Shown here: one piece after another, positions 1 through 64,000 of the stretch
How the letters are laid out: each line of letters starts with the position of its first letter
Position numbering within the stretch: the stretch's first letter is position 1
Notes under the pieces: model-generated
Database searches by the model: none
Told to the model about the DNA's origin: nothing
What the model saw: only the letters and a program-made list of their open reading frames with translations
Made by a program: the position numbers and the translations under genes
NCBI GenBank assembly: GCA_902765005.1
Contig: CACWYB010000003.1
Span: 62,001-126,000 of the forward strand
Source: an uncultured Eubacteriales bacterium
GTDB taxonomy: Bacteria > Bacillota > Clostridia > Christensenellales > CAG-138
DNA length: 64,000 nt
Reading direction: 5' to 3'

Positions 1-1542
1 GCAGATGAGCTGCTTCTGCCCCGTGGACAGGCGGATGCCTCCTTCGCCCACCTCCGTGTCGTAGCCCTTGGTCTGCTCCAGGATGAAGGGCTCCGCGTGG
101 ACCAGCCGGGCGGCCCGGCGCACGTCCTCCAAGGGGGCGTCCGGACGGCCGTAGCGGATGTTGTCCGCAATGGTGCCGGAGAACAGGTGGGGGCTTTGGA
201 GCACATACCCCAGGCTGCTCTGAAGCCAGAGCTGGGAGCGCTCCTTGTAATCCCGGCCGTCAATGTAGATGGTCCCGCCCGTGGGCTCGTAGAATCGGCA
301 GACCAGGTTCACGATGGTGCTCTTTCCGGCGCCGGTCTCGCCCACCAGGGCGATGGTCTGGCCCGCTTCGATGTCCAGATTGAAGTCGGTGAGCACCGGC
401 TCCTCCGCGTTGTAGGCAAAGTCTACGTGCTCGAAGCGGATGTGGCCCTCAATGGGCTCCCAGTTTTCCTTCTTGGGGGTGATGAGATCCCCATATTTTT
501 GGATGACCTCCGGGGTATCCTGCACCTGGATGGGCGTGTCGATGAGGCCGATGACCCGCTCGGCGGAGGCCTGTGCGCTCTGGAAGTCCGCGAAGATGGA
601 GGCGATCTGCTGGATGGGGTCAAAAAGGCTGGCCGCGTAGGTGACGAAGGCCACCAGGGTGCCGGCGGACAGGGAGCCGATGAAGGTCTTTCCCGGCGCG
701 AGCACCGCCTTCCCGCCGAAGTACAGGGCCAGGCTCGTGCCGATGGCGCCCAGGGAAATGACAAGGGGGAAGAAGATGGCATTGATCAGGGCCGCCTTGA
801 TGGAGGCCTTACGCATACTCTGAGTTATCTCCCGAAACTCCTTGGCGTTCTCCTCCTCATACACCAGGGTCTTGGTGGTCATGGCCCCCATGATGCCCTC
901 GTTGAAGGCGCCGGTGATGCGGCTGTTGTGCTTTCTCGCTTCCCGCTGGTATTTGAGAATGGCCCGCTCCAAAAAGAGGGCGGCCACGGCCAGCGGCGGA
1001 ATTACCGCGATCACGATCAGCGCCAGCTTCCAGTTCTTCATGAACATGAACACCAGGCACAGCACCGTGTAGCAGGAGGACCAAAGAAGATCCACCAGGC
1101 TCCAGGCCACCATCTCGGAGAGCCGGCTCACGTCGCTGATCATCCGGGCCATAAGGTAGCCCACGGCGGTCTTATCGTAGAAGCTGAAGGACTGGTTCTG
1201 CAGTTTCCAGAACCCGTCCTGGCGGATGTCGTAAGAGATGTTCATCTCCATCTTGCCGCAGCGGGTGATGAAGCCCAGCGTCCCGGTGCCCTGGGTGAAG
1301 GCCAGCACCACGTAGACGAGCAAAAACAGCCATACGCCCTGGCTGGTCCCGGGCACGATGAAGTGGTCCACCGCGTAGTTGGTGAGCAGCGGGTAAAGGG
1401 CGTCCACCAGGGCCACGAACACCAAACAGGCCATGGCCGACAGGAAGGTGCCCTTGGTGCGCCAAGCGTAGGCATAGAGCCGCTTCCAAAGCTTGGGGTC
1501 CACTCGTTCGTTGGTATAATCGGTTTCGTTCTGATAGCTCAC
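1..1542 (-). CDS. ABC exporter half-transporter, subunit 2 (partial, 3' end off window)
   Basis: The reading frame begins with GTG at 1542 and runs off the window's left edge after 514 codons, so the C-terminal end is missing. Translation shows an ABC exporter membrane domain (about residues 25-320) followed by a nucleotide-binding domain with Walker A GETGAGKST and a signature motif LSTGQKQL close to the edge. The start codon overlaps the stop of the upstream half-transporter (GTGA), and AAAGGAGGTG lies just ahead of it as a strong ribosome binding site. The two genes should form a heterodimeric multidrug or lipid exporter of the LmrCD/YheIH type in the cytoplasmic membrane. The substrate cannot be read from the sequence. 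The family call is secure. Confidence 0.93.
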   Translation of the reverse strand, partial: MSYQNETDYTNERVDPKLWKRLYAYAWRTKGTFLSAMACLVFVALVDALYPLLTNYAVDHFIVPGTSQGVWLFLLVYVVLAFTQGTGTLGFITRCGKMEMNISYDIRQDGFWKLQNQSFSFYDKTAVGYLMARMISDVSRLSEMVAWSLVDLLWSSCYTVLCLVFMFMKNWKLALIVIAVIPPLAVAALFLERAILKYQREARKHNSRITGAFNEGIMGAMTTKTLVYEEENAKEFREITQSMRKASIKAALINAIFFPLVISLGAIGTSLALYFGGKAVLAPGKTFIGSLSAGTLVAFVTYAASLFDPIQQIASIFADFQSAQASAERVIGLIDTPIQVQDTPEVIQKYGDLITPKKENWEPIEGHIRFEHVDFAYNAEEPVLTDFNLDIEAGQTIALVGETGAGKSTIVNLVCRFYEPTGGTIYIDGRDYKERSQLWLQSSLGYVLQSPHLFSGTIADNIRYGRPDAPLEDVRRAARLVHAEPFILEQTKGYDTEVGEGGIRLSTGQKQLIC

Positions 1543-3356
1543 GCCTTGTCACCTCCTTTGGGCAGGGCGTCCTGAATCTCGGCGATGTGCCGGTAGAGGC
1601 CGGGGCGGCCGAGCAGCTCCTCATGGGTGCCCATGTCGGTGAGCCGCCCGTTCTCCAGCACCAGGATCTTGTCCGCTTCGCAGAGGGTGGTGATCCGGTG
1701 GGAGATGATGAACAGGATTCCGTCCCGCTTCATGCCGTAGAGCGCGTCCCGGATCTTGGCGTCCGTCTCCGTGTCCACGGCGCTCATGGAGTCGTCGAAG
1801 ATGAGGATGGGGGCCTTCTGCATCAGGGTCCGGGCGATGGCCACCCGCTGCAGCTGCCCGCCGGAGAGGGTCACGCCCCGCTCGCCCACGATGGTGTCGT
1901 AACCCTTTTCAAAGCCGCAGATCACGTCGTGGACCGCGGCCAGCCTTGCGGCTGCCTCCACCTCCGCGTCGGTGGCCTCCGGATTCACGATGCGGATGTT
2001 CTCTTTGATGGTCCGGGAGTAGAGGAAGGGCTCCTGGAGCACGATGCCGATGTTTCGCCTAAGGCAGGTGTGGTCGATGTCGTTGATGTCCACGCCGCCG
2101 ATGGTGATCCGGCCCCGGGTGCAGGTGTACAGCCGCTGCAGCAGCTGCACCAGGCTGCTTTTGCCTGAGCCGGTGGAGCCCAGGATGGCCACGGTCTCCC
2201 CGGGGTGGACGGTGAAGGAAATGTCCTTCAGCACCTCGTCCGGGGCATTGTAGCCGAAGCATACGTGGTCAAAGCAGATATCCCCGGTCATGTCCACCGT
2301 AAGCGCTTTGCCTGGTTCCTTCTCCGGCTCGGCATCCATGATCTCAGAAAGCCGCTCCAAAGAGATGGAGGCTTTGCCCATATCTGCCAGGATGCGGCCC
2401 AGCTGGCGCACGGGCCAGGTGAGCATGCCCGTGTAGGTGGCAAAGAGGGTGACCAGGCCCAGCGTCATGGTGCCTTTGGCGCAGAAATACACGCCGGCGG
2501 CCAGGGAGATGCCGATCTGGGAATAGCCCACCGCGTCGGAAAAGCCCCAGTAGTAGCCCAGCAGCCTATTTAGGCGCACATACTTATCCCGTGTGGTGGC
2601 GTTGAGCCGGGTGAATTTTTCAAACTCCGCCCGCTCCTGGCCGAAGGCCCGCACGATCCGCATGCCGGTCAGATTCTCCTGGAGCATGGCGGACAGGTCG
2701 CCCTCCGCCTCGTCCGCCTCCCGGAAGTACCGCTGCACATGGCGGAAGTAGACGAAGGAGCACCCCGCCAGGAAGGGGAGGGTGACCATGGAGATGAGGG
2801 CCATGGGCACATGGATCTGCAGCAGGATGATGAGGGCCGTGAAGAACATGACCAGCGTGCGCAGGATGTCCATCATCTGCACGCTGAGGAACTTGCGCAC
2901 CGTCTCCACGTCGGAGGTGCACCGCTGCACCAGATCCCCGGTGGACACATGCTTATGGTAGTCGTAGGGTACGGCGTTGATGTGCCCGTAGAGGGCGTCC
3001 CGCAAGGTCTTGGCCATGCCCTCCGCCGCAAAGGCCGTGGAGCGGCGGCGCAGGTAGGTGAATATGCCGTTGAGCACGGTGAACAGAAGATAGGCAGCCC
3101 CGCACAAAACCAGATGCTCCATAAAGTATTCCCGCCCGCCCAACTGCTGCACCAGGCGGAATATGGGCGCGGGGATATGGGGGTCCACGCCGCGAATCAC
3201 GTAATCCAAAGTGAAGCTGGTCACGAACGGTGCCAGATACACGCAGATGGCAGCCAGCAGAACGAACAGGGCCGCCAATATCAAATGTCCCCAATAGGGC
3301 TTGAGCACCCGGAAAAACAGGCGCCAAGGGGATCGCTTTCGTTTTTTATCCTTCAT
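1539..3356 (-). CDS. ABC exporter half-transporter, subunit 1 (degenerate ATPase site)
   Basis: A 605-residue fused membrane/ATPase half-transporter. Transmembrane segments fill roughly residues 15-310. The nucleotide-binding domain has Walker A GSTGSGKSS, signature LSGGQLQRV and a Walker B reading ILIFDDSMSAVD. The residue after the Walker B aspartate is Asp rather than the catalytic Glu, so this subunit likely contributes the degenerate ATP site of a heterodimer. The ATG at 3356 is preceded by TGAGGAA and is preferred over a TTG four codons upstream that overlaps priA. The downstream partner is translationally coupled through a GTGA overlap. Transport specificity is unknown. Confidence 0.93.
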   Translation of the reverse strand: MKDKKRKRSPWRLFFRVLKPYWGHLILAALFVLLAAICVYLAPFVTSFTLDYVIRGVDPHIPAPIFRLVQQLGGREYFMEHLVLCGAAYLLFTVLNGIFTYLRRRSTAFAAEGMAKTLRDALYGHINAVPYDYHKHVSTGDLVQRCTSDVETVRKFLSVQMMDILRTLVMFFTALIILLQIHVPMALISMVTLPFLAGCSFVYFRHVQRYFREADEAEGDLSAMLQENLTGMRIVRAFGQERAEFEKFTRLNATTRDKYVRLNRLLGYYWGFSDAVGYSQIGISLAAGVYFCAKGTMTLGLVTLFATYTGMLTWPVRQLGRILADMGKASISLERLSEIMDAEPEKEPGKALTVDMTGDICFDHVCFGYNAPDEVLKDISFTVHPGETVAILGSTGSGKSSLVQLLQRLYTCTRGRITIGGVDINDIDHTCLRRNIGIVLQEPFLYSRTIKENIRIVNPEATDAEVEAAARLAAVHDVICGFEKGYDTIVGERGVTLSGGQLQRVAIARTLMQKAPILIFDDSMSAVDTETDAKIRDALYGMKRDGILFIISHRITTLCEADKILVLENGRLTDMGTHEELLGRPGLYRHIAEIQDALPKGGDKA

Positions 3357-3364
3357 ACTATTCC

Positions 3365-5584
3365 TCAAAACATGTCCTGTGGGTTGATCTCGATCTTCAA
3401 AAACCCGTCCTCCCGGTGGTTCGTCTCAAAGTCATACACGGCGTGGAGGGCCTTTGAGAGCCGCTTGGTCCGCAGCAGCTTCACCAGGATCTGATACCGG
3501 CTTTGGCCGGCGATCCGGGCGATGGGCGCCGGCGCCGCCAGCAGCAGGAGCAGATCCCCCTGGCCGTCGTCCCCCAATGCCGCCTTCAGATCGGCTTCCA
3601 GCTCCTTGGCATAGGCCTTGCCCCGCTCGATGAGCTGCTCTTCCTTGGTATCCGACAGCAGCAGCCGAATGAACAGGGAGAAGGGAGGGTAGAGGCACTT
3701 CTTCCGCTGGGCGATCTCATACTGATAGAACCCGGCGTAATCTTGGCTCTGGGCGAACCGCAGCACCGGGTGGTCCGGGGCGTAGGTCTGCATCACCACT
3801 TCGCCGGGGTCCTTGTCCCGGCCCGCCCGGCCGGAGACCTGGGTGAGCAGCTGGAAGGTCCGTTCCGCACTCCGATAGTCCGGGAAGTTCAGGGTGGTGT
3901 CCGCCGCCACCACCCCCACCAGCGTCACGTTGGGGAAGTCGTGGCCCTTGGCGATCATCTGGGTCCCGATGAGGATCTGAGCCTCTCCCCGACCGAAGGC
4001 GGAGAGGATCTGCTCATAGGCGTCCCGATGGGCCACCGTGTCTGCATCCATGCGCAGGGTGGAGGTGCCGGGGAAGAACTTCTGGATCTGCTCCTCCACC
4101 TGCTCCGTGCCCACGCCGAAGTACTTGATAAAGGGCTTGCCGCAGTTGGGGCACAGGCTGGGCAGGGGCTTCTTCGCTCCGCAGTAGTGGCAGCGGACCG
4201 CGTTCTGGGCCTTGTGGTAGGTCATGGCGATATCGCAGTTGTCACAGCTGAGCACATAGCCGCAGGCCCGGCAGGAGACGAAGGTGGAATACCCCCGCCG
4301 GTTGAGAAAGAGCATGGCCTGATGGCCGTCCTTCAGGCACCTGTCCAGCTTGGAAAGGAGCTGGGAGGAAAAGATGCCGTTGTTCCCGTTGAGGAATTCG
4401 CTGCGCATATCCGCGATGGACACCTGAGGCAGCGGCCGGCCGCCCACCCGGTGTTTGAGCTCAATGAGCTGATAGCTGCCGTTCAGACCCCGATAATAGC
4501 TGAGGAGGGAGGGGGTGGCGCTGCCCAAGAGCAGCTTTCCGCCGCTCATCTTCACCCGCCGCCGGGCGATGTCCAAAGCCTGATATCGAGGCGTTATTTC
4601 GCTCTGATAGCTGCCCTCGTGCTCCTCATCGATGATGATGAGCCCCAGGTTCTCCACCGGGGCGAACACGGCGCTGCGGGCGCCGATAACGATGGGGGCC
4701 TTGCCCAGCCGGATACGCCGCCATTCGTCAAACCGCTCCCCGGCGGAAAGTCGGCTGTGGAGCACGGCGATCCTGTCCCCGAAGCGGGCGGCGAACCGGC
4801 CCACGGTCTGGGGCGTCAGGGCGATCTCCGGCACCAGCATGATGGCGCCCTGGCCCCGAGCCAAGCACGCTTCGATGCACCTTAGGTACACCTCCGTCTT
4901 GCCGCTGCCCGTCACGCCGTATAGAAGCGCCGTCTGAGCGGGGGAGAGGGCCTCGATGGCCTCAAGGGCCTTTTTTTGCTCCTCGGTGAGCGCGGGCCTT
5001 TCATCCGCCCGCTGGGAATACTCCGGTCGGCGGAACACGCTGAAGCTGCTTTCAGAGAGCACCCGCTTCTTGAGCAGGGCGCCGATGGCCGGCCCGGCCC
5101 CCGGCAAAAAGGCCTGGATGTCCTTCACCGCCATGGGTTGATTGGCCTTTTTCAGCAGATCCACCACATCCGTTTGGATACGGGACCGGGATTGAAACTC
5201 TGCCGACCGGTCGGTCAGGTACACGATTCGCTCCCGCTTCTCGTGAATGCGGCCCCCCCGCAGCTGGGCGGGGATCATGAGCCGCAGGGCGTCCACCAGC
5301 AGGCAGTGGTAGGCTTCCTGCATCCATTCTGCCAGCCGGATCTGTTCCGGGAGGAGGACAGGGTAGGGCTCCAGGCAGGAAAGCACGTCCTTCACGGCCA
5401 TGCCCTCCCCGAGCCCGCTCTCCTCCGAAAGGGAAAGGACAAAGCCCTCCTTCACGTGGTCTCCCTGTCCGAAGGGGAGCAGCACATGGTGGCCGGGGCG
5501 AACGTCCAGCCCCTCCGGCACCCGGTAGGTAAACGCCCGGTCCACCGCCGCATGGGCGATATCCACGATCACTTTTGCAAACAT
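3365..5584 (-). CDS. priA: Primosomal replication restart helicase PriA
   Basis: A 739-residue superfamily 2 helicase that rebuilds replication forks by loading the replisome at D-loops and stalled forks. The N-terminal 3'-DNA-binding domain begins FAKVIVDIAHAAVDRAFTY. Then come Walker A GVTGSGKTEV, the DEEH box and a zinc-binding insert with four CxxC-type pairs (CRACG, CDNC, CHYCG, CPNCG), all hallmarks of PriA. The ATG at 5584 follows GGAAAGGAGGGG; an in-frame start 22 codons upstream is unlikely because its peptide is not PriA-like. The common Firmicutes neighbour coaBC is not between rpoZ and priA here. The ABC exporter genes follow almost without a gap, so the downstream genes may be co-transcribed. 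Confidence 0.97.
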   Translation of the reverse strand: MFAKVIVDIAHAAVDRAFTYRVPEGLDVRPGHHVLLPFGQGDHVKEGFVLSLSEESGLGEGMAVKDVLSCLEPYPVLLPEQIRLAEWMQEAYHCLLVDALRLMIPAQLRGGRIHEKRERIVYLTDRSAEFQSRSRIQTDVVDLLKKANQPMAVKDIQAFLPGAGPAIGALLKKRVLSESSFSVFRRPEYSQRADERPALTEEQKKALEAIEALSPAQTALLYGVTGSGKTEVYLRCIEACLARGQGAIMLVPEIALTPQTVGRFAARFGDRIAVLHSRLSAGERFDEWRRIRLGKAPIVIGARSAVFAPVENLGLIIIDEEHEGSYQSEITPRYQALDIARRRVKMSGGKLLLGSATPSLLSYYRGLNGSYQLIELKHRVGGRPLPQVSIADMRSEFLNGNNGIFSSQLLSKLDRCLKDGHQAMLFLNRRGYSTFVSCRACGYVLSCDNCDIAMTYHKAQNAVRCHYCGAKKPLPSLCPNCGKPFIKYFGVGTEQVEEQIQKFFPGTSTLRMDADTVAHRDAYEQILSAFGRGEAQILIGTQMIAKGHDFPNVTLVGVVAADTTLNFPDYRSAERTFQLLTQVSGRAGRDKDPGEVVMQTYAPDHPVLRFAQSQDYAGFYQYEIAQRKKCLYPPFSLFIRLLLSDTKEEQLIERGKAYAKELEADLKAALGDDGQGDLLLLLAAPAPIARIAGQSRYQILVKLLRTKRLSKALHAVYDFETNHREDGFLKIEINPQDMF

Positions 5585-5608
5585 TCGGCCCCTCCTTTCC
5601 CGTAATGT

Positions 5609-5643
5609 AAAGAATGCCCGCTTCGTAGGGTGCGAAGCGGGCC
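5609..5643 (-). terminator. Hairpin between rpoZ and priA
   Basis: A 9-bp inverted repeat (CCCGCTTCG with CGAAGCGGG, 7-nt loop) lies in the 78-bp gap between rpoZ and priA. On the minus strand the sequence after the stem is only moderately U-rich (ATTCTTTAC). It could be an attenuating terminator or an mRNA-stabilising stem; the strength is uncertain. Confidence 0.4.
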
Positions 5644-5662
5644 AAGTCAAAGGGAAGACTCC

Positions 5663-5857
5663 TTATGCCTCCTTGGAAGGGATGACGATGAGCTTATCCT
5701 CGTACAGCTCTTCCACAGCCATGGACAAAGGCTTGTTGTTCCCCAAGGTGTCAGGATCATCCTGCAACTGACGGGCCCGATTGGCAACCGCGGTCACCAG
5801 CAAATACCGAGAGCCGGCTTTCTCTGCAAGTTCCATTACCGGCGGACGATTCATCAT
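5663..5857 (-). CDS. rpoZ: RNA polymerase omega subunit
   Basis: A 64-residue protein matching the short omega subunit that helps assemble the beta' subunit into RNA polymerase. The N-terminal MNRPPVMELAEKAGSRYLLV and the ANRARQL segment are typical of omega. Its ribosome binding site GGGAGGTAAA overlaps the last codons of gmk, and the spacing of a few bases indicates translation from the same mRNA. The order yicC-gmk-rpoZ-priA is the standard Firmicutes arrangement, which supports the call despite the small size. Confidence 0.93.
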   Translation of the reverse strand: MMNRPPVMELAEKAGSRYLLVTAVANRARQLQDDPDTLGNNKPLSMAVEELYEDKLIVIPSKEA

Positions 5858-5860
5858 AGC

Positions 5861-6490
5861 TTATTTACCTCCCTCTATATCCTGGATCGATTCCAAAAGT
5901 TCAGAACTGCGGCTCACACGGCACCGCTCCGCTTCCAAAATGGCCTCCATCCGATGGACAGCCACATCCACCACATCGTTTACGATCACGTAATCGTAAT
6001 GGGGAATCATCTTCACTTCCTCGAAGGCGGTGGCAAAGCGCTTTTCCACCTGCTCCATGGTCTCCGTACCCCGGCCGATGAGGCGGGATTTGATCTCGCT
6101 CATGCTGGGAGCGGTGATGAAGATCAGCACCGCGTTGGGGAAGGCCTGCTTCACCTTCATGGCGCCCTGCACATCGATCTCCAAAATCACATCGAAGCCG
6201 TGGGAGAGCTGCTGCTCCACGAAGGAGCGGGGGGTGCCGTAGTAGTTGCTGCCGAAGACGTGCATGTATTCCAAAAACTCGCCCCGGTCCACCATAGCTT
6301 TGAACTCTTCCTCGGTCTTGAAGAAGTAGTGCACCCCTTCGATCTCCCCGGGCCTGGGGGCGCGGGTGGTGGTGGAAACGGACATCTTGATCTTGCTGTT
6401 CCGATCCATCAGGGCCTTGTCCAAGGTTCCCTTGCCGACGCCGGCCGGCCCGGAAACCACTAAAAGCAATCCTTCTCTTTGCTGTTTCAT
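5861..6490 (-). CDS. gmk: Guanylate kinase
   Basis: A 209-residue guanylate kinase that phosphorylates GMP to GDP in nucleotide metabolism. The P-loop reads SGPAGVGKGT, slightly altered from the usual SGPSGVGKGT. The GMP-binding region follows (TTRAPRPGEIEGVHYFF, then the EYMHVFGSNYYGTP segment), with the lid and the IDVQGA core as in the family. The start ATG at 6490 follows GAGAGGG; 26 codons of open frame upstream are not GMK-like. It lies 16 bp after yicC. The remA (DUF370) gene that often sits between yicC and gmk is absent. Confidence 0.97.
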   Translation of the reverse strand: MKQQREGLLLVVSGPAGVGKGTLDKALMDRNSKIKMSVSTTTRAPRPGEIEGVHYFFKTEEEFKAMVDRGEFLEYMHVFGSNYYGTPRSFVEQQLSHGFDVILEIDVQGAMKVKQAFPNAVLIFITAPSMSEIKSRLIGRGTETMEQVEKRFATAFEEVKMIPHYDYVIVNDVVDVAVHRMEAILEAERCRVSRSSELLESIQDIEGGK

Positions 6491-6506
6491 GGGTCCCTCT
6501 CTGCTT

Positions 6507-7382
6507 TTACTCAATATTTTGAATCTGTTCCCGCAGCTTTTCGATCTCAGCCTTGGAAAGCAGCACAATGCTGGTCAGTTCCGCGTCGTTGGCCTTGGAG
6601 CCGATGGTGTTGCACTCCCGGTTCATCTCCTGGACCAAAAAATCCATCTTCCGGCCCACGGGCTCCTGGGCGACCAGCAGCTCCTTGAAGTGGATTAGGT
6701 GGGTGTTCAGCCGGACGATCTCCTCGTCGATGGCGGCCCGGTCCGCGAAGATGGCCACCTCGGTGGCGAGCCTGGCCCGATCCACCTCGGTTTCCTGCAA
6801 CAAATCTTCGATGCGGGCGGTGAGCTTGGCCCGATACTCCTCCACCACAGCCGGGGCCCGCTTTTCCACCTGGGCGGCGTAGCCGGTCATGGTGTCGATC
6901 CGGGCGGAAAGGTCCGCCTTGAGCCGCTCGCCTTCCTTCCAGCGCATGGCTTTCAACCCATCGATAGCCAGGGACATGGCCTGCTCGGCAAGAGCCGTCA
7001 AGGCGTCCTGATCCTCATCGGCGGGCAGGATGGTGGTCACGTCGGGGAGGGAGAGGGCTCTGGAAAGGGTGATATCGTCCGTAAGCCCAAGGGCTTTGGC
7101 GCTTTCTCGGGCGGAGGTCAGGTAGGCGCCCAGCAGCGCCTCGTCGATGCGAACGGTTTTGGCGTCGCTCCGGGTGTTTCGGTAATTCACGAACACATCC
7201 ACATGCCCCCGGCTCAAAGCCTCCGAAAGACGCCGACGCAAACTATCCTCCAGGAAGGAGAGCTGCCGGGGCAGCTTCAGGCCGATGTCCAAAAACCGGT
7301 TGTTGACGCTCTTGAGCTCCACGGTGAGCTCCCGGCCGTCAGAAGACGCCGTGCCCCGCCCGTATCCGGTCATGCTGTACAT
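6507..7382 (-). CDS. YicC/YloC family endoribonuclease
   Basis: A 291-residue YicC/YloC family protein with the hallmark N-terminus MYSMTGYGRG, the NNRFLDI segment and the C-terminal region FLVQEMNRECNTIGSKANDAE. Members of this family are reported as endoribonucleases acting on mRNA and small RNAs. The ATG at 7382 follows GGGAGGTGA; seven extra in-frame codons upstream include the ribosome binding site and were excluded. The gene heads the yicC-gmk-rpoZ block and is 62 bp downstream of the AIR-synthase-like gene. Confidence 0.93.
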   Translation of the reverse strand: MYSMTGYGRGTASSDGRELTVELKSVNNRFLDIGLKLPRQLSFLEDSLRRRLSEALSRGHVDVFVNYRNTRSDAKTVRIDEALLGAYLTSARESAKALGLTDDITLSRALSLPDVTTILPADEDQDALTALAEQAMSLAIDGLKAMRWKEGERLKADLSARIDTMTGYAAQVEKRAPAVVEEYRAKLTARIEDLLQETEVDRARLATEVAIFADRAAIDEEIVRLNTHLIHFKELLVAQEPVGRKMDFLVQEMNRECNTIGSKANDAELTSIVLLSKAEIEKLREQIQNIE

Positions 7383-7444
7383 TGGCTCACCTCCCAAAAT
7401 CATCGCATTATATCACAATCCATAAGGGCAATGCAAGCCCCAAC

Positions 7445-8413
7445 TTATCGCAAAAACGCATCATACAGGGCATCTTCCCGGGGCGGGAGGATGGTTTGCC
7501 CGTCTTCAAAGGCGAACCCCTTCTCCACGGCCCGGCCGATGACGGCGGCCCGGATGCCCTTTTGGGCCAGCGCGGCGCACATGGCCTTTCCGTCCGGACA
7601 GCCGATCAGAAGGCTCCCGCTGCCCAGGAGCCGCAGGGGGTCGATGCCGGCCAGGGCGCAGATCCGGGCGGTGGCCTCGCTCACCGGGATGCTCTCCCGA
7701 TCCAGCTTTAGCCCCAGCCCCGCGGCATAGCACAGCTCCCAGCTTGCCCCCAGCACGCCGCCTTCCGTCACATCGTGCATGGCGTGGGCTCCCTTCTCCA
7801 TGGCCACTCTGCCCTCCGGCACGATGGACAGCAGGCGAAAATACCCTTCCGCCTCTTCCAGCAGGGCAGGGGGGAGGGAGGAGAGTTTGTCCTTACGTTC
7901 CGCGGCCAGGATGGCGGTCCCTTCCAGGCCCGCGCTCTTGGTCAAAACGATGTCATCCCCAGGCTGCAGGCCCAGGAGCTTGTGCTCCCGGGGCATCTTC
8001 GCCACCACGCTGGTGCAGGTGATGGGCCGGGTCACCGCGTCCGTATACTCCGTGTGCCCGCCTAAAATGTCCACATGGGCCACCCGGGCCGCGGAGGCAA
8101 GATCGTCCGCGATATGGCCGATGCCCTCCGTGGGATAATCCGGGGGCAGCAGGAGCGTGACCAGCAGCCCCACAGGCTCCGCGCCCATGCAGATGGCGTC
8201 GTTGCAGTTCACATGGACGCTCAACAGCCCCAGGCTCTTGTCTCCGGCGGAGGTGATGGGGTCCATGCTCATGACGATGAGCTCCCCGTCAAAGTCCAGG
8301 GCGGCGCAGTCCTCACCCACCCGAGGCACGGTCAGCGACTCGGGGCGGATTCGATTGAATTTTGAGAGGATCAGCGATTCCAGCTCGCTGTTTTCCAGTT
8401 TTCCGATTCTCAT
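7445..8413 (-). CDS. AIR synthase / HypE-like superfamily protein
   Basis: A 322-residue protein of the PurM/ThiL/HypE/SelD fold. It shows the ATP-binding N-terminal half (VGEDCAALDFDGELIVMSMD, then VNCNDAICMGAEP) and the glycine-rich C-terminal half (HDVTEGGVLGA, then LLGSGSLLI). The pattern is nearest to the HypE-like AIR synthase-related proteins common in Clostridia, but no hydrogenase maturation genes are nearby, so the substrate is unknown. The ATG at 8413 overlaps the ligA stop (ATGA), indicating translational coupling. A TTG three codons upstream is a less likely start. Confidence 0.8.
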   Translation of the reverse strand: MRIGKLENSELESLILSKFNRIRPESLTVPRVGEDCAALDFDGELIVMSMDPITSAGDKSLGLLSVHVNCNDAICMGAEPVGLLVTLLLPPDYPTEGIGHIADDLASAARVAHVDILGGHTEYTDAVTRPITCTSVVAKMPREHKLLGLQPGDDIVLTKSAGLEGTAILAAERKDKLSSLPPALLEEAEGYFRLLSIVPEGRVAMEKGAHAMHDVTEGGVLGASWELCYAAGLGLKLDRESIPVSEATARICALAGIDPLRLLGSGSLLIGCPDGKAMCAALAQKGIRAAVIGRAVEKGFAFEDGQTILPPREDALYDAFLR

Positions 8414-10374
8414 TTGAGCCAATCCAATAAGGTTTGTTCGTCGATGATGGGGATGTTCAGCTGCTGAGCCTTGGTGAGCTTGCTGCCCGCCGCCTCCCCG
8501 GCCAGCACATAGTCGGTCTTCTTGCTCACGCTCCCCGCCGCTTTGCCGCCGTGGCTGGTGATCAAGTCCTCCGCTTCCTTTCGGCTGAGGGTGGGCAGGG
8601 TGCCGGTGATAACGATGGTCTTGCCGCTGATGGGGGAGGCCACCGCCGCCCGGTCCGCCACCGGGGAGACCCCGTAGGCCAACAGATCGTCGATCTGCCG
8701 GCTGATGCGGGGGTCATGGAAGAAGGAGAGTACGCTCTCCGCCACGATCTCGCCCACATCCTCGATGGCGATGAGCTCATCGAAGGTGGCATTTCGCAGC
8801 TTTTCCAGGGAGCCGAAGGTGAGGGAAAGGTCCCGGGCCGTCTTCACCCCCACGTTGGGGATGCCCAGGGCGTTCAAAAAGGCGCTCAAAGGCCGGTGCT
8901 TGCTGTTCTCCAGGGCATTCAACAGGTTCTGGGCTTTCTTCTCCCCGAAGCCTTCCAAACCGAGCAGCCGCTCCCTCCGCAGGGTGTACAGCTCGGGGAT
9001 GGTGGCCACGTTCAGCTCGTTGAACAGCTGCTCCGCCGTCTTGTCCGCAAAGGTGTCGATGTCCATGGCGTCCCGGCTGGCAAAATGCGCCAGGCGGGAG
9101 ATGATCTGAGGCCGGCAGGAGAGGGGATTGGTGCAGTAGAGGTGCACGCCTCGATGCTCCACATGGGCGCCGCAGAAGGGGCAGACCTCCGGCTTCTCCA
9201 CCGGGGCCTTGGGGGTGTCCCCGGGCACCGCCCCCAGGATCTCCGGGATCACGTCGTTGCTCCGGCGGATGAACACCCGGGAGCCCACGCCCACCTTCTT
9301 GCGGCAGATGTCGTCCCAGTTGTTCAGGGTGGCGTTGCTCACCGTCACGCCACACAGGTCCACCGGCTCCACGTGGGCCACCGGGGTCAGCTTCCCGGTC
9401 CGGCCCACCTCCCAGGTCACGCTTTCAATGGTGGTGGTGGCTTCCTCCGCGGCGAACTTATAGGCCATGGCCCACCGGGGGAATTTCTCCGTGTAGCCAA
9501 GCTGCGCCCGCTGGGCAAAGTCGCACACTTTGATGACCATGCCGTCGATGAGGAAATCCAGCCCATCCCGTTCCTCGGCCACCTGGTCGATAATGTGGAT
9601 GAACTCGTCCGCCGTGTGCCCGTAGTGGACGAAGGGGGATACGGGGAAGCCGTTCTCCTGCAAAAAGGCCATCATCTGGGCGTGGCTTGTCAGCTCCTTG
9701 CCCTCGATGTAGCCGATGTTATAGCAGAAGCAGCTCAGATGCCGCTCCGCCGTCACCTGGGGATCCAGGTTGCGCAGGGCACCCGCCGCCGCGTTCCGGG
9801 CGTTTTTCAGGGGTTCCCTGGCGGTTTTGTTGTATTTGTCCAGCACGGAAAGGAGCATGATGCACTCCCCCTGAACCTCCATCCGGCCCTTGAAGGGGAT
9901 GGACAGGGGAAGGGAGCGAATGGTTTTGAGCTGGGGTAAAATGGCCTCGCCCGTCACCCCGTTGCCTCGGGTGGCGCCCTGCGCGAGAACGCCGTTCTCA
10001 TAGGTCAGGTTGATGGTGAGCCCGTCAAACTTGTATTCCAGGGCGTAGAGAGGGTCCTCGTCCAGATTAAGCAGCCGTTTGACCCGCTCCATCCATTCCC
10101 GAACGCCCTCCAGGGTGCGCACCTTGTCCAGGCTCCACAGGCGCCCCAGATGCCGATGCTCCTCAAATTTTTCCAAAGGCTCGCCGCCCACCCGGTGGGT
10201 GGGGCTGTCGGGAAGAACAACGCCCGTTTCCGTTTCCAGGGCGATGAGCTTGGCTTCCAGGGCGTCATATTCCCCGTCGGAAATCAGCGGCGCATCCTCC
10301 ACATAGTATGCCCGGGCGTAGACGTTGAGCTGATCGACCAGCTCCTGCATCTGTTGTAGGGTGTTGGTTTCCAT
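8410..10374 (-). CDS. ligA: NAD-dependent DNA ligase LigA
   Basis: A 654-residue NAD+-dependent DNA ligase that seals nicks in replication and repair. Visible features in order are the Ia/adenylation region, the active-site lysine motif EYKFDG (about residue 115), the OB fold (GRTGKLTPVAHVEPV), a four-cysteine zinc finger (CPFCG, then YCTNPLSC), helix-hairpin-helix repeats around GLEGFGEKKAQNLL, and a C-terminal BRCT domain (GKTIVITGTLPTLSRKEAE). The ATG at 10374 follows AAGAGGAAT. It sits between pcrA and the AIR-synthase-like gene; pcrA-ligA adjacency is common in Firmicutes. Confidence 0.98.
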   Translation of the reverse strand: METNTLQQMQELVDQLNVYARAYYVEDAPLISDGEYDALEAKLIALETETGVVLPDSPTHRVGGEPLEKFEEHRHLGRLWSLDKVRTLEGVREWMERVKRLLNLDEDPLYALEYKFDGLTINLTYENGVLAQGATRGNGVTGEAILPQLKTIRSLPLSIPFKGRMEVQGECIMLLSVLDKYNKTAREPLKNARNAAAGALRNLDPQVTAERHLSCFCYNIGYIEGKELTSHAQMMAFLQENGFPVSPFVHYGHTADEFIHIIDQVAEERDGLDFLIDGMVIKVCDFAQRAQLGYTEKFPRWAMAYKFAAEEATTTIESVTWEVGRTGKLTPVAHVEPVDLCGVTVSNATLNNWDDICRKKVGVGSRVFIRRSNDVIPEILGAVPGDTPKAPVEKPEVCPFCGAHVEHRGVHLYCTNPLSCRPQIISRLAHFASRDAMDIDTFADKTAEQLFNELNVATIPELYTLRRERLLGLEGFGEKKAQNLLNALENSKHRPLSAFLNALGIPNVGVKTARDLSLTFGSLEKLRNATFDELIAIEDVGEIVAESVLSFFHDPRISRQIDDLLAYGVSPVADRAAVASPISGKTIVITGTLPTLSRKEAEDLITSHGGKAAGSVSKKTDYVLAGEAAGSKLTKAQQLNIPIIDEQTLLDWLK

Positions 10375-10381
10375 ATTCCTC

Positions 10382-12607
10382 TTAGCTTTCCACTCGGGTG
10401 AGGGGGGCATACAGGGCCGTGAGCCGCTTTTCCACCCCGTTCTTGAACCGGACCCGCACGATCTGGGAGGCGCCCTTGCCCTCCACGCTCTCTATGACGC
10501 CTTCGCCGAAGATGGCGTGGCGGACTCGGTCCCCGTCCTGCCAGTTCAAAACCTTGTCGGAAGGCTTGGGAGCGGCGGCGGGCTTGGTGCCCAGGAACAC
10601 CTGGGGCGGGGTGCGGACCTGCACGGGCTGGGCGTGGAAGCTCTCCGCGGCAGCACTTTCCTTCTGGATGGCCTTCCTGCTCTCCCCGGGCAGACGGATG
10701 GCGTCGCCCATCTCCCGTAGGAAGGAGGAGGGCTGGGAGGTGGTGAACTGGCCGTAGAGCATACGGCTGCCCGCGTAGGTGAGATACAGCTTCTCCCGGG
10801 CCCGGGTCACGCCCACGTAGCAGAGCCGGCGCTCCTCCTCCAGCTTCTCCGGGTCGAACTTGGACTGGGAGGAGGGGAAGAGCCCTTCCTCCATGCCGCA
10901 GAGGAACACCGTGTCGAATTCCAATCCCTTGGCGGCGTGGAGGGTCATTAGGTTCACGCAGCCGTTCTGCTCGTCCACGTTATCCGCGTTCATAAACAGG
11001 GCCACCGTGTTCAGGAAGGATTGGAGCATGTCCGCATCCGGGTCGTCGAAGGAGGCCTCAAACTCGCTCATGTAGCCCAAAAGCTCCTTCACGTTCTCGG
11101 AACGGATCTCATAGTTCTCCTTCTTGTCCTCCTTCAGATAGGCGTCGTAGCCGATCCGCTTGAGCAGGTCCGCCGCGAACACGGAGAAGGATTTCTTTCC
11201 GTATTCCTCAAAGGCCGTGAGCATGATCTCCGCGAAGGGAGCGAACTTGGCCCTGGTCCTGAGCGACAGAGTCTGGGGGTCCAGCAGCACCGCAAAGAGG
11301 GACAGCTCCCGCTGCTGGGCCTCCGAGCGCAGCTCCTCCATGGCGGCGTTGCCGATGCCCCGCCGGGGCACGTTGATGATGCGGGTGAAGGCCACGTCGT
11401 CGTTGGGGTTGCTCAACAGCCGCAGATAGGACAGCACGTCCCTTACCTCGGTGCGGCTGAAGAAGGAGGTGCCGCCGTACACCTTGTAGGGGATGCTGTA
11501 GCTTTGGAGGATCATCTCCAGAATACGGCTCTGGGCGTGGGTGCGGTAGAGGATGGCGAAGGTGTCGAACCGGCTGCCCATGCGGCGTCCGTTGAGGATG
11601 CGGTCGCAGATATACACCGCTTCCTCCCGTTCCGTCCGGCCCTCATAGACCGTGATGGGGAAGCCGTCGGTCTTGTCCGTCCACAGGCGTTTGTCTTTGC
11701 GGCCGTGGTTGTTCTCGATGACCCGGTTAGCCGCTTCCAGGATCTTGTCCGTGGAGCGGTAGTTCTGCTCCAGGCGCACCACATGGGCCCCGGGGAAATC
11801 CTTTTCAAACTCCAAAATGTTGCGGATGTCCGCGCCCCGCCAGCCGTAGATGCTCTGGTCGTCGTCGCCCACCACGCACAGGTTCCGATGCTCCTTGGCC
11901 AGCATGCTCACGATGTGATACTGGGCCATGTTGGTGTCCTGATACTCGTCCACCAGGATATATTGGAACCGGGCGCGATATTTCTGCAGGATGTCCGGGT
12001 TCTTGTCAAAAAGCTCAATGGTCTTGAGCAGCAGATCGTCGAAGTCCAGGGCGTTGGCTTCCTTGAGCCGCTTCTGGTACAGGGCGAAGGCCTCCGTCAC
12101 CTGCCGGGGCTGGTAGCTCTGGATCAAATACTCCTGGGGTTTCAGGGAGTGGTTCTTGGCGTCGGAGAAGATCCCCGCCAGCATGCGCTTGGAGAAGACC
12201 TTGTCGTTAAGATTCAGGTCTTTGATGATATGGCCGATGAGGGCCTGCTGATCGTCCTCATCGTAGATGCTGAACTTTTTGTCGTAGCCCAGGGCTTCGA
12301 TCTCCATGGAAAGAAGGCGCGCGCAAAAGCCGTGGAAGGTGAACAGCCACACGCCCCCGTCCTCGCCGGTGAGCTTCTGCACCCGCTCCTTCATCTCCCG
12401 GGCGGCCTTGTTGGTGAAGGTCAGGGCCAGGATATGGTAGGGTGCCACGCCCTTCTCGGCGATCAGGTAGGCGATGCGGGTGGTGAGCACCCGGGTCTTG
12501 CCGCTGCCCGCGCCGGCCAAAACCAGCAAGGGGCCTTCCGTACAGGTAACCGCCTCCCGCTGGGGCGGATTCAGTTTCGTCAAATCGATATCCATGCTCT
12601 CTCTCAT
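10382..12607 (-). CDS. pcrA: ATP-dependent DNA helicase PcrA/UvrD
   Basis: A 741-residue superfamily 1 3'-5' helicase for repair and rolling-circle or conflict resolution. Motifs in order: Q-motif LNPPQREAV, Walker A AGAGSGKTRVL, DEYQDTN, GDDDQSIYGWRGAD, VRLEQNYRST, LMTLHAAKGLEFDTVF and VGVTRAREKL. The C-terminal tail carries the Tudor-like domain found in PcrA (GDRVRHAIFGEGVI). The ATG at 12607 overlaps the stop of the DUF4364 gene (ATGA); a second ATG at 12595 is also possible. It is followed by ligA within a few bases. Confidence 0.97.
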   Translation of the reverse strand: MRESMDIDLTKLNPPQREAVTCTEGPLLVLAGAGSGKTRVLTTRIAYLIAEKGVAPYHILALTFTNKAAREMKERVQKLTGEDGGVWLFTFHGFCARLLSMEIEALGYDKKFSIYDEDDQQALIGHIIKDLNLNDKVFSKRMLAGIFSDAKNHSLKPQEYLIQSYQPRQVTEAFALYQKRLKEANALDFDDLLLKTIELFDKNPDILQKYRARFQYILVDEYQDTNMAQYHIVSMLAKEHRNLCVVGDDDQSIYGWRGADIRNILEFEKDFPGAHVVRLEQNYRSTDKILEAANRVIENNHGRKDKRLWTDKTDGFPITVYEGRTEREEAVYICDRILNGRRMGSRFDTFAILYRTHAQSRILEMILQSYSIPYKVYGGTSFFSRTEVRDVLSYLRLLSNPNDDVAFTRIINVPRRGIGNAAMEELRSEAQQRELSLFAVLLDPQTLSLRTRAKFAPFAEIMLTAFEEYGKKSFSVFAADLLKRIGYDAYLKEDKKENYEIRSENVKELLGYMSEFEASFDDPDADMLQSFLNTVALFMNADNVDEQNGCVNLMTLHAAKGLEFDTVFLCGMEEGLFPSSQSKFDPEKLEEERRLCYVGVTRAREKLYLTYAGSRMLYGQFTTSQPSSFLREMGDAIRLPGESRKAIQKESAAAESFHAQPVQVRTPPQVFLGTKPAAAPKPSDKVLNWQDGDRVRHAIFGEGVIESVEGKGASQIVRVRFKNGVEKRLTALYAPLTRVES

Positions 12608-13134
12608 TCTTTTCCGGTCAGCGTGTCATAGATGGTGTCATAGAGCTTGGCGCTTTGCTGCTGCCAGTTTTTGCGCATCTGCAGGGATTCCTCCAGGGAG
12701 GCCACCCCCACGTCGATCTCCAGCAGCGTTCGATCCCCCTCCAGGGCCTTGAGCCGAACCAGCAGCCCGCCCCCCGGCAGGGGTTCCTCCGAGGAGACCA
12801 GCTCCCGCTCTTGCCGAAACTGGGGCGCGTTCTGTTTGAGATAGGCGTCGATCCCTTCCCGCAGGGAGTAGGTGAGCCCTTTCTCGAACATGGAAAGGGT
12901 CATCATGCCCTGGTTTGTCAACTGGGCGCAGGGGCCGAAGGGACGGCGCTCCACCTGGATATCCCCGTTCTTCTCCAGCTCACCCACCACGTCGTGGAAG
13001 GAGAACCAGTTCATGCCCGTGCTTTCAAAGGCGCATTGGTAGAACTGCTGCTCCGTCAGCTCCGTCTTGGCGGCGTTCAGGATATACAGCAGCTGCACCT
13101 TTTCCTTGGCAAGCCCCTCTAAAAAATTCGGCAT
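12604..13134 (-). CDS. DUF4364 family protein
   Basis: A 176-residue protein resembling the DUF4364 family found next to pcrA/ligA in Clostridia. The N-terminal half looks like a winged-helix fold (VQLLYILNAAKTELTEQQFY, then GMNWFSFHDVVGELEKNG). Function is unknown; a regulatory or DNA-binding role is only inferred from the fold. The ATG at 13134 follows AGGGGGAC; a GTG two codons earlier is an alternative. It is the first gene of the pcrA-ligA operon, with a clear promoter 28 bp upstream. Confidence 0.75.
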   Translation of the reverse strand: MPNFLEGLAKEKVQLLYILNAAKTELTEQQFYQCAFESTGMNWFSFHDVVGELEKNGDIQVERRPFGPCAQLTNQGMMTLSMFEKGLTYSLREGIDAYLKQNAPQFRQERELVSSEEPLPGGGLLVRLKALEGDRTLLEIDVGVASLEESLQMRKNWQQQSAKLYDTIYDTLTGKE

Positions 13135-13161
13135 ATGCACATGTCCCCCTATGTATGAACC

Positions 13162-13190
13162 AGTGTATCAAAAAAATCGGATTTTGACAA
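13162..13190 (-). promoter_or_regulatory. Sigma-A promoter for the DUF4364-pcrA-ligA operon
   Basis: On the minus strand, TTGTCA and TACACT are separated by exactly 17 bases, close to the vegetative consensus, and end 28 bp upstream of the ATG at 13134. The match and placement make this the likely start point for the long minus-strand operon. Confidence 0.7.
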
Positions 13191-13339
13191 TAGAATCATC
13201 GTCCAAAAAGCGAAAATATATCGCTATTGCGAGCGATTTGCGATAACTAATTCGGATCTTTGTTTTGCGGTGGGAAGAAGAAAGAATGGAGACGAATATA
13301 AGGCGGGCGTCTTCGGGAATACAACCGGACGATTGGTTT

Positions 13340-13362
13340 CTCCCGCGCCCGTTCGAATCCCC
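13340..13362 (-). repeat. Truncated second copy of the tRNA-Ala-associated structured repeat
   Basis: On the minus strand these 23 bases repeat exactly the first 23 bases of the full element at 13413-13517 (GGGGATTCGAACGGGCGCGG and three more). The copy then breaks off and unrelated sequence follows. It lies one period (155 bp) downstream of the full element and after a second terminator-like hairpin, so it is the remains of a further array unit. Confidence 0.75.
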
Positions 13363-13370
13363 TTTCAGGT

Positions 13371-13413
13371 AAGACAAAACAAAGACACCGGTTTCGGTGT
13401 CTCTGTTTGTCTT
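13371..13413 (-). terminator. Terminator-like palindrome after the Ala-associated element
   Basis: A core stem AGACACCG/CGGTGTCT with a short AAAC loop is flanked by A-rich sequence on one side and T-rich sequence (TTGTTTTGTCTT) on the other. It directly follows the CCA-like end of the element at 13413-13517 on the minus strand and has the form of a Rho-independent terminator. Confidence 0.65.
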
Positions 13414-13517
13414 GGTGGAGCATAGGGGATTCGCTCTCGGCCTCGACGGCCTCGGTCAGGGCGCGGCTCTGAACGTCCACCGGACGTTCATTCACTCCCG
13501 CGCCCGTTCGAATCCCC
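13413..13517 (-). repeat. tRNA-3'-end-bearing structured repeat (Ala type, full unit)
   Basis: A 105-nt unit downstream of tRNA-Ala on the same strand. It opens with GGGGATTCG and closes with CGAATCCCC, which pair perfectly. Its last 21 bases are an exact copy of the 3' end of the neighbouring tRNA-Ala, including CCA. Inside is a long hairpin: GGGCGCGG with CCGCGCCC outside, GAACGTCC with GGACGTTC inside, and a GGT loop. A second small stem (GAGGCC region) follows. The same architecture with different bases recurs next to tRNA-Val at 45957-46061, where a full unit also measures 105 nt. The function is unknown. It is more likely a structured RNA or a small tRNA-targeting element than a protein gene. 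Confidence 0.85.
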
Positions 13518-13528
13518 ATCATTGTGTC

Positions 13529-13567
13529 AAAAGAAAAAGGGCATCCGATGGATGCCCATTTTCTTTT
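13529..13567 (-). terminator. Terminator of tRNA-Ala
   Basis: Stem GGGCATCC/GGATGCCC with a 3-nt loop, A-rich before and T-rich after (TTTTTCTTTT on the minus strand), starting directly at the tRNA's CCA end. It is a strong Rho-independent terminator, near-symmetrical and so possibly bidirectional. Confidence 0.85.
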
Positions 13568-13642
13568 GGTGGAGCATAGGGGATTCGAACCCCTGACCTC
13601 AACATTGCGAACGTTGCGCGCTACCAACTGTGCTAATGCCCC
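13567..13642 (-). tRNA. tRNA-Ala (anticodon CGC)
   Basis: Seventy-six nucleotides fold as a cloverleaf with encoded CCA. The acceptor is GGGGCAT/ATGCTCC with the G3-U70 wobble pair that marks alanine tRNAs. The anticodon stem is CAACG/TGTTG around loop TTCGCAA, giving anticodon CGC for the GCG codon. The T-arm is AGGGG-TTCGAAT-CCCCT. The D-stem GCAC/GCGC has one A-C mismatch, which is slightly unusual. Downstream on the same strand lie a terminator and repeats carrying a copy of its 3' end. Confidence 0.93.
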
Positions 13643-13767
13643 ACGACGGAACGCAATAAGTATTATACACATCCGGGGAAAAAAAGCAAGGCCTTTTTCC
13701 CATAAAATTTTGCGTGCCTTTTTCCCGGGGATGGCGTATACTATGGGCAACAAACGGGAGGTGCGCC

Positions 13768-14133
13768 ATGGCTAAAGTCCTTTTATTCAATTTCGCCGAT
13801 CAAAAGCGGATGAAGATCCTGTTCCTGCTCATGCAGCATGGCGTGACCGCCGTGGAGGTGCCTCTCCAGGACCAGACCCGTCCTTTAGGCGCCCTGCTGG
13901 GGAAGCCGGGGTATCACGCCGCCCCGGAGGCCGCCGCCCCCTTTTTGGAGGAGATGCTGGTCATGGACGATCTGAACCCCGCCCAGTTTCAGGGCTTCCT
14001 GGCCGGATTAAAGGCCCTGCAGGCCCCAGTCGCCTATAAGGCCGTGACCACGGAGCACAACCTTTCCTGGACCCCTGTACACCTTTTTCGGGAACTGGTG
14101 GCGGAGCATGAAGCCATGCATGCCCCAAAATAA
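13768..14133 (+). CDS. DUF3783 domain-containing protein
   Basis: A 121-residue small soluble protein resembling the DUF3783 family (N-terminal AKVLLFNFADQKRMKILFLL, mid-segment LVMDDLNPAQFQGFLAGLK). The family has no established function. The ATG at 13768 follows GGGAGGTG. It is a single-gene plus-strand unit between tRNA-Ala and a convergent lipid kinase, and it ends in a strong terminator. Confidence 0.75.
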   Translation: MAKVLLFNFADQKRMKILFLLMQHGVTAVEVPLQDQTRPLGALLGKPGYHAAPEAAAPFLEEMLVMDDLNPAQFQGFLAGLKALQAPVAYKAVTTEHNLSWTPVHLFRELVAEHEAMHAPK

Positions 14134-14134
14134 G

Positions 14135-14163
14135 AAAAGAGCCGGTTTTCCCGGCTTTTTTTA
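14135..14163. terminator. Bidirectional terminator between DUF3783 gene and lipid kinase gene
   Basis: Stem AGCCGG/CCGGCT with loop TTTTC is flanked by AAAAG on the left and TTTTTTTAT on the right. It sits between two convergent genes and can end transcription from both sides. Confidence 0.85.
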
Positions 14164-15060
14164 TGCTTGCGGCAGGGCGAAGTTCACGCCGCCGGGCACG
14201 ATCTCCACAGTGAACCTTTTGCGCTCGATGACCTCCCCGTCCAGCGACACGGGCAGCAGCCCCTTTTGGCTCTCCACGGTCAGCTTCTTGGCCCGAGTGT
14301 ACCGGATGATGTCCCTCATCCGCGGGTCCTCCAGGTGGCGGCCCTCCGTGTAGGAGCCGATCAGCTGCACGAAGGAGAGCCGGGACACAGGCTTCACCAG
14401 GCATACCTCGATGCGGCCGTCGTCCACCTGCGCCCGAGGCGCGCACTTGAAGGAGCCGCCCACATACTGGCCGTTGGCGAAGGTGCACAGAAGAATGTCC
14501 CCCTCGTAAAATGCTTCGCCGTCCACCGTGACCATGCAGCCCGTGCGCATGGATTTCAGCAGGGCATGGACGATCCCCACATAGTAGGCCCGCTTTCCGC
14601 CCATGAGGGGCTTGCGCTTCACGGCGTTCATGGTCTTCAGCACGCTGGTGTCGAATCCGAAGCTGAACACGTTGATGCACCAGCGGTCGTCCACCTTCAG
14701 GATGTCGATGGGCGCGGGCTCGGCGGCAAGGAGCCTGTCGATATCCATGAACCGCTCCGGCCCTCCGAAGACCTTCACAAAGTCGTTGCCGCTGCCGCAG
14801 GGGTATACGGTGAAGCTGGCGTTTTTGTGCCCTGCCACGCCGGAGGCTACCTCGTTGATGGTGCCGTCGCCGCCGCAGGCAATACAGCATAGCTGTTCGT
14901 CGGGTTCCGCCTGAATCCGCCGCAGGATGTAGCGCGTGGCGTCGCATGGGCCGGTGGTCTCGTAGAATTCGCAGTTTTCGTGTTCGCGGGCCGCTTGCTC
15001 AATGGTGGCTCTGGCCTTGCCCTGGCCGGCCGCCGGGTTGTACAGGAAAATGTGTTTCAT
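14161..15060 (-). CDS. YegS/BmrU-like lipid (diacylglycerol) kinase
   Basis: A 299-residue member of the DAGK catalytic family, which phosphorylates diacylglycerol or related lipids at the membrane face. Characteristic features are YNPAAGQGKA at the N-terminus, the nucleotide-binding GGDGTINEVASGV, PCGSGNDFVKVFG, and a C-terminal domain with LLCTFANGQYVGGSFKCAP and LPVSLDGEVIE. The ATG at 15060 was chosen because MKHIFLYNPAAG is the conserved family start; 12 further in-frame codons upstream are unlike the family. Its exact lipid substrate is not evident. Confidence 0.92.
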   Translation of the reverse strand: MKHIFLYNPAAGQGKARATIEQAAREHENCEFYETTGPCDATRYILRRIQAEPDEQLCCIACGGDGTINEVASGVAGHKNASFTVYPCGSGNDFVKVFGGPERFMDIDRLLAAEPAPIDILKVDDRWCINVFSFGFDTSVLKTMNAVKRKPLMGGKRAYYVGIVHALLKSMRTGCMVTVDGEAFYEGDILLCTFANGQYVGGSFKCAPRAQVDDGRIEVCLVKPVSRLSFVQLIGSYTEGRHLEDPRMRDIIRYTRAKKLTVESQKGLLPVSLDGEVIERKRFTVEIVPGGVNFALPQA

Positions 15061-15111
15061 GCCTTCGCTTTCCTCAAGAAAATGGATGCCTCGCATCGCA
15101 AACTAACATGC

Positions 15112-15150
15112 AGTATACCATATCCAAACGGGAAAGAAAAGTGGTATACT
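15112..15150. promoter_or_regulatory. Divergent TATACT -10 boxes
   Basis: Two TGGTATACTGCA blocks face opposite ways: TATACT at 15145-15150 on the plus strand reads toward the UPF0489 gene, and its mirror at 15112-15117 on the minus strand reads toward the lipid kinase. Both have the TGG extension typical of extended -10 promoters. The near-identical mirrored pair suggests divergent transcription from this 110-bp gap. Confidence 0.55.
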
Positions 15151-15172
15151 GCAGGAAAAGGAGGGACAAAGG

Positions 15173-15895
15173 ATGCAGCGGGTGTTGGATTTAGATTTGG
15201 ATTTCTTCCTGGCGGCTTGTTGTCCGCTGGCAGAGAAAGGGAAACGGCCCGCCCTTTTGGGGCACGAGCCCTGGGCGGCGGATGCGGTACGCCGCTTTTT
15301 GGAGGATAGCTGCCTATTGTCCTCTCAGACGCCCATCCCGGGCCGGGTCTTTGAAACCCATGACGGCGCCCTTGCCTACTGGAAGGAGCTCATGGAAAAG
15401 GGCCTTTTGCACCCGCCCTTCCACGTGACCCATGTGGACGCTCACAGCGACCTGGGCATCGGCTATCCCGGCCCGGGATACGTGCTCTATAACGTGCTTT
15501 CTCTGCCGCCCAAGCGTCGGCTGGAGCTGGATCGGTTCTACCGGGAGCGGAAGCTGGACGAAGCCAACTACCTGCTCTTTGCCCTGGCCGCCCGGATCGT
15601 GGGCGCGTTGGACAATGTGCGACGGCCCTTTTCCCGGCCGGACCTGCCGGAGCAGATATTGATCCGAAACGACAGGGGAGAGGCCGCCCACATCCGCCTG
15701 CCGCAGTCCTTCCCGGACCTGTTTGAACGGACCAACGGGCCGGAGCCTTTGATCCCCTTTAGGGAATATAAAGAGGACGGAAGCTTTTTTGCCTCCGCCC
15801 CCTATGATTTCGTTTCGCTGGCCATCTCTCCCCGCTACGCGCCGAAGGCGGCGGATGAGCTGGTCCCCGTCTTTCGGGCATACTTGCGCCTTTGA
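15173..15895 (+). CDS. UPF0489-like (arginase-fold) protein
   Basis: A 240-residue protein with an N-terminal LDLDLDFFL motif and HVDAHSDLGIG around residue 88, both typical of UPF0489 proteins related to the arginase/deacetylase fold, where such Asp/His residues bind metal. The reaction is unknown. The start at 15173 follows AAAAGGAGGGACAAAGG with good spacing. It converges with the ABC exporter gene, the stop codons being nearly adjacent. Confidence 0.72.
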   Translation: MQRVLDLDLDFFLAACCPLAEKGKRPALLGHEPWAADAVRRFLEDSCLLSSQTPIPGRVFETHDGALAYWKELMEKGLLHPPFHVTHVDAHSDLGIGYPGPGYVLYNVLSLPPKRRLELDRFYRERKLDEANYLLFALAARIVGALDNVRRPFSRPDLPEQILIRNDRGEAAHIRLPQSFPDLFERTNGPEPLIPFREYKEDGSFFASAPYDFVSLAISPRYAPKAADELVPVFRAYLRL

Positions 15896-17632
15896 TCAGC
15901 CCCGCAGGGTGGCCTGGTAGAACCCGGCGTATAGCCCGTTCAGGGCCAGCAGCTCCTCATGGGTGCCCCGTTCCTGAATGCCGTGTTCATCGATGACCAC
16001 GATCTCGTCCGCGTTCTGCACGGTGGACAGCCGGTGGGCGATGACCAGGGTGGTCCGTCCCTGGCTCAGTTCTTCGAAGGAGTGCTGGATCTCCGCCTCC
16101 GTCAGGGTGTCCAGGGCGGAGGTGGCCTCGTCCAGGATGAGCACCGGCGGGTTCTTTAAGAACAGCCGGGCGATAGATACCCGCTGCTTCTGCCCGCCGG
16201 ACAGGAGCATGCCCCGTTCGCCTACGTTGGTTTCATACCCGTCGGGGAAGCCCATGATCTCCTCGTGGATGTGGGCCCGCTTGGCCGCGGCCACCACCTC
16301 CTCATCCGTGGCGTCCATCCGCCCATAGCGGATGTTTTCCAAGATGCTGTCCGCAAAGAGAAACACGTCCTGCTGCACGATGCCCACGTTCTCCCGAAGG
16401 GATTGCATGGTCACGTCCCGAATGTCGTGGCCGTCGATGGTGATGCTGCCCTCGCGAATGTCGTAGAACCGCAGGAGCAGGTGGCAGAGCGTGGTCTTGC
16501 CGCCGCCGGAGGGGCCCACCAGGGCCAACGTCCTGCCCGCGGGGATGGACAGGTTCACGTCGCTGAGCACCTGCCGCCCCTCGTCATAGGCAAAGGAAAC
16601 GTGGCGGAAGGCGATATCCCCCTTCACGTTCTGCAGGGCCAGGGCGCCGGGCTTATCCTCGATGGCGGGCTTGGTGTCCATGATCTCCAGGAACCGGGTG
16701 AACCCGGCCATGCCCATCATATACTGCTCGGCAAAGGCCGCCAGGCGCTTGATGGGGGAGGTGAAGGTGGAGATATACAGGGTGAAGGTGATGAGGGTCA
16801 CCGCGTCCAGCCGCCCCTTGTAGATGAGGTAGCCGCCGCAGGAGAGGACCGCCACATTGAACATGGCCAGGAAGAACTCCGTGCCGCTGTTGAAGGTGGC
16901 CATGATCTTATAGTAATCCTTCTTGGCGGTGAGGAAGTTCTTGTTCCCCCGCTCAAATTTTTTGATCTCATAGTTTTCGTTGGCGAAGGCCTTGGCGGTC
17001 CGGGCGCCGGAGATGGAGCTTTCGATATCCGCGTTGATCTCCGCCATCCGCTCCTTCACCACCCGGCTGGTCCGCCGCATCTTGAGCCGGGTGTGCATCA
17101 CGAAGTAGATGATGACCGGCAGCAATATCAGCAGGCACAGGGCGATCCGCCACTCGATGGTAAACATGGCGATGAAGGCCCCCAGGATGGTTATGGAGGA
17201 GATGAGCACGTCCTCCGGGCCGTGGTGAGCCAGCTCCGTCACGTCAAATAGGTCGTTGGTCACCCGGGAGAGGAGCTTGCCTGTGCGGACCTTGTCGTAG
17301 AAGGCGAAGGGCAGGGTCTGGATGTGGGTAAAGATGTCCCGCCGCATATCCGCCTCGATGAAGGTGCCCAGTCGGTGCCCCCAATACCCGACGATGAACT
17401 GCAGCACAGCCCTAAGGGCATAGGCTGCAATTAAGCAGCCGATGAGCACAACGAAGGTGCGCACCAAGGCGCTGTTCAAAGCCATAGCCGGCAGCAGAGT
17501 GCGCAGAATATACTGGGTCACCAGAGGAAAGGCCACATCCACCGCAGCCACCATCGAAGCGCAAACAAGATCCAGGATGAAATATCCTTTGTGAGGCCCA
17601 TAATAGGCAAAAAAACGACGCAATTTATTCAT
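15896..17632 (-). CDS. ABC exporter (fused permease/ATPase), likely homodimeric
   Basis: A 578-residue half-transporter with a six-segment membrane domain (about residues 10-310) and a complete ATPase domain: Walker A GPSGGGKTT, signature LSGGQKQRVSIARL, Walker B VLILDEATSALD and H-loop VIAHRLST. All catalytic residues are intact, unlike the 1539-3356 subunit, and no partner gene adjoins it, so it probably acts as a homodimer. The ATG at 17632 has no Shine-Dalgarno sequence; instead a TAGACA/TATACT promoter ends six bases before it, pointing to a leaderless mRNA. A TTG at 17647 would lie inside that promoter. Substrate unknown. Confidence 0.92.
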   Translation of the reverse strand: MNKLRRFFAYYGPHKGYFILDLVCASMVAAVDVAFPLVTQYILRTLLPAMALNSALVRTFVVLIGCLIAAYALRAVLQFIVGYWGHRLGTFIEADMRRDIFTHIQTLPFAFYDKVRTGKLLSRVTNDLFDVTELAHHGPEDVLISSITILGAFIAMFTIEWRIALCLLILLPVIIYFVMHTRLKMRRTSRVVKERMAEINADIESSISGARTAKAFANENYEIKKFERGNKNFLTAKKDYYKIMATFNSGTEFFLAMFNVAVLSCGGYLIYKGRLDAVTLITFTLYISTFTSPIKRLAAFAEQYMMGMAGFTRFLEIMDTKPAIEDKPGALALQNVKGDIAFRHVSFAYDEGRQVLSDVNLSIPAGRTLALVGPSGGGKTTLCHLLLRFYDIREGSITIDGHDIRDVTMQSLRENVGIVQQDVFLFADSILENIRYGRMDATDEEVVAAAKRAHIHEEIMGFPDGYETNVGERGMLLSGGQKQRVSIARLFLKNPPVLILDEATSALDTLTEAEIQHSFEELSQGRTTLVIAHRLSTVQNADEIVVIDEHGIQERGTHEELLALNGLYAGFYQATLRG

Positions 17633-17638
17633 ACTGCC

Positions 17639-17667
17639 AGTATACAAAACAAATTTCGGTTTGTCTA
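17639..17667 (-). promoter_or_regulatory. Promoter giving a leaderless mRNA for the ABC exporter
   Basis: Minus-strand TAGACA and TATACT are 17 bases apart. Only six bases (GGCAGT) lie between the -10 box and the ATG at 17632, so transcription should start at or next to the A of the start codon. No ribosome binding site is present. Confidence 0.65.
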
Positions 17668-17678
17668 TGCTAATTTCA

Positions 17679-19022
17679 TCAGTATACCGACATTTCCAGG
17701 GCCAGCATCAACAGATACCCGGTCTGCAGCAGGAAGAGGATACCTTCCAGAATCCCCTCCTTCGCCGCCGTGTTCCCCAGGCGCTTTAGAGGGAAGGCCA
17801 GCACGAACAGCATCCCCAGATACCTGGGCCCGCTCAGCAGCCAGGTGGCCCCCACGGCGGCGGCAAAGTAGACCAGGGCCCAGATCAGATAGCTCACCCG
17901 CATCCGGTTTCGATGGGCGTACAGGAGCCCCAACGTCCCGAAGCAGCAGAGAATGTTGGGCACACTCAGGGAGAGAAAGGAGGAAATCTTTCCCTGCTCC
18001 AAATAGTATTGGGCGTACTGGGCCTGGTAGGCCGCGGTGTTGAAGAAGAGCCCCATGCGCTGGTTCCAGTTCTCCCGCTGATAGGTGAGGAAGGTGAAGG
18101 CGCTGCCGCTGACGCTGCGGTTGATGGCCAGATAGGCAAGGGTGCCGCCGCAGCCCAGCAGCAGGCAGGCAGCAAAGCCGGGGAGCTTCGAAAGAGCCCT
18201 GCGATGGTCCTGCCTCCATGTCAACGCGAAGTCGTACAGCATCTCCACCCCCAGCAAAACCAGGATCAAGATGCCCAACGACCGGGTCAGGGCGGACAGG
18301 GCGGCAAACAGAGCCGCCGGCAAATATAGCTTCTTCCGACCGAAGCAAACCGCGAGCAGGGTGAGCAGCAGAAACAGGGATTCGCTCATGGGCACCCGCA
18401 AAAAGGCGCAGCCCGGGAGCAGGAACAGGAGCCGGGCGCAGGCCATGGCGGCGCGCCGATCAACGTCCTGCCGAAATAGCTCATACCCCGCCGGCAGGCA
18501 CAAAAGGGAAAAGACCTGGGCGGCGAGGAACGCCCCCCGATAGTAGTTTTCTCCCCAGGTGAAGAGCCGGGCGGACAGGGGATACAGGGGCAGGAACACC
18601 AGCCGCAGCCGGGCGTCCCCCTCCTTCGCATACCAGTCCCGGGCGATCCCCATATAGTGGGCCACGTCGCTCCGATAATACAGGCGATCGAAGGAGGCCA
18701 GGAACCCGGTCCCCGGCCTGGCCAGGAGAAACACGAGCATATACTGCACCAGACTCACGGCCATCCCGAAACCCATGAGCGCCGCCCATGCTTTCAGCCG
18801 CTGCGCCCGGGTGTCAGAAGACAGGGGATCGCCGTCCGTGCCCGCCAGGGTCGCCAGGCGGAACAGGGCCGAGATCAGCGCGCAGGAAAAGAGCGTCAAG
18901 CTCAAAAAGGCAAAGGGCGTGCCAAGGGAGAGGGCCTTCTCCTGTTTGGCGGCCCACAGGCAGAACGCCGCTCCGCTCCCTATGGCGACGGCTATTTGGA
19001 TGGCGCGGTAGGTTTTTCTCAT
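17679..19022 (-). CDS. PIG-V-like GT-C family membrane protein
   Basis: A 447-residue polytopic membrane protein with about ten hydrophobic segments. The early loop FDRLYYRSDVAHYMGIARDW followed by LVFLPLYPLSARLF matches the pattern of PIG-V/GPI-mannosyltransferase-2-like bacterial proteins of the GT-C superfamily, where an acidic residue in the first loop is catalytic. A role in transferring a sugar from a lipid carrier outside the membrane is inferred; acceptor and donor are unknown. The ATG at 19022 has no ribosome binding site and lies six bases after a TATACT box. A much longer open frame upstream is antisense to spoIVA and not real. Confidence 0.72.
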   Translation of the reverse strand: MRKTYRAIQIAVAIGSGAAFCLWAAKQEKALSLGTPFAFLSLTLFSCALISALFRLATLAGTDGDPLSSDTRAQRLKAWAALMGFGMAVSLVQYMLVFLLARPGTGFLASFDRLYYRSDVAHYMGIARDWYAKEGDARLRLVFLPLYPLSARLFTWGENYYRGAFLAAQVFSLLCLPAGYELFRQDVDRRAAMACARLLFLLPGCAFLRVPMSESLFLLLTLLAVCFGRKKLYLPAALFAALSALTRSLGILILVLLGVEMLYDFALTWRQDHRRALSKLPGFAACLLLGCGGTLAYLAINRSVSGSAFTFLTYQRENWNQRMGLFFNTAAYQAQYAQYYLEQGKISSFLSLSVPNILCCFGTLGLLYAHRNRMRVSYLIWALVYFAAAVGATWLLSGPRYLGMLFVLAFPLKRLGNTAAKEGILEGILFLLQTGYLLMLALEMSVY

Positions 19023-19028
19023 AAAGAT

Positions 19029-19037
19029 AGTATACCA
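19029..19037 (-). promoter_or_regulatory. Extended -10 promoter adjoining the ATG of the PIG-V-like gene
   Basis: TGGTATACT on the minus strand is an extended -10 element. Six bases (ATCTTT) separate it from the ATG at 19022, predicting a leaderless transcript. A weak -35 (TTTTCA) is 17 bases upstream. Confidence 0.55.
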
Positions 19038-19064
19038 TCTCCCGCTCCAAATGAAAAGTGCGCC

Positions 19065-19092
19065 GCATACCCCGGCAAAAAACGCATACAGT
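19065..19092 (+). promoter_or_regulatory. Sigma-E-like promoter for spoIVA
   Basis: GCATACC and CATACAGT lie 13 bases apart, resembling the sigma-E -35 (KMATATT) and -10 (CATACAMT) boxes, and end 29 bp before spoIVA. spoIVA is a sigma-E gene in Bacillus, so mother-cell expression is expected. The -35 match is partial. Confidence 0.5.
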
Positions 19093-19121
19093 GAGATATA
19101 GCAAACCGGCGGAGGAATGAG

Positions 19122-20594
19122 ATGAAAAATATTTACCGAGACATAGCGGAGCGGACCGGCGGCGACGTGTATATCGCCGTGGCGGGGCCGGTGCGCACGG
19201 GGAAATCCACCTTTATCAAGCGTTTTTCGGAGCTGCTGCTGCTGCCCCATCTGCAGGATGAATACGAAAAGGCCCGGCTTACGGATGAGCTGCCCCAAAG
19301 CGGCGCGGGCCGCAGCATCATGACCACCCAGCCCCGGTTCATCCCGGCGGAGGCGGTGAACGTGACCTTCGAGGAGGGGGTGAGCTGCCGCTGCAAGCTT
19401 ATCGACTGCGTGGGCTACATGATCCCCGGGGCCGTGGGCGACCGGGAGGGGGAGGGCCCCCGGATGGTCACCACCCCCTGGTTCGACCACGATATCCCCT
19501 TCTCCCAGGCGGCGGAGGTGGGCACCACCCGGGTCATTCGGGAGCACGCCACCATCTCCCTGGTCATGACCACGGACGGGTCCATCACCGATCTGCCTCG
19601 GGAAAACTATCTGGAGGCGGAGCGGCAGGCCATCGAAGCGGCCAAGGAGGCCCAAAAGCCCTTTGTGGTGGTGGTCAACTCCGTTCGCCCGGCGGCGGAG
19701 GAAACCAAGGACCTGGCGGACCAAATTCGGGAGCAGTACGGGGTGGACGCCATCCCCCTGGATGTGAAGAACATGTCCGGCCAGGAGATGCGGGAGCTCA
19801 TCACCCGGATCCTCTACGCCTTCCCCGTGAAGCTGGTGGAGATCAGCGTGCCGGGCTTTTTGCGGGCCCTGTCCGGGGAAAGCCCTCTGATGGAGGGGGT
19901 GCTGAGCCTGCTGCGCGAGCTGTCGCCCCAGGTAAGGACCGTGGGGGACTGCCAGAAACTGGTGGAGGGCATGCAGGCGCTGGAGCATTTCAAAAAGGCG
20001 GAATGGGAAGGGGCGGACCTGGGCACCGGCACGGTGACCTTGGCCCTGACCCCGGAGGAGAGCATGTTTTACACCCTGCTCAGCGAGGAGACGGGTGTGC
20101 CCATCGAGGACGATTTCGCCCTCTTCTCCGCCATTCGGGAGTTCGCCGCGGCCAAGCGTTCCTACGACCGGCTGTCCAACGCCCTGGAGGAGGCGGAGCA
20201 GACGGGCTACGGCATCGTGACCCCTTCCATGGAGGAAACGGAGCTCATGGAGCCGGAGATGTTCCGCCAGGGCGGCCGGTGCGGGGTGCGCCTGCGGGCC
20301 CGGGCCAAGGGGCTGCACATCGTGAAGGTGGACATCGACACGGAGGTGAGCCCCCTCATCGGCTCCGAGGAGCAGGCGAAGAATCTAATGGAGCACCTGA
20401 ACGCCACCCGCCGCCAGGACGCCAACGCCCTGTGGCAAACCTCCTTTTTCGGCAAGACCTTACAGGACATGGTGACGGAGAACATGCAGGGAAAGCTGGG
20501 CGGCATGCCCGTGAACGTGCAACAGAAGATGCAGGGGACCATCGAGCGCATGGTCAACGAGGACTGCAACGGCCTCATCTGCATTCTGCTTTGA
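19122..20594 (+). CDS. spoIVA: Stage IV sporulation protein A (coat morphogenetic ATPase)
   Basis: A 490-residue SpoIVA. In the family this ATPase polymerises on the forespore outer membrane to form the basement layer of the spore coat. The Walker A GPVRTGKST is at residues 23-31, and the conserved SIMTTQPRFIP, DCVGYMIPGAVG and VRLRARAKGLHIVKVDI blocks are present. The C-terminus ends in DCNGLICILL. Length and motifs fit the family throughout. It begins at 19122 behind GGAGGAATGAG and a sigma-E-like promoter, and ends in a clear terminator before gpr. Confidence 0.98.
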   Translation: MKNIYRDIAERTGGDVYIAVAGPVRTGKSTFIKRFSELLLLPHLQDEYEKARLTDELPQSGAGRSIMTTQPRFIPAEAVNVTFEEGVSCRCKLIDCVGYMIPGAVGDREGEGPRMVTTPWFDHDIPFSQAAEVGTTRVIREHATISLVMTTDGSITDLPRENYLEAERQAIEAAKEAQKPFVVVVNSVRPAAEETKDLADQIREQYGVDAIPLDVKNMSGQEMRELITRILYAFPVKLVEISVPGFLRALSGESPLMEGVLSLLRELSPQVRTVGDCQKLVEGMQALEHFKKAEWEGADLGTGTVTLALTPEESMFYTLLSEETGVPIEDDFALFSAIREFAAAKRSYDRLSNALEEAEQTGYGIVTPSMEETELMEPEMFRQGGRCGVRLRARAKGLHIVKVDIDTEVSPLIGSEEQAKNLMEHLNATRRQDANALWQTSFFGKTLQDMVTENMQGKLGGMPVNVQQKMQGTIERMVNEDCNGLICILL

Positions 20595-20610
20595 AATCCG
20601 GGGCATCCTA

Positions 20611-20642
20611 TCTACCGGCTCCTCTGGGGCCGGTACTTTTTT
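20611..20642 (+). terminator. Terminator of spoIVA
   Basis: Stem TACCGGC/GCCGGTA with an intervening loop followed by CTTTTTT, located 17 bases after the spoIVA stop codon. Confidence 0.8.
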
Positions 20643-20660
20643 GCTTGGGAGGATCGACCC

Positions 20661-21545
20661 ATGAACACACGCACGGACATGGCCCATGAAGCCCTGCGCC
20701 AATGGCCGGAACTCGCGGGGGTGGAGGAGGAGAATGAGGCGAAGGGCCCCATCCGCATCTCCCGCATCCGCGTCTGCACCGCCGCGGCGGAAAGGAAGCT
20801 GGATAAGCCCCGGGGCAGCTACGTTACCCTAACGCTGCCGGAAGGGGGCCTTGCCAATCGGGACATCCGCAAGGCGGCGGGCAGGAGCCTGGCCGTTGAG
20901 CTTTCGCCCCTTATGGGCGGCTGCAGAAGCGTGCTGGTCATCGGCCTCGGCAACCGGCATGTGACCCCGGACGCTTTGGGCCCCCAAACTGTGGAAAGCC
21001 TTTTCGTCACCCGCCATGTGCAGAACCACTTCCCGGAGCTGCTGCCGAAGGGGACCAGGATCGTGTCCGCCTTCGCCGCCGGGGTCATGGGCATGACGGG
21101 CCTGGAAACGGCGGAAGCCGTGGCGGGCATCGCCTCCGTGCTCAGGCCCGAGCTCATCATCGCCGTGGACGCCCTGGCCTCCTCTGAGAGCGATCACGTG
21201 GGCGCCATGATCCAGCTCAACGACACGGGCATCTCCCCGGGGGCCGGGGTGGGCAACTTTCGCATGGGCCTTAGCAAAGCCTCCCTGGGCATACCGGTCA
21301 TCGCTGTGGGCATCCCGCTGGTGCTGACGGCGGAGGCCATCCTCTATTCCGGCTTTGCCCGCATGGGGGCGGAGGACCTGTTCCAGAAGGCCCGCAGGGC
21401 CCTTGGACAGCGGTTCCTCTCCATGTGCGTCACTCCGAAGGATATCGACGCCATGGTGAAGGACGGGGCGGCGATCCTGTCCTATGGGCTGAATCTTGCG
21501 CTTTTCGGGGAGAAGTATGGGGCGCTGGAAGGGCTGATGAGATAA
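20661..21545 (+). CDS. gpr: Germination protease GPR
   Basis: A 294-residue germination protease that degrades small acid-soluble spore proteins when spores germinate. The N-terminus RTDMAHEA, VLVIGLGNRHVTPDALGP and the block IIAVDALASSESDHVGAMIQ are diagnostic. In the family the enzyme is made as a zymogen in the forespore and cleaves itself near the N-terminus. At 294 residues it is distinctly shorter than the roughly 370-residue Bacillus enzyme. The start follows TTGGGAGGAT. It is followed closely by spoIIP, a common sporulation gene pair. Confidence 0.96.
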   Translation: MNTRTDMAHEALRQWPELAGVEEENEAKGPIRISRIRVCTAAAERKLDKPRGSYVTLTLPEGGLANRDIRKAAGRSLAVELSPLMGGCRSVLVIGLGNRHVTPDALGPQTVESLFVTRHVQNHFPELLPKGTRIVSAFAAGVMGMTGLETAEAVAGIASVLRPELIIAVDALASSESDHVGAMIQLNDTGISPGAGVGNFRMGLSKASLGIPVIAVGIPLVLTAEAILYSGFARMGAEDLFQKARRALGQRFLSMCVTPKDIDAMVKDGAAILSYGLNLALFGEKYGALEGLMR

Positions 21546-21589
21546 TCTTTCCTCCAAGCGCATATTGTCTTTGTGAGGAGGTGCAAAAG

Positions 21590-22546
21590 GTGAACCGTAG
21601 ATATGTACATGCCCCGAAACGCAAAGAAAGCCTGTGGTGGCTGATCTTTTTGCTGCTGCTGTTCCTGTCCGTGGTCCGGGTCATCGATCGGCTGCCGGAG
21701 GCGGAGCCCCAGGCCCTGCCGGCCATGGCGTTGAATCCGCCTGCGGAAGAACAACATATCCTTGTCCCTCAACCGGCGCAGGAGGGCGCGCCCTGCTCCG
21801 TGTCCATGGCCCCGTCGTCCGGCGGCCTTGACCTGCGGGGCCCTTCCCCTAAGATACTGATCTACCACACCCATACCACCGAAGCCTACACGGCCACCGC
21901 CGCCTCCCCCTATGTGCAGACCTCCTCCTATCGCACCGCCGACGGGAGCAAGAGCGTCATTGCCGTGGGGGAAGCCCTGGCCCGGCGGCTGGAGAGGGAA
22001 TACGGCTTTTCGGTGATCCACGACACCACGGACCATGAGCCCCCCAGCCTGAAGACCGCCTATGAGCGGAGCGAACAGACCATGCGGGCCTATTTGGAGC
22101 AGTATCCCTCCCTGATCCTGTTCATCGACATCCACCGGGACGCCAGCTCCGACACCACGGACTACGTGCTGGTGAACCAAAAGCCCACCGCCCGGCTCAT
22201 GTGCGTGGTGGGACAGGGGGCAAAGTACAGCGAGAAGCCCAACTTCGACGAGAACTATGCCCTTGCATCGGCTCTGACGCGTCACCTGCGGGCCGTGGAC
22301 AGCCGCCTTGCCCGGGACGTGCGGGTGAAGACGGGCCGCTACAACCAGCATGTGGGGCGGCTGAACCTGCTCATCGAGGTGGGCCACAACGCCAACACCC
22401 TGGAGCAAGCCCTCAACGCCGTGCCTTCCCTGGCGGAAAGCCTGGCCCTTTCCCTGGCGGACATGCCCCTGGAGGAGGCGGGGGAGGAGCCGTCATTACG
22501 GACCCTGCTTTTCCCCCATGCCGCAGGAATTGACAAGGCCCCCTGA
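21590..22546 (+). CDS. spoIIP: Stage II sporulation protein P
   Basis: A 318-residue SpoIIP, the peptidoglycan amidase/endopeptidase that works with SpoIID and SpoIIM to thin septal wall and drive engulfment. One N-terminal membrane segment (LWWLIFLLLLFLSVVRVI) anchors it; a proline-rich linker leads to the catalytic domain with IYHTHTTEAY, FIDIHRDA and EVGHNANT. The start is GTG at 21590, preceded by TGAGGAGGTG; longer in-frame extensions overlap gpr and are not SpoIIP-like. The dapA promoter lies within the last codons of this gene. Confidence 0.95.
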   Translation: MNRRYVHAPKRKESLWWLIFLLLLFLSVVRVIDRLPEAEPQALPAMALNPPAEEQHILVPQPAQEGAPCSVSMAPSSGGLDLRGPSPKILIYHTHTTEAYTATAASPYVQTSSYRTADGSKSVIAVGEALARRLEREYGFSVIHDTTDHEPPSLKTAYERSEQTMRAYLEQYPSLILFIDIHRDASSDTTDYVLVNQKPTARLMCVVGQGAKYSEKPNFDENYALASALTRHLRAVDSRLARDVRVKTGRYNQHVGRLNLLIEVGHNANTLEQALNAVPSLAESLALSLADMPLEEAGEEPSLRTLLFPHAAGIDKAP

Positions 22547-22558
22547 AAACGATACAAT
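22530..22558 (+). promoter_or_regulatory. Sigma-A promoter of dapA-dapB
   Basis: A perfect TTGACA and a TACAAT are separated by 17 bases and end 23 bp before the dapA ATG. The -35 box lies inside the last codons of spoIIP, so dapA can be expressed in vegetative cells independently of the sporulation genes. Confidence 0.85.
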
Positions 22559-22581
22559 TATAAAAAAGAAAATGGAGGGGT

Positions 22582-23472
22582 ATGTCTATGAGCGCCATTT
22601 TTAAGGGGTCCGGCGTGGCCCTGGTCACCCCGTTCACCGATGGGCAGGTGGATTATACCGCCCTGACCAGGCTCATTGAACTTCAGATCATCAGCGGCAC
22701 CGACGCCATCATCGTCTGCGGCACCACCGGCGAAGCGGCCACCATGACGCCGGAGGAGCGGGTGGACGTGATCCGCTTCGTGGTGGACCGGGTGAACCGA
22801 CGTCTGCCTGTCATCGCGGGCACCGGCGGCAACAACACCGCCGCCGTCATCGAAGCCTCCCGCACGGCGGAAGCGCTGGGGGTGGACGGGCTCCTCATCG
22901 TCACACCCTACTACAATAAAACCACCCAGAAGGGCCTGGTGGCCCACTACAACGCCATCTGCGAGCAGGTGCACATCCCCATCATCGTCTACAACGTGCC
23001 CTCTCGCACGGGCCTCAACGTGCTTCCCGCCACCATGAAGGAGATCATGGATACCTGCGAAAACGTGGTAGGCATCAAGGAAGCCAGCGGCAACATCGAG
23101 CAGATCGTTAACCTGGCGGCCCTGTGCCCCACGCTGGACATCTACTCCGGCAACGACGACCATATCCTGCCGGTCCTGTCCATCGGCGGCAAGGGGGTCA
23201 TCTCCACCATCGCCAACGTGGTCCCCTCCGAGGTCCATAACCTGTGCATGGCCTTCTTCGCCGGCAAGCTGGACATCGCCCGCAAGCTGCAGTTCAGCCT
23301 CCTGCCCATCTGGCGGGCGGCCTTCTCCGAGACCAACCCCATCCCCATCAAGACCATGATGAGCATGATGGACCTGTGTTCCGCAGAGCTTCGGCTGCCC
23401 CTGGTGCCGCCCTCTGCGGAGAACGTGGAAAAGATGAGCAAAGCCCTCCGGGACTTCGGCCTGATTTCATAA
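22582..23472 (+). CDS. dapA: 4-hydroxy-tetrahydrodipicolinate synthase
   Basis: A 296-residue DapA, condensing pyruvate with aspartate semialdehyde in the lysine/diaminopimelate pathway. The key residues are visible: the GTTGEAATM loop, the tyrosine in VYNVPSRTG and the Schiff-base lysine in VGIKEASGN. The start at 22582 follows AATGGAGGGGT; a second ATG two codons later is an alternative. dapB follows 11 bp downstream, so the pair makes tetrahydrodipicolinate for wall synthesis and could also supply precursor for spore dipicolinic acid. Confidence 0.98.
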   Translation: MSMSAIFKGSGVALVTPFTDGQVDYTALTRLIELQIISGTDAIIVCGTTGEAATMTPEERVDVIRFVVDRVNRRLPVIAGTGGNNTAAVIEASRTAEALGVDGLLIVTPYYNKTTQKGLVAHYNAICEQVHIPIIVYNVPSRTGLNVLPATMKEIMDTCENVVGIKEASGNIEQIVNLAALCPTLDIYSGNDDHILPVLSIGGKGVISTIANVVPSEVHNLCMAFFAGKLDIARKLQFSLLPIWRAAFSETNPIPIKTMMSMMDLCSAELRLPLVPPSAENVEKMSKALRDFGLIS

Positions 23473-23483
23473 GGAACGGAACC

Positions 23484-24242
23484 ATGAAAAAACGCGTATT
23501 GATCAACGGCGCCCTGGGCCACATGGGCAGGGCCATCCTTTCGGCCATGGAAAGCGGGGATTGGGACCTTGCTCCCGCGGTGGGCATCGACCTGGCGGAA
23601 GGGGATTTTCCGGGGGCATTGTTTCCCTCCGCCGAGGCCGTGAACGTGCCTTTCGATGTGGCCGTCGACTTCTCCCGGCCCCAGGCCACCATGGCCGTCC
23701 TGTCCCTCTGCCTGCGGGAGAAAAAGCCCCTGGTCACCGGTACAACGGGCCTGAGTGAAGCGCAGCAGCAGGCCCTGCGGGACGCCGCAAAGGTCATCCC
23801 CGTATTCTATGCCCGGAACATGTCCCTGGGCGTGAACCTCCAGCTGGCTCTCGTGAAGGCCGCCGCCCAGATCCTGGGGGAGGACTTTGATCCGGAGATC
23901 GTGGAGATCCACCACAACCTGAAGGTGGACGCTCCCAGCGGCACGGCATACATGCTGGCCGAGGGCATCGAAGAAGCCCGCAGGGGGGAGAGCACCCTCA
24001 CCTTCGGCCGCCATGAAAAGAACAAGCGGCGCGCAAAGGAGGAGATCGGCATCCATTCCCTCCGGGGCGGCAACGTGGCCGGCGAGCATTCGGTATACTT
24101 CCTGGGCACGGACGAGGAGCTCATCATCACCCACAAGGCCGGCAGCAAGCTCGTCTTCGCCCGGGGCGCCCTCCGCGCCGCCGCCTGGCTCCTGTCCCAG
24201 ACCCCCGGCCTCTATTCCATGGAAAACCTCATTCACCTCTAA
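23484..24242 (+). CDS. dapB: 4-hydroxy-tetrahydrodipicolinate reductase
   Basis: A 252-residue DapB that reduces the DapA product with NAD(P)H. The nucleotide-binding motif is NGALGHMGRAI, followed by VDFSRPQA, GTTGLSEAQ, YARNMSLGVN and the substrate loop HHNLKVDAPSGTA. The ATG at 23484 follows AAGGAACGG, immediately downstream of dapA; a longer open frame overlapping dapA is not part of the protein. It ends before a terminator. Confidence 0.98.
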   Translation: MKKRVLINGALGHMGRAILSAMESGDWDLAPAVGIDLAEGDFPGALFPSAEAVNVPFDVAVDFSRPQATMAVLSLCLREKKPLVTGTTGLSEAQQQALRDAAKVIPVFYARNMSLGVNLQLALVKAAAQILGEDFDPEIVEIHHNLKVDAPSGTAYMLAEGIEEARRGESTLTFGRHEKNKRRAKEEIGIHSLRGGNVAGEHSVYFLGTDEELIITHKAGSKLVFARGALRAAAWLLSQTPGLYSMENLIHL

Positions 24243-24265
24243 GAATATATATTCCTCTCGATTAA

Positions 24266-24310
24266 TAAGCCTTTTTCTCGAAATGCTTTGGAAAAAGGCT
24301 TCTTTTATTC
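24266..24310 (+). terminator. Terminator of dapA-dapB
   Basis: Stem GCCTTTTTC/GGAAAAAGGC around a loop of about 13 nt, followed by TTCTTTTATT, 25 bases after the dapB stop. Confidence 0.75.
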
Positions 24311-24446
24311 TACGTTCATAAATTGTTCACATTTATATTGCAACATTTTCTTGCATATTGTGGTATTATGTTCATAGAATGTTCATAAATGGCCGAATGT
24401 TCGCATTGACCACTATATGTTGTATATGGGAGGAGGAAAACCCACA
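24311..24446 (+). promoter_or_regulatory. AT-rich upstream region with repeated GTTCATA motifs
   Basis: This AT-rich stretch before the SH3-repeat gene holds GTTCATAAA, GTTCATAGAA and GTTCATAAA near 24315, 24369 and 24380, plus related GTTCAC and GTTCGC. A possible promoter is TTGCAT with TAGAAT 18 bases later. The repeated motif could be an operator, but no regulator can be named. Confidence 0.4.
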
Positions 24447-26672
24447 ATGAAGAAAATCATCTCATTTGTAATGGCTGCTGCCATGGTGCTTTTGCTGGTC
24501 TTCGCCGCCTTTGTTCCGGAAGCAATGGCTGAGGCGGAGAAGTATGTGAAGAACACCTCCGGCGCGTCCATCTATGTCTACAAGGAGAACAACGACGGTT
24601 CCATCGTCATTGGCTACTTAGAGAATGGGGCGCTTGCCAAAATGGAGAGCAGCAGCGGCGCCTTCCTGAAGATCGCCAATCCCGCCGGCTATGTGAAGAC
24701 CAGCCAGGTGACGGTCCTGGATCTGGAACTGAAGGTCTCCGGAGGCACCTTCCTGTACGATGGATTGGAGCACAAGATCTCCGCCTCCGTGGTCGGAGAG
24801 GAGGGGTTCTCCTTTGAATACTCCACCGACGGCGGCAAGAGCTGGGCCACCACGGCTCCCGGGCTCACCGAAGCCGGCAGCCTGACCGTGAAGGTCCGGG
24901 CCACCAAGGGCAGCGTCATGCTGGAGCAGAAGGAAGTGACCCTGAAGGTGACCAACACCCCGCCTGAGGGGACCGAGATCACCATCGTCGCCCATTCCGG
25001 ACAGAAGCAGGCCCCCGTCCGCGCCGCGGCCAACGCCTCCGGCGCCAGGATCGGCACGGCCAATGCCGGCGAAAAGTATAAGATGATCTCCAAAGAGGGC
25101 CAGTGGTATAAGATCACCTTCGACAAAAAGGAGGGCTATATCTACTATTGGTTCGTGAAGGTCGGCTCCGTCACGCCGGTACCCGATCCCGAGCCCGATC
25201 CTTCCAAGGCCAAGCTCACCGCCAAGGGCGGCACCTTCGTCTATGACGGGAAGGCCCATGCCGTCACCGCCAAGCTGGAGAATGGGGAAGGCTTCACCAT
25301 CGAATATTCCACCAACGACGGCAAGACCTGGACGAAAGTCGCCCCCAGCCAGACGGAAGTGGGCAAGCTGACCGTCAAAGTCCGCGCCACCGGCGGCGGC
25401 CATATGCTGACCCATAAGGACGTTGTGGTGGAGGTCCTGGAAAAGCTTCCCTCCGGCACCAAGATCACCCTGGTCGCTCACGGCAGCACGAAATCCATCC
25501 CGGTGCGCACCGCCGGCAACACCAGCGCGGAAAAGCTGGGCACCGCCTATCCCGGGGAGGAATATGAGCTGCTGGGCCGTTCCGGCTCCTGGGTCAAGAT
25601 CAACTTCAAGGGCGATCTGGGCTATGTGTACGAGTGGTTCACCAAGGAAGGGACGCTTCCCGATCCCGAAGTGCCCGATCCCGTGCCCGTGCCCGATCCC
25701 GATCCCTCCGTTGCCAAGCTCACCGTGAAGGGCGGCACCTTCGTGTATGACGGCCTGGAGCATAAGGTCACGGCCAAGCTGGAGAACGGCGAAGGCTTCA
25801 CCGTGGAGTTCTCCGTGGACGGCGGCAAGACCTGGACCACCAAGGTCCCCGGTCTCACCGATCCCGGCAAGCTGACGGTGAAGACCAGAGCCACCGGCGG
25901 CAAGTCCGTTTTGACCCATGCCGATGTGACCCTCACGGTCACCAAGTCCGCGCCTGCCGGCACCAAGGTCACCATCGTGGCCCACGGCAGCAACAAGAGC
26001 GCCCCCATGCGGGCCAGCGCCTCCAACACCGGCGCCAAGATCGCCACCCTGCCGGAGGGCACCTTCGCCACGCTGGTGGAGCAGAAGGGCGACTGGTACA
26101 AGATCAAGTACGACGGCAAAGAGGGCTATGTGTACCACTGGTTCGTGAAGGTAGGCTCTGCCCCTTCGGAGGACGATGATTCCTCCGCCAAGCCCGATCC
26201 CACCAACGCCAAGCTCACGGCCACCGGCGGCACCTTCGTGTACGACGGCAAGGAGCATAAGGTGGTCGCCAAGCTGGAGAACGGCGCTGGCTTCACCATC
26301 GAGTACTCCACGGATAACGGCAAGAAGTGGACCACCAACGTGCCCAGCCTGACGGAGGCCGGCAAGCTGGTCGTAAAGGTCCGGGCCACCGGCGGCGGGC
26401 ATGTGCTGACCTGTGCGGATGTCACCTTGCAGGTCATCGCGGGCATCCCCGCGGGGACCAAGCTCACCATCGTGGTCCATGGCTCCCAGAAGGCGGCCCC
26501 GGTCCGCGCGGCGGCTTCCACCTCCGCGGAGCGGATCGCCTCCATCAACGAAGGGGAGACCTGCACGCTCATCAAGCAGAAGGGCCCCTGGTATGAGGTC
26601 AAGTACGGCGATATAACCGGCTATGTGTACAACTGGTTCGTTAAGGTAGGCACCATCATCGTGGACGACTGA
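24447..26672 (+). CDS. Large secreted SH3 / Ig-like repeat protein
   Basis: A 741-residue secreted protein. A signal peptide occupies about residues 1-30 (KKIISFVMAAAMVLLLVF, cleavage near EAMAEAEK). A divergent SH3-like module follows, then four tandem pairs: an Ig-like module beginning GGTF(V/L)YDG and about 80 residues long, and a bacterial SH3 module ending GY(V/I)Y-WF(V/T)K. Linkers such as PDPEPDPSK are proline-rich. There is no LPXTG motif or transmembrane anchor, so release or non-covalent wall binding is likely. Bacterial SH3 domains often bind peptidoglycan; this role is inferred. The ATG at 24447 follows GGGAGGAGG. The high identity between units suggests recent internal duplication. 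Confidence 0.85.
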   Translation: MKKIISFVMAAAMVLLLVFAAFVPEAMAEAEKYVKNTSGASIYVYKENNDGSIVIGYLENGALAKMESSSGAFLKIANPAGYVKTSQVTVLDLELKVSGGTFLYDGLEHKISASVVGEEGFSFEYSTDGGKSWATTAPGLTEAGSLTVKVRATKGSVMLEQKEVTLKVTNTPPEGTEITIVAHSGQKQAPVRAAANASGARIGTANAGEKYKMISKEGQWYKITFDKKEGYIYYWFVKVGSVTPVPDPEPDPSKAKLTAKGGTFVYDGKAHAVTAKLENGEGFTIEYSTNDGKTWTKVAPSQTEVGKLTVKVRATGGGHMLTHKDVVVEVLEKLPSGTKITLVAHGSTKSIPVRTAGNTSAEKLGTAYPGEEYELLGRSGSWVKINFKGDLGYVYEWFTKEGTLPDPEVPDPVPVPDPDPSVAKLTVKGGTFVYDGLEHKVTAKLENGEGFTVEFSVDGGKTWTTKVPGLTDPGKLTVKTRATGGKSVLTHADVTLTVTKSAPAGTKVTIVAHGSNKSAPMRASASNTGAKIATLPEGTFATLVEQKGDWYKIKYDGKEGYVYHWFVKVGSAPSEDDDSSAKPDPTNAKLTATGGTFVYDGKEHKVVAKLENGAGFTIEYSTDNGKKWTTNVPSLTEAGKLVVKVRATGGGHVLTCADVTLQVIAGIPAGTKLTIVVHGSQKAAPVRAAASTSAERIASINEGETCTLIKQKGPWYEVKYGDITGYVYNWFVKVGTIIVDD

Positions 26673-26696
26673 TCCTGAGGGAAAACACTATTGAAT

Positions 26697-26738
26697 CTGG
26701 CCCGAGACGGAGATTACTCCGTTTCGGGCCTTTTTTTT
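26697..26738 (+). terminator. Terminator of the SH3-repeat gene
   Basis: Long stem GGCCCGAGACGGA paired with TCCGTTTCGGGCC around a six-base loop, followed by eight T residues. A very strong Rho-independent terminator. Confidence 0.95.
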
Positions 26739-26808
26739 GCCTCACTTTTTTTCTTTTATTGTAAGGAAAGGTATGATACAATAAAATGAAATCATTTGGA
26801 GGTGTACC

Positions 26809-29800
26809 ATGTCCATTCCCTTCGTGCATCTGCATGTTCATACCCAATACTCCCTGCTGGACGGGGCGGCGCGCATTCCGGCCCTGGTTGCCCGCGCCAA
26901 GGCATTGGGGCAGAGCGCCATGGCGATCACGGACCATGGGGTCATGTACGGGGTCATCGACTTCTATCGGGAGTGCAAAAAGCAGGGCATTAAGCCGATC
27001 CTGGGCATCGAGACCTATGTGGCGCCCCGGGGCTATATGGCCAAGGACAGCAAGGCGGATCGGGAATATGCTCACCTCATCCTGTTGGCCAAGAACGAGG
27101 TTGGCTATCAAAACCTCATGTATCTGTCCTCCGAGGCTTTTATCCACGGCTTCTACTACAAGCCCCGCATCGACTACGATCTGCTGTCCCAGCATTGTGA
27201 GGGCCTTGTGTGCCTCTCCGCCTGCCTGGCCGGAGACATCCCTCAGTACCTGCTCCACAACCGGGATGAGGAAGCCTATGCCCTTGCCCGGCGGCTCAAA
27301 GCCATGTTCGGGGAGGATTTCTATATCGAACTGCAGAACCACGGCATTCGGGAGCAGAAGATGGTCCTGCCCAAGCTGAAGCGGCTGGCTTTCGACCTGG
27401 GCATCAAGACCGTGGCCACCAACGACATCCACTACACGGACAAGGACGACGCGGAGGCCCAGGACGTGCTTTTGTGTATCCAGACCCAGCGCTTTGTGGA
27501 CGAGCAGGACCGCATGCGCATGGGGGCGGAGGAGTTTTACTGCAAGTCCGCCGAGGAGATGCTTCAGTTCCTGCCGGGGGAGGAGCAGTCCCTTCTCAAC
27601 ACCCTGGAGGTGGCCGAGAAGTGCAACGTGGAGATCGAGTTCGGCAAGCGCCGCCTGCCCCGGTTCACCGCCCCCGACGGCATGGACAACAAAGCCTTCC
27701 TGCGCAAGCTCTGCGAGGACGGCATGGCCCAAAAGATGCCCAACGCCGGGAAGGAGGCCTGGGACAGGCTCAATTACGAGCTCTCCGTGGTGGAGAACAT
27801 GGGCTTCGTGGACTACTATCTCATCGTATGGGATTTCATCCACTACGCCAAGACACACAACATCATGGTGGGCCCCGGCCGGGGTAGCGGCGCGGCCAGC
27901 CTGGCCGCCTACTGCATGGGCATAACGGATGTAGACCCCTTGAAATATTCTCTGCTATTTGAGCGTTTTTTGAACCCGGAGCGGGTGTCCATGCCGGATT
28001 TCGACGTGGACTTCTGCTATGAGCGCCGCCAGGAGGTCATCGACTACGTGGGGGAGAAGTACGGCGAAGGCCATGTCTCCCAGATCATCACCTTCGGCAC
28101 CATGGCCGCCAAGGCCGTCATCCGGGACGTGGGGCGGGTGCTGCGGGTGCCCTACGCGGAGGCGGACAAGCTCTCCAAAATGGTGCCCAACATGCTGAAG
28201 ATCACCCTGAAGGACGCCATGCAGATGCAGCCGGAGCTGAAGGCCCTCTACGATTCCGATCCAACCACCAAGAAGGTGCTGGATCTTTCCATGAAGCTGG
28301 AAGGCCTGCCTCGCCACAGCTCCACCCACGCGGCGGGCGTGGTCATTTCCGGCGTGCCGCTGGAAACGGTGGTGCCCCTGCAGAGCAACGATGGGGTGCT
28401 GACCACCCAGTTTCCCATGACCACGTTGGAGGAGCTGGGCCTCCTCAAGATGGACTTCCTGGGCCTCAGGACCCTGACCATCATCCGGGACGCCCTTACC
28501 TTCATCCGGGAACAGGGCAAAGCGGCCCCCGATTTCTCTCAGAACGACTTCTCCGATCCACAGGTATACGACATGATCTCCCGGGGAGAAACGGACGGGG
28601 TGTTCCAGTTGGAATCCGCGGGCATGCGTCAGTTTTTGATGCAGCTCAAGCCCGACTGCTTCGAGGATATCATCGCAGGCATCGCCCTGTATCGGCCCGG
28701 CCCCATGGAGAGCATCCCCCGGTACATCCAGGGCAAGCACGACCCCAGCTCCGTCCACTATGAGGATAAGCGGCTGGAGCCTATTTTGTCCACCACCTAC
28801 GGCTGCATGGTCTATCAGGAGCAGGTCATGGAGATCGTCCGGACCCTGGCGGGATACTCCCTGGGCCGGGCGGACATCGTGCGCCGGGCCATGAGCAAAA
28901 AGAAGCACGACGTCATGGCTCGGGAGCGGGATTTCTTCGTCCACGGCACCGACGGGGTGGAGGGCGCCGTGAAGCGGGGCGTGGGCGAGAAGGTGGCGGA
29001 CCATATCTTCGATGAGATGATGGACTTTGCCTCTTACGCCTTCAACAAAGCCCATGCCGCCTGCTACGCGGTCACCACCTACCGGACCGCCTATCTGAAG
29101 CGGTATTTTCCCGTGGAGTTCCTGGCCGCCATGATCAACGGCTACATGGCCAACTCCGATTCCGTGGCGGAGTACGTCTATTCCGCCCGTCGAAGCGGCA
29201 TCAAGGTCCTGGGTCCGGATGTGAACAAATCCCGGCCCAAGTTTTCCGTGGAGAACGGCTGCATCCGCTTCGGATTGGCCGCGGTGAAGAACGTGGGCGA
29301 GGCGGTCATGGAGGATCTGGTCCGGGAACGGGAGCAGAACGGCCCCTTTGTGGATTTCTGGGATTTCTGCGATCGGGTGTCGGGCCTCAACAAGCGCATG
29401 GTGGAGAACATGATCTACGCCGGCTGCTTCGACGCCATGGGCTACACCCGATCCCAGCTGCTGAAGGTGTATGACCAGGCCATGGAGCTGGCGGTGAAGA
29501 CCAAGCGCAACCGGGAGGCGGGGCAGATGTCCCTCTTCGATTTCGGCGATGACGGGGGAGAGGCCTCCGTGTCCTCCCATCCGCCCATCCCCGCCGCGGC
29601 GGAGATGCCCCATAAGCTCCTCTTGCAGAAGGAGCGGGAGGCCACGGGCCTCTATCTCTCCGGCCACCCCCTGGACGATTACATGGACGTGCTCTCCAAG
29701 CTCCCTGTGAGCGTGCTGGATCTTATGGAGGCGGACGGAGTGGTGGGCCTGGAGGACAACGCCATGGTCACCGTGGGCGGCATGCTCACCGCCTGCAAGA

Positions 29801-30228
29801 CCCGCCCCACCAAGGGCAACACGGGCATGATGGGCTACGCCAATTTGGAGGGGGTCACCGGCCAGGTGGAAACGGTGATCTTCCCCCGGACGCTGCAGAT
29901 ATACAGCCGCTTTTTCCATGACGACGCCCCGGTCCTGGTCCGGGGCCGGCTGAATATCCGGGAGGAGCGGGTGAACTCCCTGCTCATCGAGGAATTGACG
30001 GACCTGGAAGCGGCCTCCAAAAAGCTCTTCATCCGCCTGCCTGTGCTGAGCGACGCGCCCAAGATCCAGCGGATCATCCAAAACTACCCCGGTCAAACCC
30101 CCATCGTCCTGGTGGACGCCAAGCGGCAGGCCAAGGGAGCGCCCCGGGACTGGAACGTGAAGCTGGACGATGAGCTTTTGAGCACCCTGCAGGCGGTGTT
30201 CGGCAAGGAGAACGTGATCGTAAAATGA
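26809..30228 (+). CDS. dnaE: DNA polymerase III alpha subunit DnaE
   Basis: A 1139-residue C-family DNA polymerase of the DnaE1 type. The N-terminal PHP domain begins FVHLHVHTQYSLLDGA and includes AITDHGVMYG. The palm carries GPGRGSGAASLAAYC, MPDFDVDFCYERR and KMDFLGLRTL. Later come the tandem HhH region and the OB fold (GMLTACKTRPTKGNTGMMGY). The start follows TTTGGAGGTGTACC. It overlaps the downstream methyltransferase by four bases (ATGA). It is the replicative polymerase or a partner of a PolC not in this window. Confidence 0.97.
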   Translation: MSIPFVHLHVHTQYSLLDGAARIPALVARAKALGQSAMAITDHGVMYGVIDFYRECKKQGIKPILGIETYVAPRGYMAKDSKADREYAHLILLAKNEVGYQNLMYLSSEAFIHGFYYKPRIDYDLLSQHCEGLVCLSACLAGDIPQYLLHNRDEEAYALARRLKAMFGEDFYIELQNHGIREQKMVLPKLKRLAFDLGIKTVATNDIHYTDKDDAEAQDVLLCIQTQRFVDEQDRMRMGAEEFYCKSAEEMLQFLPGEEQSLLNTLEVAEKCNVEIEFGKRRLPRFTAPDGMDNKAFLRKLCEDGMAQKMPNAGKEAWDRLNYELSVVENMGFVDYYLIVWDFIHYAKTHNIMVGPGRGSGAASLAAYCMGITDVDPLKYSLLFERFLNPERVSMPDFDVDFCYERRQEVIDYVGEKYGEGHVSQIITFGTMAAKAVIRDVGRVLRVPYAEADKLSKMVPNMLKITLKDAMQMQPELKALYDSDPTTKKVLDLSMKLEGLPRHSSTHAAGVVISGVPLETVVPLQSNDGVLTTQFPMTTLEELGLLKMDFLGLRTLTIIRDALTFIREQGKAAPDFSQNDFSDPQVYDMISRGETDGVFQLESAGMRQFLMQLKPDCFEDIIAGIALYRPGPMESIPRYIQGKHDPSSVHYEDKRLEPILSTTYGCMVYQEQVMEIVRTLAGYSLGRADIVRRAMSKKKHDVMARERDFFVHGTDGVEGAVKRGVGEKVADHIFDEMMDFASYAFNKAHAACYAVTTYRTAYLKRYFPVEFLAAMINGYMANSDSVAEYVYSARRSGIKVLGPDVNKSRPKFSVENGCIRFGLAAVKNVGEAVMEDLVREREQNGPFVDFWDFCDRVSGLNKRMVENMIYAGCFDAMGYTRSQLLKVYDQAMELAVKTKRNREAGQMSLFDFGDDGGEASVSSHPPIPAAAEMPHKLLLQKEREATGLYLSGHPLDDYMDVLSKLPVSVLDLMEADGVVGLEDNAMVTVGGMLTACKTRPTKGNTGMMGYANLEGVTGQVETVIFPRTLQIYSRFFHDDAPVLVRGRLNIREERVNSLLIEELTDLEAASKKLFIRLPVLSDAPKIQRIIQNYPGQTPIVLVDAKRQAKGAPRDWNVKLDDELLSTLQAVFGKENVIVK

Positions 30229-31571
30229 TACAGGCGCCCATTGAAAAGAATGAGGAACTGGAACTGACCATAGACAGCGTCACCCTGGAGGGCAGCGGCG
30301 TGGGACGGGTGGACGGCTTTGCCGTCTTCGTACCCGGGGCCCTTGCCGGGGAGCGGGTCCGGGTCCATATCATCAAAGCCACCCCGTCCTATGCCGTGGG
30401 CAAGCTTCTGGAGGTGGCGGCCCCCTCGCCCCACAGGATCGAGCCCGATTGCCCTGTGTACGCCCGCTGCGGCGGCTGCGCCTTCGGTCACGTGAGCTAT
30501 GCAGAGGAGCTGCGCATCAAGGAGCGGCAGGTGCTGGACGCTTTGACGCGCCTGGGCGGCCAAACGCAGGTGCCTCTGCGCCCCATATTCGGCATGGAGA
30601 CTCCGGATCGGTATCGGAACAAGGGCGCCTTTCCCTATGGCATGACGGATCAGGGGCCGGCCTTCGGCTTCTTCGCCCCCCGAAGCCACCGGCTCATCCC
30701 CGTGACGGACTGTAGAATCGAACAGCAGCCGGTCTGCCGGGCGGTGGCCGCCGTGGAGCGGTGGGCTAAAGACTGCGCCATCCCGCCCTATGACGAGAGG
30801 ACGGGGAAGGGCACCCTGCGCCACGCCGTGGCCCGGGTGAGCTCCACCGGGGAGCTGATGGTCAGCGTGGTGACCCGGGGGGAGCCCGCCCACCTGCAGG
30901 AGCTGAAGGCGGCCCTTTCCTTTGCGGACAGCCTGTACCTCAACAGAAACGACCGGAACACCAACGTGATCTTCGGCCCCAGTTTCAGCCTCCTTTGCGG
31001 AAAGAGCACCCTGCAGGAGACCCTGTGCGGCCTCACCTTTGACGTGGGCCCCCAATCCTTTTTGCAGGTGAACCCGGTTCAGACGGAACGGCTCTATTTT
31101 GCCGCGGTGGACCTGCTTGCCCCCGCCGAGAGCGAGACCGTGGCCGACGTCTATTGCGGCATCGGCACCATCAGCCTGCTCCTTGCCCGGCGGGCGGGGC
31201 AGGTCATCGGTATCGAGGTGGTCCCTCAGGCGGTGGAAAACGCCCAAAAGAACGCCCGGCTCAACGGCATAGAAAACGCTTCCTTCCTGTGCGCGCCCGC
31301 GGAGGAGGCTCTGCCCAAGCTGGTGACAGACGGCTACCGGCCGGACTGCCTGATCGTGGACCCGCCCCGCAAGGGCTGCGACCCTCAGGTCATCGACGCC
31401 ATTCTCACCTCCGGCGCCCGGCGCATGGTCTATGTCTCCTGCAACCCGGCCACTCTGGCCCGGGACGTTAAGCGCCTCACCGCCGGCGGCTTCACCGTCG
31501 AGGCCGTTCAGCCCGTGGACATGTTCCCCCGCACCGGGCATGTGGAGACGGTATGTCTTTTGTACCGCTAA
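30225..31571 (+). CDS. rlmD: 23S rRNA (uracil-5-)-methyltransferase RlmD/RlmCD family
   Basis: A 448-residue TrmA/RumA-type enzyme. An N-terminal TRAM domain (ELTIDSVTLEGSGVGRVDGF) is followed by an iron-sulfur cluster motif CPVYARCGGC plus a later cysteine (TDCRIEQ). The SAM domain has VADVYCGIGTISLLLA, IVDPPRKGCDPQVI and the catalytic-cysteine block YVSCNPATLARD. It methylates uridine C5 in 23S rRNA; whether it modifies U747, U1939 or both is not decidable here. The start overlaps dnaE (ATGA). The last 30 bases of the gene and 35 bases beyond are duplicated at 32325-32388, so this 3' end looks like an integration site. Confidence 0.94.
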   Translation: MIQAPIEKNEELELTIDSVTLEGSGVGRVDGFAVFVPGALAGERVRVHIIKATPSYAVGKLLEVAAPSPHRIEPDCPVYARCGGCAFGHVSYAEELRIKERQVLDALTRLGGQTQVPLRPIFGMETPDRYRNKGAFPYGMTDQGPAFGFFAPRSHRLIPVTDCRIEQQPVCRAVAAVERWAKDCAIPPYDERTGKGTLRHAVARVSSTGELMVSVVTRGEPAHLQELKAALSFADSLYLNRNDRNTNVIFGPSFSLLCGKSTLQETLCGLTFDVGPQSFLQVNPVQTERLYFAAVDLLAPAESETVADVYCGIGTISLLLARRAGQVIGIEVVPQAVENAQKNARLNGIENASFLCAPAEEALPKLVTDGYRPDCLIVDPPRKGCDPQVIDAILTSGARRMVYVSCNPATLARDVKRLTAGGFTVEAVQPVDMFPRTGHVETVCLLYR

Positions 31572-31606
31572 AAAATCAAGTTCATCTCAGTGCCCCATGA
31601 GCCGAA
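31542..31606 (+). repeat. Direct repeat copy 1: 3' end of rlmD
   Basis: Sixty-five bases starting GTGGAGACGGTATG and ending GAGCCGAA, covering the last ten codons of rlmD and the following 35 bases. The copy at 32325-32388 differs only by one missing T. The pair encloses the methyltransferase gene, as attachment-site duplications do. Confidence 0.93.
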
Positions 31607-31669
31607 GAACGCGGAATATCCGAAAAAAAGCTGAGGGCGACGAGCAAATCGAGTTTTGTGGAGGAAGGT

Positions 31670-32293
31670 ATGTTAGATAGTATTGGGTTTGACTTGTGGG
31701 CAGATGAATATGACAAAACCGTCGGGATTTCCGATGAAGAAAATTCATATCCATTTGCAGGGTATAAAAAGGTTCTTAACACCATCTTTCAAACCATTAT
31801 GCGGCGGTCAAACGCAACCGTACTTGATATTGGGTTTGGAACAGGCGTGCTCACGACGAAACTATATGAAAATGGATGTTCCATTTATGGGCAGGATTTT
31901 TCAACAAGAATGATAGAATTGGCTGCCGAAAAAATGCCTTCTGCCAATCTATATCAAGGTGATTTCACGAGAGGATTAGTCGAGCCTTTAAGGGAACAAA
32001 GTTATGATTTTATTGTAGCGACATACTCTCTGCATCATTTGAATGATGAACAGAAAGTCGCATTTCTTCATAACCTGGAAGGTTATCTAAATGATGATGG
32101 GCAGATTTTGATCGGCGATGTTGCATTTGAAACCCGTGAGGAATTGAACCAGTGCCGACAATCGGCGGGTAATAAATGGGATGATGAGGAATTCTATTTT
32201 GTGGCGGATGAACTGAGAAGTGATTTCCCACGCCTCACTTTTGCACGACTATCATACTGTGCGGGCATTCTTTCAATACCTCGGAAGATCTGA
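31670..32293 (+). CDS. Class I SAM-dependent methyltransferase (acquired cassette)
   Basis: A 207-residue methyltransferase starting LDSIGFDLWADEYDKTVG with the SAM-binding motif VLDIGFGTGVLTTKL, GQDFSTRMIELA and DFIVATYSLHHL. The acceptor is unknown; small-molecule methyltransferases of this kind are widespread. The ATG at 31670 follows GTGGAGGAAGG. The gene is visibly more AT-rich than its neighbours and lies between two copies of the rlmD 3' end, both signs of horizontal acquisition. The upstream leader resembles that of the next gene. Confidence 0.85.
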   Translation: MLDSIGFDLWADEYDKTVGISDEENSYPFAGYKKVLNTIFQTIMRRSNATVLDIGFGTGVLTTKLYENGCSIYGQDFSTRMIELAAEKMPSANLYQGDFTRGLVEPLREQSYDFIVATYSLHHLNDEQKVAFLHNLEGYLNDDGQILIGDVAFETREELNQCRQSAGNKWDDEEFYFVADELRSDFPRLTFARLSYCAGILSIPRKI

Positions 32294-32324
32294 GTTTGTT
32301 GATGTGTTTCGTAACGACTGGTTA

Positions 32325-32388
32325 GTGGAGACGGTATGTCTTTTGTACCGCTAAAAAACAAGTTCATCTCAGTGCCCCATGAGCCGAA
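32325..32388 (+). repeat. Direct repeat copy 2: duplicated rlmD 3' end
   Basis: Sixty-four bases matching 31542-31606 apart from one missing T, including the last ten codons and stop of rlmD with no gene body attached. The repeat period is 783 bp. Confidence 0.93.
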
Positions 32389-32453
32389 AGATGACGACTA
32401 TCTGAAGAACAGATGAAGACAATGGACAAATCTGGTTTTGAGGAGAAGAATAA

Positions 32454-33317
32454 ATGGATTATAAAATCGGGGATCTGACGAAAGAAGAAGCCATATATAT
32501 CGGCGAAAAAATCAATGAGATCGTGCCGCGCGAAGTGGACGCTGAGGTCGAGGAATTCGTCCTCAAAGTCGAGAACGAAAATGGTGAGATCATCGGCGGA
32601 TGCATCGCAGAGGCATACGAATACCACTGGTCGAGAGTTCTGCTTGAAGATCTTTGGGTGGATGAACGCTATCGCCATCAGGGGATCGGCTCTATGATCA
32701 TCCGCGAGGTCGAACGTATTGCAAGAGAGAAGGACTGTCGGGTCGTCACGCTCGGCACCGCCAGTTATATGGCAAGACCGTTTTATGAAAAACACGGCTA
32801 CACTGTTTTTACAACGCTGAATAAGGCAAACGGTTATATCAGCTATTCATTGGTCAAATACCTTGACATGGACACGCCAAACTATGTGCCGACAAACAAC
32901 AGCGGTACGTGCTTCAAGGTTTCTTTCGGCACTGAGGACGACGCGGATGCTATACAAGATGGCCTTGACAAATACGACGAAGCCTACGAGCCGAAATGCG
33001 AAAATGTCGGATTTTATAAGAAACTTGTGGATAAGGATGGGAAGTTTATTGCAGGCATAATCGCGGAAGTGGAAATGGGAGGAAATGCTTTTGTTGACGC
33101 ACTGTTCGTGGAAGAGCCTCTCAGGTATAAAGGCCTGGGAACGTATCTCCTGCAGGAAGTGGCAAAATTGGCAATGGAAAACGGCGCTCCAATGATTTTG
33201 ACTAATGCGGGCGATTGGAACGTCGATTTCTTTAAGAAGAACGGCTATCTGGTCAGAGGCGAACTCAAAGATGTTCCCAAAGGACACAACTGCTACGAGC
33301 TCTACAAGAATATCTGA
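32454..33317 (+). CDS. Tandem GNAT acetyltransferase
   Basis: A 287-residue protein with two GNAT domains in tandem. The first (about residues 1-135) has the acetyl-CoA motif VDERYRHQGIGSMII and the second (about 150-287) VEEPLRYKGLGTYLL. Both end with the PFYEKHGY / DFFKKNGY pattern. The acceptor is unknown. It starts at 32454 behind GAGGAGAAG. It belongs to the same AT-richer islet as the methyltransferase and shares its leader sequence, so both were probably acquired. Confidence 0.88.
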   Translation: MDYKIGDLTKEEAIYIGEKINEIVPREVDAEVEEFVLKVENENGEIIGGCIAEAYEYHWSRVLLEDLWVDERYRHQGIGSMIIREVERIAREKDCRVVTLGTASYMARPFYEKHGYTVFTTLNKANGYISYSLVKYLDMDTPNYVPTNNSGTCFKVSFGTEDDADAIQDGLDKYDEAYEPKCENVGFYKKLVDKDGKFIAGIIAEVEMGGNAFVDALFVEEPLRYKGLGTYLLQEVAKLAMENGAPMILTNAGDWNVDFFKKNGYLVRGELKDVPKGHNCYELYKNI

Positions 33318-33437
33318 AACAGAGCAACAGTGATGGAGTGAAAGGACCATACAGAAAGAATTTGAAAATGCCGTTGAGCAGCCGGAATATCGGCATTTTC
33401 TCAGAGGCAATTTCCCAGACATCATAAAGGTATAAAA

Positions 33438-33466
33438 TGACAGGGCTCCCTTTCTTAGGGAGCCCT
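33438..33466. terminator. Perfect 12-bp hairpin
   Basis: ACAGGGCTCCCT and AGGGAGCCCTGT enclose a five-base loop. There is no T-run after it on the plus strand; ATTTTAT follows on the minus strand. It may be a weak terminator for the GNAT transcript or an islet boundary element. Confidence 0.45.
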
Positions 33467-33555
33467 GTGCGTATTGTCGCCCTGTTTTACTCAACAAACA
33501 GATCGACAAACCGGAACGTCCGGCAGTCCGCCAGCCTCGGTGCATATGGTCTTTA

Positions 33556-33585
33556 TTGACCCTGCTGAGGCAGATATGATAGAAT
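33556..33585 (+). promoter_or_regulatory. Sigma-A promoter of the AlkZ-like gene
   Basis: TTGACC and TAGAAT separated by 18 bases, ending 24 bases before the ATG at 33610. It probably drives the genes from 33610 through at least the radical SAM gene. Confidence 0.7.
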
Positions 33586-33609
33586 ACATAAAAACGTGAG
33601 GCGAAATCG

Positions 33610-34656
33610 ATGGATAGAGAGGCGCTCTTGTATAACTCGCTCAAGGGGCTGCACCTATTGAGTCGGGCGGACACCCGCACGGTGGCGTCCGATCTGATGG
33701 GCTTGCAGGCCCAGTTTGCCAACTATCCAAAGGTTTCCCTTCAAATCCGCGCTTTAGACTATCAGCCTGACGACCCGTTCAGAGGCTTGGTCAAGATTTG
33801 GTCCCATCGAGGAACCATGCACCTGGTGCCGGAGGATGAGCTGGGGCTGCATTTGGCCGCGTTGGATACAGCTGGCCCCTTTCAGGAAGGGTGCTGGGGC
33901 ATGACAAAAGCGGACGCGGAGTATTGGGCGCCCTTCCTTTTGGACCAGATCGGGCAGGGGAACCACACCAGGGACGGCCTTAAGGCCGCTTGCCTTCGGG
34001 CGGGCATGGGGGAGGCGCTGCAGCAACGGGTTTTCTATGGCTGGGGTGGCCTCATCCGGGAGATGGTGACCCGGGGGCAGATCGTGTGCGGTACCGGCAC
34101 ACAAAAGGAGTATTTCATCCCCAAATCCGTGGGATGGATGGATAGGGACCAGGCCCGCCGCGTGTTCCTGCGCCGATACTTTGCGCACTATGGCCCCGCC
34201 ACCGTATCGGATTGCCGGTATTTCTTCGGCAACTGGAAGAAGAAAGACATGGACCCCCTGCTAAAGGAGCTGTTGCCGACCCTCAACTGCATGGAAATCG
34301 GTTCGAAGCGGTATTACAGCGCCCGAGAGCCGGTAACGGAAGGGGACATGCCTCCCTGCGTGCTGGTGCCCGGCTTCGATCAGCTGGTGCTGGGGTATAG
34401 GGATCGCGATCGGATGATCGACGCCCGTTTCCTGCGGGAGCTGACGAACATGGCCGGGATCGTTTTCCCTTCTGTGCTGATCCGAGGCCGGATTCGGGCC
34501 CGATGGAAGCTTGCGGGCAAGCAGGTCATCGTCACCAGCTTTGATAAGCGGCTGAAAAAGGACGAAGCCGCCATTCGCCGAAAGGTAAATGAGGTGTTTG
34601 GAAAAAAGATACAAAGGGTCGATTTTTCGGAAGAGGAAGCAAAGGAGGGAATTTGA
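33610..34656 (+). CDS. AlkZ-type winged-helix DNA glycosylase (HTH_42 family)
   Basis: A 348-residue protein of the winged-helix HTH_42/AlkZ family. Near residue 32 it has LQAQF, fitting the QxQ catalytic motif of AlkZ/YcaQ glycosylases that excise bulky alkylated or crosslinked bases, and WSHRGTMHLV about 30 residues later, another family hallmark. The C-terminal half contains PCVLVPGFDQLVLGYRDR. The start follows GTGAGGCG. Expected role: repair of alkylation or interstrand-crosslink damage. The exact lesion is unknown. It leads an operon with an unknown protein and a radical SAM enzyme. Confidence 0.85.
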   Translation: MDREALLYNSLKGLHLLSRADTRTVASDLMGLQAQFANYPKVSLQIRALDYQPDDPFRGLVKIWSHRGTMHLVPEDELGLHLAALDTAGPFQEGCWGMTKADAEYWAPFLLDQIGQGNHTRDGLKAACLRAGMGEALQQRVFYGWGGLIREMVTRGQIVCGTGTQKEYFIPKSVGWMDRDQARRVFLRRYFAHYGPATVSDCRYFFGNWKKKDMDPLLKELLPTLNCMEIGSKRYYSAREPVTEGDMPPCVLVPGFDQLVLGYRDRDRMIDARFLRELTNMAGIVFPSVLIRGRIRARWKLAGKQVIVTSFDKRLKKDEAAIRRKVNEVFGKKIQRVDFSEEEAKEGI

Positions 34657-34657
34657 G

Positions 34658-35266
34658 GTGTTTATGACAGGTGAATGGCTGCGGCAACGGCTTGCGGCAT
34701 TAAATGAACGGGTCCTGGAGGCGACGAACGGTTCGGTGCATTTGGAGGAGCATATCGCCCTGCCTGCTTACGGGCAGATCGTTGCCAGATTCCAGACGGA
34801 TTCTGCCCTCTCGCTAAAAGAGGTGGAGGCTTTGGAGCGGCAGCTGCAAGGCCTTGCTGGGGACGAATTCCTGGTGGACTTCATGGGGAGCGTCTATCGT
34901 CAGCTGGGCGTGGAGTATTCCCGATTGGATGAGATCAACGAACGGTTGGGCCAGCGGTTCAAGGAGGAACCCATCCGAAAAGGACCATATGGGTCGCAGA
35001 TCGAAACCGACGCGCAAACCCTTCTTAAGCAAAGCGGCATTTCCCTCAATACGCCTGTTTGGGAGATTCAGTGGGAAGATGGTGAATACGGTTTGCTGTT
35101 GTTAGGTCATCGGAGCAGGGCCATCCGATCCATAGCAAGTCAGCCGCCCATCCATGTGTTTGAGGTCAACAAGGTCCCTTGCGAAGGCCTGATGCGGGCC
35201 ACCTTTGCTGCCCGGCGCCTGGGCGTATCCTTGTGCCGGCTGATGCTGGAAGCCATGGAGGAATGA
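34658..35266 (+). CDS. Hypothetical protein in the AlkZ-radical SAM operon
   Basis: A 202-residue soluble protein I do not recognise. It is rich in charged residues, with a mixed helical N-terminal half (LKEVEALERQLQGLAGDEFL) and a C-terminal half with strand-like segments (EYGLLLLGHRSRAI). No signal peptide, membrane segment or cysteine cluster is seen. GTG at 34658 is preferred because AGGAGGG lies eight bases before it; ATG at 34664 is an alternative. It starts one base after the AlkZ-like gene and ends four bases before the radical SAM gene, so all three are co-translated. Confidence 0.7.
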   Translation: MFMTGEWLRQRLAALNERVLEATNGSVHLEEHIALPAYGQIVARFQTDSALSLKEVEALERQLQGLAGDEFLVDFMGSVYRQLGVEYSRLDEINERLGQRFKEEPIRKGPYGSQIETDAQTLLKQSGISLNTPVWEIQWEDGEYGLLLLGHRSRAIRSIASQPPIHVFEVNKVPCEGLMRATFAARRLGVSLCRLMLEAMEE

Positions 35267-35269
35267 CAC

Positions 35270-36271
35270 GTGCAAACCAAAAGTGTGATGATTCAAACCC
35301 TGTGCGTCCCATGCGCCTGCAGGTGCCGGTATTGCCTTTTGAGCTGGGACGGGCGCTGCGTCGGTGCAGACTATGACAGAAGCCAACGACTCGCTGAGCG
35401 ATTTTATACCTGGTTGAAGCAAACGCACCCCGAATTGACGTTCAACTTCGCCTTTGGATACAGCATGGACCACCCAAAGCTTCTGGACGCCCTGGACTTT
35501 CTCAACGGGATCGGCTCCGTCACCGGCAGATTCCTCCAATGCGACGGCATGGCCTTCCGCTCGGAGGAGGAGCTCAACGACCTCATGTCCGGCCTGCAGG
35601 CCCATGGGGTGCGGGCCCTGAACTTTACCTTCTACGGGACGGAAGCCTATCACGACCGGTTCGCCGGCCGCCGGGGCGACTTTGCCCATCTGCTGTCCAT
35701 GGCCCGGGCGGCCCGGGGGCAGAGCCTGTCCGTCAGCGCCGGCGTGCCCCTGACCCGGGAAAACGCTGGCCAGGCCGAGGCGTTGCTCCGCATCCTACAG
35801 GAAGCGGGGCTGTTTGACGTCCGTCTGTTCGTGCCCCATGGGGAGGGAAGGGGCGCGGCCCTGGAGCCTGTCCGTCTGCGCGAGGAAGATCTATGGGCGC
35901 TGCCGATCAATCTGCGGGAGAAATTGAACCGAAAGGTCTACCAAACCGAGGCCGAATGGTGTAAGATAGGGGGCGGAGAGCCGGAGAAGAGCCGGACCCT
36001 GCTTCTGTCCCTGACCGAGCAGAACATGGACCGGCTGGAAAGGACGGCTTTTGACGAGATCATCGAGTCCCTGGAAGCCCTGGACGAAGCCTACTACGCC
36101 GCGTTCCCCAGCTTCAAAGCTCTGCTGGAAGCGTATGGGGACAGGGAAGGGACCAAGCTCTACAGCCGCCGGGATCTGTTCGCCCGCCTGCGGGGCATGT
36201 ACAAAAAGGAGCACGGCGTGTCCGTCTACGACGTGACGGACGAGCGCCAAAGCGGCAGCCGCCGATACTGA
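35270..36271 (+). CDS. Radical SAM protein
   Basis: A 333-residue protein with an N-terminal radical SAM cluster motif CACRCRYC (CxxxCxxC, about residues 15-22) preceded by a further cysteine. No C-terminal SPASM-type cluster is apparent, and the last third is helical. The substrate is unknown. The start is GTG at 35270 behind GGAGGAATG. The position right after the AlkZ-like and unknown genes makes a shared pathway possible, but a biosynthetic precursor peptide is not evident nearby. Confidence 0.82.
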   Translation: MQTKSVMIQTLCVPCACRCRYCLLSWDGRCVGADYDRSQRLAERFYTWLKQTHPELTFNFAFGYSMDHPKLLDALDFLNGIGSVTGRFLQCDGMAFRSEEELNDLMSGLQAHGVRALNFTFYGTEAYHDRFAGRRGDFAHLLSMARAARGQSLSVSAGVPLTRENAGQAEALLRILQEAGLFDVRLFVPHGEGRGAALEPVRLREEDLWALPINLREKLNRKVYQTEAEWCKIGGGEPEKSRTLLLSLTEQNMDRLERTAFDEIIESLEALDEAYYAAFPSFKALLEAYGDREGTKLYSRRDLFARLRGMYKKEHGVSVYDVTDERQSGSRRY

Positions 36272-36297
36272 TTTTTGAACGGAAAAGGAGAGTAAGC

Positions 36298-37338
36298 ATG
36301 AAGAACATCACCTTGGGAAGCACCGGGATCGTCGTCCCGCAAAACGGCTTTGGGGCCCTGCCCATCCAGCGCATCCCCCTGCCTGACGCGGTCAAACTCC
36401 TGCGCCGGGCCTACGAGGGCGGCATGCGCTACTTCGACACCGCCCGGGCCTATACCGACAGCGAGGAGAAGCTGGGCGCCGCCTTTGGGGACGGCTGGCT
36501 GGACCGCAAGCAGGTCTATATCGCCACTAAGACCGCCGCCACCACGCCGGAGGACTTCTGGAAGGATCTGGAAACGTCTCTCACCCTGCTCAAAACCGAC
36601 TATATCGACGTGTATCAGTTTCACAACCTTTCCCGCTGTTTCCGGCCAGGGGACGGCACGGGCATGTATGAGTGCATGCTGGAAGCCAAAGAGCAGGGGA
36701 AGATCCGCCACATCGGCGCCACGGCCCACAAGATCGGCGTGGCCCGGGAGGTGGCCGAAAGCGGGCTCTATGAAACGCTTCAATATCCCATGAGCTATTT
36801 GGCGGAGGATAAGGAGGTGGAGCTTGTGAAGCTGTGCCAGCAGAACAACGTGGGCTTCATCTGCATGAAGGGCCTGGCCGGAGGCCTGATCACCAACGCC
36901 CGGGCGGCCATGGCCTTCGTGAACCAGTTTGAGGGCCTGGTGCCCATCTGGGGCATCCAGCGGGAGAAGGAGCTGGACGACTGGCTTTCCTTCATGGACG
37001 AGACCCCTGCGCTGGACGAGGAGCTGCAAGCCTTCATCGCCGCCGAGCGCAGCGCCCTCATGGGCTCCTTCTGCCGGGGCTGCGGCTACTGCATGCCCTG
37101 TACCGTGGGCATCGTCATCAACCAGTGCAACCGTATGTCCCTCATGATCCGCCGGGCCCCCAGCGAAGCCTGGCTCAACGGCTACTGGCAGGGGGAGATG
37201 GCCAAGATCGACGCGTGCATCGACTGCCGCCAGTGCGTCAGCAAGTGCCCCTATGAGCTGGATATCCCGAACCTGCTCAGGAAGAACCTGGAGGACTACC
37301 GTAACGTGCTGGCCGGCAAGACGAAGGTGACCAACTGA
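36298..37338 (+). CDS. Aldo/keto reductase with C-terminal 4Fe-4S ferredoxin domain
   Basis: A 346-residue fusion. The aldo/keto reductase barrel (residues 1 to about 245) has the catalytic tyrosine in FDTARAYTDSE and lysine in YIATKTAA. The C-terminal part has two cysteine groups, CRGCGYCMPC and CIDCRQCVSKCP, fitting iron-sulfur clusters. Such fusions are common in anaerobes and probably link NAD(P)H or ferredoxin to reduction of a carbonyl compound; the substrate is unknown. The start follows AAAGGAGAG. It overlaps the DUF4298 gene by one base. Confidence 0.9.
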   Translation: MKNITLGSTGIVVPQNGFGALPIQRIPLPDAVKLLRRAYEGGMRYFDTARAYTDSEEKLGAAFGDGWLDRKQVYIATKTAATTPEDFWKDLETSLTLLKTDYIDVYQFHNLSRCFRPGDGTGMYECMLEAKEQGKIRHIGATAHKIGVAREVAESGLYETLQYPMSYLAEDKEVELVKLCQQNNVGFICMKGLAGGLITNARAAMAFVNQFEGLVPIWGIQREKELDDWLSFMDETPALDEELQAFIAAERSALMGSFCRGCGYCMPCTVGIVINQCNRMSLMIRRAPSEAWLNGYWQGEMAKIDACIDCRQCVSKCPYELDIPNLLRKNLEDYRNVLAGKTKVTN

Positions 37339-37649
37339 TGGAGCAGATCGAGCGCATTGAGCGAATGGAGGCCTGCCTGGACGTTTCTGAGGCGGCCATA
37401 CGGGCGCTTTCCCAGGCCCTTTCCGCCTACGAAGAAGCGCAGGAAGCCTATGGCCGGCTCAGCGACTACTATGGCAGCGACCTGTGGATGCAGGACTATG
37501 AGGACGACGAGGCGGGCAAGCTCCCCAAGGAGCTGAAGCGGGGCGTGCTCTCACAGGACGCGGTATTCGATCTGCTGACGGAGAACCGGGAGCTGCTGGT
37601 GCGGATGCTGCGCCTGGTGAGCCATGCCCTGGAAAACGACGGCATCTAA
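37338..37649 (+). CDS. DUF4298 family protein
   Basis: A 103-residue acidic protein with a helical N-terminus and the signature YYGSDLWMQDYEDDEAGKLP followed by LKRGVLSQDAVFDLL, characteristic of DUF4298. Function unknown. It overlaps the aldo/keto reductase stop by one base, so it is translated from the same mRNA. Confidence 0.82.
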   Translation: MEQIERIERMEACLDVSEAAIRALSQALSAYEEAQEAYGRLSDYYGSDLWMQDYEDDEAGKLPKELKRGVLSQDAVFDLLTENRELLVRMLRLVSHALENDGI

Positions 37650-37711
37650 GGCCTGTTAGCAAACGCAAACTTGCCTATCGCTTTTTGGCTGCGCCTGTGG
37701 TATACTGGCAG

Positions 37712-37720
37712 AAAAACAGG
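37712..37720 (+). promoter_or_regulatory. Extended -10 promoter before the DAK1/DegV-like gene
   Basis: TGGTATACT at the end of a 60-bp gap forms an extended -10 element, followed by a ribosome binding site (GGAAAGAGAG) and ATG at 37736. The -35 is weak. It would drive the DAK1/DegV-like gene, mpg and the phosphoesterase. Confidence 0.5.
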
Positions 37721-37735
37721 AAAGAGAGAAACACT

Positions 37736-37987
37736 ATGTTGGATTTTCGGTATGACACCCAGCTGCTGATCGAAGGGAACGATTTGGACGAGGACAGGAT
37801 CGGCGACTACATCACGGACACCTTTAAGGGAGATTCCCTCCTGTGCGTGGGGGACGAGAGCCTGATCAAGATCCACTTCCATACCAACGAACCCTGGTTG
37901 GTGCTCCAGTATTGCGCCACCTTGGGGGAGATCTTCGATATCGTGGTGGAGGACATGGACCGCCAGGCCAGGGGCCTGCAGGGCTGA
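37736..37987 (+). CDS. Stand-alone DAK1/DegV-like domain protein
   Basis: An 83-residue protein equivalent only to the start of the C-terminal domain of FakA/YloV fatty-acid kinases: YDTQLLIEGNDLDEDRI, DSLLCVGDESLIKIHFHTNE and LGEIFDIVVEDMDRQ. The kinase domain is missing, and no FakA or DegV partner is in the window. It might bind a partner protein or be a relic. The ATG at 37736 follows GGAAAGAGAG. The stop overlaps the mpg start by one base (TGATG). Confidence 0.75.
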   Translation: MLDFRYDTQLLIEGNDLDEDRIGDYITDTFKGDSLLCVGDESLIKIHFHTNEPWLVLQYCATLGEIFDIVVEDMDRQARGLQG

Positions 37988-38484
37988 TGACGGACTTGCC
38001 TGCCGAATTCTTTTTGCAGGATGCGCTTTGGGTGGCACCCCGTCTGCTGGGGTGCCGTCTTTTGGTTGACGGCCGAGAGCTGACAATCACGCAGACCGAG
38101 GCCTACCGGGGCGAATCGGACACGGCCTGTCACGCCCATCGCGGGCGCACGAAGCGTACCGAGATGCTCTATCGCCGGGGCGGGCATGTATACGTGTATC
38201 TGTGCTACGGTATCCACAGCCTGCTGAACATCATCACCGGCCCGGAGGAGGACCCTCAGGGCGTGCTCATTCGCTGCTGCGCCGGGGCGGAGGGTCCGGG
38301 GAGGCTGACCCGCGCCCTGGGCATCGACGGAAGTTTCAACGGCCTGGATATCCTTACCACGGACAGAATACGCTTGCTGCAGGGGGCTGAATGCGCCTTT
38401 GACACCGCGCCGCGGGTGGGCATCGGTTACGCCTCCTTGGAGGACCAACAGCGCCCTTGGCGCTTCATTAGGAAAGGGGAATAG
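37987..38484 (+). CDS. mpg: DNA-3-methyladenine glycosylase (MPG/AAG family)
   Basis: A 165-residue member of the MPG/AAG family, which removes 3-methyladenine and related alkylated purines. The active-site block TQTEAYRGESDTACHAHRGR holds the catalytic glutamate, followed by GGHVYVYLCYGIHSLLNIIT, GVLIRCCAGAEG and the C-terminal PRVGIGY with PWRF. It is a little shorter than typical bacterial members (about 190-200). The ATG at 37987 is coupled to the preceding gene. An AlkZ-type glycosylase lies 4 kb upstream. Confidence 0.93.
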   Translation: MTDLPAEFFLQDALWVAPRLLGCRLLVDGRELTITQTEAYRGESDTACHAHRGRTKRTEMLYRRGGHVYVYLCYGIHSLLNIITGPEEDPQGVLIRCCAGAEGPGRLTRALGIDGSFNGLDILTTDRIRLLQGAECAFDTAPRVGIGYASLEDQQRPWRFIRKGE

Positions 38485-39297
38485 GTGATCTACGCCCCCA
38501 TCGCCATCTGCATACTGGGCCTTGGCGCACTGATCTACGGCTGGTTGGACACCCGCCGCTTTGCCCTGCGCCGGATGGAGATCCGGCTGGATAGGCTTCC
38601 TCCGGCCTTCGACGGCTTCACCATCCTGCAGGTGTCCGACCTGCACAACAACGCCTACGGGCCGGACGGCCTGGACTTGATCCGGGTCATGGAGGGGCTG
38701 TCCTTTGATGTCGTCGCCATCACCGGCGACCTGCTGGACCGGCACCGGCCGGCCCGCCGGGACAAGGGGTATGGTTTTGCCCGGGAAGCGGCCAAGCGGT
38801 GGCCGACCTATTTTGTCCAGGGCAACCACGAGTGGCGCATCGGCGGCTGGCAGGGCATAAAAAAGGACCTGTCCGAAATGGGCGTCCGCGTGCTGGACAA
38901 CGAAAGGGTGTCTATCGCCCGGGGCAGCGATAGGCTAAACCTGCTGGGCGTGGGCGAAAAGGTCACCCTGAAAGAGATGCAGCCCCTGATCGTCCCCAAC
39001 ACCTGCTCTATTCTCCTTGCCCACCATCCGGAGCGGATCGACGAGTATGCCTGCGTCGGGGCCGACCTGGTCCTCTCCGGTCACGCCCACGGTGGCCAGG
39101 TACGCCTCTTCGGCCACGGCCTGTTCAGCCCGGACCAGGGGATTCTGCCGCGCTACACCTCCGGGGTCTATGTCCAAGGCAAAACCAAGCTCTATGTCTC
39201 CCGGGGCGCGGGAAACCACAGTTTTTTACCGCCTCGCGTCTTCAACCGCCCGCAGATCGATCTCATCACCCTGAAAGCAAAAACGCTTTCCCGCTGA
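38485..39297 (+). CDS. YaeI-like metallophosphoesterase (membrane-anchored)
   Basis: A 270-residue calcineurin-like phosphoesterase with an N-terminal membrane segment (IAICILGLGALIYGWL). Metal-binding motifs are VSDLHNN, ITGDLLDRH, GNHEW and LSGHAHGGQVR. Relatives of the YaeI type hydrolyse phosphodiesters, with UDP-diacylglucosamine or similar lipids proposed; the substrate here is unknown. The GTG start at 38485 immediately follows the mpg stop and has AAAGGGGA ahead of it. Confidence 0.9.
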   Translation: MIYAPIAICILGLGALIYGWLDTRRFALRRMEIRLDRLPPAFDGFTILQVSDLHNNAYGPDGLDLIRVMEGLSFDVVAITGDLLDRHRPARRDKGYGFAREAAKRWPTYFVQGNHEWRIGGWQGIKKDLSEMGVRVLDNERVSIARGSDRLNLLGVGEKVTLKEMQPLIVPNTCSILLAHHPERIDEYACVGADLVLSGHAHGGQVRLFGHGLFSPDQGILPRYTSGVYVQGKTKLYVSRGAGNHSFLPPRVFNRPQIDLITLKAKTLSR

Positions 39298-39314
39298 ATG
39301 GGAAGGCGTTACTA
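39285..39314 (-). terminator. Terminator of the nadD-rsfS-deoC operon
   Basis: AACGCCTTCCC pairs with GGGAAAGCGTT around a short loop and is followed on the minus strand by TTTTTGC. It overlaps the last codons of the convergent phosphoesterase gene. Confidence 0.65.
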
Positions 39315-39325
39315 TTGTTCAGTAT

Positions 39326-39969
<644 letters not shown>

Positions 39970-39970
<1 letters not shown>

Positions 39971-40338
39971 TACTTTTCCTCTCCTTCTTCGGTGTAGGTG
40001 ATCACGTTCTGCCCGTCGTCCCACAGGCGTTCCAGATTATAGTAGGTGCGCTCCTCGGGGTGGAAGAGGTGGACCAGCAGATCGCCGAAGTCCAGCACGA
40101 TCCAGCGGCCCTCCTGATAGCCCTCCTTGCGGCGGGGGAAGAGGCCCATCTCGGCGGCCTTATCCTCCAGCTCATCCGAAAGGGCCTTCACCTGGGGCAC
40201 GCCCCGGCCGCTGGCAACGATGAACCAGTCGGCGATGATGGTCTTGTCCGTCACCTCTATGGCCCGGATGTCCAGGGCCTTCTTGTCGTACAGGATCTTG
40301 CAAAGCTGTAATACCGTTTCCTTGTTCAGGGATTCCAT
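39970..40338 (-). CDS. rsfS: Ribosomal silencing factor RsfS (internal start within the fusion)
   Basis: The last 122 codons of the fused frame make a complete RsfS, which binds uL14 on the large subunit to block subunit joining under starvation. Typical segments are [20 protein letters not shown], the [19 protein letters not shown] block and [19 protein letters not shown]. The start ATG at 40338 is in frame with yqeK and has AAAAGGAGA at good spacing. Whether RsfS is released this way or stays joined to YqeK cannot be decided from sequence. deoC overlaps its stop. Confidence 0.8.
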
Positions 40339-41520
40339 GCATGTCTCCTTTTCGTTGATCTTGCGTATAAGGGATTCTTTGGCGCGGAAGGCGGCCGGAT
40401 GGAGGGCCTGTCCGCTACTTTGAATATAGCAGATATTGTCGGTAAAAACAAGTATCAGCGCCTTTTCGAAGCTGATTTGGTCCTGGGTCGTGAGCAGAAG
40501 CTTTCGATGCTTGTCCACGGTTGGGTAGTCCCGCCCGGGCTCGATGAGGTCCGCCGCCCAGATGATCTCGTCCAGCAAGCTCATATCCTCCGAGCCGGTG
40601 GTGTGGAAGCGGATAGCCTTCAGGACTTCCTCGTCCTCAACGCCGTATCTCTCCCGGGCCAGGATGGCCCCGGCGGGGGCATGGAGGATTTGGGCGTAGA
40701 CATCCGGATCCAGGTCGCTGCCGTCTCGCCGCGCCAAATTTGCCTGCTCCTGTATGGGCAGATACTTGGCGCAGTCGTGAAGCAGGGCGGCCAGGCGGGC
40801 CTTTTTGCCGTCCGCGCCCAGGTTCTCCGAAAGCTGGACCGCCGTCATTTCCACGCCGATCACGTGAGAAAATCGGTGGGGCTTCAAAATCTCCCTCATG
40901 GCGGCGGTGAGCCTGACAAACGGCTCGTCGGCATAGAGGGCGTTCTCGTAGATATACCGTTCCACGGCGGGGGGCACCAGACTGCCGATGGGCTTTCCCG
41001 CCGCGATGCGGGTGCGGATATCCGTGGAGGAGAGCTCCCGCACGGGGGGCAGCAGCGTCACATCGGCATCGTAAAGCCTGCGAAGGGCGGCGGCCGCCTC
41101 GGCTTCGCCGCCGTCCTGCCCGGCCCGGCAGATGCAGACAAGGCGAGCCTTTTGGCAGACGATCTCCGGGTGATACCAGGAGGTGAGGGAGCGGAGCATG
41201 TCGCTGCCCATGATAAAATACAGCTCGTCCTCCGGGTACGTTTCGGAAAAGTGGGTCAACGTCAGGGCGGTGTAGCTGGTACCGGTCTGGTTCAGCTCCC
41301 AGTCGGAGGCCGAAAACCCCGCCTCATCCTGGCAGGCCAGCTGGACCATCCGAAGCCGCTGTTCGCTGGCGGCACCCTGAGCCAGCTCCTTGTGGGGCGG
41401 AATACGATCCACCATGAGCAGCACCCGATCCAACCCCAGCGCGTCCCGGGCGCTGCGGGCCATGTCCATGTGTCCATTGTGAATGGGGTGGAAACTCCCC
41501 CCTAAAATGCCGATCTTCAT
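39970..41520 (-). CDS. nadD: NadD-YqeK-RsfS fused reading frame
   Basis: One uninterrupted 516-codon frame encodes three normally separate proteins. Residues 1 to about 200 are nicotinate-nucleotide adenylyltransferase ([29 protein letters not shown]). About 205-390 is a YqeK-type HD phosphohydrolase acting on diadenosine tetraphosphate ([34 protein letters not shown]). Residues 395-516 are ribosomal silencing factor RsfS. The three usually adjoin as separate genes in Firmicutes. No stop separates them, yet a strong AAAAGGAGA site precedes an in-frame ATG at 40338, so RsfS may also be made alone. The ATG at 41520 follows a TATACT box by seven bases with no ribosome binding site. Confidence 0.9.
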
Positions 41521-41527
41521 GGTATGT

Positions 41528-41533
41528 AGTATA
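41528..41533 (-). promoter_or_regulatory. -10 box adjoining the nadD start codon
   Basis: TATACT on the minus strand lies seven bases before the ATG at 41520, with a weak TTGCCT -35 about 18 bases further up. Transcription would start at the ATG, giving a leaderless mRNA. Confidence 0.5.
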
Positions 41534-41571
41534 GTATACTTCCCGGTCCATAGGCAATACTGAATTTGAAA

Positions 41572-42267
41572 ATGGACGGGTTTGTGACAAGAGCATACAA
41601 GCGAACCTGCTTTCAGGGGCGGGGGGCCTTGGCCAGGTGGCTGGATAGGGCGTTCTTCTCCGCCCTGGGCGGGCTTTGCCTGCTCATCTACTGTAAATTG
41701 GCCTGGCTTGCCCTGCTCTTTGGCCTGTTTCTGCTTGCCCTGGGGTGCTTCATCGGCAAACGCCGCTGGGAAATGTATAGGGAACGCCTGTATCGCCAGG
41801 CGGCCCAAGCGCTGCGCCGGGAGGCATGGATGAAGGAGGCGGGGGAGAGGATACGGGTCCAAGGCGGCGTGATCCTGTATCCGACCCCGGACAGGGAGAC
41901 ATTGAAAGGGGCGTGCCTGCTGCGCGGCGGCGGGACAAACTTCCACTGTTTCGGGAATCCAGATCAGGCGCTGACGGAGGAAACGGAAAAGCTGGGCTGT
42001 TCCCTAACCTTCCATCCTTGGGGCGAGGGACGGGAGCCGACCCCGGATGAGGTGGAGACCCGGCTCAAACTGCAGGCGCCCCAACCCCGGCGCGGCCTAT
42101 GGAAAACGGCCGTGACCCTCCCCGACAGCCGGTATTATTTGGCGGGCGGTGTGCTGCTGCTCCTCTCCATGGTGCTTCGCCGGGCGCTGTATTGGCGGCT
42201 GCTGGGCTCCCTATGCCTGATCCTCGGCACAGGGCGGCGGCTCCTTTCCTCCCTCCGTAACGCATAA
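41572..42267 (+). CDS. Hypothetical membrane protein
   Basis: A 231-residue protein I cannot assign. Hydrophobic segments lie at about residues 30-60 (one or two helices, FFSALGGLCLLIYCKLAWLA) and 185-220 near the C-terminus. Between them is a basic, soluble-looking region with a GGGTNFHCFG motif. The start is uncertain: ATG at 41572 is taken, while a TTG two codons upstream is possible; neither has a ribosome binding site. It is transcribed divergently from nadD across a 50-bp gap with TATACT-like boxes. Confidence 0.65.
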   Translation: MDGFVTRAYKRTCFQGRGALARWLDRAFFSALGGLCLLIYCKLAWLALLFGLFLLALGCFIGKRRWEMYRERLYRQAAQALRREAWMKEAGERIRVQGGVILYPTPDRETLKGACLLRGGGTNFHCFGNPDQALTEETEKLGCSLTFHPWGEGREPTPDEVETRLKLQAPQPRRGLWKTAVTLPDSRYYLAGGVLLLLSMVLRRALYWRLLGSLCLILGTGRRLLSSLRNA

Positions 42268-42297
42268 AAAAGCCTCCCGAAGGAGGCTCTTTCGCTG
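42265..42297. terminator. Bidirectional terminator between membrane protein gene and pfp
   Basis: AGCCTCC/GGAGGCT stem with a CGAA-type loop, TTTTTT following on the minus strand and CTTT on the plus strand. It lies between convergent genes. Confidence 0.85.
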
Positions 42298-42301
42298 TTC
42301 T

Positions 42302-43552
42302 TTATTTGGCAATGATCCGCTTAAGTTTGGCAAAGCGCGGCAGCCCGTTCTCCAGGGGCAGGTTGGGCGCGCCCTGGATGAGGGGCAGCACGTAGTCAAC
42401 AAACTCCTGGGTGACGCCGTTGCCCGCCTCGTTGATCCATTCCCGGGGCACCTTTTTCTCGGTGTTGGCGGCCAGGGACAGATCCTGAGGCACCACCTCG
42501 CAGGCGTAGTCGCCGTACACGTCGGTGAGCCGATGGAAGGCCATCATCTTATCGGTCATACCGTTGACGGCGGCTTTCACCGCGGCCCGGCCGGCGGCGA
42601 AGGACTCGTTGATGTCCGTGGCGGAGGCGAAATGGGAGGAGCAGCGCTGGAGCAGGGACAGCTCCACGCCCCGGATCTTCTTCACGCCCAGCTTCTCCTT
42701 CACGTAGCTGACCAACGTGGAGGCCACGCCGCCCAGCTGCTTGTGGCCGAAGCTGTCGGTGGCTGAATTGGCGACGCCGTACTCGGCGATGAATTTGCCG
42801 TCCTTATCGTGGATGCCCTCGGAAACGACCACCATGCAGTCGCCCCGCTCGTCCATGATCCGCTTCACGTCCGAAAGGAACTGGTCCATGTCAAAGTCGG
42901 TCTCCGGCATGTACACCAGATCCGGACCGTCGCCCGATGCGGTGGCAAGGCCCGCCGCGCCGGCCAGCCAGCCCGCGTGACGGCCCATGACCTCCACGAT
43001 GACGGCGGAATAGTAGTCGTACACGTTGCAGTCGCGGCGCATCTCCATGCAGCTGGTGATCACGTACTTGGCCGCGGAGCCGAAGCCCGGGCAGTGATCC
43101 GTGCCGTAGAGGTCGTTGTCGATGGTCTTGGGCACGCCGATGACCCGGCACAGATAGTTTTCCTTCTGCAGGAACTTGCTGATCTTGTTGCAGGTGTCCA
43201 TGGAGTCGTTGCCGCCGATGTAGAAGAAGTAGCGGATGTCGTGCTTCTGGAATACCTCCAGGATCCGGCGATAGTCCGTATCGTCGTCGATGTAGTTCTT
43301 CAGCTTATAGCGGCAGGAGCCCAGGGAAGCGGAGGGCGTGTTGAGCAGGAGGCGGAGCTCGTGCTCGTCTTCCTGATCCATATCATACAGAATGTCATCC
43401 AAAACGCCCCGGATGCCGTGGGCGGCGCCGTAGACATGGGTGATGTTGGGATCGTCCAAAGCGGTGCGGATCACGCCGTACGCGCTGGCATTGATGACAG
43501 CGGTGGGGCCGCCGGATTGCGCGACCAGACATGCGCCAATCAGTTTATCCAT
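42302..43552 (-). CDS. pfp: 6-phosphofructokinase, predicted pyrophosphate-dependent
   Basis: A 416-residue phosphofructokinase. The sugar-phosphate/catalytic motif is PKTIDNDL and the phosphoryl-donor motif is GGNDSMDT. An Asp in the GG-D position and Lys instead of Gly in P-K-TIDND are the two residues that set pyrophosphate-using enzymes apart from ATP-using ones, so PPi is the predicted donor. The MGRHAGWLA segment that contacts fructose 6-phosphate is also present. The ATG at 43552 follows AAAAGGAGAA. It stands alone between two terminator or promoter gaps, as a reversible glycolytic enzyme. Confidence 0.9.
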   Translation of the reverse strand: MDKLIGACLVAQSGGPTAVINASAYGVIRTALDDPNITHVYGAAHGIRGVLDDILYDMDQEDEHELRLLLNTPSASLGSCRYKLKNYIDDDTDYRRILEVFQKHDIRYFFYIGGNDSMDTCNKISKFLQKENYLCRVIGVPKTIDNDLYGTDHCPGFGSAAKYVITSCMEMRRDCNVYDYYSAVIVEVMGRHAGWLAGAAGLATASGDGPDLVYMPETDFDMDQFLSDVKRIMDERGDCMVVVSEGIHDKDGKFIAEYGVANSATDSFGHKQLGGVASTLVSYVKEKLGVKKIRGVELSLLQRCSSHFASATDINESFAAGRAAVKAAVNGMTDKMMAFHRLTDVYGDYACEVVPQDLSLAANTEKKVPREWINEAGNGVTQEFVDYVLPLIQGAPNLPLENGLPRFAKLKRIIAK

Positions 43553-43615
43553 AGTGATTCTCCTTTTATCCATAGGGTTTTCAAAAATCGCACTTATTGT
43601 ATAGTATTTACCCTC

Positions 43616-44560
43616 CTATTTCAAGGGAACGCCCCTATATTTTTTGAGAAATGCGTCCAGATAAGAAATGTATCGGACCGGGTCCACATAGTAACTGGCG
43701 CAGTGGGCCGCCCCCTCCACGGTAAGCATCTGCTTGGGGGTGTGGCACAGCTCGTAGTTCTGCCGCCCCATGGCGTAGGGCACCAGCTCATCGTTGGTGC
43801 CGTGGATGAACAGGAAGGGGAGACTGGTGGAATCCAGAGCACGCTTGCAGTCCGTGGCGGTGATGGAGTAGCCGGCCAGGATCCGGCTCCACAGGTCCAT
43901 GGCGGGCATCATGGGGAAGGTGGGCACCTTGTAGGATTCCACCAGGGCGGTGCCGATCACGTCCTTGGGGGAGAAGTAGGCGGAATCGGCGATGACGCCC
44001 CTTGTCTGCTTCGGCAGGTCCAGCCCGGCGGCCATGATCACCGTGGCCCCGCCCATGCTCTGCCCGTAGAGGAAGAGGGGCAGCTCCGGATGGCGATCGG
44101 ATAAAAGCTTAGCCCAGGCGGCGATGTCGTACCGCTCCTTCACGCCGAAGGTGATGAACTTGCCGGCGCTCTTGCGGTGGGCCCGCATGTAGGGATAGAG
44201 CACGGTGTAGCCCTGCTCATAGAGGTGCTTGGCCACCAGGGCAAACTCCCGTGAGGGCCAGGAGCGAAAGCCGTGGACGGCCACCACCAGCCCCACAGGG
44301 GTCTTCGCCTCGATGAGCTCCGCCGCCAGATCCAGCCCGTCCCGGCTGGTGATATGCAGCTCCTCCTTCTGCTGGGCTTCGAACCAGTCCACCCCCAGCT
44401 GCATCCTGTCCCTGAACCGATACCGGCCCGAGGGGACCACGGTGCTGGCCCGAAAGAGTTCCGTCCGATCCCGGCGGGTGCTGCCCCGCATAAAGGCGTA
44501 TAAACTGGCCGAAAGGATAAACAAAACAAGCACGATGAACGCGATCAATACATACAGCAT
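43616..44560 (-). CDS. Membrane-anchored alpha/beta hydrolase
   Basis: A 314-residue alpha/beta hydrolase with one N-terminal membrane helix (YVLIAFIVLVLFILSASLY). The nucleophile elbow is GQSMGG, the acid lies in HGTNDELVP and the histidine in EGAAHC, so the triad is complete. The oxyanion region HGFRSWPSREF is also present. Relatives include peptidase-like and BAAT-type hydrolases; the substrate is unknown. The start at 44560 follows GAGG at close spacing. Confidence 0.88.
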   Translation of the reverse strand: MLYVLIAFIVLVLFILSASLYAFMRGSTRRDRTELFRASTVVPSGRYRFRDRMQLGVDWFEAQQKEELHITSRDGLDLAAELIEAKTPVGLVVAVHGFRSWPSREFALVAKHLYEQGYTVLYPYMRAHRKSAGKFITFGVKERYDIAAWAKLLSDRHPELPLFLYGQSMGGATVIMAAGLDLPKQTRGVIADSAYFSPKDVIGTALVESYKVPTFPMMPAMDLWSRILAGYSITATDCKRALDSTSLPFLFIHGTNDELVPYAMGRQNYELCHTPKQMLTVEGAAHCASYYVDPVRYISYLDAFLKKYRGVPLK

Positions 44561-44633
44561 ACAGACCTCAAAACGATTCGATACTATACTGTACCATACT
44601 TTCGTTTTTTTTCATAGAGCTTTGTTTGGATTC

Positions 44634-44662
44634 TTGACGGGAAAGCCCCTATTCGCTACAAT
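44634..44662 (+). promoter_or_regulatory. Sigma-A promoter of the aldo/keto reductase gene
   Basis: TTGACG and TACAAT separated by 17 bases, ending 22 bases before the ATG at 44685, with AAAGGAGGGG between. Confidence 0.8.
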
Positions 44663-44684
44663 TTAAGAAAAAGGAGGGGATTTC

Positions 44685-45809
44685 ATGAACTTCTTACCGG
44701 AAAACACAAAAAAACTCGGCTTCGGCCTTATGCGGCTGCCCGTCCTGAACGGAAACGGGGAGGATATCGACCTTAAGCAGGTTTCGGCCATGGCCGACCG
44801 CTTCCTGGAGCAGGGGTTCACTTACTTTGACACGGCCTATCCCTATCACAACGGCTTCTCCGAGCGGGCGGTGAAGAAGTGCCTGGTGGAGCGCCATCCA
44901 AGGGAAAGTTTTCTCCTGGCGGATAAGATGCCCGTTTTCCGCCTGAAAGAGAAAGGGGACGTGATTCCCATCTTTGAGGAGCAGCTGGAGCGCACCGGCG
45001 CGGGCTACTTCGACATGTACCTGCTCCACGCCCTGGATAAGGACCGGCTTTCCACCGTGGAGAGCTGCCAGGTGTGGGAACAGCTTCTTGAGGAGAAGAA
45101 AAAGGGCCGCATCAAGCACCTTGGGTTCTCCTTCCACGATTCTCCCGAAGTGCTGGACCAGATCCTGACCGCTCATCCGGAGGCGGAGTTCGTTCAGCTG
45201 CAGATCAACTATGCCGACTGGGAGGACCCGGAGGTCCAGTCCCGCCGCTGCTATGAAACGGCCCAAAAGCACGGCAAGCCCGTCATCGTTATGGAGCCCA
45301 TCCGGGGCGGCAGCCTTGCCTCGGAGAACCTGGTCTGTGCGCCGCTGTTGAAGGGCGCCGCCCCCAAGGCCAGCCTGGCCGCCTGGGCGTTGCGGTTTGT
45401 GGCCAGCCTGCCCGGCGTGGCGGTTGTCCTTTCCGGCATGTCCGCCTATGAGCAGCTGGAGGAAAACACAGCCCTGTTTAACACCATGCAGCCGCTTTCG
45501 GAAGAGGAGCGGGCCATCCTCGCCCAGGGAGCGGAGCAGCTTCGAAAGGCCGCCGCCATCCCCTGCACGGCCTGTAAATACTGCGTGGAAGGCTGCCCGG
45601 CGAATATCAACATCCCGGCCATCCTGGACCTGCTGAACGAATACGACCGCTTCGGTTCCCTAATAAGCGCCAAGCGAAGCTACGGTTTTCGGACTCGGGA
45701 CAAAGGCCTTGCCTCCGCCTGCGTGAGCTGTGGCCAGTGCCTGGATGCCTGCCCCCAGCATATCGAGAGCGCGGTGCACATGGCCAGGGCAGCGAAGCTG
45801 TTTGAGTGA
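44685..45809 (+). CDS. Aldo/keto reductase with C-terminal 4Fe-4S ferredoxin domain
   Basis: A 374-residue fusion of the same general type as the one at 36298 but distinct in sequence. The catalytic tyrosine lies in FDTAYPYHNG and the lysine in LLADKMPV. The C-terminal part carries CTACKYCVEGCP and CVSCGQCLDACPQ, typical two-cluster ferredoxin motifs. Probably an NAD(P)H- or ferredoxin-linked oxidoreductase of unknown substrate. The start follows AAAGGAGGGG and a good promoter. Five bases after its stop the decayed end of a tRNA-associated repeat begins. Confidence 0.92.
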   Translation: MNFLPENTKKLGFGLMRLPVLNGNGEDIDLKQVSAMADRFLEQGFTYFDTAYPYHNGFSERAVKKCLVERHPRESFLLADKMPVFRLKEKGDVIPIFEEQLERTGAGYFDMYLLHALDKDRLSTVESCQVWEQLLEEKKKGRIKHLGFSFHDSPEVLDQILTAHPEAEFVQLQINYADWEDPEVQSRRCYETAQKHGKPVIVMEPIRGGSLASENLVCAPLLKGAAPKASLAAWALRFVASLPGVAVVLSGMSAYEQLEENTALFNTMQPLSEEERAILAQGAEQLRKAAAIPCTACKYCVEGCPANINIPAILDLLNEYDRFGSLISAKRSYGFRTRDKGLASACVSCGQCLDACPQHIESAVHMARAAKLFE

Positions 45810-45813
45810 GAAA

Positions 45814-45911
45814 GATATAGGGACTCTCACACTCGGCTGCGGCCTCGCTCAGCTCGCGGCTCTGAAGCCCCACTGGGGTTTCATTCACTACCGCGAGCGG
45901 TTCGAGCCCCC
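45814..45911 (-). repeat. tRNA-3'-end-bearing structured repeat (Val type, copy 2, truncated)
   Basis: Ninety-eight bases nearly identical to the unit at 45964-46061. The last seven bases (acceptor end and CCA) are missing and replaced by sequence next to the aldo/keto reductase stop. One change (GAAACCCC instead of GAAGCCCC) breaks a pair in the inner hairpin, so this distal copy appears to be decaying. Confidence 0.88.
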
Positions 45912-45918
45912 TCCGATT

Positions 45919-45960
45919 ACCAATAAAAAAGCCACCCATTTGGGCGGCTTCTTTATTGGT
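45919..45960 (-). terminator. Terminator-like palindrome between Val-associated repeats
   Basis: Nineteen-base arms beginning ACCAATAAA and ending TTTATTGGT around a four-base loop, with one mismatch or two. It follows the CCA-like end of the element at 45957-46061. Confidence 0.8.
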
Positions 45961-46061
45961 GGGGATGTAGGGACTCTCACACTCGGCTGCGTCCTCGCTC
46001 AGCTCGCGGCTCTGAAGCCCCACAGGGGCTTCATTCACTACCGCGAGCGGTTCGAGTCCCC
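45957..46061 (-). repeat. tRNA-3'-end-bearing structured repeat (Val type, full unit)
   Basis: A 105-nt unit downstream of tRNA-Val on the same strand. It begins GGGGACTCGAA and ends with GAGTCCCTACATCCCC plus ACCA, an exact copy of the T-arm/acceptor 3' strand of tRNA-Val. Outer bases GGGACTC/GAGTCCC pair; inside, GCTCGCGG pairs with CCGCGAGC and GAAGCCCC with GGGGCTTC around a TGT loop. The unit has the same length and layout as the Ala-type element at 13413-13517 but different paired bases. Function unknown. Confidence 0.87.
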
Positions 46062-46068
46062 TCCGATT

Positions 46069-46110
46069 ACCAATAAAGAAGCCACCCGGTTGGGTGGCTT
46101 CTTTATTGGT
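46069..46110 (-). terminator. Terminator of tRNA-Val
   Basis: A perfect 19-base inverted repeat (ACCAATAAAGAAGCCACCC and its complement) with a four-base loop starts inside the tRNA's CCA end and finishes in a T-rich tail. It is symmetrical and may work both ways. Confidence 0.9.
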
Positions 46111-46183
46111 GGGGATGTAGGGACTCGAACCCTAGACCTCTGCGATGTGAACACAGCGCTCTAACCAGCTGAGCTACATCCCC
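46107..46183 (-). tRNA. tRNA-Val (anticodon CAC)
   Basis: Seventy-seven nucleotides with encoded CCA. Acceptor GGGGATG/CATCCCC, D-arm GCTC/GAGC, anticodon stem CTGTG/CGCAG around loop TTCACAT (anticodon CAC, reading GTG) and T-arm TAGGG-TTCGAGT-CCCTA. All stems are intact. Two repeats carrying its 3' end follow downstream. Confidence 0.96.
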
Positions 46184-46250
46184 ACGCGCAAGATGCATTA
46201 TACAGCATCGATTTGAATTTTGCAAGCCCTTTTTTGAATTTGATCGGATA

Positions 46251-46279
46251 TTGTGCAGATCCAGGTTATGTGGTATGAT
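46251..46279 (+). promoter_or_regulatory. Promoter of the M28 peptidase gene
   Basis: TTGTGC and TATGAT are 17 bases apart, with a TGG extension before the -10 box. The -10 ends 24 bases before the GTG start at 46304. Confidence 0.65.
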
Positions 46280-46303
46280 TCTGCTCAGAAAGGCGGTGAT
46301 TTT

Positions 46304-47539
46304 GTGAAAGCGCGCGACGTGAAGCGGATTTTGAAGGATACGGCCTATGTGCATACGGCGGCCAGCCCCGAGGAAGCAAAGTGCCTTGCATACCTGAAGG
46401 AACAGTGCGAGAGGATCGGTCTTTCCCCTCGGGTGGAGGCGTTTCCCATCGAGCGGGCCAACATCCGAGAGGCGAAGCTCCTCATCGACGGGCGGGAATA
46501 CCCCTGCAAGGCCTATATCGGCTGCGGCAGCGGCCGGGTGGAGGCGCCCCTCTACTATCTTCGGAACACGGACGACCTTTCTTTTTCCTGCTGCAAGGAT
46601 CGCATCGTGCTGACGGATCAGCCCCTGAACATGTGGAACTATCAGGATATGCTGAAGAATGGCGCCCTGGGCTTCATCACCTTCACGGGCCGGTACAGCT
46701 GCCCGGATCGGGACATCGACCAGAAGACCCTTCGGCCCGCCACCAGCCAGGGGAAAAAGATCCTGGGGGTAAACATCAACGTGAAGGACGCCATGGACAT
46801 CGTGGCCAAGGCCGCCCGATCCGCCGTCATCGAGATCGAGCAGGCGGAATTTCAGGCGGACGCCCACAACCTGATCGCGGACCTGCCGGGAGAGGAGGAC
46901 GAGTGGATCGTCCTCACGGCCCACTACGATTCCACGCCCCTGTCCCTGGGCAGCTACGACAACATGACCGGCTCCATCGGCATCCTGGGCGTGGCGGAGA
47001 AGTTTATAAAAGCGCCCCATAAGCGGGGCCTGCGCTTCATCTGGTGCGGGGCGGAGGAGCTGGGGCTCCTGGGCTCCAAGGCCTACTGCGCGGAACACGA
47101 GGAGGAGCTCTCCAAGGTGGCTCTGAACATCAACCTGGACATGATCGGCAGCGTCATGGGCAAGTTCATCGCCTGCTGTTCGGCGGAAGAGCGGCTGGTG
47201 TCCTTCCTGGAGTATATGGCGGATGAATCGGGCTTTCCCATCGCCGCCCGCAGCGGGGTCTATTCCAGCGACTCCACGCCCTTTGCGGACAAGGGGGTGC
47301 CCAGCCTGTCCTTTGCCCGCCTGGCGCCGCCTGCGGCCGGGTCCATCCATGAGCGGTACGACACCCCGGCCATCGTCTCTGCGGAGCAGGTGGTCGTGGA
47401 CACGGACTTCATCGCCGCCTTCACGGGCCGCATGGCCAACGCCGTCCGCTGCCCGGTGAAGTGGGAGATCCCCGAGAAGATCAAGGACAAGCTGGACGTG
47501 TACCTGAACCGGAAACGGGCGCCCAAGCCCCAGGATTGA
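46304..47539 (+). CDS. M28 family zinc aminopeptidase-like protein
   Basis: A 411-residue M28-type peptidase. The metal-binding residues fit the family: His in LTAHYDSTP, Asp in SYDNMTGSIG, the Glu pair in WCGAEELGLLGS, Asp in NLDMIGS and a C-terminal His in SIHERYDTP. A PA-like insert lies between about residues 80 and 200. No signal peptide, so probably cytoplasmic. The start is GTG at 46304 behind AGGCGGTG; the in-frame ATG further upstream overlaps the promoter. Seven or more cysteines are scattered, more than usual. Confidence 0.88.
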   Translation: MKARDVKRILKDTAYVHTAASPEEAKCLAYLKEQCERIGLSPRVEAFPIERANIREAKLLIDGREYPCKAYIGCGSGRVEAPLYYLRNTDDLSFSCCKDRIVLTDQPLNMWNYQDMLKNGALGFITFTGRYSCPDRDIDQKTLRPATSQGKKILGVNINVKDAMDIVAKAARSAVIEIEQAEFQADAHNLIADLPGEEDEWIVLTAHYDSTPLSLGSYDNMTGSIGILGVAEKFIKAPHKRGLRFIWCGAEELGLLGSKAYCAEHEEELSKVALNINLDMIGSVMGKFIACCSAEERLVSFLEYMADESGFPIAARSGVYSSDSTPFADKGVPSLSFARLAPPAAGSIHERYDTPAIVSAEQVVVDTDFIAAFTGRMANAVRCPVKWEIPEKIKDKLDVYLNRKRAPKPQD

Positions 47540-47555
47540 CGAATATTCAATATGC

Positions 47556-47592
47556 AAAAACGGACGGGAAAGCCCGTCCGTTTCTTTTATGC
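47556..47592. terminator. Bidirectional terminator
   Basis: AAACGGACGGG and CCCGTCCGTTT around AAAG, with CTTTTAT after on the plus strand. It lies between the M28 gene and the convergent small membrane protein gene. Confidence 0.88.
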
Positions 47593-47598
47593 TTTGGT

Positions 47599-47898
47599 TC
47601 AGTCTTCGGGGTAATCGTCGTAGCTGCGGCGAGAGCGCTTCACCTTCTTTCCCTTCTTGCCGTAGAACAGCTTCCAGGTGCAGATGATGAAGAACACGCC
47701 CAGGATCAGCGCCAACCCGGCGATGATCACGTCCAGATACCGGGTGACCACGACCTGCTCGCCCAGGAAGTGGAGCATGGGGTTGAAGCCGTCCAGAATA
47801 TAGAACAGAATATAGACCACCGACAGCACGATGGCGGCGTTGGCCACCACGGTGGACAGGATCTGGAACCAACGGGGCAGGGATTTCTTCTTTTTCAT
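47599..47898 (-). CDS. Small two-helix membrane protein
   Basis: A 99-residue protein with two transmembrane helices (about residues 12-35 and 55-75) and a basic, then acidic C-terminal tail (GKKGKKVKRSRR, then DDYPED). No family recognised. The ATG at 47898 lies three bases after the phosphodiester glycosidase stop and shares the ribosome binding site AAAGGAGAA, so it is the last gene of the GT2-glycosidase operon. A role in the envelope is inferred from context only. Confidence 0.75.
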   Translation of the reverse strand: MKKKKSLPRWFQILSTVVANAAIVLSVVYILFYILDGFNPMLHFLGEQVVVTRYLDVIIAGLALILGVFFIICTWKLFYGKKGKKVKRSRRSYDDYPED

Positions 47899-47900
47899 GG

Positions 47901-49103
47901 TCAGTTGTTCTCCTTTACAGGTTCGGTAATGTACACGATATCGCTGGTATCCCGGCCGTCGGGACCGTAGGTGCTGCCGTTGAAGTACAGGGCGGAGGAG
48001 TCGCCGCCGTCCATGTTGTAGGCGGCTGTCAGGCCCATGTCGGCGCAGAGCAGAGAGAGCTCCGCAAAGGTAAGGCCCCGCTCCCCATGACGGCCGTCCA
48101 CCACCATGAAGCAGTAGTGGCCCGGCTCATAGTAGCCCAGCACGGTCCGGGGGTTCTTCTTGCCCAGGCTGGAGTTGAACTTGGTCTTGGCGGCCCCGTT
48201 GCTCAGCAGCTCCGGCCCGAAGTACCACATCTGCACCGGGTTCCGGGCGGCGATCCCCTCAAAGTCGATGGTGCGCTCCTTGTAGTCGATGGTCTCCATG
48301 GTGCCGTCGGCGTAGAGGATGCACAGGTCGCTGGCGATCTTGTTGAACCGCCGGATCTCCACGCCGTTGCGGTAGAACCAGCCGTGACCGTTGGCGTAGG
48401 CGTTGATGAAATAGTCGGTGTTCACCGCCAAAATGCCGTTGTTGGGCTCGGCGAAGGCCTTGACCCGCTTGGTGTCCGCGGTCTTGATGGCATAGGCGGT
48501 CTGGATGCTGGACAGATCCTGGATATAGATATCCGCCAGGGTGTAGGTGACCAGATCACCGTCGCTGCCCTTCTTGTCCCGGATGGTGCCGCCGCAGCTG
48601 GCGCAGGTGCCCGGGGCGTCGGCGGTGTGGCCGCACTTGGAGCACACGTAGCCGGTCTTGCGGCTAAGCTCGATGGCCACGTTCCCGCTGCGATACTCCG
48701 TCTCCGTGGAGATCACGCCCTCAGGGGAAAACTTTTCGGCAAACTTCCCCTTCAGCAGCCCGGAAGGCTCCGGGGTGGGGGAGGCGGTGGGTTCCGGCGT
48801 GTCCGTGGGGGCCGGGGTCTGCTCCAAAGGTTGGTCCGTTTCCCCGGTTTGGGCAGGCTCGCCGGATGCCGGCGCGTCCGTGGGCGCGGGGGTGTTGGTG
48901 GGCGCAGGGGTGTCCGTGGGGGCCGGGGTGGCAGGGACTTGGGAAACGGGGGCCGTCGGCACGGGATCGGGGATCTCTATTTCCACCGGCTTCCAGGGGA
49001 AGAAACGAAACACCTGGGCGCAGATGAGATAGGACAGCACACAAAAGGCGCACAGGTCCAGGATGACCATGCGCAGGATACGCTTTTTACTGGTTGACTT
49101 CAT
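47901..49103 (-). CDS. Phosphodiester glycosidase (NAGPA-like) domain protein with zinc-ribbon insert
   Basis: A 400-residue protein with an N-terminal membrane anchor (VILDLCAFCVLSYLICAQVF), a long Pro/Thr-rich linker of TPAPTDTPAP type (about residues 50-115), and a C-terminal NAGPA domain (VNTDYFINAYANGHGWFYRN, VVDGRHGERGLTFAEL, AYNMDGGDSSALYFNG). Unusually, CSKCG and CASCGG, a zinc-ribbon-like pair, are inserted near the start of the catalytic domain. The family removes phosphodiester-linked sugars from wall or exopolysaccharides. The ATG overlaps the GT2 gene stop by four bases. Confidence 0.88.
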   Translation of the reverse strand: MKSTSKKRILRMVILDLCAFCVLSYLICAQVFRFFPWKPVEIEIPDPVPTAPVSQVPATPAPTDTPAPTNTPAPTDAPASGEPAQTGETDQPLEQTPAPTDTPEPTASPTPEPSGLLKGKFAEKFSPEGVISTETEYRSGNVAIELSRKTGYVCSKCGHTADAPGTCASCGGTIRDKKGSDGDLVTYTLADIYIQDLSSIQTAYAIKTADTKRVKAFAEPNNGILAVNTDYFINAYANGHGWFYRNGVEIRRFNKIASDLCILYADGTMETIDYKERTIDFEGIAARNPVQMWYFGPELLSNGAAKTKFNSSLGKKNPRTVLGYYEPGHYCFMVVDGRHGERGLTFAELSLLCADMGLTAAYNMDGGDSSALYFNGSTYGPDGRDTSDIVYITEPVKENN

Positions 49104-50137
49104 GGAATGTTCTTATCCTTCACAAACACAAATTTCCGCTGGAGCACGAAGCTCATGGGATAGACGATCAGCTGCACAATGATGTACGCGAGCCACTTGG
49201 GGATGCCGCAGATTACGGTGAACAGATACAGCAGCCCATAGTGGATGCCGAAGATGAACACGGCCAGCACCACATACCGCAGGAAGCTGGTTTTGTTGTC
49301 CGTTTCGAAGACCAGGCGCTTGTTCAGAGAGTAGTTGAACACGGCGCTGAGCACCCGGGACACCGCCGTGGAGAAGAGCAGGGACACCGCCCAGTTCTTC
49401 GTCAGCCAGGACAGCAGCAAGAACAGGATGTATTCGAACAGAAAGCTCAAAATGGAGGAGCTGACGAACATGAGGATCATCTTGTAGATCCGCCAGCCGT
49501 CCCGAAGAGCCCTAAAGTGGGAGGAGGCGTTGTCCTCGATGTACACCGTTTCAATGGGCACCTCCACGATGGGGATCATCTCCCGGCAGCAGTAGAGGAG
49601 CTGGCTGATCTCATATTCATATCGGTCCCCCTTCAGGGAGAGCATCCGGGGGATGTTGTTCCGGGAGAAGGCCCGAAGGCCCGTCTGGGTGTCATAGACC
49701 TTAACGCCGGTGGAGACGGCGAACACAAACCTGGTGATGGCGTTGCCGGCCCGGCTCTTGAAGGGCACCTTGCCCGTGAAGCGGCGGGAGCCGGTGACCA
49801 GGGCATCCCGATGGGCGCGGAAAGTTTCCGCCACGCGGAGCACATCGTCAGGCAGGTGCTGCCCGTCCGCGTCCACGGTGATCACACCCTCGGCCTGGGG
49901 GCAATGATCATAAATATATTGAAATGCCGTTTTCATGGCGGCGCCCTTGCCTCGGTTCACTTCATGGTGCAGCACCGTGACCCGCTCCTTCTCCTCCAGA
50001 GCGGCGAACAGGGGCTGGCAGTCCGGCCGGCTGCCGTCATCTACGATGACGATGGGGAAGTCTGTCTTATTCAGCAGCGCATCCACAACGCCGGCAAGCT
50101 TTTCATCCGGCTGATAAGCCGGTATAACGATCATCAT
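49100..50137 (-). CDS. Glycosyltransferase family 2 fused to GtrA-like membrane domain
   Basis: A 345-residue fusion. The N-terminal GT2 domain has VIPAYQPDEKLAG, IVDDGS, VDADGQHLPDD and GSRRFTGK, resembling polyprenyl-phosphate hexose synthases. The C-terminal third (about 215-340) has four hydrophobic helices with the GtrA-like motif FNYSLNKRLVF. It likely makes a lipid-linked sugar and helps flip it for envelope glycosylation. The start at 50137 (or the next codon) follows AGGAGAAACACAGGAT. It is translationally coupled to the phosphodiester glycosidase. Confidence 0.92.
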   Translation of the reverse strand: MMIVIPAYQPDEKLAGVVDALLNKTDFPIVIVDDGSRPDCQPLFAALEEKERVTVLHHEVNRGKGAAMKTAFQYIYDHCPQAEGVITVDADGQHLPDDVLRVAETFRAHRDALVTGSRRFTGKVPFKSRAGNAITRFVFAVSTGVKVYDTQTGLRAFSRNNIPRMLSLKGDRYEYEISQLLYCCREMIPIVEVPIETVYIEDNASSHFRALRDGWRIYKMILMFVSSSILSFLFEYILFLLLSWLTKNWAVSLLFSTAVSRVLSAVFNYSLNKRLVFETDNKTSFLRYVVLAVFIFGIHYGLLYLFTVICGIPKWLAYIIVQLIVYPMSFVLQRKFVFVKDKNIP

Positions 50138-50315
50138 TTATCCTGTGTTTCTCCTAAAAAACTTTCCTCATTATACCACAGCGTGGAAAAAAAGAAAGAG
50201 AAAAAAACATCAACATGTCACGGATTTGTAAACTGTTTGTAATATCGAAAAGGGTTTGGTGGAAAAAACGGGTCAATCAGTATATGATAAGAACAATATA
50301 GAAGGAGTTACGTCC

Positions 50316-51995
50316 ATGGCTAAAGATAGAAGAAAAAAGCAAAAGATCCGCACCTATGCGATCATCGCCACGGTGGCCGTTTTGGCCATTGCGCTTGGCG
50401 TGCTGCTGGGCGGAAAGATCTCCGGGGTCCTGTTCTCCGGGCGGGATCTGTTTGTGGATCAAAACAAAACCCAGCAAACCACGCCCACGGCGGCGCCCGT
50501 GACCTTGCCCCCTGTGGAGCAGTATGTTGTGGTGGATAGTCCTTCCACAACGGAGCCTCCTTTCACGCCTGCGCCAACGCCCACCGAGGCGCCCACCCCT
50601 TCGCCCACCCTTGACCCCTATTCCGAGCTGGAGCAGGTGGCGGACACGGGCATGATGAACGGCATCGTGAACATCATGTTCATCGGCGTGGACTATGAGG
50701 CCGCCCGTATCGACAAAAACTGGGCCGGCAAGGGCGGCAATTCCTTCCACTCCGACGTGATGATCGTCTGTGCGGTGAACTTCAACGAGAACAGGGTGGA
50801 CCTGATCTCCCTGCCTCGGGATACCTATGCCAACATCCCCAACGTGAAGGGCGTCTACAAGCTCAACGCCGCCCTCAACTGCGGCACCGACGGCACCAAC
50901 TACGGCCTCTTCTGCGAGAACGGAGAGGGCTTTGAGAAGGTGTGCGAGGCGGCGGAGTGGATGCTGGGCGGCATCGATGTTGACTACTATTACGCCGTGA
51001 CCATGGAGTCTGTCAAGCAAATCGTGGATATCGTCGGTGGTGTCTGGTACAATCTGGAGGGAGACTTCGACAACGGCGGCCGCTACTATAAGGCCGGATT
51101 CCAGTTCATGGACGGTCAGGCCTGCCTGGACTACATGCGGGTCCGCAAGGGCGGCCACGGCCAGCTGTCCACCGGCGACAGCAACCGGGTCATTCGCCAG
51201 AAGAACATGATGGTGGCCATCTTCAAGAAGATGAAGGAGGAGAACATGGTCCTGAAGGTGCCGGAGATCCTGGCCGCCTTCGACGGCGCTCTCTTCACCA
51301 ACTGCACCCCTGCCCAGACCGCGGCGTTGGCTCTCTTCGGCTACAAGCTTAACCCCGAGGACATCGGCGCCCACTCCATGGTGGGGGATTCGGCCACCTT
51401 GTTCCACTGGAACTTTGTGTTCACCAAGCAGTCGGAGCGGGTGAAGCTCATCAAGGAGATCTACGGGGTGGACGTGAAGACCTCCCCCAAGTATTCCCTG
51501 GCTTACGGCCGGTACACCTGGTGCAAGATGCTCCAGGATCAGTATATGGACATCTGCGACCCCCTCAAGTCCGCCGTGCAGAAGCTCATCGACAAGGACG
51601 ATGAGGAGGTGGAAGCATCCCAAGGCGAAGGCGAGGAAGGGGAGGAGGGCGGCTCCAAGGCGTCGCCCAAGTATTCCCAGGCGGACCGGGAGCTGTTCTC
51701 CGAGTTCAAAGCCGCTCTCAAGGAGCTCAAGAGCGCCTATTCCAGCGCGGACAGCGAGGCCAAGAAGGCGGCCAACCGGAGGAGCAACTCCCTGAACAGC
51801 GCCTCCAACAACCTGATGGACAAGATGATCAAGACCCAGGACCTGGCCATCCAGGTGGCGGCAGCCTTCAACTACACCAAGGTGAAGAACATCTCCAAGG
51901 CCTGCTACCCCAACCAGACCCATACCAGCTCCCCCTGGGCGCTGAACTTCTGGAGCAGCCGCAAATACAACGAAATCAGCGTCAACTTCAACTGA
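50316..51995 (+). CDS. LytR-CpsA-Psr (LCP) family protein with C-terminal extension
   Basis: A 559-residue LCP protein, a membrane-bound enzyme that transfers anionic polymers or glycans from lipid carrier to peptidoglycan. One membrane helix near residues 12-34 is followed by a Pro/Thr-rich linker, then the LCP domain with NIMFIGVDYE, the arginine motif DLISLPRDTYANIP and RVRKGGHGQLSTGDSNRV. About 150 residues follow the domain, beginning with an acidic patch (GEGEEGEEGG) and a helical, Lys/Ala-rich part of unknown role. The ATG at 50316 follows GAAGGAG. It is divergent from the GT2 operon. Confidence 0.92.
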   Translation: MAKDRRKKQKIRTYAIIATVAVLAIALGVLLGGKISGVLFSGRDLFVDQNKTQQTTPTAAPVTLPPVEQYVVVDSPSTTEPPFTPAPTPTEAPTPSPTLDPYSELEQVADTGMMNGIVNIMFIGVDYEAARIDKNWAGKGGNSFHSDVMIVCAVNFNENRVDLISLPRDTYANIPNVKGVYKLNAALNCGTDGTNYGLFCENGEGFEKVCEAAEWMLGGIDVDYYYAVTMESVKQIVDIVGGVWYNLEGDFDNGGRYYKAGFQFMDGQACLDYMRVRKGGHGQLSTGDSNRVIRQKNMMVAIFKKMKEENMVLKVPEILAAFDGALFTNCTPAQTAALALFGYKLNPEDIGAHSMVGDSATLFHWNFVFTKQSERVKLIKEIYGVDVKTSPKYSLAYGRYTWCKMLQDQYMDICDPLKSAVQKLIDKDDEEVEASQGEGEEGEEGGSKASPKYSQADRELFSEFKAALKELKSAYSSADSEAKKAANRRSNSLNSASNNLMDKMIKTQDLAIQVAAAFNYTKVKNISKACYPNQTHTSSPWALNFWSSRKYNEISVNFN

Positions 51996-52005
51996 AACAT
52001 GAAGC

Positions 52006-52036
52006 GAAAAGAGCCGTTCCGATGGGAACGGCTCTT
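52006..52036. terminator. Bidirectional terminator between LCP gene and murF
   Basis: AAAGAGCCGTTCC pairs with GGGAACGGCTCTTT around GAT, with T-rich and A-rich flanks, between two convergent genes. Confidence 0.92.
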
Positions 52037-52056
52037 TCTGTTTGCGATTGCTTCCG

Positions 52057-53382
52057 TTATATGGTTTTCAAAAAAGCCGCCGTTTTCTCCAGATGCATCC
52101 CCCGGGAGCCCTTCACCAGGATCACGTCCCCATCCAAAAGCAGGGAAGGGAGGGCGGCGATAAGATCATCCTGGGTGGTAAAGCCAAGGCCGCCCGCAAC
52201 CTGCACGGGGGACTTGAACAGGGGGCCCACGCCCAGGATCCGGTCGATGCCCAGGGCTTTGGCCGTTTCGGCCACCCGAAGATGGAGGGCGGGGGCCTGA
52301 TCCCCTAGCTCCAGCATGTCGCCCAGGATGCAGACCTTACGCCCCTCGGCCCGGGACAGGATCTGCAGCGACGCCTCCATGGAGGTGGGGTTGGCGTTGT
52401 ACACATCGTTGAGCAGGGTGAACCGGGGCAGCTTTTCCACCACCATGCGCCCGTTGATGGGCGTGAAGGCGGCCAGGCCCGCCTGGATCTTCTCGGTCGG
52501 CACCCGAAGGGCAAGGCCCACGGCCACGGCGGCCAGAGCGTTGAGGATCATGTGATGGCCCGGCACCTGCAGTTGGATGGGCAGCTTCTCCTTGCCCCAG
52601 CAGGCGGAGAATCGGGCGCCGAAGAGATCGTTTTCCTCCGCGTCCTGCGCCCTCAAATCGCAGTCTGCCCCAAAGCCAAAGGTGAAGGCGTTGGGGATCT
52701 TGCGTAGGAATTCATCGTCCCCGTTGACGATGATCCGGCCGCCGGGACGCATGTGGGGGAGCATCTCCGTTTTGCCGCGGAAGATCCCCGCCCGTGAGCC
52801 GAAAAACTCGATGTGGGCTTCGCCGATGTTGGTGAGCAGGCACACCGTGGGCTCGCTCATGGCGGCCAGGGCGTCGATCTCGCCGAAGTGGTTTGTGCCC
52901 ATCTCCACCACGGCGCACTGATGCTCCGGCATGAGCCCGAAGAGGACCTGGGGGACGCCGGTTTGGTTGTTGAGGTTCCCGGTGGTGCTGTGGGTGTTGT
53001 AGACGGTGGAAAGGACCGCGCTCACCATGCCCCTCGTCGTGGTTTTGCCGGCGCTGCCCGTGATGCCCACCAGGGGCAGGCTGAACCGGCACCGATAGGC
53101 GTGGGCCAGGGCCTGAAACGCCTTCACGCTGTCCTTCACCAGGATATGGGGATAGGGGGTATCCACCTCGGAAAGGGTGAGGATGGCCCCCTTTTCAAAG
53201 GCGTTGGGGATAAACCGATGGCCGTCGAACACATCCCCCTTCACCGGCACATACAGGGCGCCGGGCACAAGGGTGCGGGTGTCGATGGACACGCTGGTAA
53301 AGCTCTCCTTTACCAGGGCGTCCGGGCCGCAATAGGCGCCGCCGGTGATTTCTATGGCCTGTTGAATGGGAAAGGGGATCAT
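52057..53382 (-). CDS. murF: UDP-MurNAc-tripeptide D-alanyl-D-alanine ligase
   Basis: A 441-residue Mur ligase that adds D-Ala-D-Ala to the wall precursor. Motifs: VSIDTRTLVPGALYVPVKG at the N-terminus, P-loop GITGSAGKTTT, EMGTNHFGEI, NIGEAHIEFFGS and the C-terminal DVYNANPTSMEASL, all typical of MurF. The ATG at 53382 overlaps the ddl stop (ATGA); 13 longer in-frame codons are not MurF-like. With ddl upstream it forms a two-gene unit that makes and attaches the terminal dipeptide. Confidence 0.97.
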   Translation of the reverse strand: MIPFPIQQAIEITGGAYCGPDALVKESFTSVSIDTRTLVPGALYVPVKGDVFDGHRFIPNAFEKGAILTLSEVDTPYPHILVKDSVKAFQALAHAYRCRFSLPLVGITGSAGKTTTRGMVSAVLSTVYNTHSTTGNLNNQTGVPQVLFGLMPEHQCAVVEMGTNHFGEIDALAAMSEPTVCLLTNIGEAHIEFFGSRAGIFRGKTEMLPHMRPGGRIIVNGDDEFLRKIPNAFTFGFGADCDLRAQDAEENDLFGARFSACWGKEKLPIQLQVPGHHMILNALAAVAVGLALRVPTEKIQAGLAAFTPINGRMVVEKLPRFTLLNDVYNANPTSMEASLQILSRAEGRKVCILGDMLELGDQAPALHLRVAETAKALGIDRILGVGPLFKSPVQVAGGLGFTTQDDLIAALPSLLLDGDVILVKGSRGMHLEKTAAFLKTI

Positions 53383-54416
53383 TGATATTTCTCCAGGGAA
53401 AGGGCGATGATCCGTTCGCACAGGGTGATGTAATCCAAGCCGATGACCGCCGCCTCCTGGGGCAGCAGAGAGGTGGGGGTCATGCCCGGGAGGGTGTTGG
53501 CCTCCAGGCAGTAGGCCTCCTCGTCCGCCGTGAGCAGAAAGTCCATGCGGGCGTAGACGGAGAGCTTCAGCGCCCGGAACACCTGCTCCGCGATCCGCTG
53601 CACCTTTTGCGTGGCGGCAGGGCTGATGGGCGCAGGAGTCACCTCCAGGGCCGCCCCGGCCTGGTACTTGTTCTTATAATCGTAGAACCCCTCCTTGGGG
53701 ATGATCTCGATGACCGGCAGGGCCTTACCGTCCAGCACCCCGCAGGAAAGCTCCCGTCCCTGGATGAACTCCTCCACCAGGATGGAGTCCTCCTGCTGGA
53801 AGGCAAGGGCGATGGCCTGCTTGAGCTCCTCCCGGGTCCGGGCGATGGAGATGCCGATGGAGGAACCGCCGCTGTTGGGTTTGGCCACGGCGGGCAGGGG
53901 CAGCTCATCCAGCGAGAAGATCTCCCCCCGCTTGAGGAGCCAGGATTTGGGGGTTAGGATGCCTTCCCGCTCAAAAATAACTTTGGCCGCGTGCTTATCC
54001 ATGCTCAGCCGGCAGCCTTCGGGGGAGCTGCCCGTGTAGCGGATGCCGTGCTCGTCGAACACCTTCTGCACGGATCCGTTTTCCCCGTCGGCCCCGTGGA
54101 GGGCCATGTAGACGATGTCCGCCGCCTGGCAGATCTCGATCACGTTGAGACCGATCCGGTCGGACCAGCCCTGGGGCCGGGAGGCGGCGATGGCGGCAAG
54201 GTCCGGCTCGATCTCCGAGATGGGGGCGGGGGGCAGGGGACGGGCGTTTTCAAACAGCTTTTCAACGGGCATATCCAATTTAGGCATGCCGAAAAACAGA
54301 TCCAGCAAAACGGCCTGATGGCCCGCCTTCAAAAAGGCGTTGGCGGCCATGGTGCCGCTGGACAGGGACACGGTCCTTTCCGGAGAAAGGCCTCCGGCCA
54401 ATACGACTATCTTCAT
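53379..54416 (-). CDS. ddl: D-alanine-D-alanine ligase
   Basis: A 345-residue ATP-grasp ligase that joins two D-alanines for peptidoglycan. Motifs: VVLAGGLSPERTVSLSSG, ALHGADGENGSVQ, VAKPNSGGSSIGIS, ARMDFLLTADEEAYCLEANT and the end block LPGMTPTSLLPQEA. The ATG at 54416 follows AGTGGAG with suitable spacing, while a GTG two codons upstream is possible. It is coupled to murF by a four-base overlap. Confidence 0.96.
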   Translation of the reverse strand: MKIVVLAGGLSPERTVSLSSGTMAANAFLKAGHQAVLLDLFFGMPKLDMPVEKLFENARPLPPAPISEIEPDLAAIAASRPQGWSDRIGLNVIEICQAADIVYMALHGADGENGSVQKVFDEHGIRYTGSSPEGCRLSMDKHAAKVIFEREGILTPKSWLLKRGEIFSLDELPLPAVAKPNSGGSSIGISIARTREELKQAIALAFQQEDSILVEEFIQGRELSCGVLDGKALPVIEIIPKEGFYDYKNKYQAGAALEVTPAPISPAATQKVQRIAEQVFRALKLSVYARMDFLLTADEEAYCLEANTLPGMTPTSLLPQEAAVIGLDYITLCERIIALSLEKYQ

Positions 54417-54527
54417 GTTCACATAACTCCACTTTTTATTTTCTCAGGTATATCATATTTCCCTTAAAAAGACAAATGAACTTTTTTATACGGTCAGTTT
54501 GAGGCAGGCGGCGCATATGCTTTTTCT

Positions 54528-56198
54528 ATGAAGCGTGTCGTGTCCATCCTCTTGGCCCTGTGCCTGCTCCTTTGCTGCGCCCCCGTTGAAGCGGTGGGGC
54601 GGGCTTATCTGCGCCAGCCGGGGTGCGTCCATGGGCAAACTGCCTTTTGCCATATGGCGCTTGCCTATCCGGACCCGGAGGAGGTCCTTTCGGAGCTGGA
54701 CGCCCTTATTCAGGCGGAGGATCGGCCCGAAAAGGAGCGAATCGAGGCTTTTGAAGGGCTCCGGCAAGCGTATGCGCAACTGGTGGGCGCGGCGTCCCTT
54801 GCCTATGTGCGCTACTGTCAGGATGTGACGAATGAGGAGCGGGCGGCGGAATACGGCAAGCTGAACGGCGCCCTCTACGCCGTGCAGAACCGGCTCATCG
54901 AAGCGGAGCAGCGGCTCATGGACCGATACGGCTACCACAGGGAGCGGGGCGAGGCGTACCGGCAGTCCCTGGAGTTGGTCCGGAAGCAGTCCGGTCCGTC
55001 CATGCAGGCCCTGAAAGCAAAGGAGGATGAGCTTTGCCAGGCCTACGAGCAGCTGACGGACACCCTTTCCGTGGAATTCGGGGGCAGAAAGTGGACCTTC
55101 GACAGCCTCATGGCGGATGAGAGCCTGCCCCTTTCCGACTTTCTTGCGGCCCTGGAGGCCTATGAAAAGACGCGCAATCAGGCCGCGGGGCAGCTCTTTC
55201 TGGAGCTCATGTCCCTGCGCAAGGCCATGGCAAAGGAGCTGGCGTTCCCGTCCTATGCCGCCTGTCAATACGCCGCCTTCGGCCGGGCCTATTCCCCGGA
55301 ACAGGCCAGGGAAGCCGCTCAGACGGTGAAGCGTGTCTTCGTTCCCCTCTATGCAGACCTGCGGACGGAGCTGGAAAACGAGGCCAAGTATCTTGCCGGG
55401 GCCGCCTTCCCGGAGGATGAATTCCTGTCGAAAATGGGGGACGCCGTGGAGCGGGCGGTGCCCGGGGCCGGGGCCGCCTGGGCCTATATGCTCGCCTACG
55501 GCCTTTACGACAGCGCCCCCGCCGCCCATAAGCTCCAGGGCAGCTTCACCACCTATCTTTCCGGCTACCGATGCCCCTTTCTTTTCACCCGCTGGAATGA
55601 GGACGCCGCCTCCGTTTTCACCGTGATCCACGAGTTCGGCCATTTCCTCAGCTACTACGTGAACCCTATGGGAACCTACTACGGCGGGGAGAACTTGGAT
55701 CTTGCGGAGGCGGATGCCCAGGGCTTGGAGCTGCTCATGGCGGCGGAATATGACGCCATCTTCGGCCGCTACGCCACCGCTGCCCGGCTGTGCCTGCTCA
55801 TGAACGCCCTGTACGCCGTTCTCACCGGCTTCATGGAGGATGAGTTTCAGCAGCGTGCGTATGCGCTTAAGGAACCCACGGTGGAGCAGCTGAACGCCCT
55901 CTACGGCGAGCTGGCCCGGGAATACGGCTTCGACCGCTGGTTCGGCTACGAGGGCCGGGAGTGGACAGGGATACTGCACACGTTCGCCTTTCCCTTTTAT
56001 TATGTGAGCTACGGCGTGAGCATGCTGGGGGCCGCGGCTCTGATGCAGGGCGGGCGCCGGGCCTATGGGCGGCTCCTCCACAGAAAGACGGGCGCATCTT
56101 TACAGGAGGTTCTGAAGACGGATGTGCTGTCTGAACCATACATCGTGGACGCGGCGGCTTACCTTCGCCGGACGGCCGAAGCGTGGATGAACAAATAG
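54528..56198 (+). CDS. Secreted M3 family peptidase (oligoendopeptidase-like)
   Basis: A 556-residue M3 metallopeptidase-like protein. A signal peptide (KRVVSILLALCLLLCCAPVEA) spans about residues 2-22. The zinc site VIHEFGHFLSYYV (HExxH) lies near residue 370, and the third ligand Glu sits in LDLAEADAQGLELL. The C-terminal helical lobe is complete. M3 enzymes are usually cytoplasmic, so export is noteworthy. The ATG has no clear ribosome binding site; a TATGCT box lies six bases before it. M14 and flippase genes follow. Confidence 0.87.
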   Translation: MKRVVSILLALCLLLCCAPVEAVGRAYLRQPGCVHGQTAFCHMALAYPDPEEVLSELDALIQAEDRPEKERIEAFEGLRQAYAQLVGAASLAYVRYCQDVTNEERAAEYGKLNGALYAVQNRLIEAEQRLMDRYGYHRERGEAYRQSLELVRKQSGPSMQALKAKEDELCQAYEQLTDTLSVEFGGRKWTFDSLMADESLPLSDFLAALEAYEKTRNQAAGQLFLELMSLRKAMAKELAFPSYAACQYAAFGRAYSPEQAREAAQTVKRVFVPLYADLRTELENEAKYLAGAAFPEDEFLSKMGDAVERAVPGAGAAWAYMLAYGLYDSAPAAHKLQGSFTTYLSGYRCPFLFTRWNEDAASVFTVIHEFGHFLSYYVNPMGTYYGGENLDLAEADAQGLELLMAAEYDAIFGRYATAARLCLLMNALYAVLTGFMEDEFQQRAYALKEPTVEQLNALYGELAREYGFDRWFGYEGREWTGILHTFAFPFYYVSYGVSMLGAAALMQGGRRAYGRLLHRKTGASLQEVLKTDVLSEPYIVDAAAYLRRTAEAWMNK

Positions 56199-56214
56199 GA
56201 AAGGAGAGGAAAGG

Positions 56215-57498
56215 ATGGAGGATCTTTCATACGGGGCGGAGGGCTACGCCGTCAAGCTCCTGCAGTACGCCCTGATACGGGCGGGGGAGGACCCGGGGCG
56301 GCCGGACGGCATCTTCGGCCGGCGCACCCGAAAGGCGCTCCTTGCCTTTCAGCGGAGGCAGGGGCTGGCCGCGGACGGCGTGGCGGGACGGCTCACCTGG
56401 GCGGCGGCGTATCCCTTTATTGCCGGGTACGCCCTTCATGCCATCGCCCCGGGGGACACCCTGTATGCCCTGAGCCGGCGCTTTGACACCGGCCTGGAAG
56501 CCCTGCTCACCGCAAATCCCGGCCTTGATCCACTGGACCTGCCCGTTGGAAAGGTGGTGACCGTGCCCCTTGATATGCCGGTGGTGGCAGAGGAGATAGA
56601 CTATTCCGCCCTGCTCACCGGGCTCATCCTCAAGGGCCTCGCCATGCGGTATCCGTTTATCTCGGTGTACGAGATCGGCCGCAGCGTCATGGGCCAGCGG
56701 ATCTGGGCCGCTTCCCTGGGCAGCGGGAAAAAGCGGGTGGGGTACAACGGCGCACATCACGCCAACGAGTGGATCACAACGCCCCTGCTCCTGCGCTTTT
56801 TGGAGGACTATGCCCAGGCCTATGCCAGCCGCGGGCAACTTTTGGGCGTGCCCGCCCGGGCGCTGTTCGAGTGCGCCACCTTGCATATGGTGCCCCTGGT
56901 GAACCCGGACGGGGTGGACATGGTCACCGGCGCCCTCTCCGAGAGCGACAGCTACTATGCCCAGGCCAAGGCCCTTTCCGCCTTTTATCCCGCCATTCCC
57001 TTTCCCCGGGGCTGGAAGAGCAATATCGCCGGGGTGGATTTGAACCTCCAATACCCTGCGAACTGGGAGCAGGCTCGGCGCGTCAAGTTCGATCAGGGCT
57101 TCACCCGCCCGGGGCCCCGGGATTTCGTGGGATTCGGCCCCCTGACCGCCCCGGAGAGCCGGGCCATGGCTCACTGGACGAAGAGGATGGATTTTGCCCT
57201 GACCCTTTCCTATCACACCCAGGGCCGGGTCATCTGCTGGCAGCACGACGGCTATGCGCCGCCCGCGTCCGGGCCCATCGGGGAAGCCTTCGGAAAGAGC
57301 AGCGGCTATGCTCTCGAAGAAACCTCTGTGGGCTGCGACAACGCCGGCTATACGGACTGGTTTTTGCAGACCTTCCGTCGGCCGGGGTTCTCCGTCGAGG
57401 CGGGAAAGGGCCAAAATCCGCTGCCCCTTTCGGATTTGGAGGCCATCTACAAGGATAACCTGCCCATCTTCCTGAAGGGGATCGCCTTGTCCCCATAA
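56215..57498 (+). CDS. M14 family gamma-D-glutamyl-diamino acid endopeptidase-like (LysM, PG-binding)
   Basis: A 427-residue wall peptidase. Residues 1 to about 70 form a peptidoglycan-binding domain (DGIFGRRTRKALLAFQRRQG), about 75-120 a LysM domain (HAIAPGDTLYALSRRFDT), and the rest is an M14 carboxypeptidase fold with the zinc motif GAHHANEW and the NPDGVDM and LNLQYPANW blocks. It resembles Bacillus endopeptidase I, which cleaves gamma-D-Glu-diaminopimelate bonds in spore or cell walls. No signal peptide is seen, so release could follow mother-cell lysis. The start at 56215 follows GGAAAGGAGAGG. Confidence 0.9.
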   Translation: MEDLSYGAEGYAVKLLQYALIRAGEDPGRPDGIFGRRTRKALLAFQRRQGLAADGVAGRLTWAAAYPFIAGYALHAIAPGDTLYALSRRFDTGLEALLTANPGLDPLDLPVGKVVTVPLDMPVVAEEIDYSALLTGLILKGLAMRYPFISVYEIGRSVMGQRIWAASLGSGKKRVGYNGAHHANEWITTPLLLRFLEDYAQAYASRGQLLGVPARALFECATLHMVPLVNPDGVDMVTGALSESDSYYAQAKALSAFYPAIPFPRGWKSNIAGVDLNLQYPANWEQARRVKFDQGFTRPGPRDFVGFGPLTAPESRAMAHWTKRMDFALTLSYHTQGRVICWQHDGYAPPASGPIGEAFGKSSGYALEETSVGCDNAGYTDWFLQTFRRPGFSVEAGKGQNPLPLSDLEAIYKDNLPIFLKGIALSP

Positions 57499-57504
57499 AA
57501 GCCG

Positions 57505-57533
57505 TTGCAAGATGGGCGGCGAAAGTGTATACT
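57505..57533 (+). promoter_or_regulatory. Promoter giving a leaderless mRNA for the flippase gene
   Basis: TTGCAA and TATACT are 17 bases apart; seven bases (TTGCAAT) separate the -10 box from the ATG at 57541, and no ribosome binding site precedes it. Confidence 0.65.
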
Positions 57534-57540
57534 TTGCAAT

Positions 57541-59139
57541 ATGGAAAAGACAAAAAAGACAACCTTTGTGGCGGGCGCCGCCATCCTTGCCTTTGCCGGC
57601 GTGCTGTGCAAGATCATCGGCGTGCTCATCCGCATCTGGGCCTATGATATCATCGGGGAAGCGGGCATGGTCTACTATGAGGTCGTGTTCCCGTTCTACT
57701 CCTGGCTGCTCATCATCTCCAGCTCCGGCGTGCCAACGGCCATCTCCCGCATGGTTTCCGAGCGGTTCAGCGTGGGGGATTTTGCCGGCGCCAAGCGGGT
57801 CTTCCGTCATGCGCTGATCCTGCTCGCCTTGGTGGGCCTGCTCACCACCGCCGTCATGTATTTCGGAGCTGACTTCTTTGTGAAAACCATTCTGGAGAAG
57901 GACGGCACCTATGTTCTGTCCTTCACCACCCTTGCTCCGGCGCTTTTCTTCGTCTCCTGCATGTGCGCCTACCGTGGGTATCTGCAGGGCGCTCAGCACA
58001 TGACGGGCACGGGCCTTTCCCAGTTGACGGAGCAGGTGATCAAGTGCATCGTGGGCCTGACCCTGGCCGCCCGCTGGATGCCCAGGGGACCGGAATACGG
58101 GGCGGCGGGCCTGCTGGTGGGCGTGACCGTGTCCGAGTTCACGGCCCTTCTGGTGGTCATCGCCTTTCGGGTGAAGAACCGGCGGGTCTATCTGCCGCTT
58201 GATGCCAGCCGGGTCCCGGCGAACGAGCGGGCGGTGATCCCGGAGCTGCTGAAGATCGCCGTGCCCATCACCCTGGGGGCCTCCATCATCCCCATCACCA
58301 GCATGCTGGACGTGAAGATGATCTTCGCCATCATGGGCCGCTACATGAGCGAGGCCGGGGTGAACCAGCGGTATGTGGCCCTGTCCACCAACGTGCGCTC
58401 CCTCATCAACCTGCCCGCCTCCCTGACCACGGCCCTGGCCATGTCCATCGTGCCGGCCATCTCCGGGGCCCGGGCCCGGCGGGACCAGGCGGCCATGCAT
58501 CACTTCGCGGGCCTGGGGCTCAAGCTCTCCATGGCCATCGGCATGCCCTGCGCCGCAGGCCTCTTCGTTCTGGGCGGGCCCATCATCCAGATGCTCTTCC
58601 GCAGCATCCAGCCCGATTCCCTGGCCATCGCCACCGCCATCATGCGCGTCGCTTCCATCACCGTCATCTTCATTTCCCTGGTCCAGACCATGACCGGGGC
58701 CCTGCAGGGCATGGGCCGGCAGCACTGGCCCGTGTGGAGCCTGCTGGTGGGCGGCGTGCTGAAGGTGGCATCCAACTTCGCCTTTTTGTCCATGCCCGCC
58801 GTGAATATCCTGGGCGCGTCCATCTCCAACGTGGTCTGCTACGGGGTGGCGGGCATCATCGACACCATCCTGGTGCTCCGGGTCACGGGCCTTCGGGTCC
58901 GGGCCTGGGATATGTTCCTAAAGCCCCTGTTCTGCTCCCTGGTCATGGGCGGGGCCGTGTGGCTGGCGCACAAGGGGCTCTACGCCCTGCACCCGGGCAC
59001 CCTGTGCACCCTTGCCTCCGTGCTCATCGGCGTGGGGGTGTACCTCCTTTTGGCCATCCAAACCCGGCTCTTCTCCCCGGAGGAGCTGGACAGCATCCCC
59101 GGCGGCGGCCGGTTCAAACGATTCCTGAAGAGGGCATAA
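57541..59139 (+). CDS. SpoVB/MurJ-like polysaccharide flippase (MATE/MOP superfamily)
   Basis: A 532-residue membrane protein with about 14 predicted helices, of the polysaccharide-biosynthesis/SpoVB/MurJ branch. Family-like segments are IIGVLIRIWAYDIIGEAGMVYY, ISSSGVPTAISRMVSE and YRGYLQGAQHM. It probably flips a lipid-linked wall precursor. It sits just before yabN/mazG, matching the yabM-yabN order in Bacillus. The ATG at 57541 lacks a ribosome binding site and follows the -10 box at seven bases. It may act in cortex formation, but that is inferred. Confidence 0.9.
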   Translation: MEKTKKTTFVAGAAILAFAGVLCKIIGVLIRIWAYDIIGEAGMVYYEVVFPFYSWLLIISSSGVPTAISRMVSERFSVGDFAGAKRVFRHALILLALVGLLTTAVMYFGADFFVKTILEKDGTYVLSFTTLAPALFFVSCMCAYRGYLQGAQHMTGTGLSQLTEQVIKCIVGLTLAARWMPRGPEYGAAGLLVGVTVSEFTALLVVIAFRVKNRRVYLPLDASRVPANERAVIPELLKIAVPITLGASIIPITSMLDVKMIFAIMGRYMSEAGVNQRYVALSTNVRSLINLPASLTTALAMSIVPAISGARARRDQAAMHHFAGLGLKLSMAIGMPCAAGLFVLGGPIIQMLFRSIQPDSLAIATAIMRVASITVIFISLVQTMTGALQGMGRQHWPVWSLLVGGVLKVASNFAFLSMPAVNILGASISNVVCYGVAGIIDTILVLRVTGLRVRAWDMFLKPLFCSLVMGGAVWLAHKGLYALHPGTLCTLASVLIGVGVYLLLAIQTRLFSPEELDSIPGGGRFKRFLKRA

Positions 59140-59143
59140 ACCC

Positions 59144-60562
59144 ATGAAAAAGAAGATCACCGTCGCTCCTTTGAGCACCCCGCAAACCCTGACCCTGGCC
59201 GCCTGGCAGGCCATCCAATCGGCCCAAACCCTGTATCTGCAGACCCGGGAGCATCCCTCTGCCCGGCCTGTGCTGGAGGCGGAGCTTCCCTTTGTGTCCA
59301 TGGACGATCTGTACGCCGCCGCAGAGGATTACGATCAGCTTAACGACGCCATCGCCGATCGGCTCACCTCCGGCGATGACGCAGTCTACGCCGTCATGGG
59401 CGGGGGCAGCTTTTCTCAGCTGCCCGCCATAGAAAAGAGGTGCAGGGAGCGTGACTTTGACCTTATCGTGCTCCCCGGCGTGGCCTATCATCAGGCCGCC
59501 TTCCCGGAGGGGCAGACGGGTCAGGTCTGCACCGCCAACGACCTTCCCGAGGAACTGGACACCGCCGTGCCCCTCTACATCACAGAGCTGGACAACCCCC
59601 TGCTTGCGGGGGAGGTGAAGCTGAAGCTCCAGCGGTTCTACCCGGACGAGCACCCGGTCACCCTGGCCGTTCAGCAGGCCGACGGCAGCTACGTCCGCAC
59701 GACCCTGCCTCTGTACGCCCTGGACCGGGAAAAGGGCTTCTTCGCCTCCACCGTGGTCCGTGTGCCCGTGCTGCCCTTTATGCAGAAAACCAGCTACGGC
59801 TTTGACGACCTTCTCTACGTGCTTCGCCGCCTGCGGGCCCCCGACGGCTGCCCCTGGGATCGGGAGCAGACCCACGAGAGCCTGAAAAAGGATATGCGGG
59901 AGGAGTGCTACGAGCTCATGGACGCCATCGACGAGGGCAGCGACGAGCACGTCATCGAGGAGTGCGGGGACGTGCTTATGAACGTGCTGTTCCATCCCAT
60001 CATCGGGGAGGAGCAGGGCCGGTACGACCATCGGGACGTGACCACGGGCATCGTGGATAAGCTCATCTACCGCCATCCCCACGTGTTCGGCTCGGTGAAG
60101 GTGTCCTCCAGCGAGGAGGTGCTCAAGAACTGGGACGCCCTCAAAAAGAAGGAAAAGCACCAGGAGACCTACGCCGACACCCTTAGAAGCGTGCCCCGGA
60201 GCTTCCCGGCCCTGCTGCGCTGCGAGAAGGTGCAAAAGAAGGCCCGCCGGGTGGGCTTCGATTACGACACCGCCGCCGACGCTTTCTATAAGATCGGCGA
60301 GGAGGCGGGGGAGCTGCAGTCCGCCATGGCCGAGAACAAGAACGTGGACAAGGAGATGGGGGACCTGCTCTTTGCCGCCATGAACGTTTGCCGTCTGCTG
60401 GGCTTGGACGGGGAGGAGACCCTCCACAAGGCTACGGACAAGTTCATCGACCGCTTCGCCCGCATGGAAAAATCCATCCTCGCCGACGGCAAAAGCCTGT
60501 CCGACATGACCCTAAACGAGATGGATACCTACTGGGATCGTGCAAAAATAACGGAATACTAA
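59144..60562 (+). CDS. mazG: YabN-like tetrapyrrole methylase-MazG pyrophosphohydrolase fusion
   Basis: A 472-residue protein with an N-terminal tetrapyrrole-methylase-like domain (about 1-215, with the VYAVMGGGSFSQL block) and two MazG domains. The first MazG domain has LRAPDGCPWDREQTHESLKK, EECYELMDAID and EECGDVLMNVLFH; the second has KIGEEAGELQSAM and EMGDLLFAAMN. MazG hydrolyses nucleoside triphosphates, cleaning modified nucleotides. The start at 59144 is four bases after the flippase stop with GAAGAGGG ahead. The gene order matches yabM-yabN. Confidence 0.95.
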   Translation: MKKKITVAPLSTPQTLTLAAWQAIQSAQTLYLQTREHPSARPVLEAELPFVSMDDLYAAAEDYDQLNDAIADRLTSGDDAVYAVMGGGSFSQLPAIEKRCRERDFDLIVLPGVAYHQAAFPEGQTGQVCTANDLPEELDTAVPLYITELDNPLLAGEVKLKLQRFYPDEHPVTLAVQQADGSYVRTTLPLYALDREKGFFASTVVRVPVLPFMQKTSYGFDDLLYVLRRLRAPDGCPWDREQTHESLKKDMREECYELMDAIDEGSDEHVIEECGDVLMNVLFHPIIGEEQGRYDHRDVTTGIVDKLIYRHPHVFGSVKVSSSEEVLKNWDALKKKEKHQETYADTLRSVPRSFPALLRCEKVQKKARRVGFDYDTAADAFYKIGEEAGELQSAMAENKNVDKEMGDLLFAAMNVCRLLGLDGEETLHKATDKFIDRFARMEKSILADGKSLSDMTLNEMDTYWDRAKITEY

Positions 60563-60582
60563 TTTTTTTATCAAATTAGGGC

Positions 60583-60611
60583 TTGATTTTACGTTACATG
60601 GCTGTTACAAT
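60583..60611 (+). promoter_or_regulatory. Sigma-A promoter of the HU gene
   Basis: TTGATT and TACAAT separated by 17 bases end 35 bases before the HU ATG at 60647. Confidence 0.75.
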
Positions 60612-60646
60612 TAAACCCGTTCGAAAAAAGAATGGGAGGAATAATC

Positions 60647-60919
60647 ATGAACAAGGCTGAACTTATCTCTGTTGTAGCAGAAAAAACCGCCGTTTCCCGC
60701 AAGGACGTGGACAAGGTCGTCAACGGTGTTCTCGATACCATCATGGAAACGCTGAAGAATGGCGAAAAGGTGTCTCTGGTCGGCTTCGGCGCCTTCGAAG
60801 CGAAGGATCGTCCCGCCCGCAAGGGTCACAACCCCATGACCGGCGAAGTCATCAACATCGGCGCCTCCAAGGCTCCCTCCTTCAAGGCGGGCAAGTCTCT
60901 CAAGGAGATCCTGAACTAA
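60647..60919 (+). CDS. hup: DNA-binding protein HU
   Basis: A 90-residue HU nucleoid protein that bends and compacts DNA. It has NKAELISVVAEKTAVSRKDV at the N-terminus, VSLVGFGAFEAKDRPARKGH and the arm region NPMTGEVINIGASKAPSFKAG. The ATG at 60647 follows AATGGGAGGA. It has its own promoter and terminator and no operon partner. Confidence 0.97.
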   Translation: MNKAELISVVAEKTAVSRKDVDKVVNGVLDTIMETLKNGEKVSLVGFGAFEAKDRPARKGHNPMTGEVINIGASKAPSFKAGKSLKEILN

Positions 60920-60938
60920 CGGCGTTCCATATACGCAA

Positions 60939-60977
60939 AAATCACCCCGCAGCCTTTGGGCAGCGGGGTTTTTCTTT
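60939..60977 (+). terminator. Terminator of the HU gene
   Basis: Stem ACCCCGC/GCGGGGT around a 12-base loop followed by TTTTCTTT, 20 bases after the HU stop. Confidence 0.85.
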
Positions 60978-61084
60978 GCCCCAGATCAGAAAAATCTGCG
61001 TCGGTCGACCCGCGCCTCTTTCCTTCCTGCGAACCATATGATATACTATAGCAGAATATTGCCAGCAGGGCGGAAGGGAAGCCT

Positions 61085-61744
61085 ATGAGCATCAGTTTAT
61101 TCGATATCATCGGGCCGCGGATGATCGGCCCCTCCAGTTCCCACACGGCCGGCGCGGTCCGCATCGGCCAGGTGGGCAACCGATTGGTGAACGGAAAGGT
61201 GAAGGAAGCCAAGGTCACCCTGTATGGTTCCTTTGCCGAAACCGGCCGGGGGCACGGCACGGACACGGCCATCGTGGCGGGCATCCTGGGGGTGAACCCG
61301 GATCAGGGCACCGTCCGCTACGCCAAGCTTCTGGCCAAGGAGGCGGACCTCAACATCCCGGTCCTCTTCAGCAACGAGGAGCCAGAGCACCCCAACACCG
61401 CCAAGGTCTATGTGAAAGGGGAAAACGGCAAGGAATACACCTACGTGGGCACCTCCATCGGCGGCGGCCGCATCCGGGTCACCTCCATCAACGGCATGGA
61501 GGTGAGCTTCTCCGGGGAGTATCCCACCCTTATCGCCTTCCATCAGGACGCGCCGGGCATCATCTCCAAGGTCACCTCCATTTTGGCCCTGGAGAAGATC
61601 AACGTGGCCTTCATGAAGGTGTTCCGCTCCGAGCGGCGGCAGGGGGCCTGCATGGTCATCGAAACGGACACGCCGGTGGATGAGGCCACCCGGCTTCGGA
61701 TCGTCAACAACGTGGATGGTATCACGGAGGCATGCACCTTATGA
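61085..61744 (+). CDS. sdaAB: L-serine dehydratase, beta subunit
   Basis: A 219-residue beta subunit of the iron-sulfur L-serine dehydratase that deaminates serine to pyruvate and ammonia. The N-terminus SLFDIIGPRMIGPSSSHTAG and the C-terminal ACT domain (DAPGIISKVTSILALEKINV) are typical. The start follows GGAAGGGAAGCCT. It overlaps sdaAA by four bases (ATGA), so the subunits are coupled. A TATACT box lies 45 bases upstream near 61032. Confidence 0.96.
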   Translation: MSISLFDIIGPRMIGPSSSHTAGAVRIGQVGNRLVNGKVKEAKVTLYGSFAETGRGHGTDTAIVAGILGVNPDQGTVRYAKLLAKEADLNIPVLFSNEEPEHPNTAKVYVKGENGKEYTYVGTSIGGGRIRVTSINGMEVSFSGEYPTLIAFHQDAPGIISKVTSILALEKINVAFMKVFRSERRQGACMVIETDTPVDEATRLRIVNNVDGITEACTL

Positions 61745-62622
61745 TCGATTACACCTTTACTACAGGCGAAGACCTGCTCACCATCTGCCGCGTGGAGCAG
61801 ATCCCCATCAGCGAAGCGGCCATCTACGCGGAGCTGGATCGGGAGGAGATGGACCGCCAGGGCATCATGGACGAGATGCGCAAGAACCTGCAGGTCATGC
61901 GGGAGAGCATCCGGGAGGGCCTGGAGGAGCAGCAGATGTCCATCACAGGCCTTATGGGCGAGGACGCGGACAAGCTCATGGCCTTCTCCGAGACCGCCAT
62001 CATGGGGCCGGAGCTGAGCCGGATCGTGGCCGCCTCCATGGCGGTGACGGAGGTGAACGCCTCCATGGGCCTGATCGTGGCCGCCCCCACCGCCGGAGCC
62101 AGCGGCATCCTGCCCGGGGTGCTCATCGAATACGGCGACACCCACGACCTGAGCGAAAAGCAGCTCATCCGGGGCCTATGCAACGCCGGGGCCATCGGCC
62201 TTATCATCGCCCACAACGCCAGCATCGCCGGGGCTTCCGGCGGCTGCCAGGCGGAGACAGGCACCGCGGCAGCTATGGCGGCCAGCGCCTTGACGGAGCT
62301 GAGAGGCGGCACCCCGGAGATGTGCCTCCATGCTGCGGCCATCGCGCTAAAAAACGTGATGGGCCTGGTCTGCGACCCGGTGGCCGGTCTGGTAGAATGT
62401 CCCTGCATCAAGCGCAACGCCATCGGCGCGGCCAACGCCGTGCTCTGCAGCGACATGGCCATGGCCGGGATCGAGAGCGTTATCCCCTTCGACGAGGTGG
62501 TCACCGCCATGCGGAACGTGGGCCGCATGATGAACCCGGACCTAAGGGAAACCGCCCGGGGCGGCCTGGCCGCCACGCCCACGGCCCTGAAGATCGCGGA
62601 AAAGATCAAAAACCTGGAATAA
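61741..62622 (+). CDS. sdaAA: L-serine dehydratase, iron-sulfur alpha subunit
   Basis: A 293-residue alpha subunit with the cluster cysteines expected for the family (GLCNAGAIG, GGCQAETGTAAAM, VCDPVAGLVECPCIKRNA) and the VAAPTAGASGILPGVL block. The ATG at 61741 overlaps sdaAB; an in-frame ATG three codons upstream lies within sdaAB. Together the pair degrades serine to pyruvate, a route amino-acid-fermenting anaerobes use. nfnA follows 25 bases downstream. Confidence 0.97.
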   Translation: MIDYTFTTGEDLLTICRVEQIPISEAAIYAELDREEMDRQGIMDEMRKNLQVMRESIREGLEEQQMSITGLMGEDADKLMAFSETAIMGPELSRIVAASMAVTEVNASMGLIVAAPTAGASGILPGVLIEYGDTHDLSEKQLIRGLCNAGAIGLIIAHNASIAGASGGCQAETGTAAAMAASALTELRGGTPEMCLHAAAIALKNVMGLVCDPVAGLVECPCIKRNAIGAANAVLCSDMAMAGIESVIPFDEVVTAMRNVGRMMNPDLRETARGGLAATPTALKIAEKIKNLE

Positions 62623-62647
62623 GGCATCAGCATAGAGGAGGACGAAC

Positions 62648-63490
62648 ATGTTTCGCATCATAACGAAGGAGCCCCTGAACCCCTCGGTGACCCGCATGAG
62701 CATCGAAGCGCCCCTGGTGGCCAAAAAGGTCCAGCCCGGTCAGTTCATCATCCTGCGGGCGGAGGAGAATGGGGAGCGGATCCCTCTCACCGTGGCGGGA
62801 TACGATCGGGAAGCGGGCACCGTGGACATCATCTTTCAGATCGTGGGCGCCACCACGGAGAAGCTGAACCATAAGCAGGCGGGGGAGTGCATTCCCGATT
62901 TCGTGGGCCCTCTGGGCAAGCCCACGGAGACGGAGGGCCTCAAGCGGGTGGCGGTCATCGGCGGCGGCGTGGGCTGCGCCATCGCCTTCCCGGTGGCCCA
63001 AAAGCTCCATGAGCAGGGCTGCGAGGTGGACGCCGTGGCGGGCTTCCGTTCCAAGGATCTGGTCATCTTAGAGAAGGAGTTCAGGGCCAACAGCACAAAC
63101 TTCATCCCCGTCAGCGACGACGGCACCTGGGGGGAAAAGGGCCTGGTCACCGACGCCCTCAAGCACCTCATTGACAGCGGACGAGCCTACGATCAGGTCA
63201 TCGCCATCGGGCCCCTCATCATGATGAAGTTCGTCTGCAAGCTGACAAAAGCGTACGGCATCAAGACCGTTGTCTCCATGAACCCAATCATGATCGACGG
63301 CACGGGCATGTGCGGCTGCTGCCGGGTGACCGTGGGCGGCAAGATGAAATTCGCCTGCGTGGACGGCCCGGACTTCGACGGCCATGAGGTGGATTTCGAC
63401 GAGGCCATGGCTCGCTGCGCCGCCTATAAGCCCTTCGAGCTAAAGGCCCGGGAAGCGGCCTGCAATCTGTTTTCCATGGAGGTAAAGTAA
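62648..63490 (+). CDS. nfnA: NADH-dependent ferredoxin:NADP+ oxidoreductase subunit A (NfnA/SudB-like)
   Basis: A 280-residue FAD/NAD-binding protein of the dihydroorotate dehydrogenase electron-transfer type. The flavin domain (QPGQFIILRAEE, RIPLTVAGYD) is followed by the nucleotide-binding GGGVGCAIAFPVAQ and a C-terminal 2Fe-2S motif CGCCRVTVGGKMKFACVDGP. With the gene that follows it forms NfnAB, which moves electrons between NADH, NADPH and ferredoxin by flavin bifurcation. The start follows AGAGGAGGAC. It lies 25 bp after sdaAA. Confidence 0.9.
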   Translation: MFRIITKEPLNPSVTRMSIEAPLVAKKVQPGQFIILRAEENGERIPLTVAGYDREAGTVDIIFQIVGATTEKLNHKQAGECIPDFVGPLGKPTETEGLKRVAVIGGGVGCAIAFPVAQKLHEQGCEVDAVAGFRSKDLVILEKEFRANSTNFIPVSDDGTWGEKGLVTDALKHLIDSGRAYDQVIAIGPLIMMKFVCKLTKAYGIKTVVSMNPIMIDGTGMCGCCRVTVGGKMKFACVDGPDFDGHEVDFDEAMARCAAYKPFELKAREAACNLFSMEVK

Positions 63491-63491
63491 G

Positions 63492-64000
63492 ATGGTCAAC
63501 ATGAGCTTGAAAAAGAATCCTATGCCCAGCCAAGAGCCCCAGGTGCGGGCCCATAACTTTGAGGAAGTGGCCCTGGGCTACAGCGAAGAACAGGCGCTGG
63601 ACGAAGCCCAGCGGTGCCTGAACTGCAAGAATTTCCCCTGTGTGCAGGGCTGCCCCGTGAACATCCGCATCCCCCAGTTCATCGCCAAGGCCCGGGAGGG
63701 GGATTTTGAAGGGGCCTATGAGATCATCTCCGCCGACAGCGCCCTGCCCGCCGTATGCGGCCGGGTGTGCCCCCAGGAGAGCCAGTGCGAAAAGTATTGC
63801 GTCCGGGGCATCAAGGGCGAGCCCGTGGGCATCGGCCGGCTGGAACGGTTCGTGGCGGACTACCACAACGCCCACGCCTCCGGCGCAGCCTTCACCCCCG
63901 AGAAAAACGGCCACAAGGTGGCCGTGGTGGGCTCCGGCCCGGCAGGCCTGACCTGCGCCGGAGACCTGGCTCGCAAGGGCTACGACGTGACGGTTTATGA
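63492..64000 (+). CDS. nfnB: NfnB / glutamate synthase small subunit-like protein (partial, 3' end off window)
   Basis: The first 169 codons of an NADPH-binding glutamate synthase beta-like protein. Cysteine groups CLNCKNFPCVQGCPV and CGRVCPQESQCEKYC bind 4Fe-4S clusters, and VAVVGSGPAGL begins the FAD domain. The window ends there. Adjacent NfnA supports NfnB rather than GltD. The ATG at 63492 follows GGAGGTAA; MSLKKN three codons on is an alternative. Confidence 0.9.
   Translation, partial: MVNMSLKKNPMPSQEPQVRAHNFEEVALGYSEEQALDEAQRCLNCKNFPCVQGCPVNIRIPQFIAKAREGDFEGAYEIISADSALPAVCGRVCPQESQCEKYCVRGIKGEPVGIGRLERFVADYHNAHASGAAFTPEKNGHKVAVVGSGPAGLTCAGDLARKGYDVTVY

What the first reader, a model, noticed from the sequence alone, without database searches (positions are those of the whole stretch)
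45814..46183. Tandem structured repeats carrying the 3' end of tRNA-Val
Downstream of tRNA-Val(CAC) on its own strand lie two near-identical units with a 150-bp period. Each full unit is 105 nt and has complementary ends (GGGACTC with GAGTCCC) and a nested internal hairpin. It finishes with an exact copy of the tRNA's T-arm/acceptor 3' strand and CCA. A perfect 19-base palindrome acting as a terminator then separates units. The second copy has lost its last seven bases and one base pair, as if decaying. Nothing I know of explains this layout. Possible readings are a tRNA-mimicking small RNA processed at the CCA end, or a tiny non-autonomous element that inserts at tRNA 3' ends and rebuilds them.
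Basis: partly seen in the sequence, partly recalled or inferred. Interest (0 to 1): 0.9.

Follow-up and report, generated by a model that had tools for sequence, protein, structure and literature searches.

The report
Hairpin cassettes that rebuild tRNA ends
Beside many of its tRNA genes this bacterium carries short DNA cassettes, predicted to fold into hairpins, that hold a backward and a forward copy of that very tRNA's end; they are likely tiny mobile elements that would slip into a tRNA gene and restore it.

Summary
After a tRNA or tmRNA comes a terminator T, an inverse copy A' of that RNA's T arm, a hairpin-rich core X, and a direct copy A2 of its 3' end from the T loop on (A-T-A'-X-A2), often in tandem. 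By strict criteria it follows 15 of 27 terminal RNAs examined here and 13 of 23 in a sister species; mismatched control 17 of 7022. One core type (model R1) has 20 strong copies here and occurs in all 12 genomes searched of the genus. Its loop bases are near-invariant while its stems change by compensated double changes (355 of 1759 cells) almost without G-U pairs (GT:AC 16:15; neighbouring terminators 54:6), so pairing is kept in DNA rather than RNA. A' and A2 instead stay locked to the tRNA sequence. At tRNA-Pro two species differ by one cassette bounded exactly from T loop to CCA. I read the units as minimal integrative cassettes that restore the tRNA, moved by an unidentified recombinase (inferred). 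No integron integrase passed its cut-off and no resident Y1 transposase fits. A CCA-ended small RNA is disfavoured.

The parts
46107..46183 (-). tRNA-Val(CAC); its 3' part from the T loop on is 'A' (copy A1)
   Evidence: ARAGORN; Rfam
46069..46110 (-). T1: perfect 19-bp palindrome, terminator, begins inside the tRNA's CCA
   Evidence: inverted repeat I2
46050..46061 (-). A'1: inverse complement of the tRNA's T arm (GGGGACTCGAAC)
   Evidence: (I11)
46002..46049 (-). core hairpin 1 (model R1): stem P2, loops AGTGAA/GAG, stem P3
   Evidence: E 3.0e-14; covariation
45977..46001 (-). tail with small hairpin (P4)
   Evidence: fold
45957..45976 (-). A2 of unit 1: 20-nt exact direct copy of the tRNA 3' end with CCA
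45919..45960 (-). T2: second terminator palindrome (90% complementary arms)
   Evidence: I4
45900..45911 (-). A'2: inverse T-arm copy of unit 2, one change
45852..45899 (-). core hairpin 2 (model R1)
   Evidence: E 2.3e-13
45818..45826 (-). A2 of unit 2, decayed (9 nt still exact)
13567..13642 (-). tRNA-Ala(CGC)
13529..13566 (-). T of the tRNA-Ala unit
13506..13517 (-). A' of the tRNA-Ala unit (GGGGATTCGAAC)
13459..13505 (-). core hairpin of the tRNA-Ala unit (model R1)
   Evidence: E 2.0e-14; DNA fold of 13424-13520 z -5.44
13413..13433 (-). A2 of the tRNA-Ala unit: 21-nt exact copy from C56 to CCA
13351..13412 (-). second terminator palindrome and A' of a broken second unit
   Evidence: sequence

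Best explanation
Behind this tRNA-Val gene, and behind 15 of the 27 terminal tRNA/tmRNA genes examined in this genome, lies a DNA unit made of a terminator, an inverse copy of that RNA's T arm, a core predicted to fold into hairpins and a direct copy of the RNA's 3' end, and the unit is likely a minimal non-autonomous integrative cassette that would enter the tRNA's T loop as folded DNA, by a recombinase supplied in trans, and so restore the tRNA's 3' end. In this reading the cassette is [A-T-A'-X]. It carries a spare 3' end with terminator, so the tRNA stays intact after insertion, and the old 3' end (A2) is displaced downstream, where it may decay. A' and A2 pair across X, giving a three-way hairpin with one arm equal to the tRNA's T arm; that folded form would be the recombination site, much as a folded attC is for integrons. 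Shown: the architecture, its tRNA specificity, the near-invariant loops, the Watson-Crick-only stems, the locking of A' and A2 to the tRNA, and one cassette-exact difference between species. Inferred: movement, the folded substrate, and the enzyme.
For: tRNA-specific units: 39 of 90 terminal RNAs in four genomes against 17 of 7022 mismatched pairs (Fisher p 5e-65; rows are not independent). A2 fits the local tRNA at least as well as every other of 23 types in 96 of 107 units, A' in 73 of 107. Breakpoints fall in the T loop: A2 starts at 53-57 in 64 of 65 measured units, A' ends at 52-54 in 61 of 65; T loop and anticodon loop are known crossover subsites of tDNA islands (PMC4383910, passages), and the tRNA-Pro(GGG) unit breaks in the anticodon-arm region. 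Filled/less-filled pair: at tRNA-Pro(CGG) G001 has 219 bp more than G006, flanks 123/125 and 150/152, bounded by a 22-nt repeat running from C56 to CCA plus A, with G006's terminator directly after A2 in G001. DNA, not RNA: GT:AC 16:15 in core stems against 54:6 in the adjoining terminators and 81:14 in tRNA stems; Fisher p 1.1e-4 and 3.4e-4. Loop bases at 98-100% except one A at 90% while stems change, as expected if a protein reads the loops of a hairpin. P1 arms locked to the tRNA: compensated double changes 6 of 810 cells against 355 of 1759 in the core.
Against: No enzyme found: integron integrase over cut-off in 0 of 103 family genomes (also 0 of 14 controls, so without positive control) and Y1 transposase in 2 of 12 genomes of the genus. 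No sign of recent spread between tRNAs: 0 of 364 same-genome, different-tRNA pairs share both stems. Of 183 large-indel comparisons (overlapping pairs) only two have a junction repeat of 10 nt or more, and only the tRNA-Pro one is cassette-exact; others join inside the repeated parts. In that pair the two units of G001 share A'-X and differ in T, which also suits local duplication and shuffling, and gain versus loss is not settled. One core lies on the 5' side of a tRNA-Leu without an A'. Cores also occur away from tRNAs in viral contigs (15 of 142 contexts).
Confidence: 0.4

Rival explanations
1. By-product of replication: template switching at two natural palindromes of a tRNA gene, the terminator and the T arm, made a small tandem inversion duplication (A-T / T-A' / A-T). 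Later switching keeps all arms perfect and rewrites A' and A2 from the selected tRNA. X is a hairpin repeat caught at the apex.
For: The architecture is what two fold-backs would give; A' often reaches into the acceptor stem (up to 24-25 nt); Watson-Crick-only stems with double changes match template-switch repair (PMC8794818, abstract and introduction start); array changes at repeated parts.
Against: It does not explain near-invariant loop bases at many loci and in several families, nor why an X of some kind lies between A' and A2 in the units I read.
Confidence: 0.22
2. Fossils of ordinary tDNA islands: integrases put larger elements into these tRNAs, the insides were deleted, and attachment-site arms were left as T-A'-X between the restored tRNA and the displaced fragment.
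For: Restored target plus displaced fragment is the island signature (PMC4383910); by eye, foreign DNA enters tRNAs beside units in L099, L105, L116, L249, L254, L259, L265.
Against: Units of one design sit at many different tRNAs, stems are kept paired long after any insertion, and ordinary double-stranded attachment arms need no inverse T-arm copy.
Confidence: 0.13
3. A functional structure selected at the host's tRNA genes: a cruciform or an RNA made by read-through that insulates, terminates or regulates the tRNA gene through its inverse T-arm copy.
For: Present at the same tRNAs in many species; A' and A2 T-arm parts locked to the tRNA; strong covariation.
Against: The unit lies behind a terminator; no G-U excess on either strand's reading (GT:AC 16:15); no Rfam family; many terminal tRNAs, and most of those examined in G012 (16 of 19), have none.
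Confidence: 0.13

Closest known systems
tDNA genomic islands (Islander type)
   Same: Restored tRNA/tmRNA next to the element, displaced 3' fragment at the far end, breaks in T loop or anticodon region, tandem arrays
   Different: Units of roughly 110-220 bp with no integrase gene, and an inverse tRNA copy inside; Islander's islands are multigene and must hold an integrase gene (PMC4383910, passages)
Integron cassettes / attC sites (CALINs: clusters without integrase)
   Same: Folded hairpin flanked by inverse boxes, variable terminal structure, recognition by structure rather than stem sequence, arrays (PMC2727003, passages; CALIN from an abstract start)
   Different: No integron integrase over cut-off in 103 genomes; the outer box is the local tRNA's T arm and not a fixed R box; cargo is a tRNA end and terminator
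REP/RAYT palindromes and MITE-like repeats
   Same: Short dispersed palindromes with conserved tags and variable stems; some cores here sit inside other palindromes in viral contigs
   Different: Target-specific ends; Y1 transposase in only 2 of 12 genomes of the genus
Template-switch made hairpins / tandem inversion duplications
   Same: Inverse copies made at palindromes; perfect Watson-Crick stems
   Different: Would not fix a 50-nt core with near-invariant loops at many loci and in several families
Rickettsia palindromic elements (recalled; only search listings and one passage seen)
   Same: Palindromic elements of about 100-150 bp, said to enter genes
   Different: No copying of the target's own end that I know of

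Membership tests
tDNA genomic island | intact tRNA plus displaced fragment of the same tRNA, same orientation, downstream | tested here: met
tDNA genomic island | integrase gene inside the element | tested here: not met
   the 150-bp units of the window have no room for one; the ORFs listed over them run through the repeats and look spurious
Integron cassette array | integron integrase (TIGR02249) in the genome | tested here: not met
   0 of 103 family genomes over the cut-off; 0 of 14 controls over it either, so no positive control
Integron cassette array | folded site with paired outer boxes, unpaired spacer, inner stem, variable tip | tested here: inconclusive
   three DNA folds fit in shape (z -4.7, -5.4, -6.1; a fourth, L328, badly placed interval, z 0.44); recombination not testable here
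REP/RAYT | resident Y1 transposase (PF01797) | tested here: not met
   2 of 12 genomes of the genus
Structured RNA (Rfam-type) | match to a described family | tested here: not met
   window at gathering: tRNAs only; 7 loci at E<=5: besides tRNA only hits below gathering; 18 loci at gathering: tRNAs only
Structured RNA (Rfam-type) | covariation that passes through G-U pairs | tested here: not met
   GT:AC 16:15, controls 40:7, 41:7, 54:6
Active mobile element | presence/absence at one site with exact ends | tested here: inconclusive
   one exact case (tRNA-Pro), polarity open

The most novel reading that the evidence does not exclude
A new class of integrase-less tDNA micro-elements whose recombination site is a folded DNA hairpin with fixed loops, and whose target address is an inverse copy of the tRNA's T arm carried inside the element, so that a cassette fits only its own tRNA and rebuilds it on entry.
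Probability: 0.3. Interest if true: 0.9.

Novelty: categorically new. Interest (0 to 1): 0.8.

Why it matters
If the reading holds, bacteria have mobile cassettes that carry no gene, address their target by copying it, and leave essential tRNAs working. It would join integron-like folded-site recombination with tRNA-targeted integration and give a natural set of orthogonal insertion sites. Even under the replication reading, these loci are a rare record of how hairpin stems are rewritten in DNA with both arms changing together. They also warn that covariation alone does not prove an RNA: here it is strong but lacks the G-U signature.

Tried and rejected
tRNA-mimicking RNA: rejected as first choice because of the G-U test. 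In arms P1 the test is neutral: GT:AC 27:32 over 9 bp and 34:22 over 11 bp. Y1/RAYT partner: rejected. Integron integrase: rejected with the reserve that no control genome passed the cut-off. Rfam: nothing. Recent transposition between tRNAs of one genome: not supported. A search in phages gave mainly tRNA matches in the listed rows, in plasmids one weak 27% match. Pfam found nothing for a 67-residue piece next to the tRNA-Ala unit of L116. Literature: eight searches answered and five papers looked at in passages or abstract; none of the listings or passages described this arrangement. That is no proof that it is unpublished; subscription journals and preprints are not held.

Full report
1. 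Check of the observation. The tRNA-Val(CAC) gene is at 46107-46183 minus. On its strand two 150-nt copies follow (45964-46113 and 45814-45963, 94% identical). The terminator arm is a perfect 19-nt inverted repeat. Copy 1 ends with a 20-nt exact repeat of the tRNA 3' end; copy 2 keeps 9 nt of it exactly. The unit folds below 200 shuffles as RNA (z -4.59 and -3.80 for two cuts of copy 1; -3.35 for copy 2, where 1 of 200 shuffles folded as well) and as DNA (z -4.70). The window's other tRNA, Ala(CGC), has such a unit too (13413-13566).

2. A genome-wide arrangement. A blastn search of the assembly (2.38 Mb, 45 contigs, 77% complete) with the 150-nt unit gave 31 matches at E<=10; the best loci lie behind tRNA or tmRNA genes. 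The general form is A-T-A'-X-A2: the RNA's 3' end, a palindromic terminator, an inverse copy of the T arm (in some units as far as the CCA), a hairpin-rich core, and a direct copy of the 3' end from the T loop. A 50-nt covariance model of one core type (R1; 50 sequences chosen by an exact pattern, 17 pairs) finds 20 strong copies here (E<=3.2e-10) and three weak ones. Of the 20, 17 lie behind a tRNA or tmRNA called by ARAGORN: Ala-CGC, Ala-GGC, Arg-CCT, Gln-CTG, Glu-CTC, Leu-CAG, Ser-GGA, Trp one each, Val-CAC 2, tmRNA 2, Ser-GCT 5. Two follow a tRNA cluster ending in a tRNA-Cys-like stretch that the program does not call, and one follows a tRNA-Leu-like 3' part that Rfam does not call either. 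Other tRNAs carry units with other cores (Leu-TAA, Ser-CGA, Pro-CGG, Lys-CTT, Arg-CCG, Thr-GGT).

3. How specific are the ends? Among 142 distinct core contexts, 107 have a tRNA/tmRNA within 900 nt upstream; A2 matches the local tRNA at least as well as any other of 23 types in 96 of 107 and A' in 73 of 107. The other 35 are 15 contexts in viral contigs, two of which (L081) have tRNA-like copies by eye, and 20 in other loci, where by eye several have a tRNA 3' part whose 5' half has been replaced or cut off. A test that does not depend on the core asked for A2>=12 nt and A'>=9 nt before it within 500 nt: 15 of 27 terminal RNAs in G000, 13 of 23 in G006 (same genus), 3 of 19 in G012 and 8 of 21 in G035 (two other genera); mismatched control 17 of 7022. 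RNAs with N within 200 nt downstream or under 200 nt of sequence were dropped, and for G012 and G035 I had fetched 20 chosen regions each out of 47 and 46 tRNAs. Breakpoints measured in 65 of the 107 units: A2 begins at tRNA position 51 (1), 53 (9), 54 (9), 55 (23), 56 (16), 57 (7); A' ends at 52 (18), 53 (30), 54 (13), others 4.

4. Range. R1 at E<=1e-4 is in 42 of 103 genomes of the family: all 12 searched of the genus (5-20 copies) and 30 of 91 others (1-4 copies). At E<=1e-6 it is in 14 of 297 genomes drawn from the order, six of them in other families. There too it sits at tRNAs in L341 and L342 (Ala), L344 (Ser), L346 (Tyr) and L347 (Asn, tandem), while L345 shows none and L343 has it on the 5' side of a tRNA-Leu inside a partial direct copy, without A'. 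In G012 and G035 the arrangement recurs with unrelated cores, usually two hairpins between A' and A2 (read by eye).

5. DNA or RNA? In the alignment of 122 model hits (104 distinct; fitted to the model) 97.3% of cells pair, 355 of 1759 have both sides changed, and the covariation score is 0.551 against 0.155 for shuffles and at most 0.117 for slid structures. In RNA, G-U is tolerated and A-C is not: tRNA acceptor stems of the same loci give GT:AC 40:7, T stems 41:7, terminators 54:6. Core stems give 16:15, or 11:17 in the pattern-picked set; Fisher p 1.1e-4 against terminators and 1.3e-6 for the pattern-picked set. So core pairing is kept as Watson-Crick DNA. The unpaired bases hardly vary (98-100%, one A at 90%). 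The outer arms behave differently: over 9 positions in 90 of 107 units both arms equal the tRNA in 663 of 810 cells, A' alone departs in 107, A2 alone in 31, and compensated double changes are 6. P1 is thus locked to the tRNA sequence, P2 and P3 are free to change together. Related rows are not independent, so the p-values are optimistic.

6. Dynamics. At tRNA-Pro(CGG) G001 has 219 bp more than G006, flanks 123/125 and 150/152, bounded by a 22-nt repeat from C56 to CCA plus A; the terminator that follows A in G006 follows A2 in G001. This is what insertion of [A-T-A'-X] at the T loop would give; deletion between the repeats would look the same. At tRNA-Trp and tRNA-Ser(CGA) a species has a further unit next to the tRNA with a core different from the older one, though at Trp the new unit looks recombinant. 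Most other large differences join within repeated parts, e.g. a 9-nt tail repeat at Arg(ACG). Stems are not shared between different tRNAs of one genome (0 of 364 pairs) but are between the same tRNA in different genomes (about 25 of 202) and in tandems (7 of 28). So arrays evolve locally, and recent jumping between tRNAs is not seen.

7. Mechanism. I favour a cassette that enters the T loop and brings a new 3' end and terminator. A' with A2 would form the outer stem of a folded site, fixed loops would be read by a protein, and stems are free. This resembles attC (paired boxes, spacer, variable tip, structure-led recognition; PMC2727003, passages) and island insertion into tDNA (PMC4383910, passages), but it is a member of neither: no integron integrase passed the cut-off and no integrase gene is in the units. 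The enzyme, the folded substrate and the movement are inferred. The main rival is template switching at the terminator and T-arm palindromes (PMC8794818, abstract and introduction start), which explains perfect arms well but not the fixed loops.

8. Verdict. Real, tRNA-locked, DNA-level, and unlike the kinds I compared; mechanism open. Confidence in the cassette reading 0.4.

Noticed in passing
L099, L105, L249, L254, L259, L265: Foreign DNA appears to enter tRNA or tmRNA genes just upstream of these units (tRNA 5' half missing, 3' part with unit kept), read by eye; the tRNA loci look like integration hot spots.
   Followed up: partly
L116:1593-3032 (minus): An ORF that looks like a large serine recombinase (recalled resemblance; Pfam found nothing for its last 67 residues) ends directly at the tRNA-Ala-like 3' end before a unit.
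   Followed up: partly
L010:340-790: A tRNA-Cys-like sequence broken after the anticodon arm, followed by two cores and a short acceptor-end copy; not called as a tRNA.
   Followed up: no
L168 and L221: A tRNA-Leu-like 3' part without recognisable 5' half, in two species, followed by units of two core types.
   Followed up: no
L343/L111 (G046): A core in the D-arm region of a partial direct copy of tRNA-Leu lying on the 5' side of the intact gene, no inverse copy.
   Followed up: no
L082-L093: Cores away from tRNAs in viral contigs, apparently inside other palindromic repeats.
   Followed up: partly
L220 (G006), between units behind tmRNA, and L227 behind tRNA-Pro: A short ORF lies between units at tmRNA, and a gene with zinc-ribbon-like sequence (recalled) lies behind the tRNA-Pro unit: possible cargo.
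   Followed up: no
window 45607-46038 (-) and 45730-46164 (+): Listed ORFs run through the units and would give spurious repetitive proteins if annotated.
   Followed up: no
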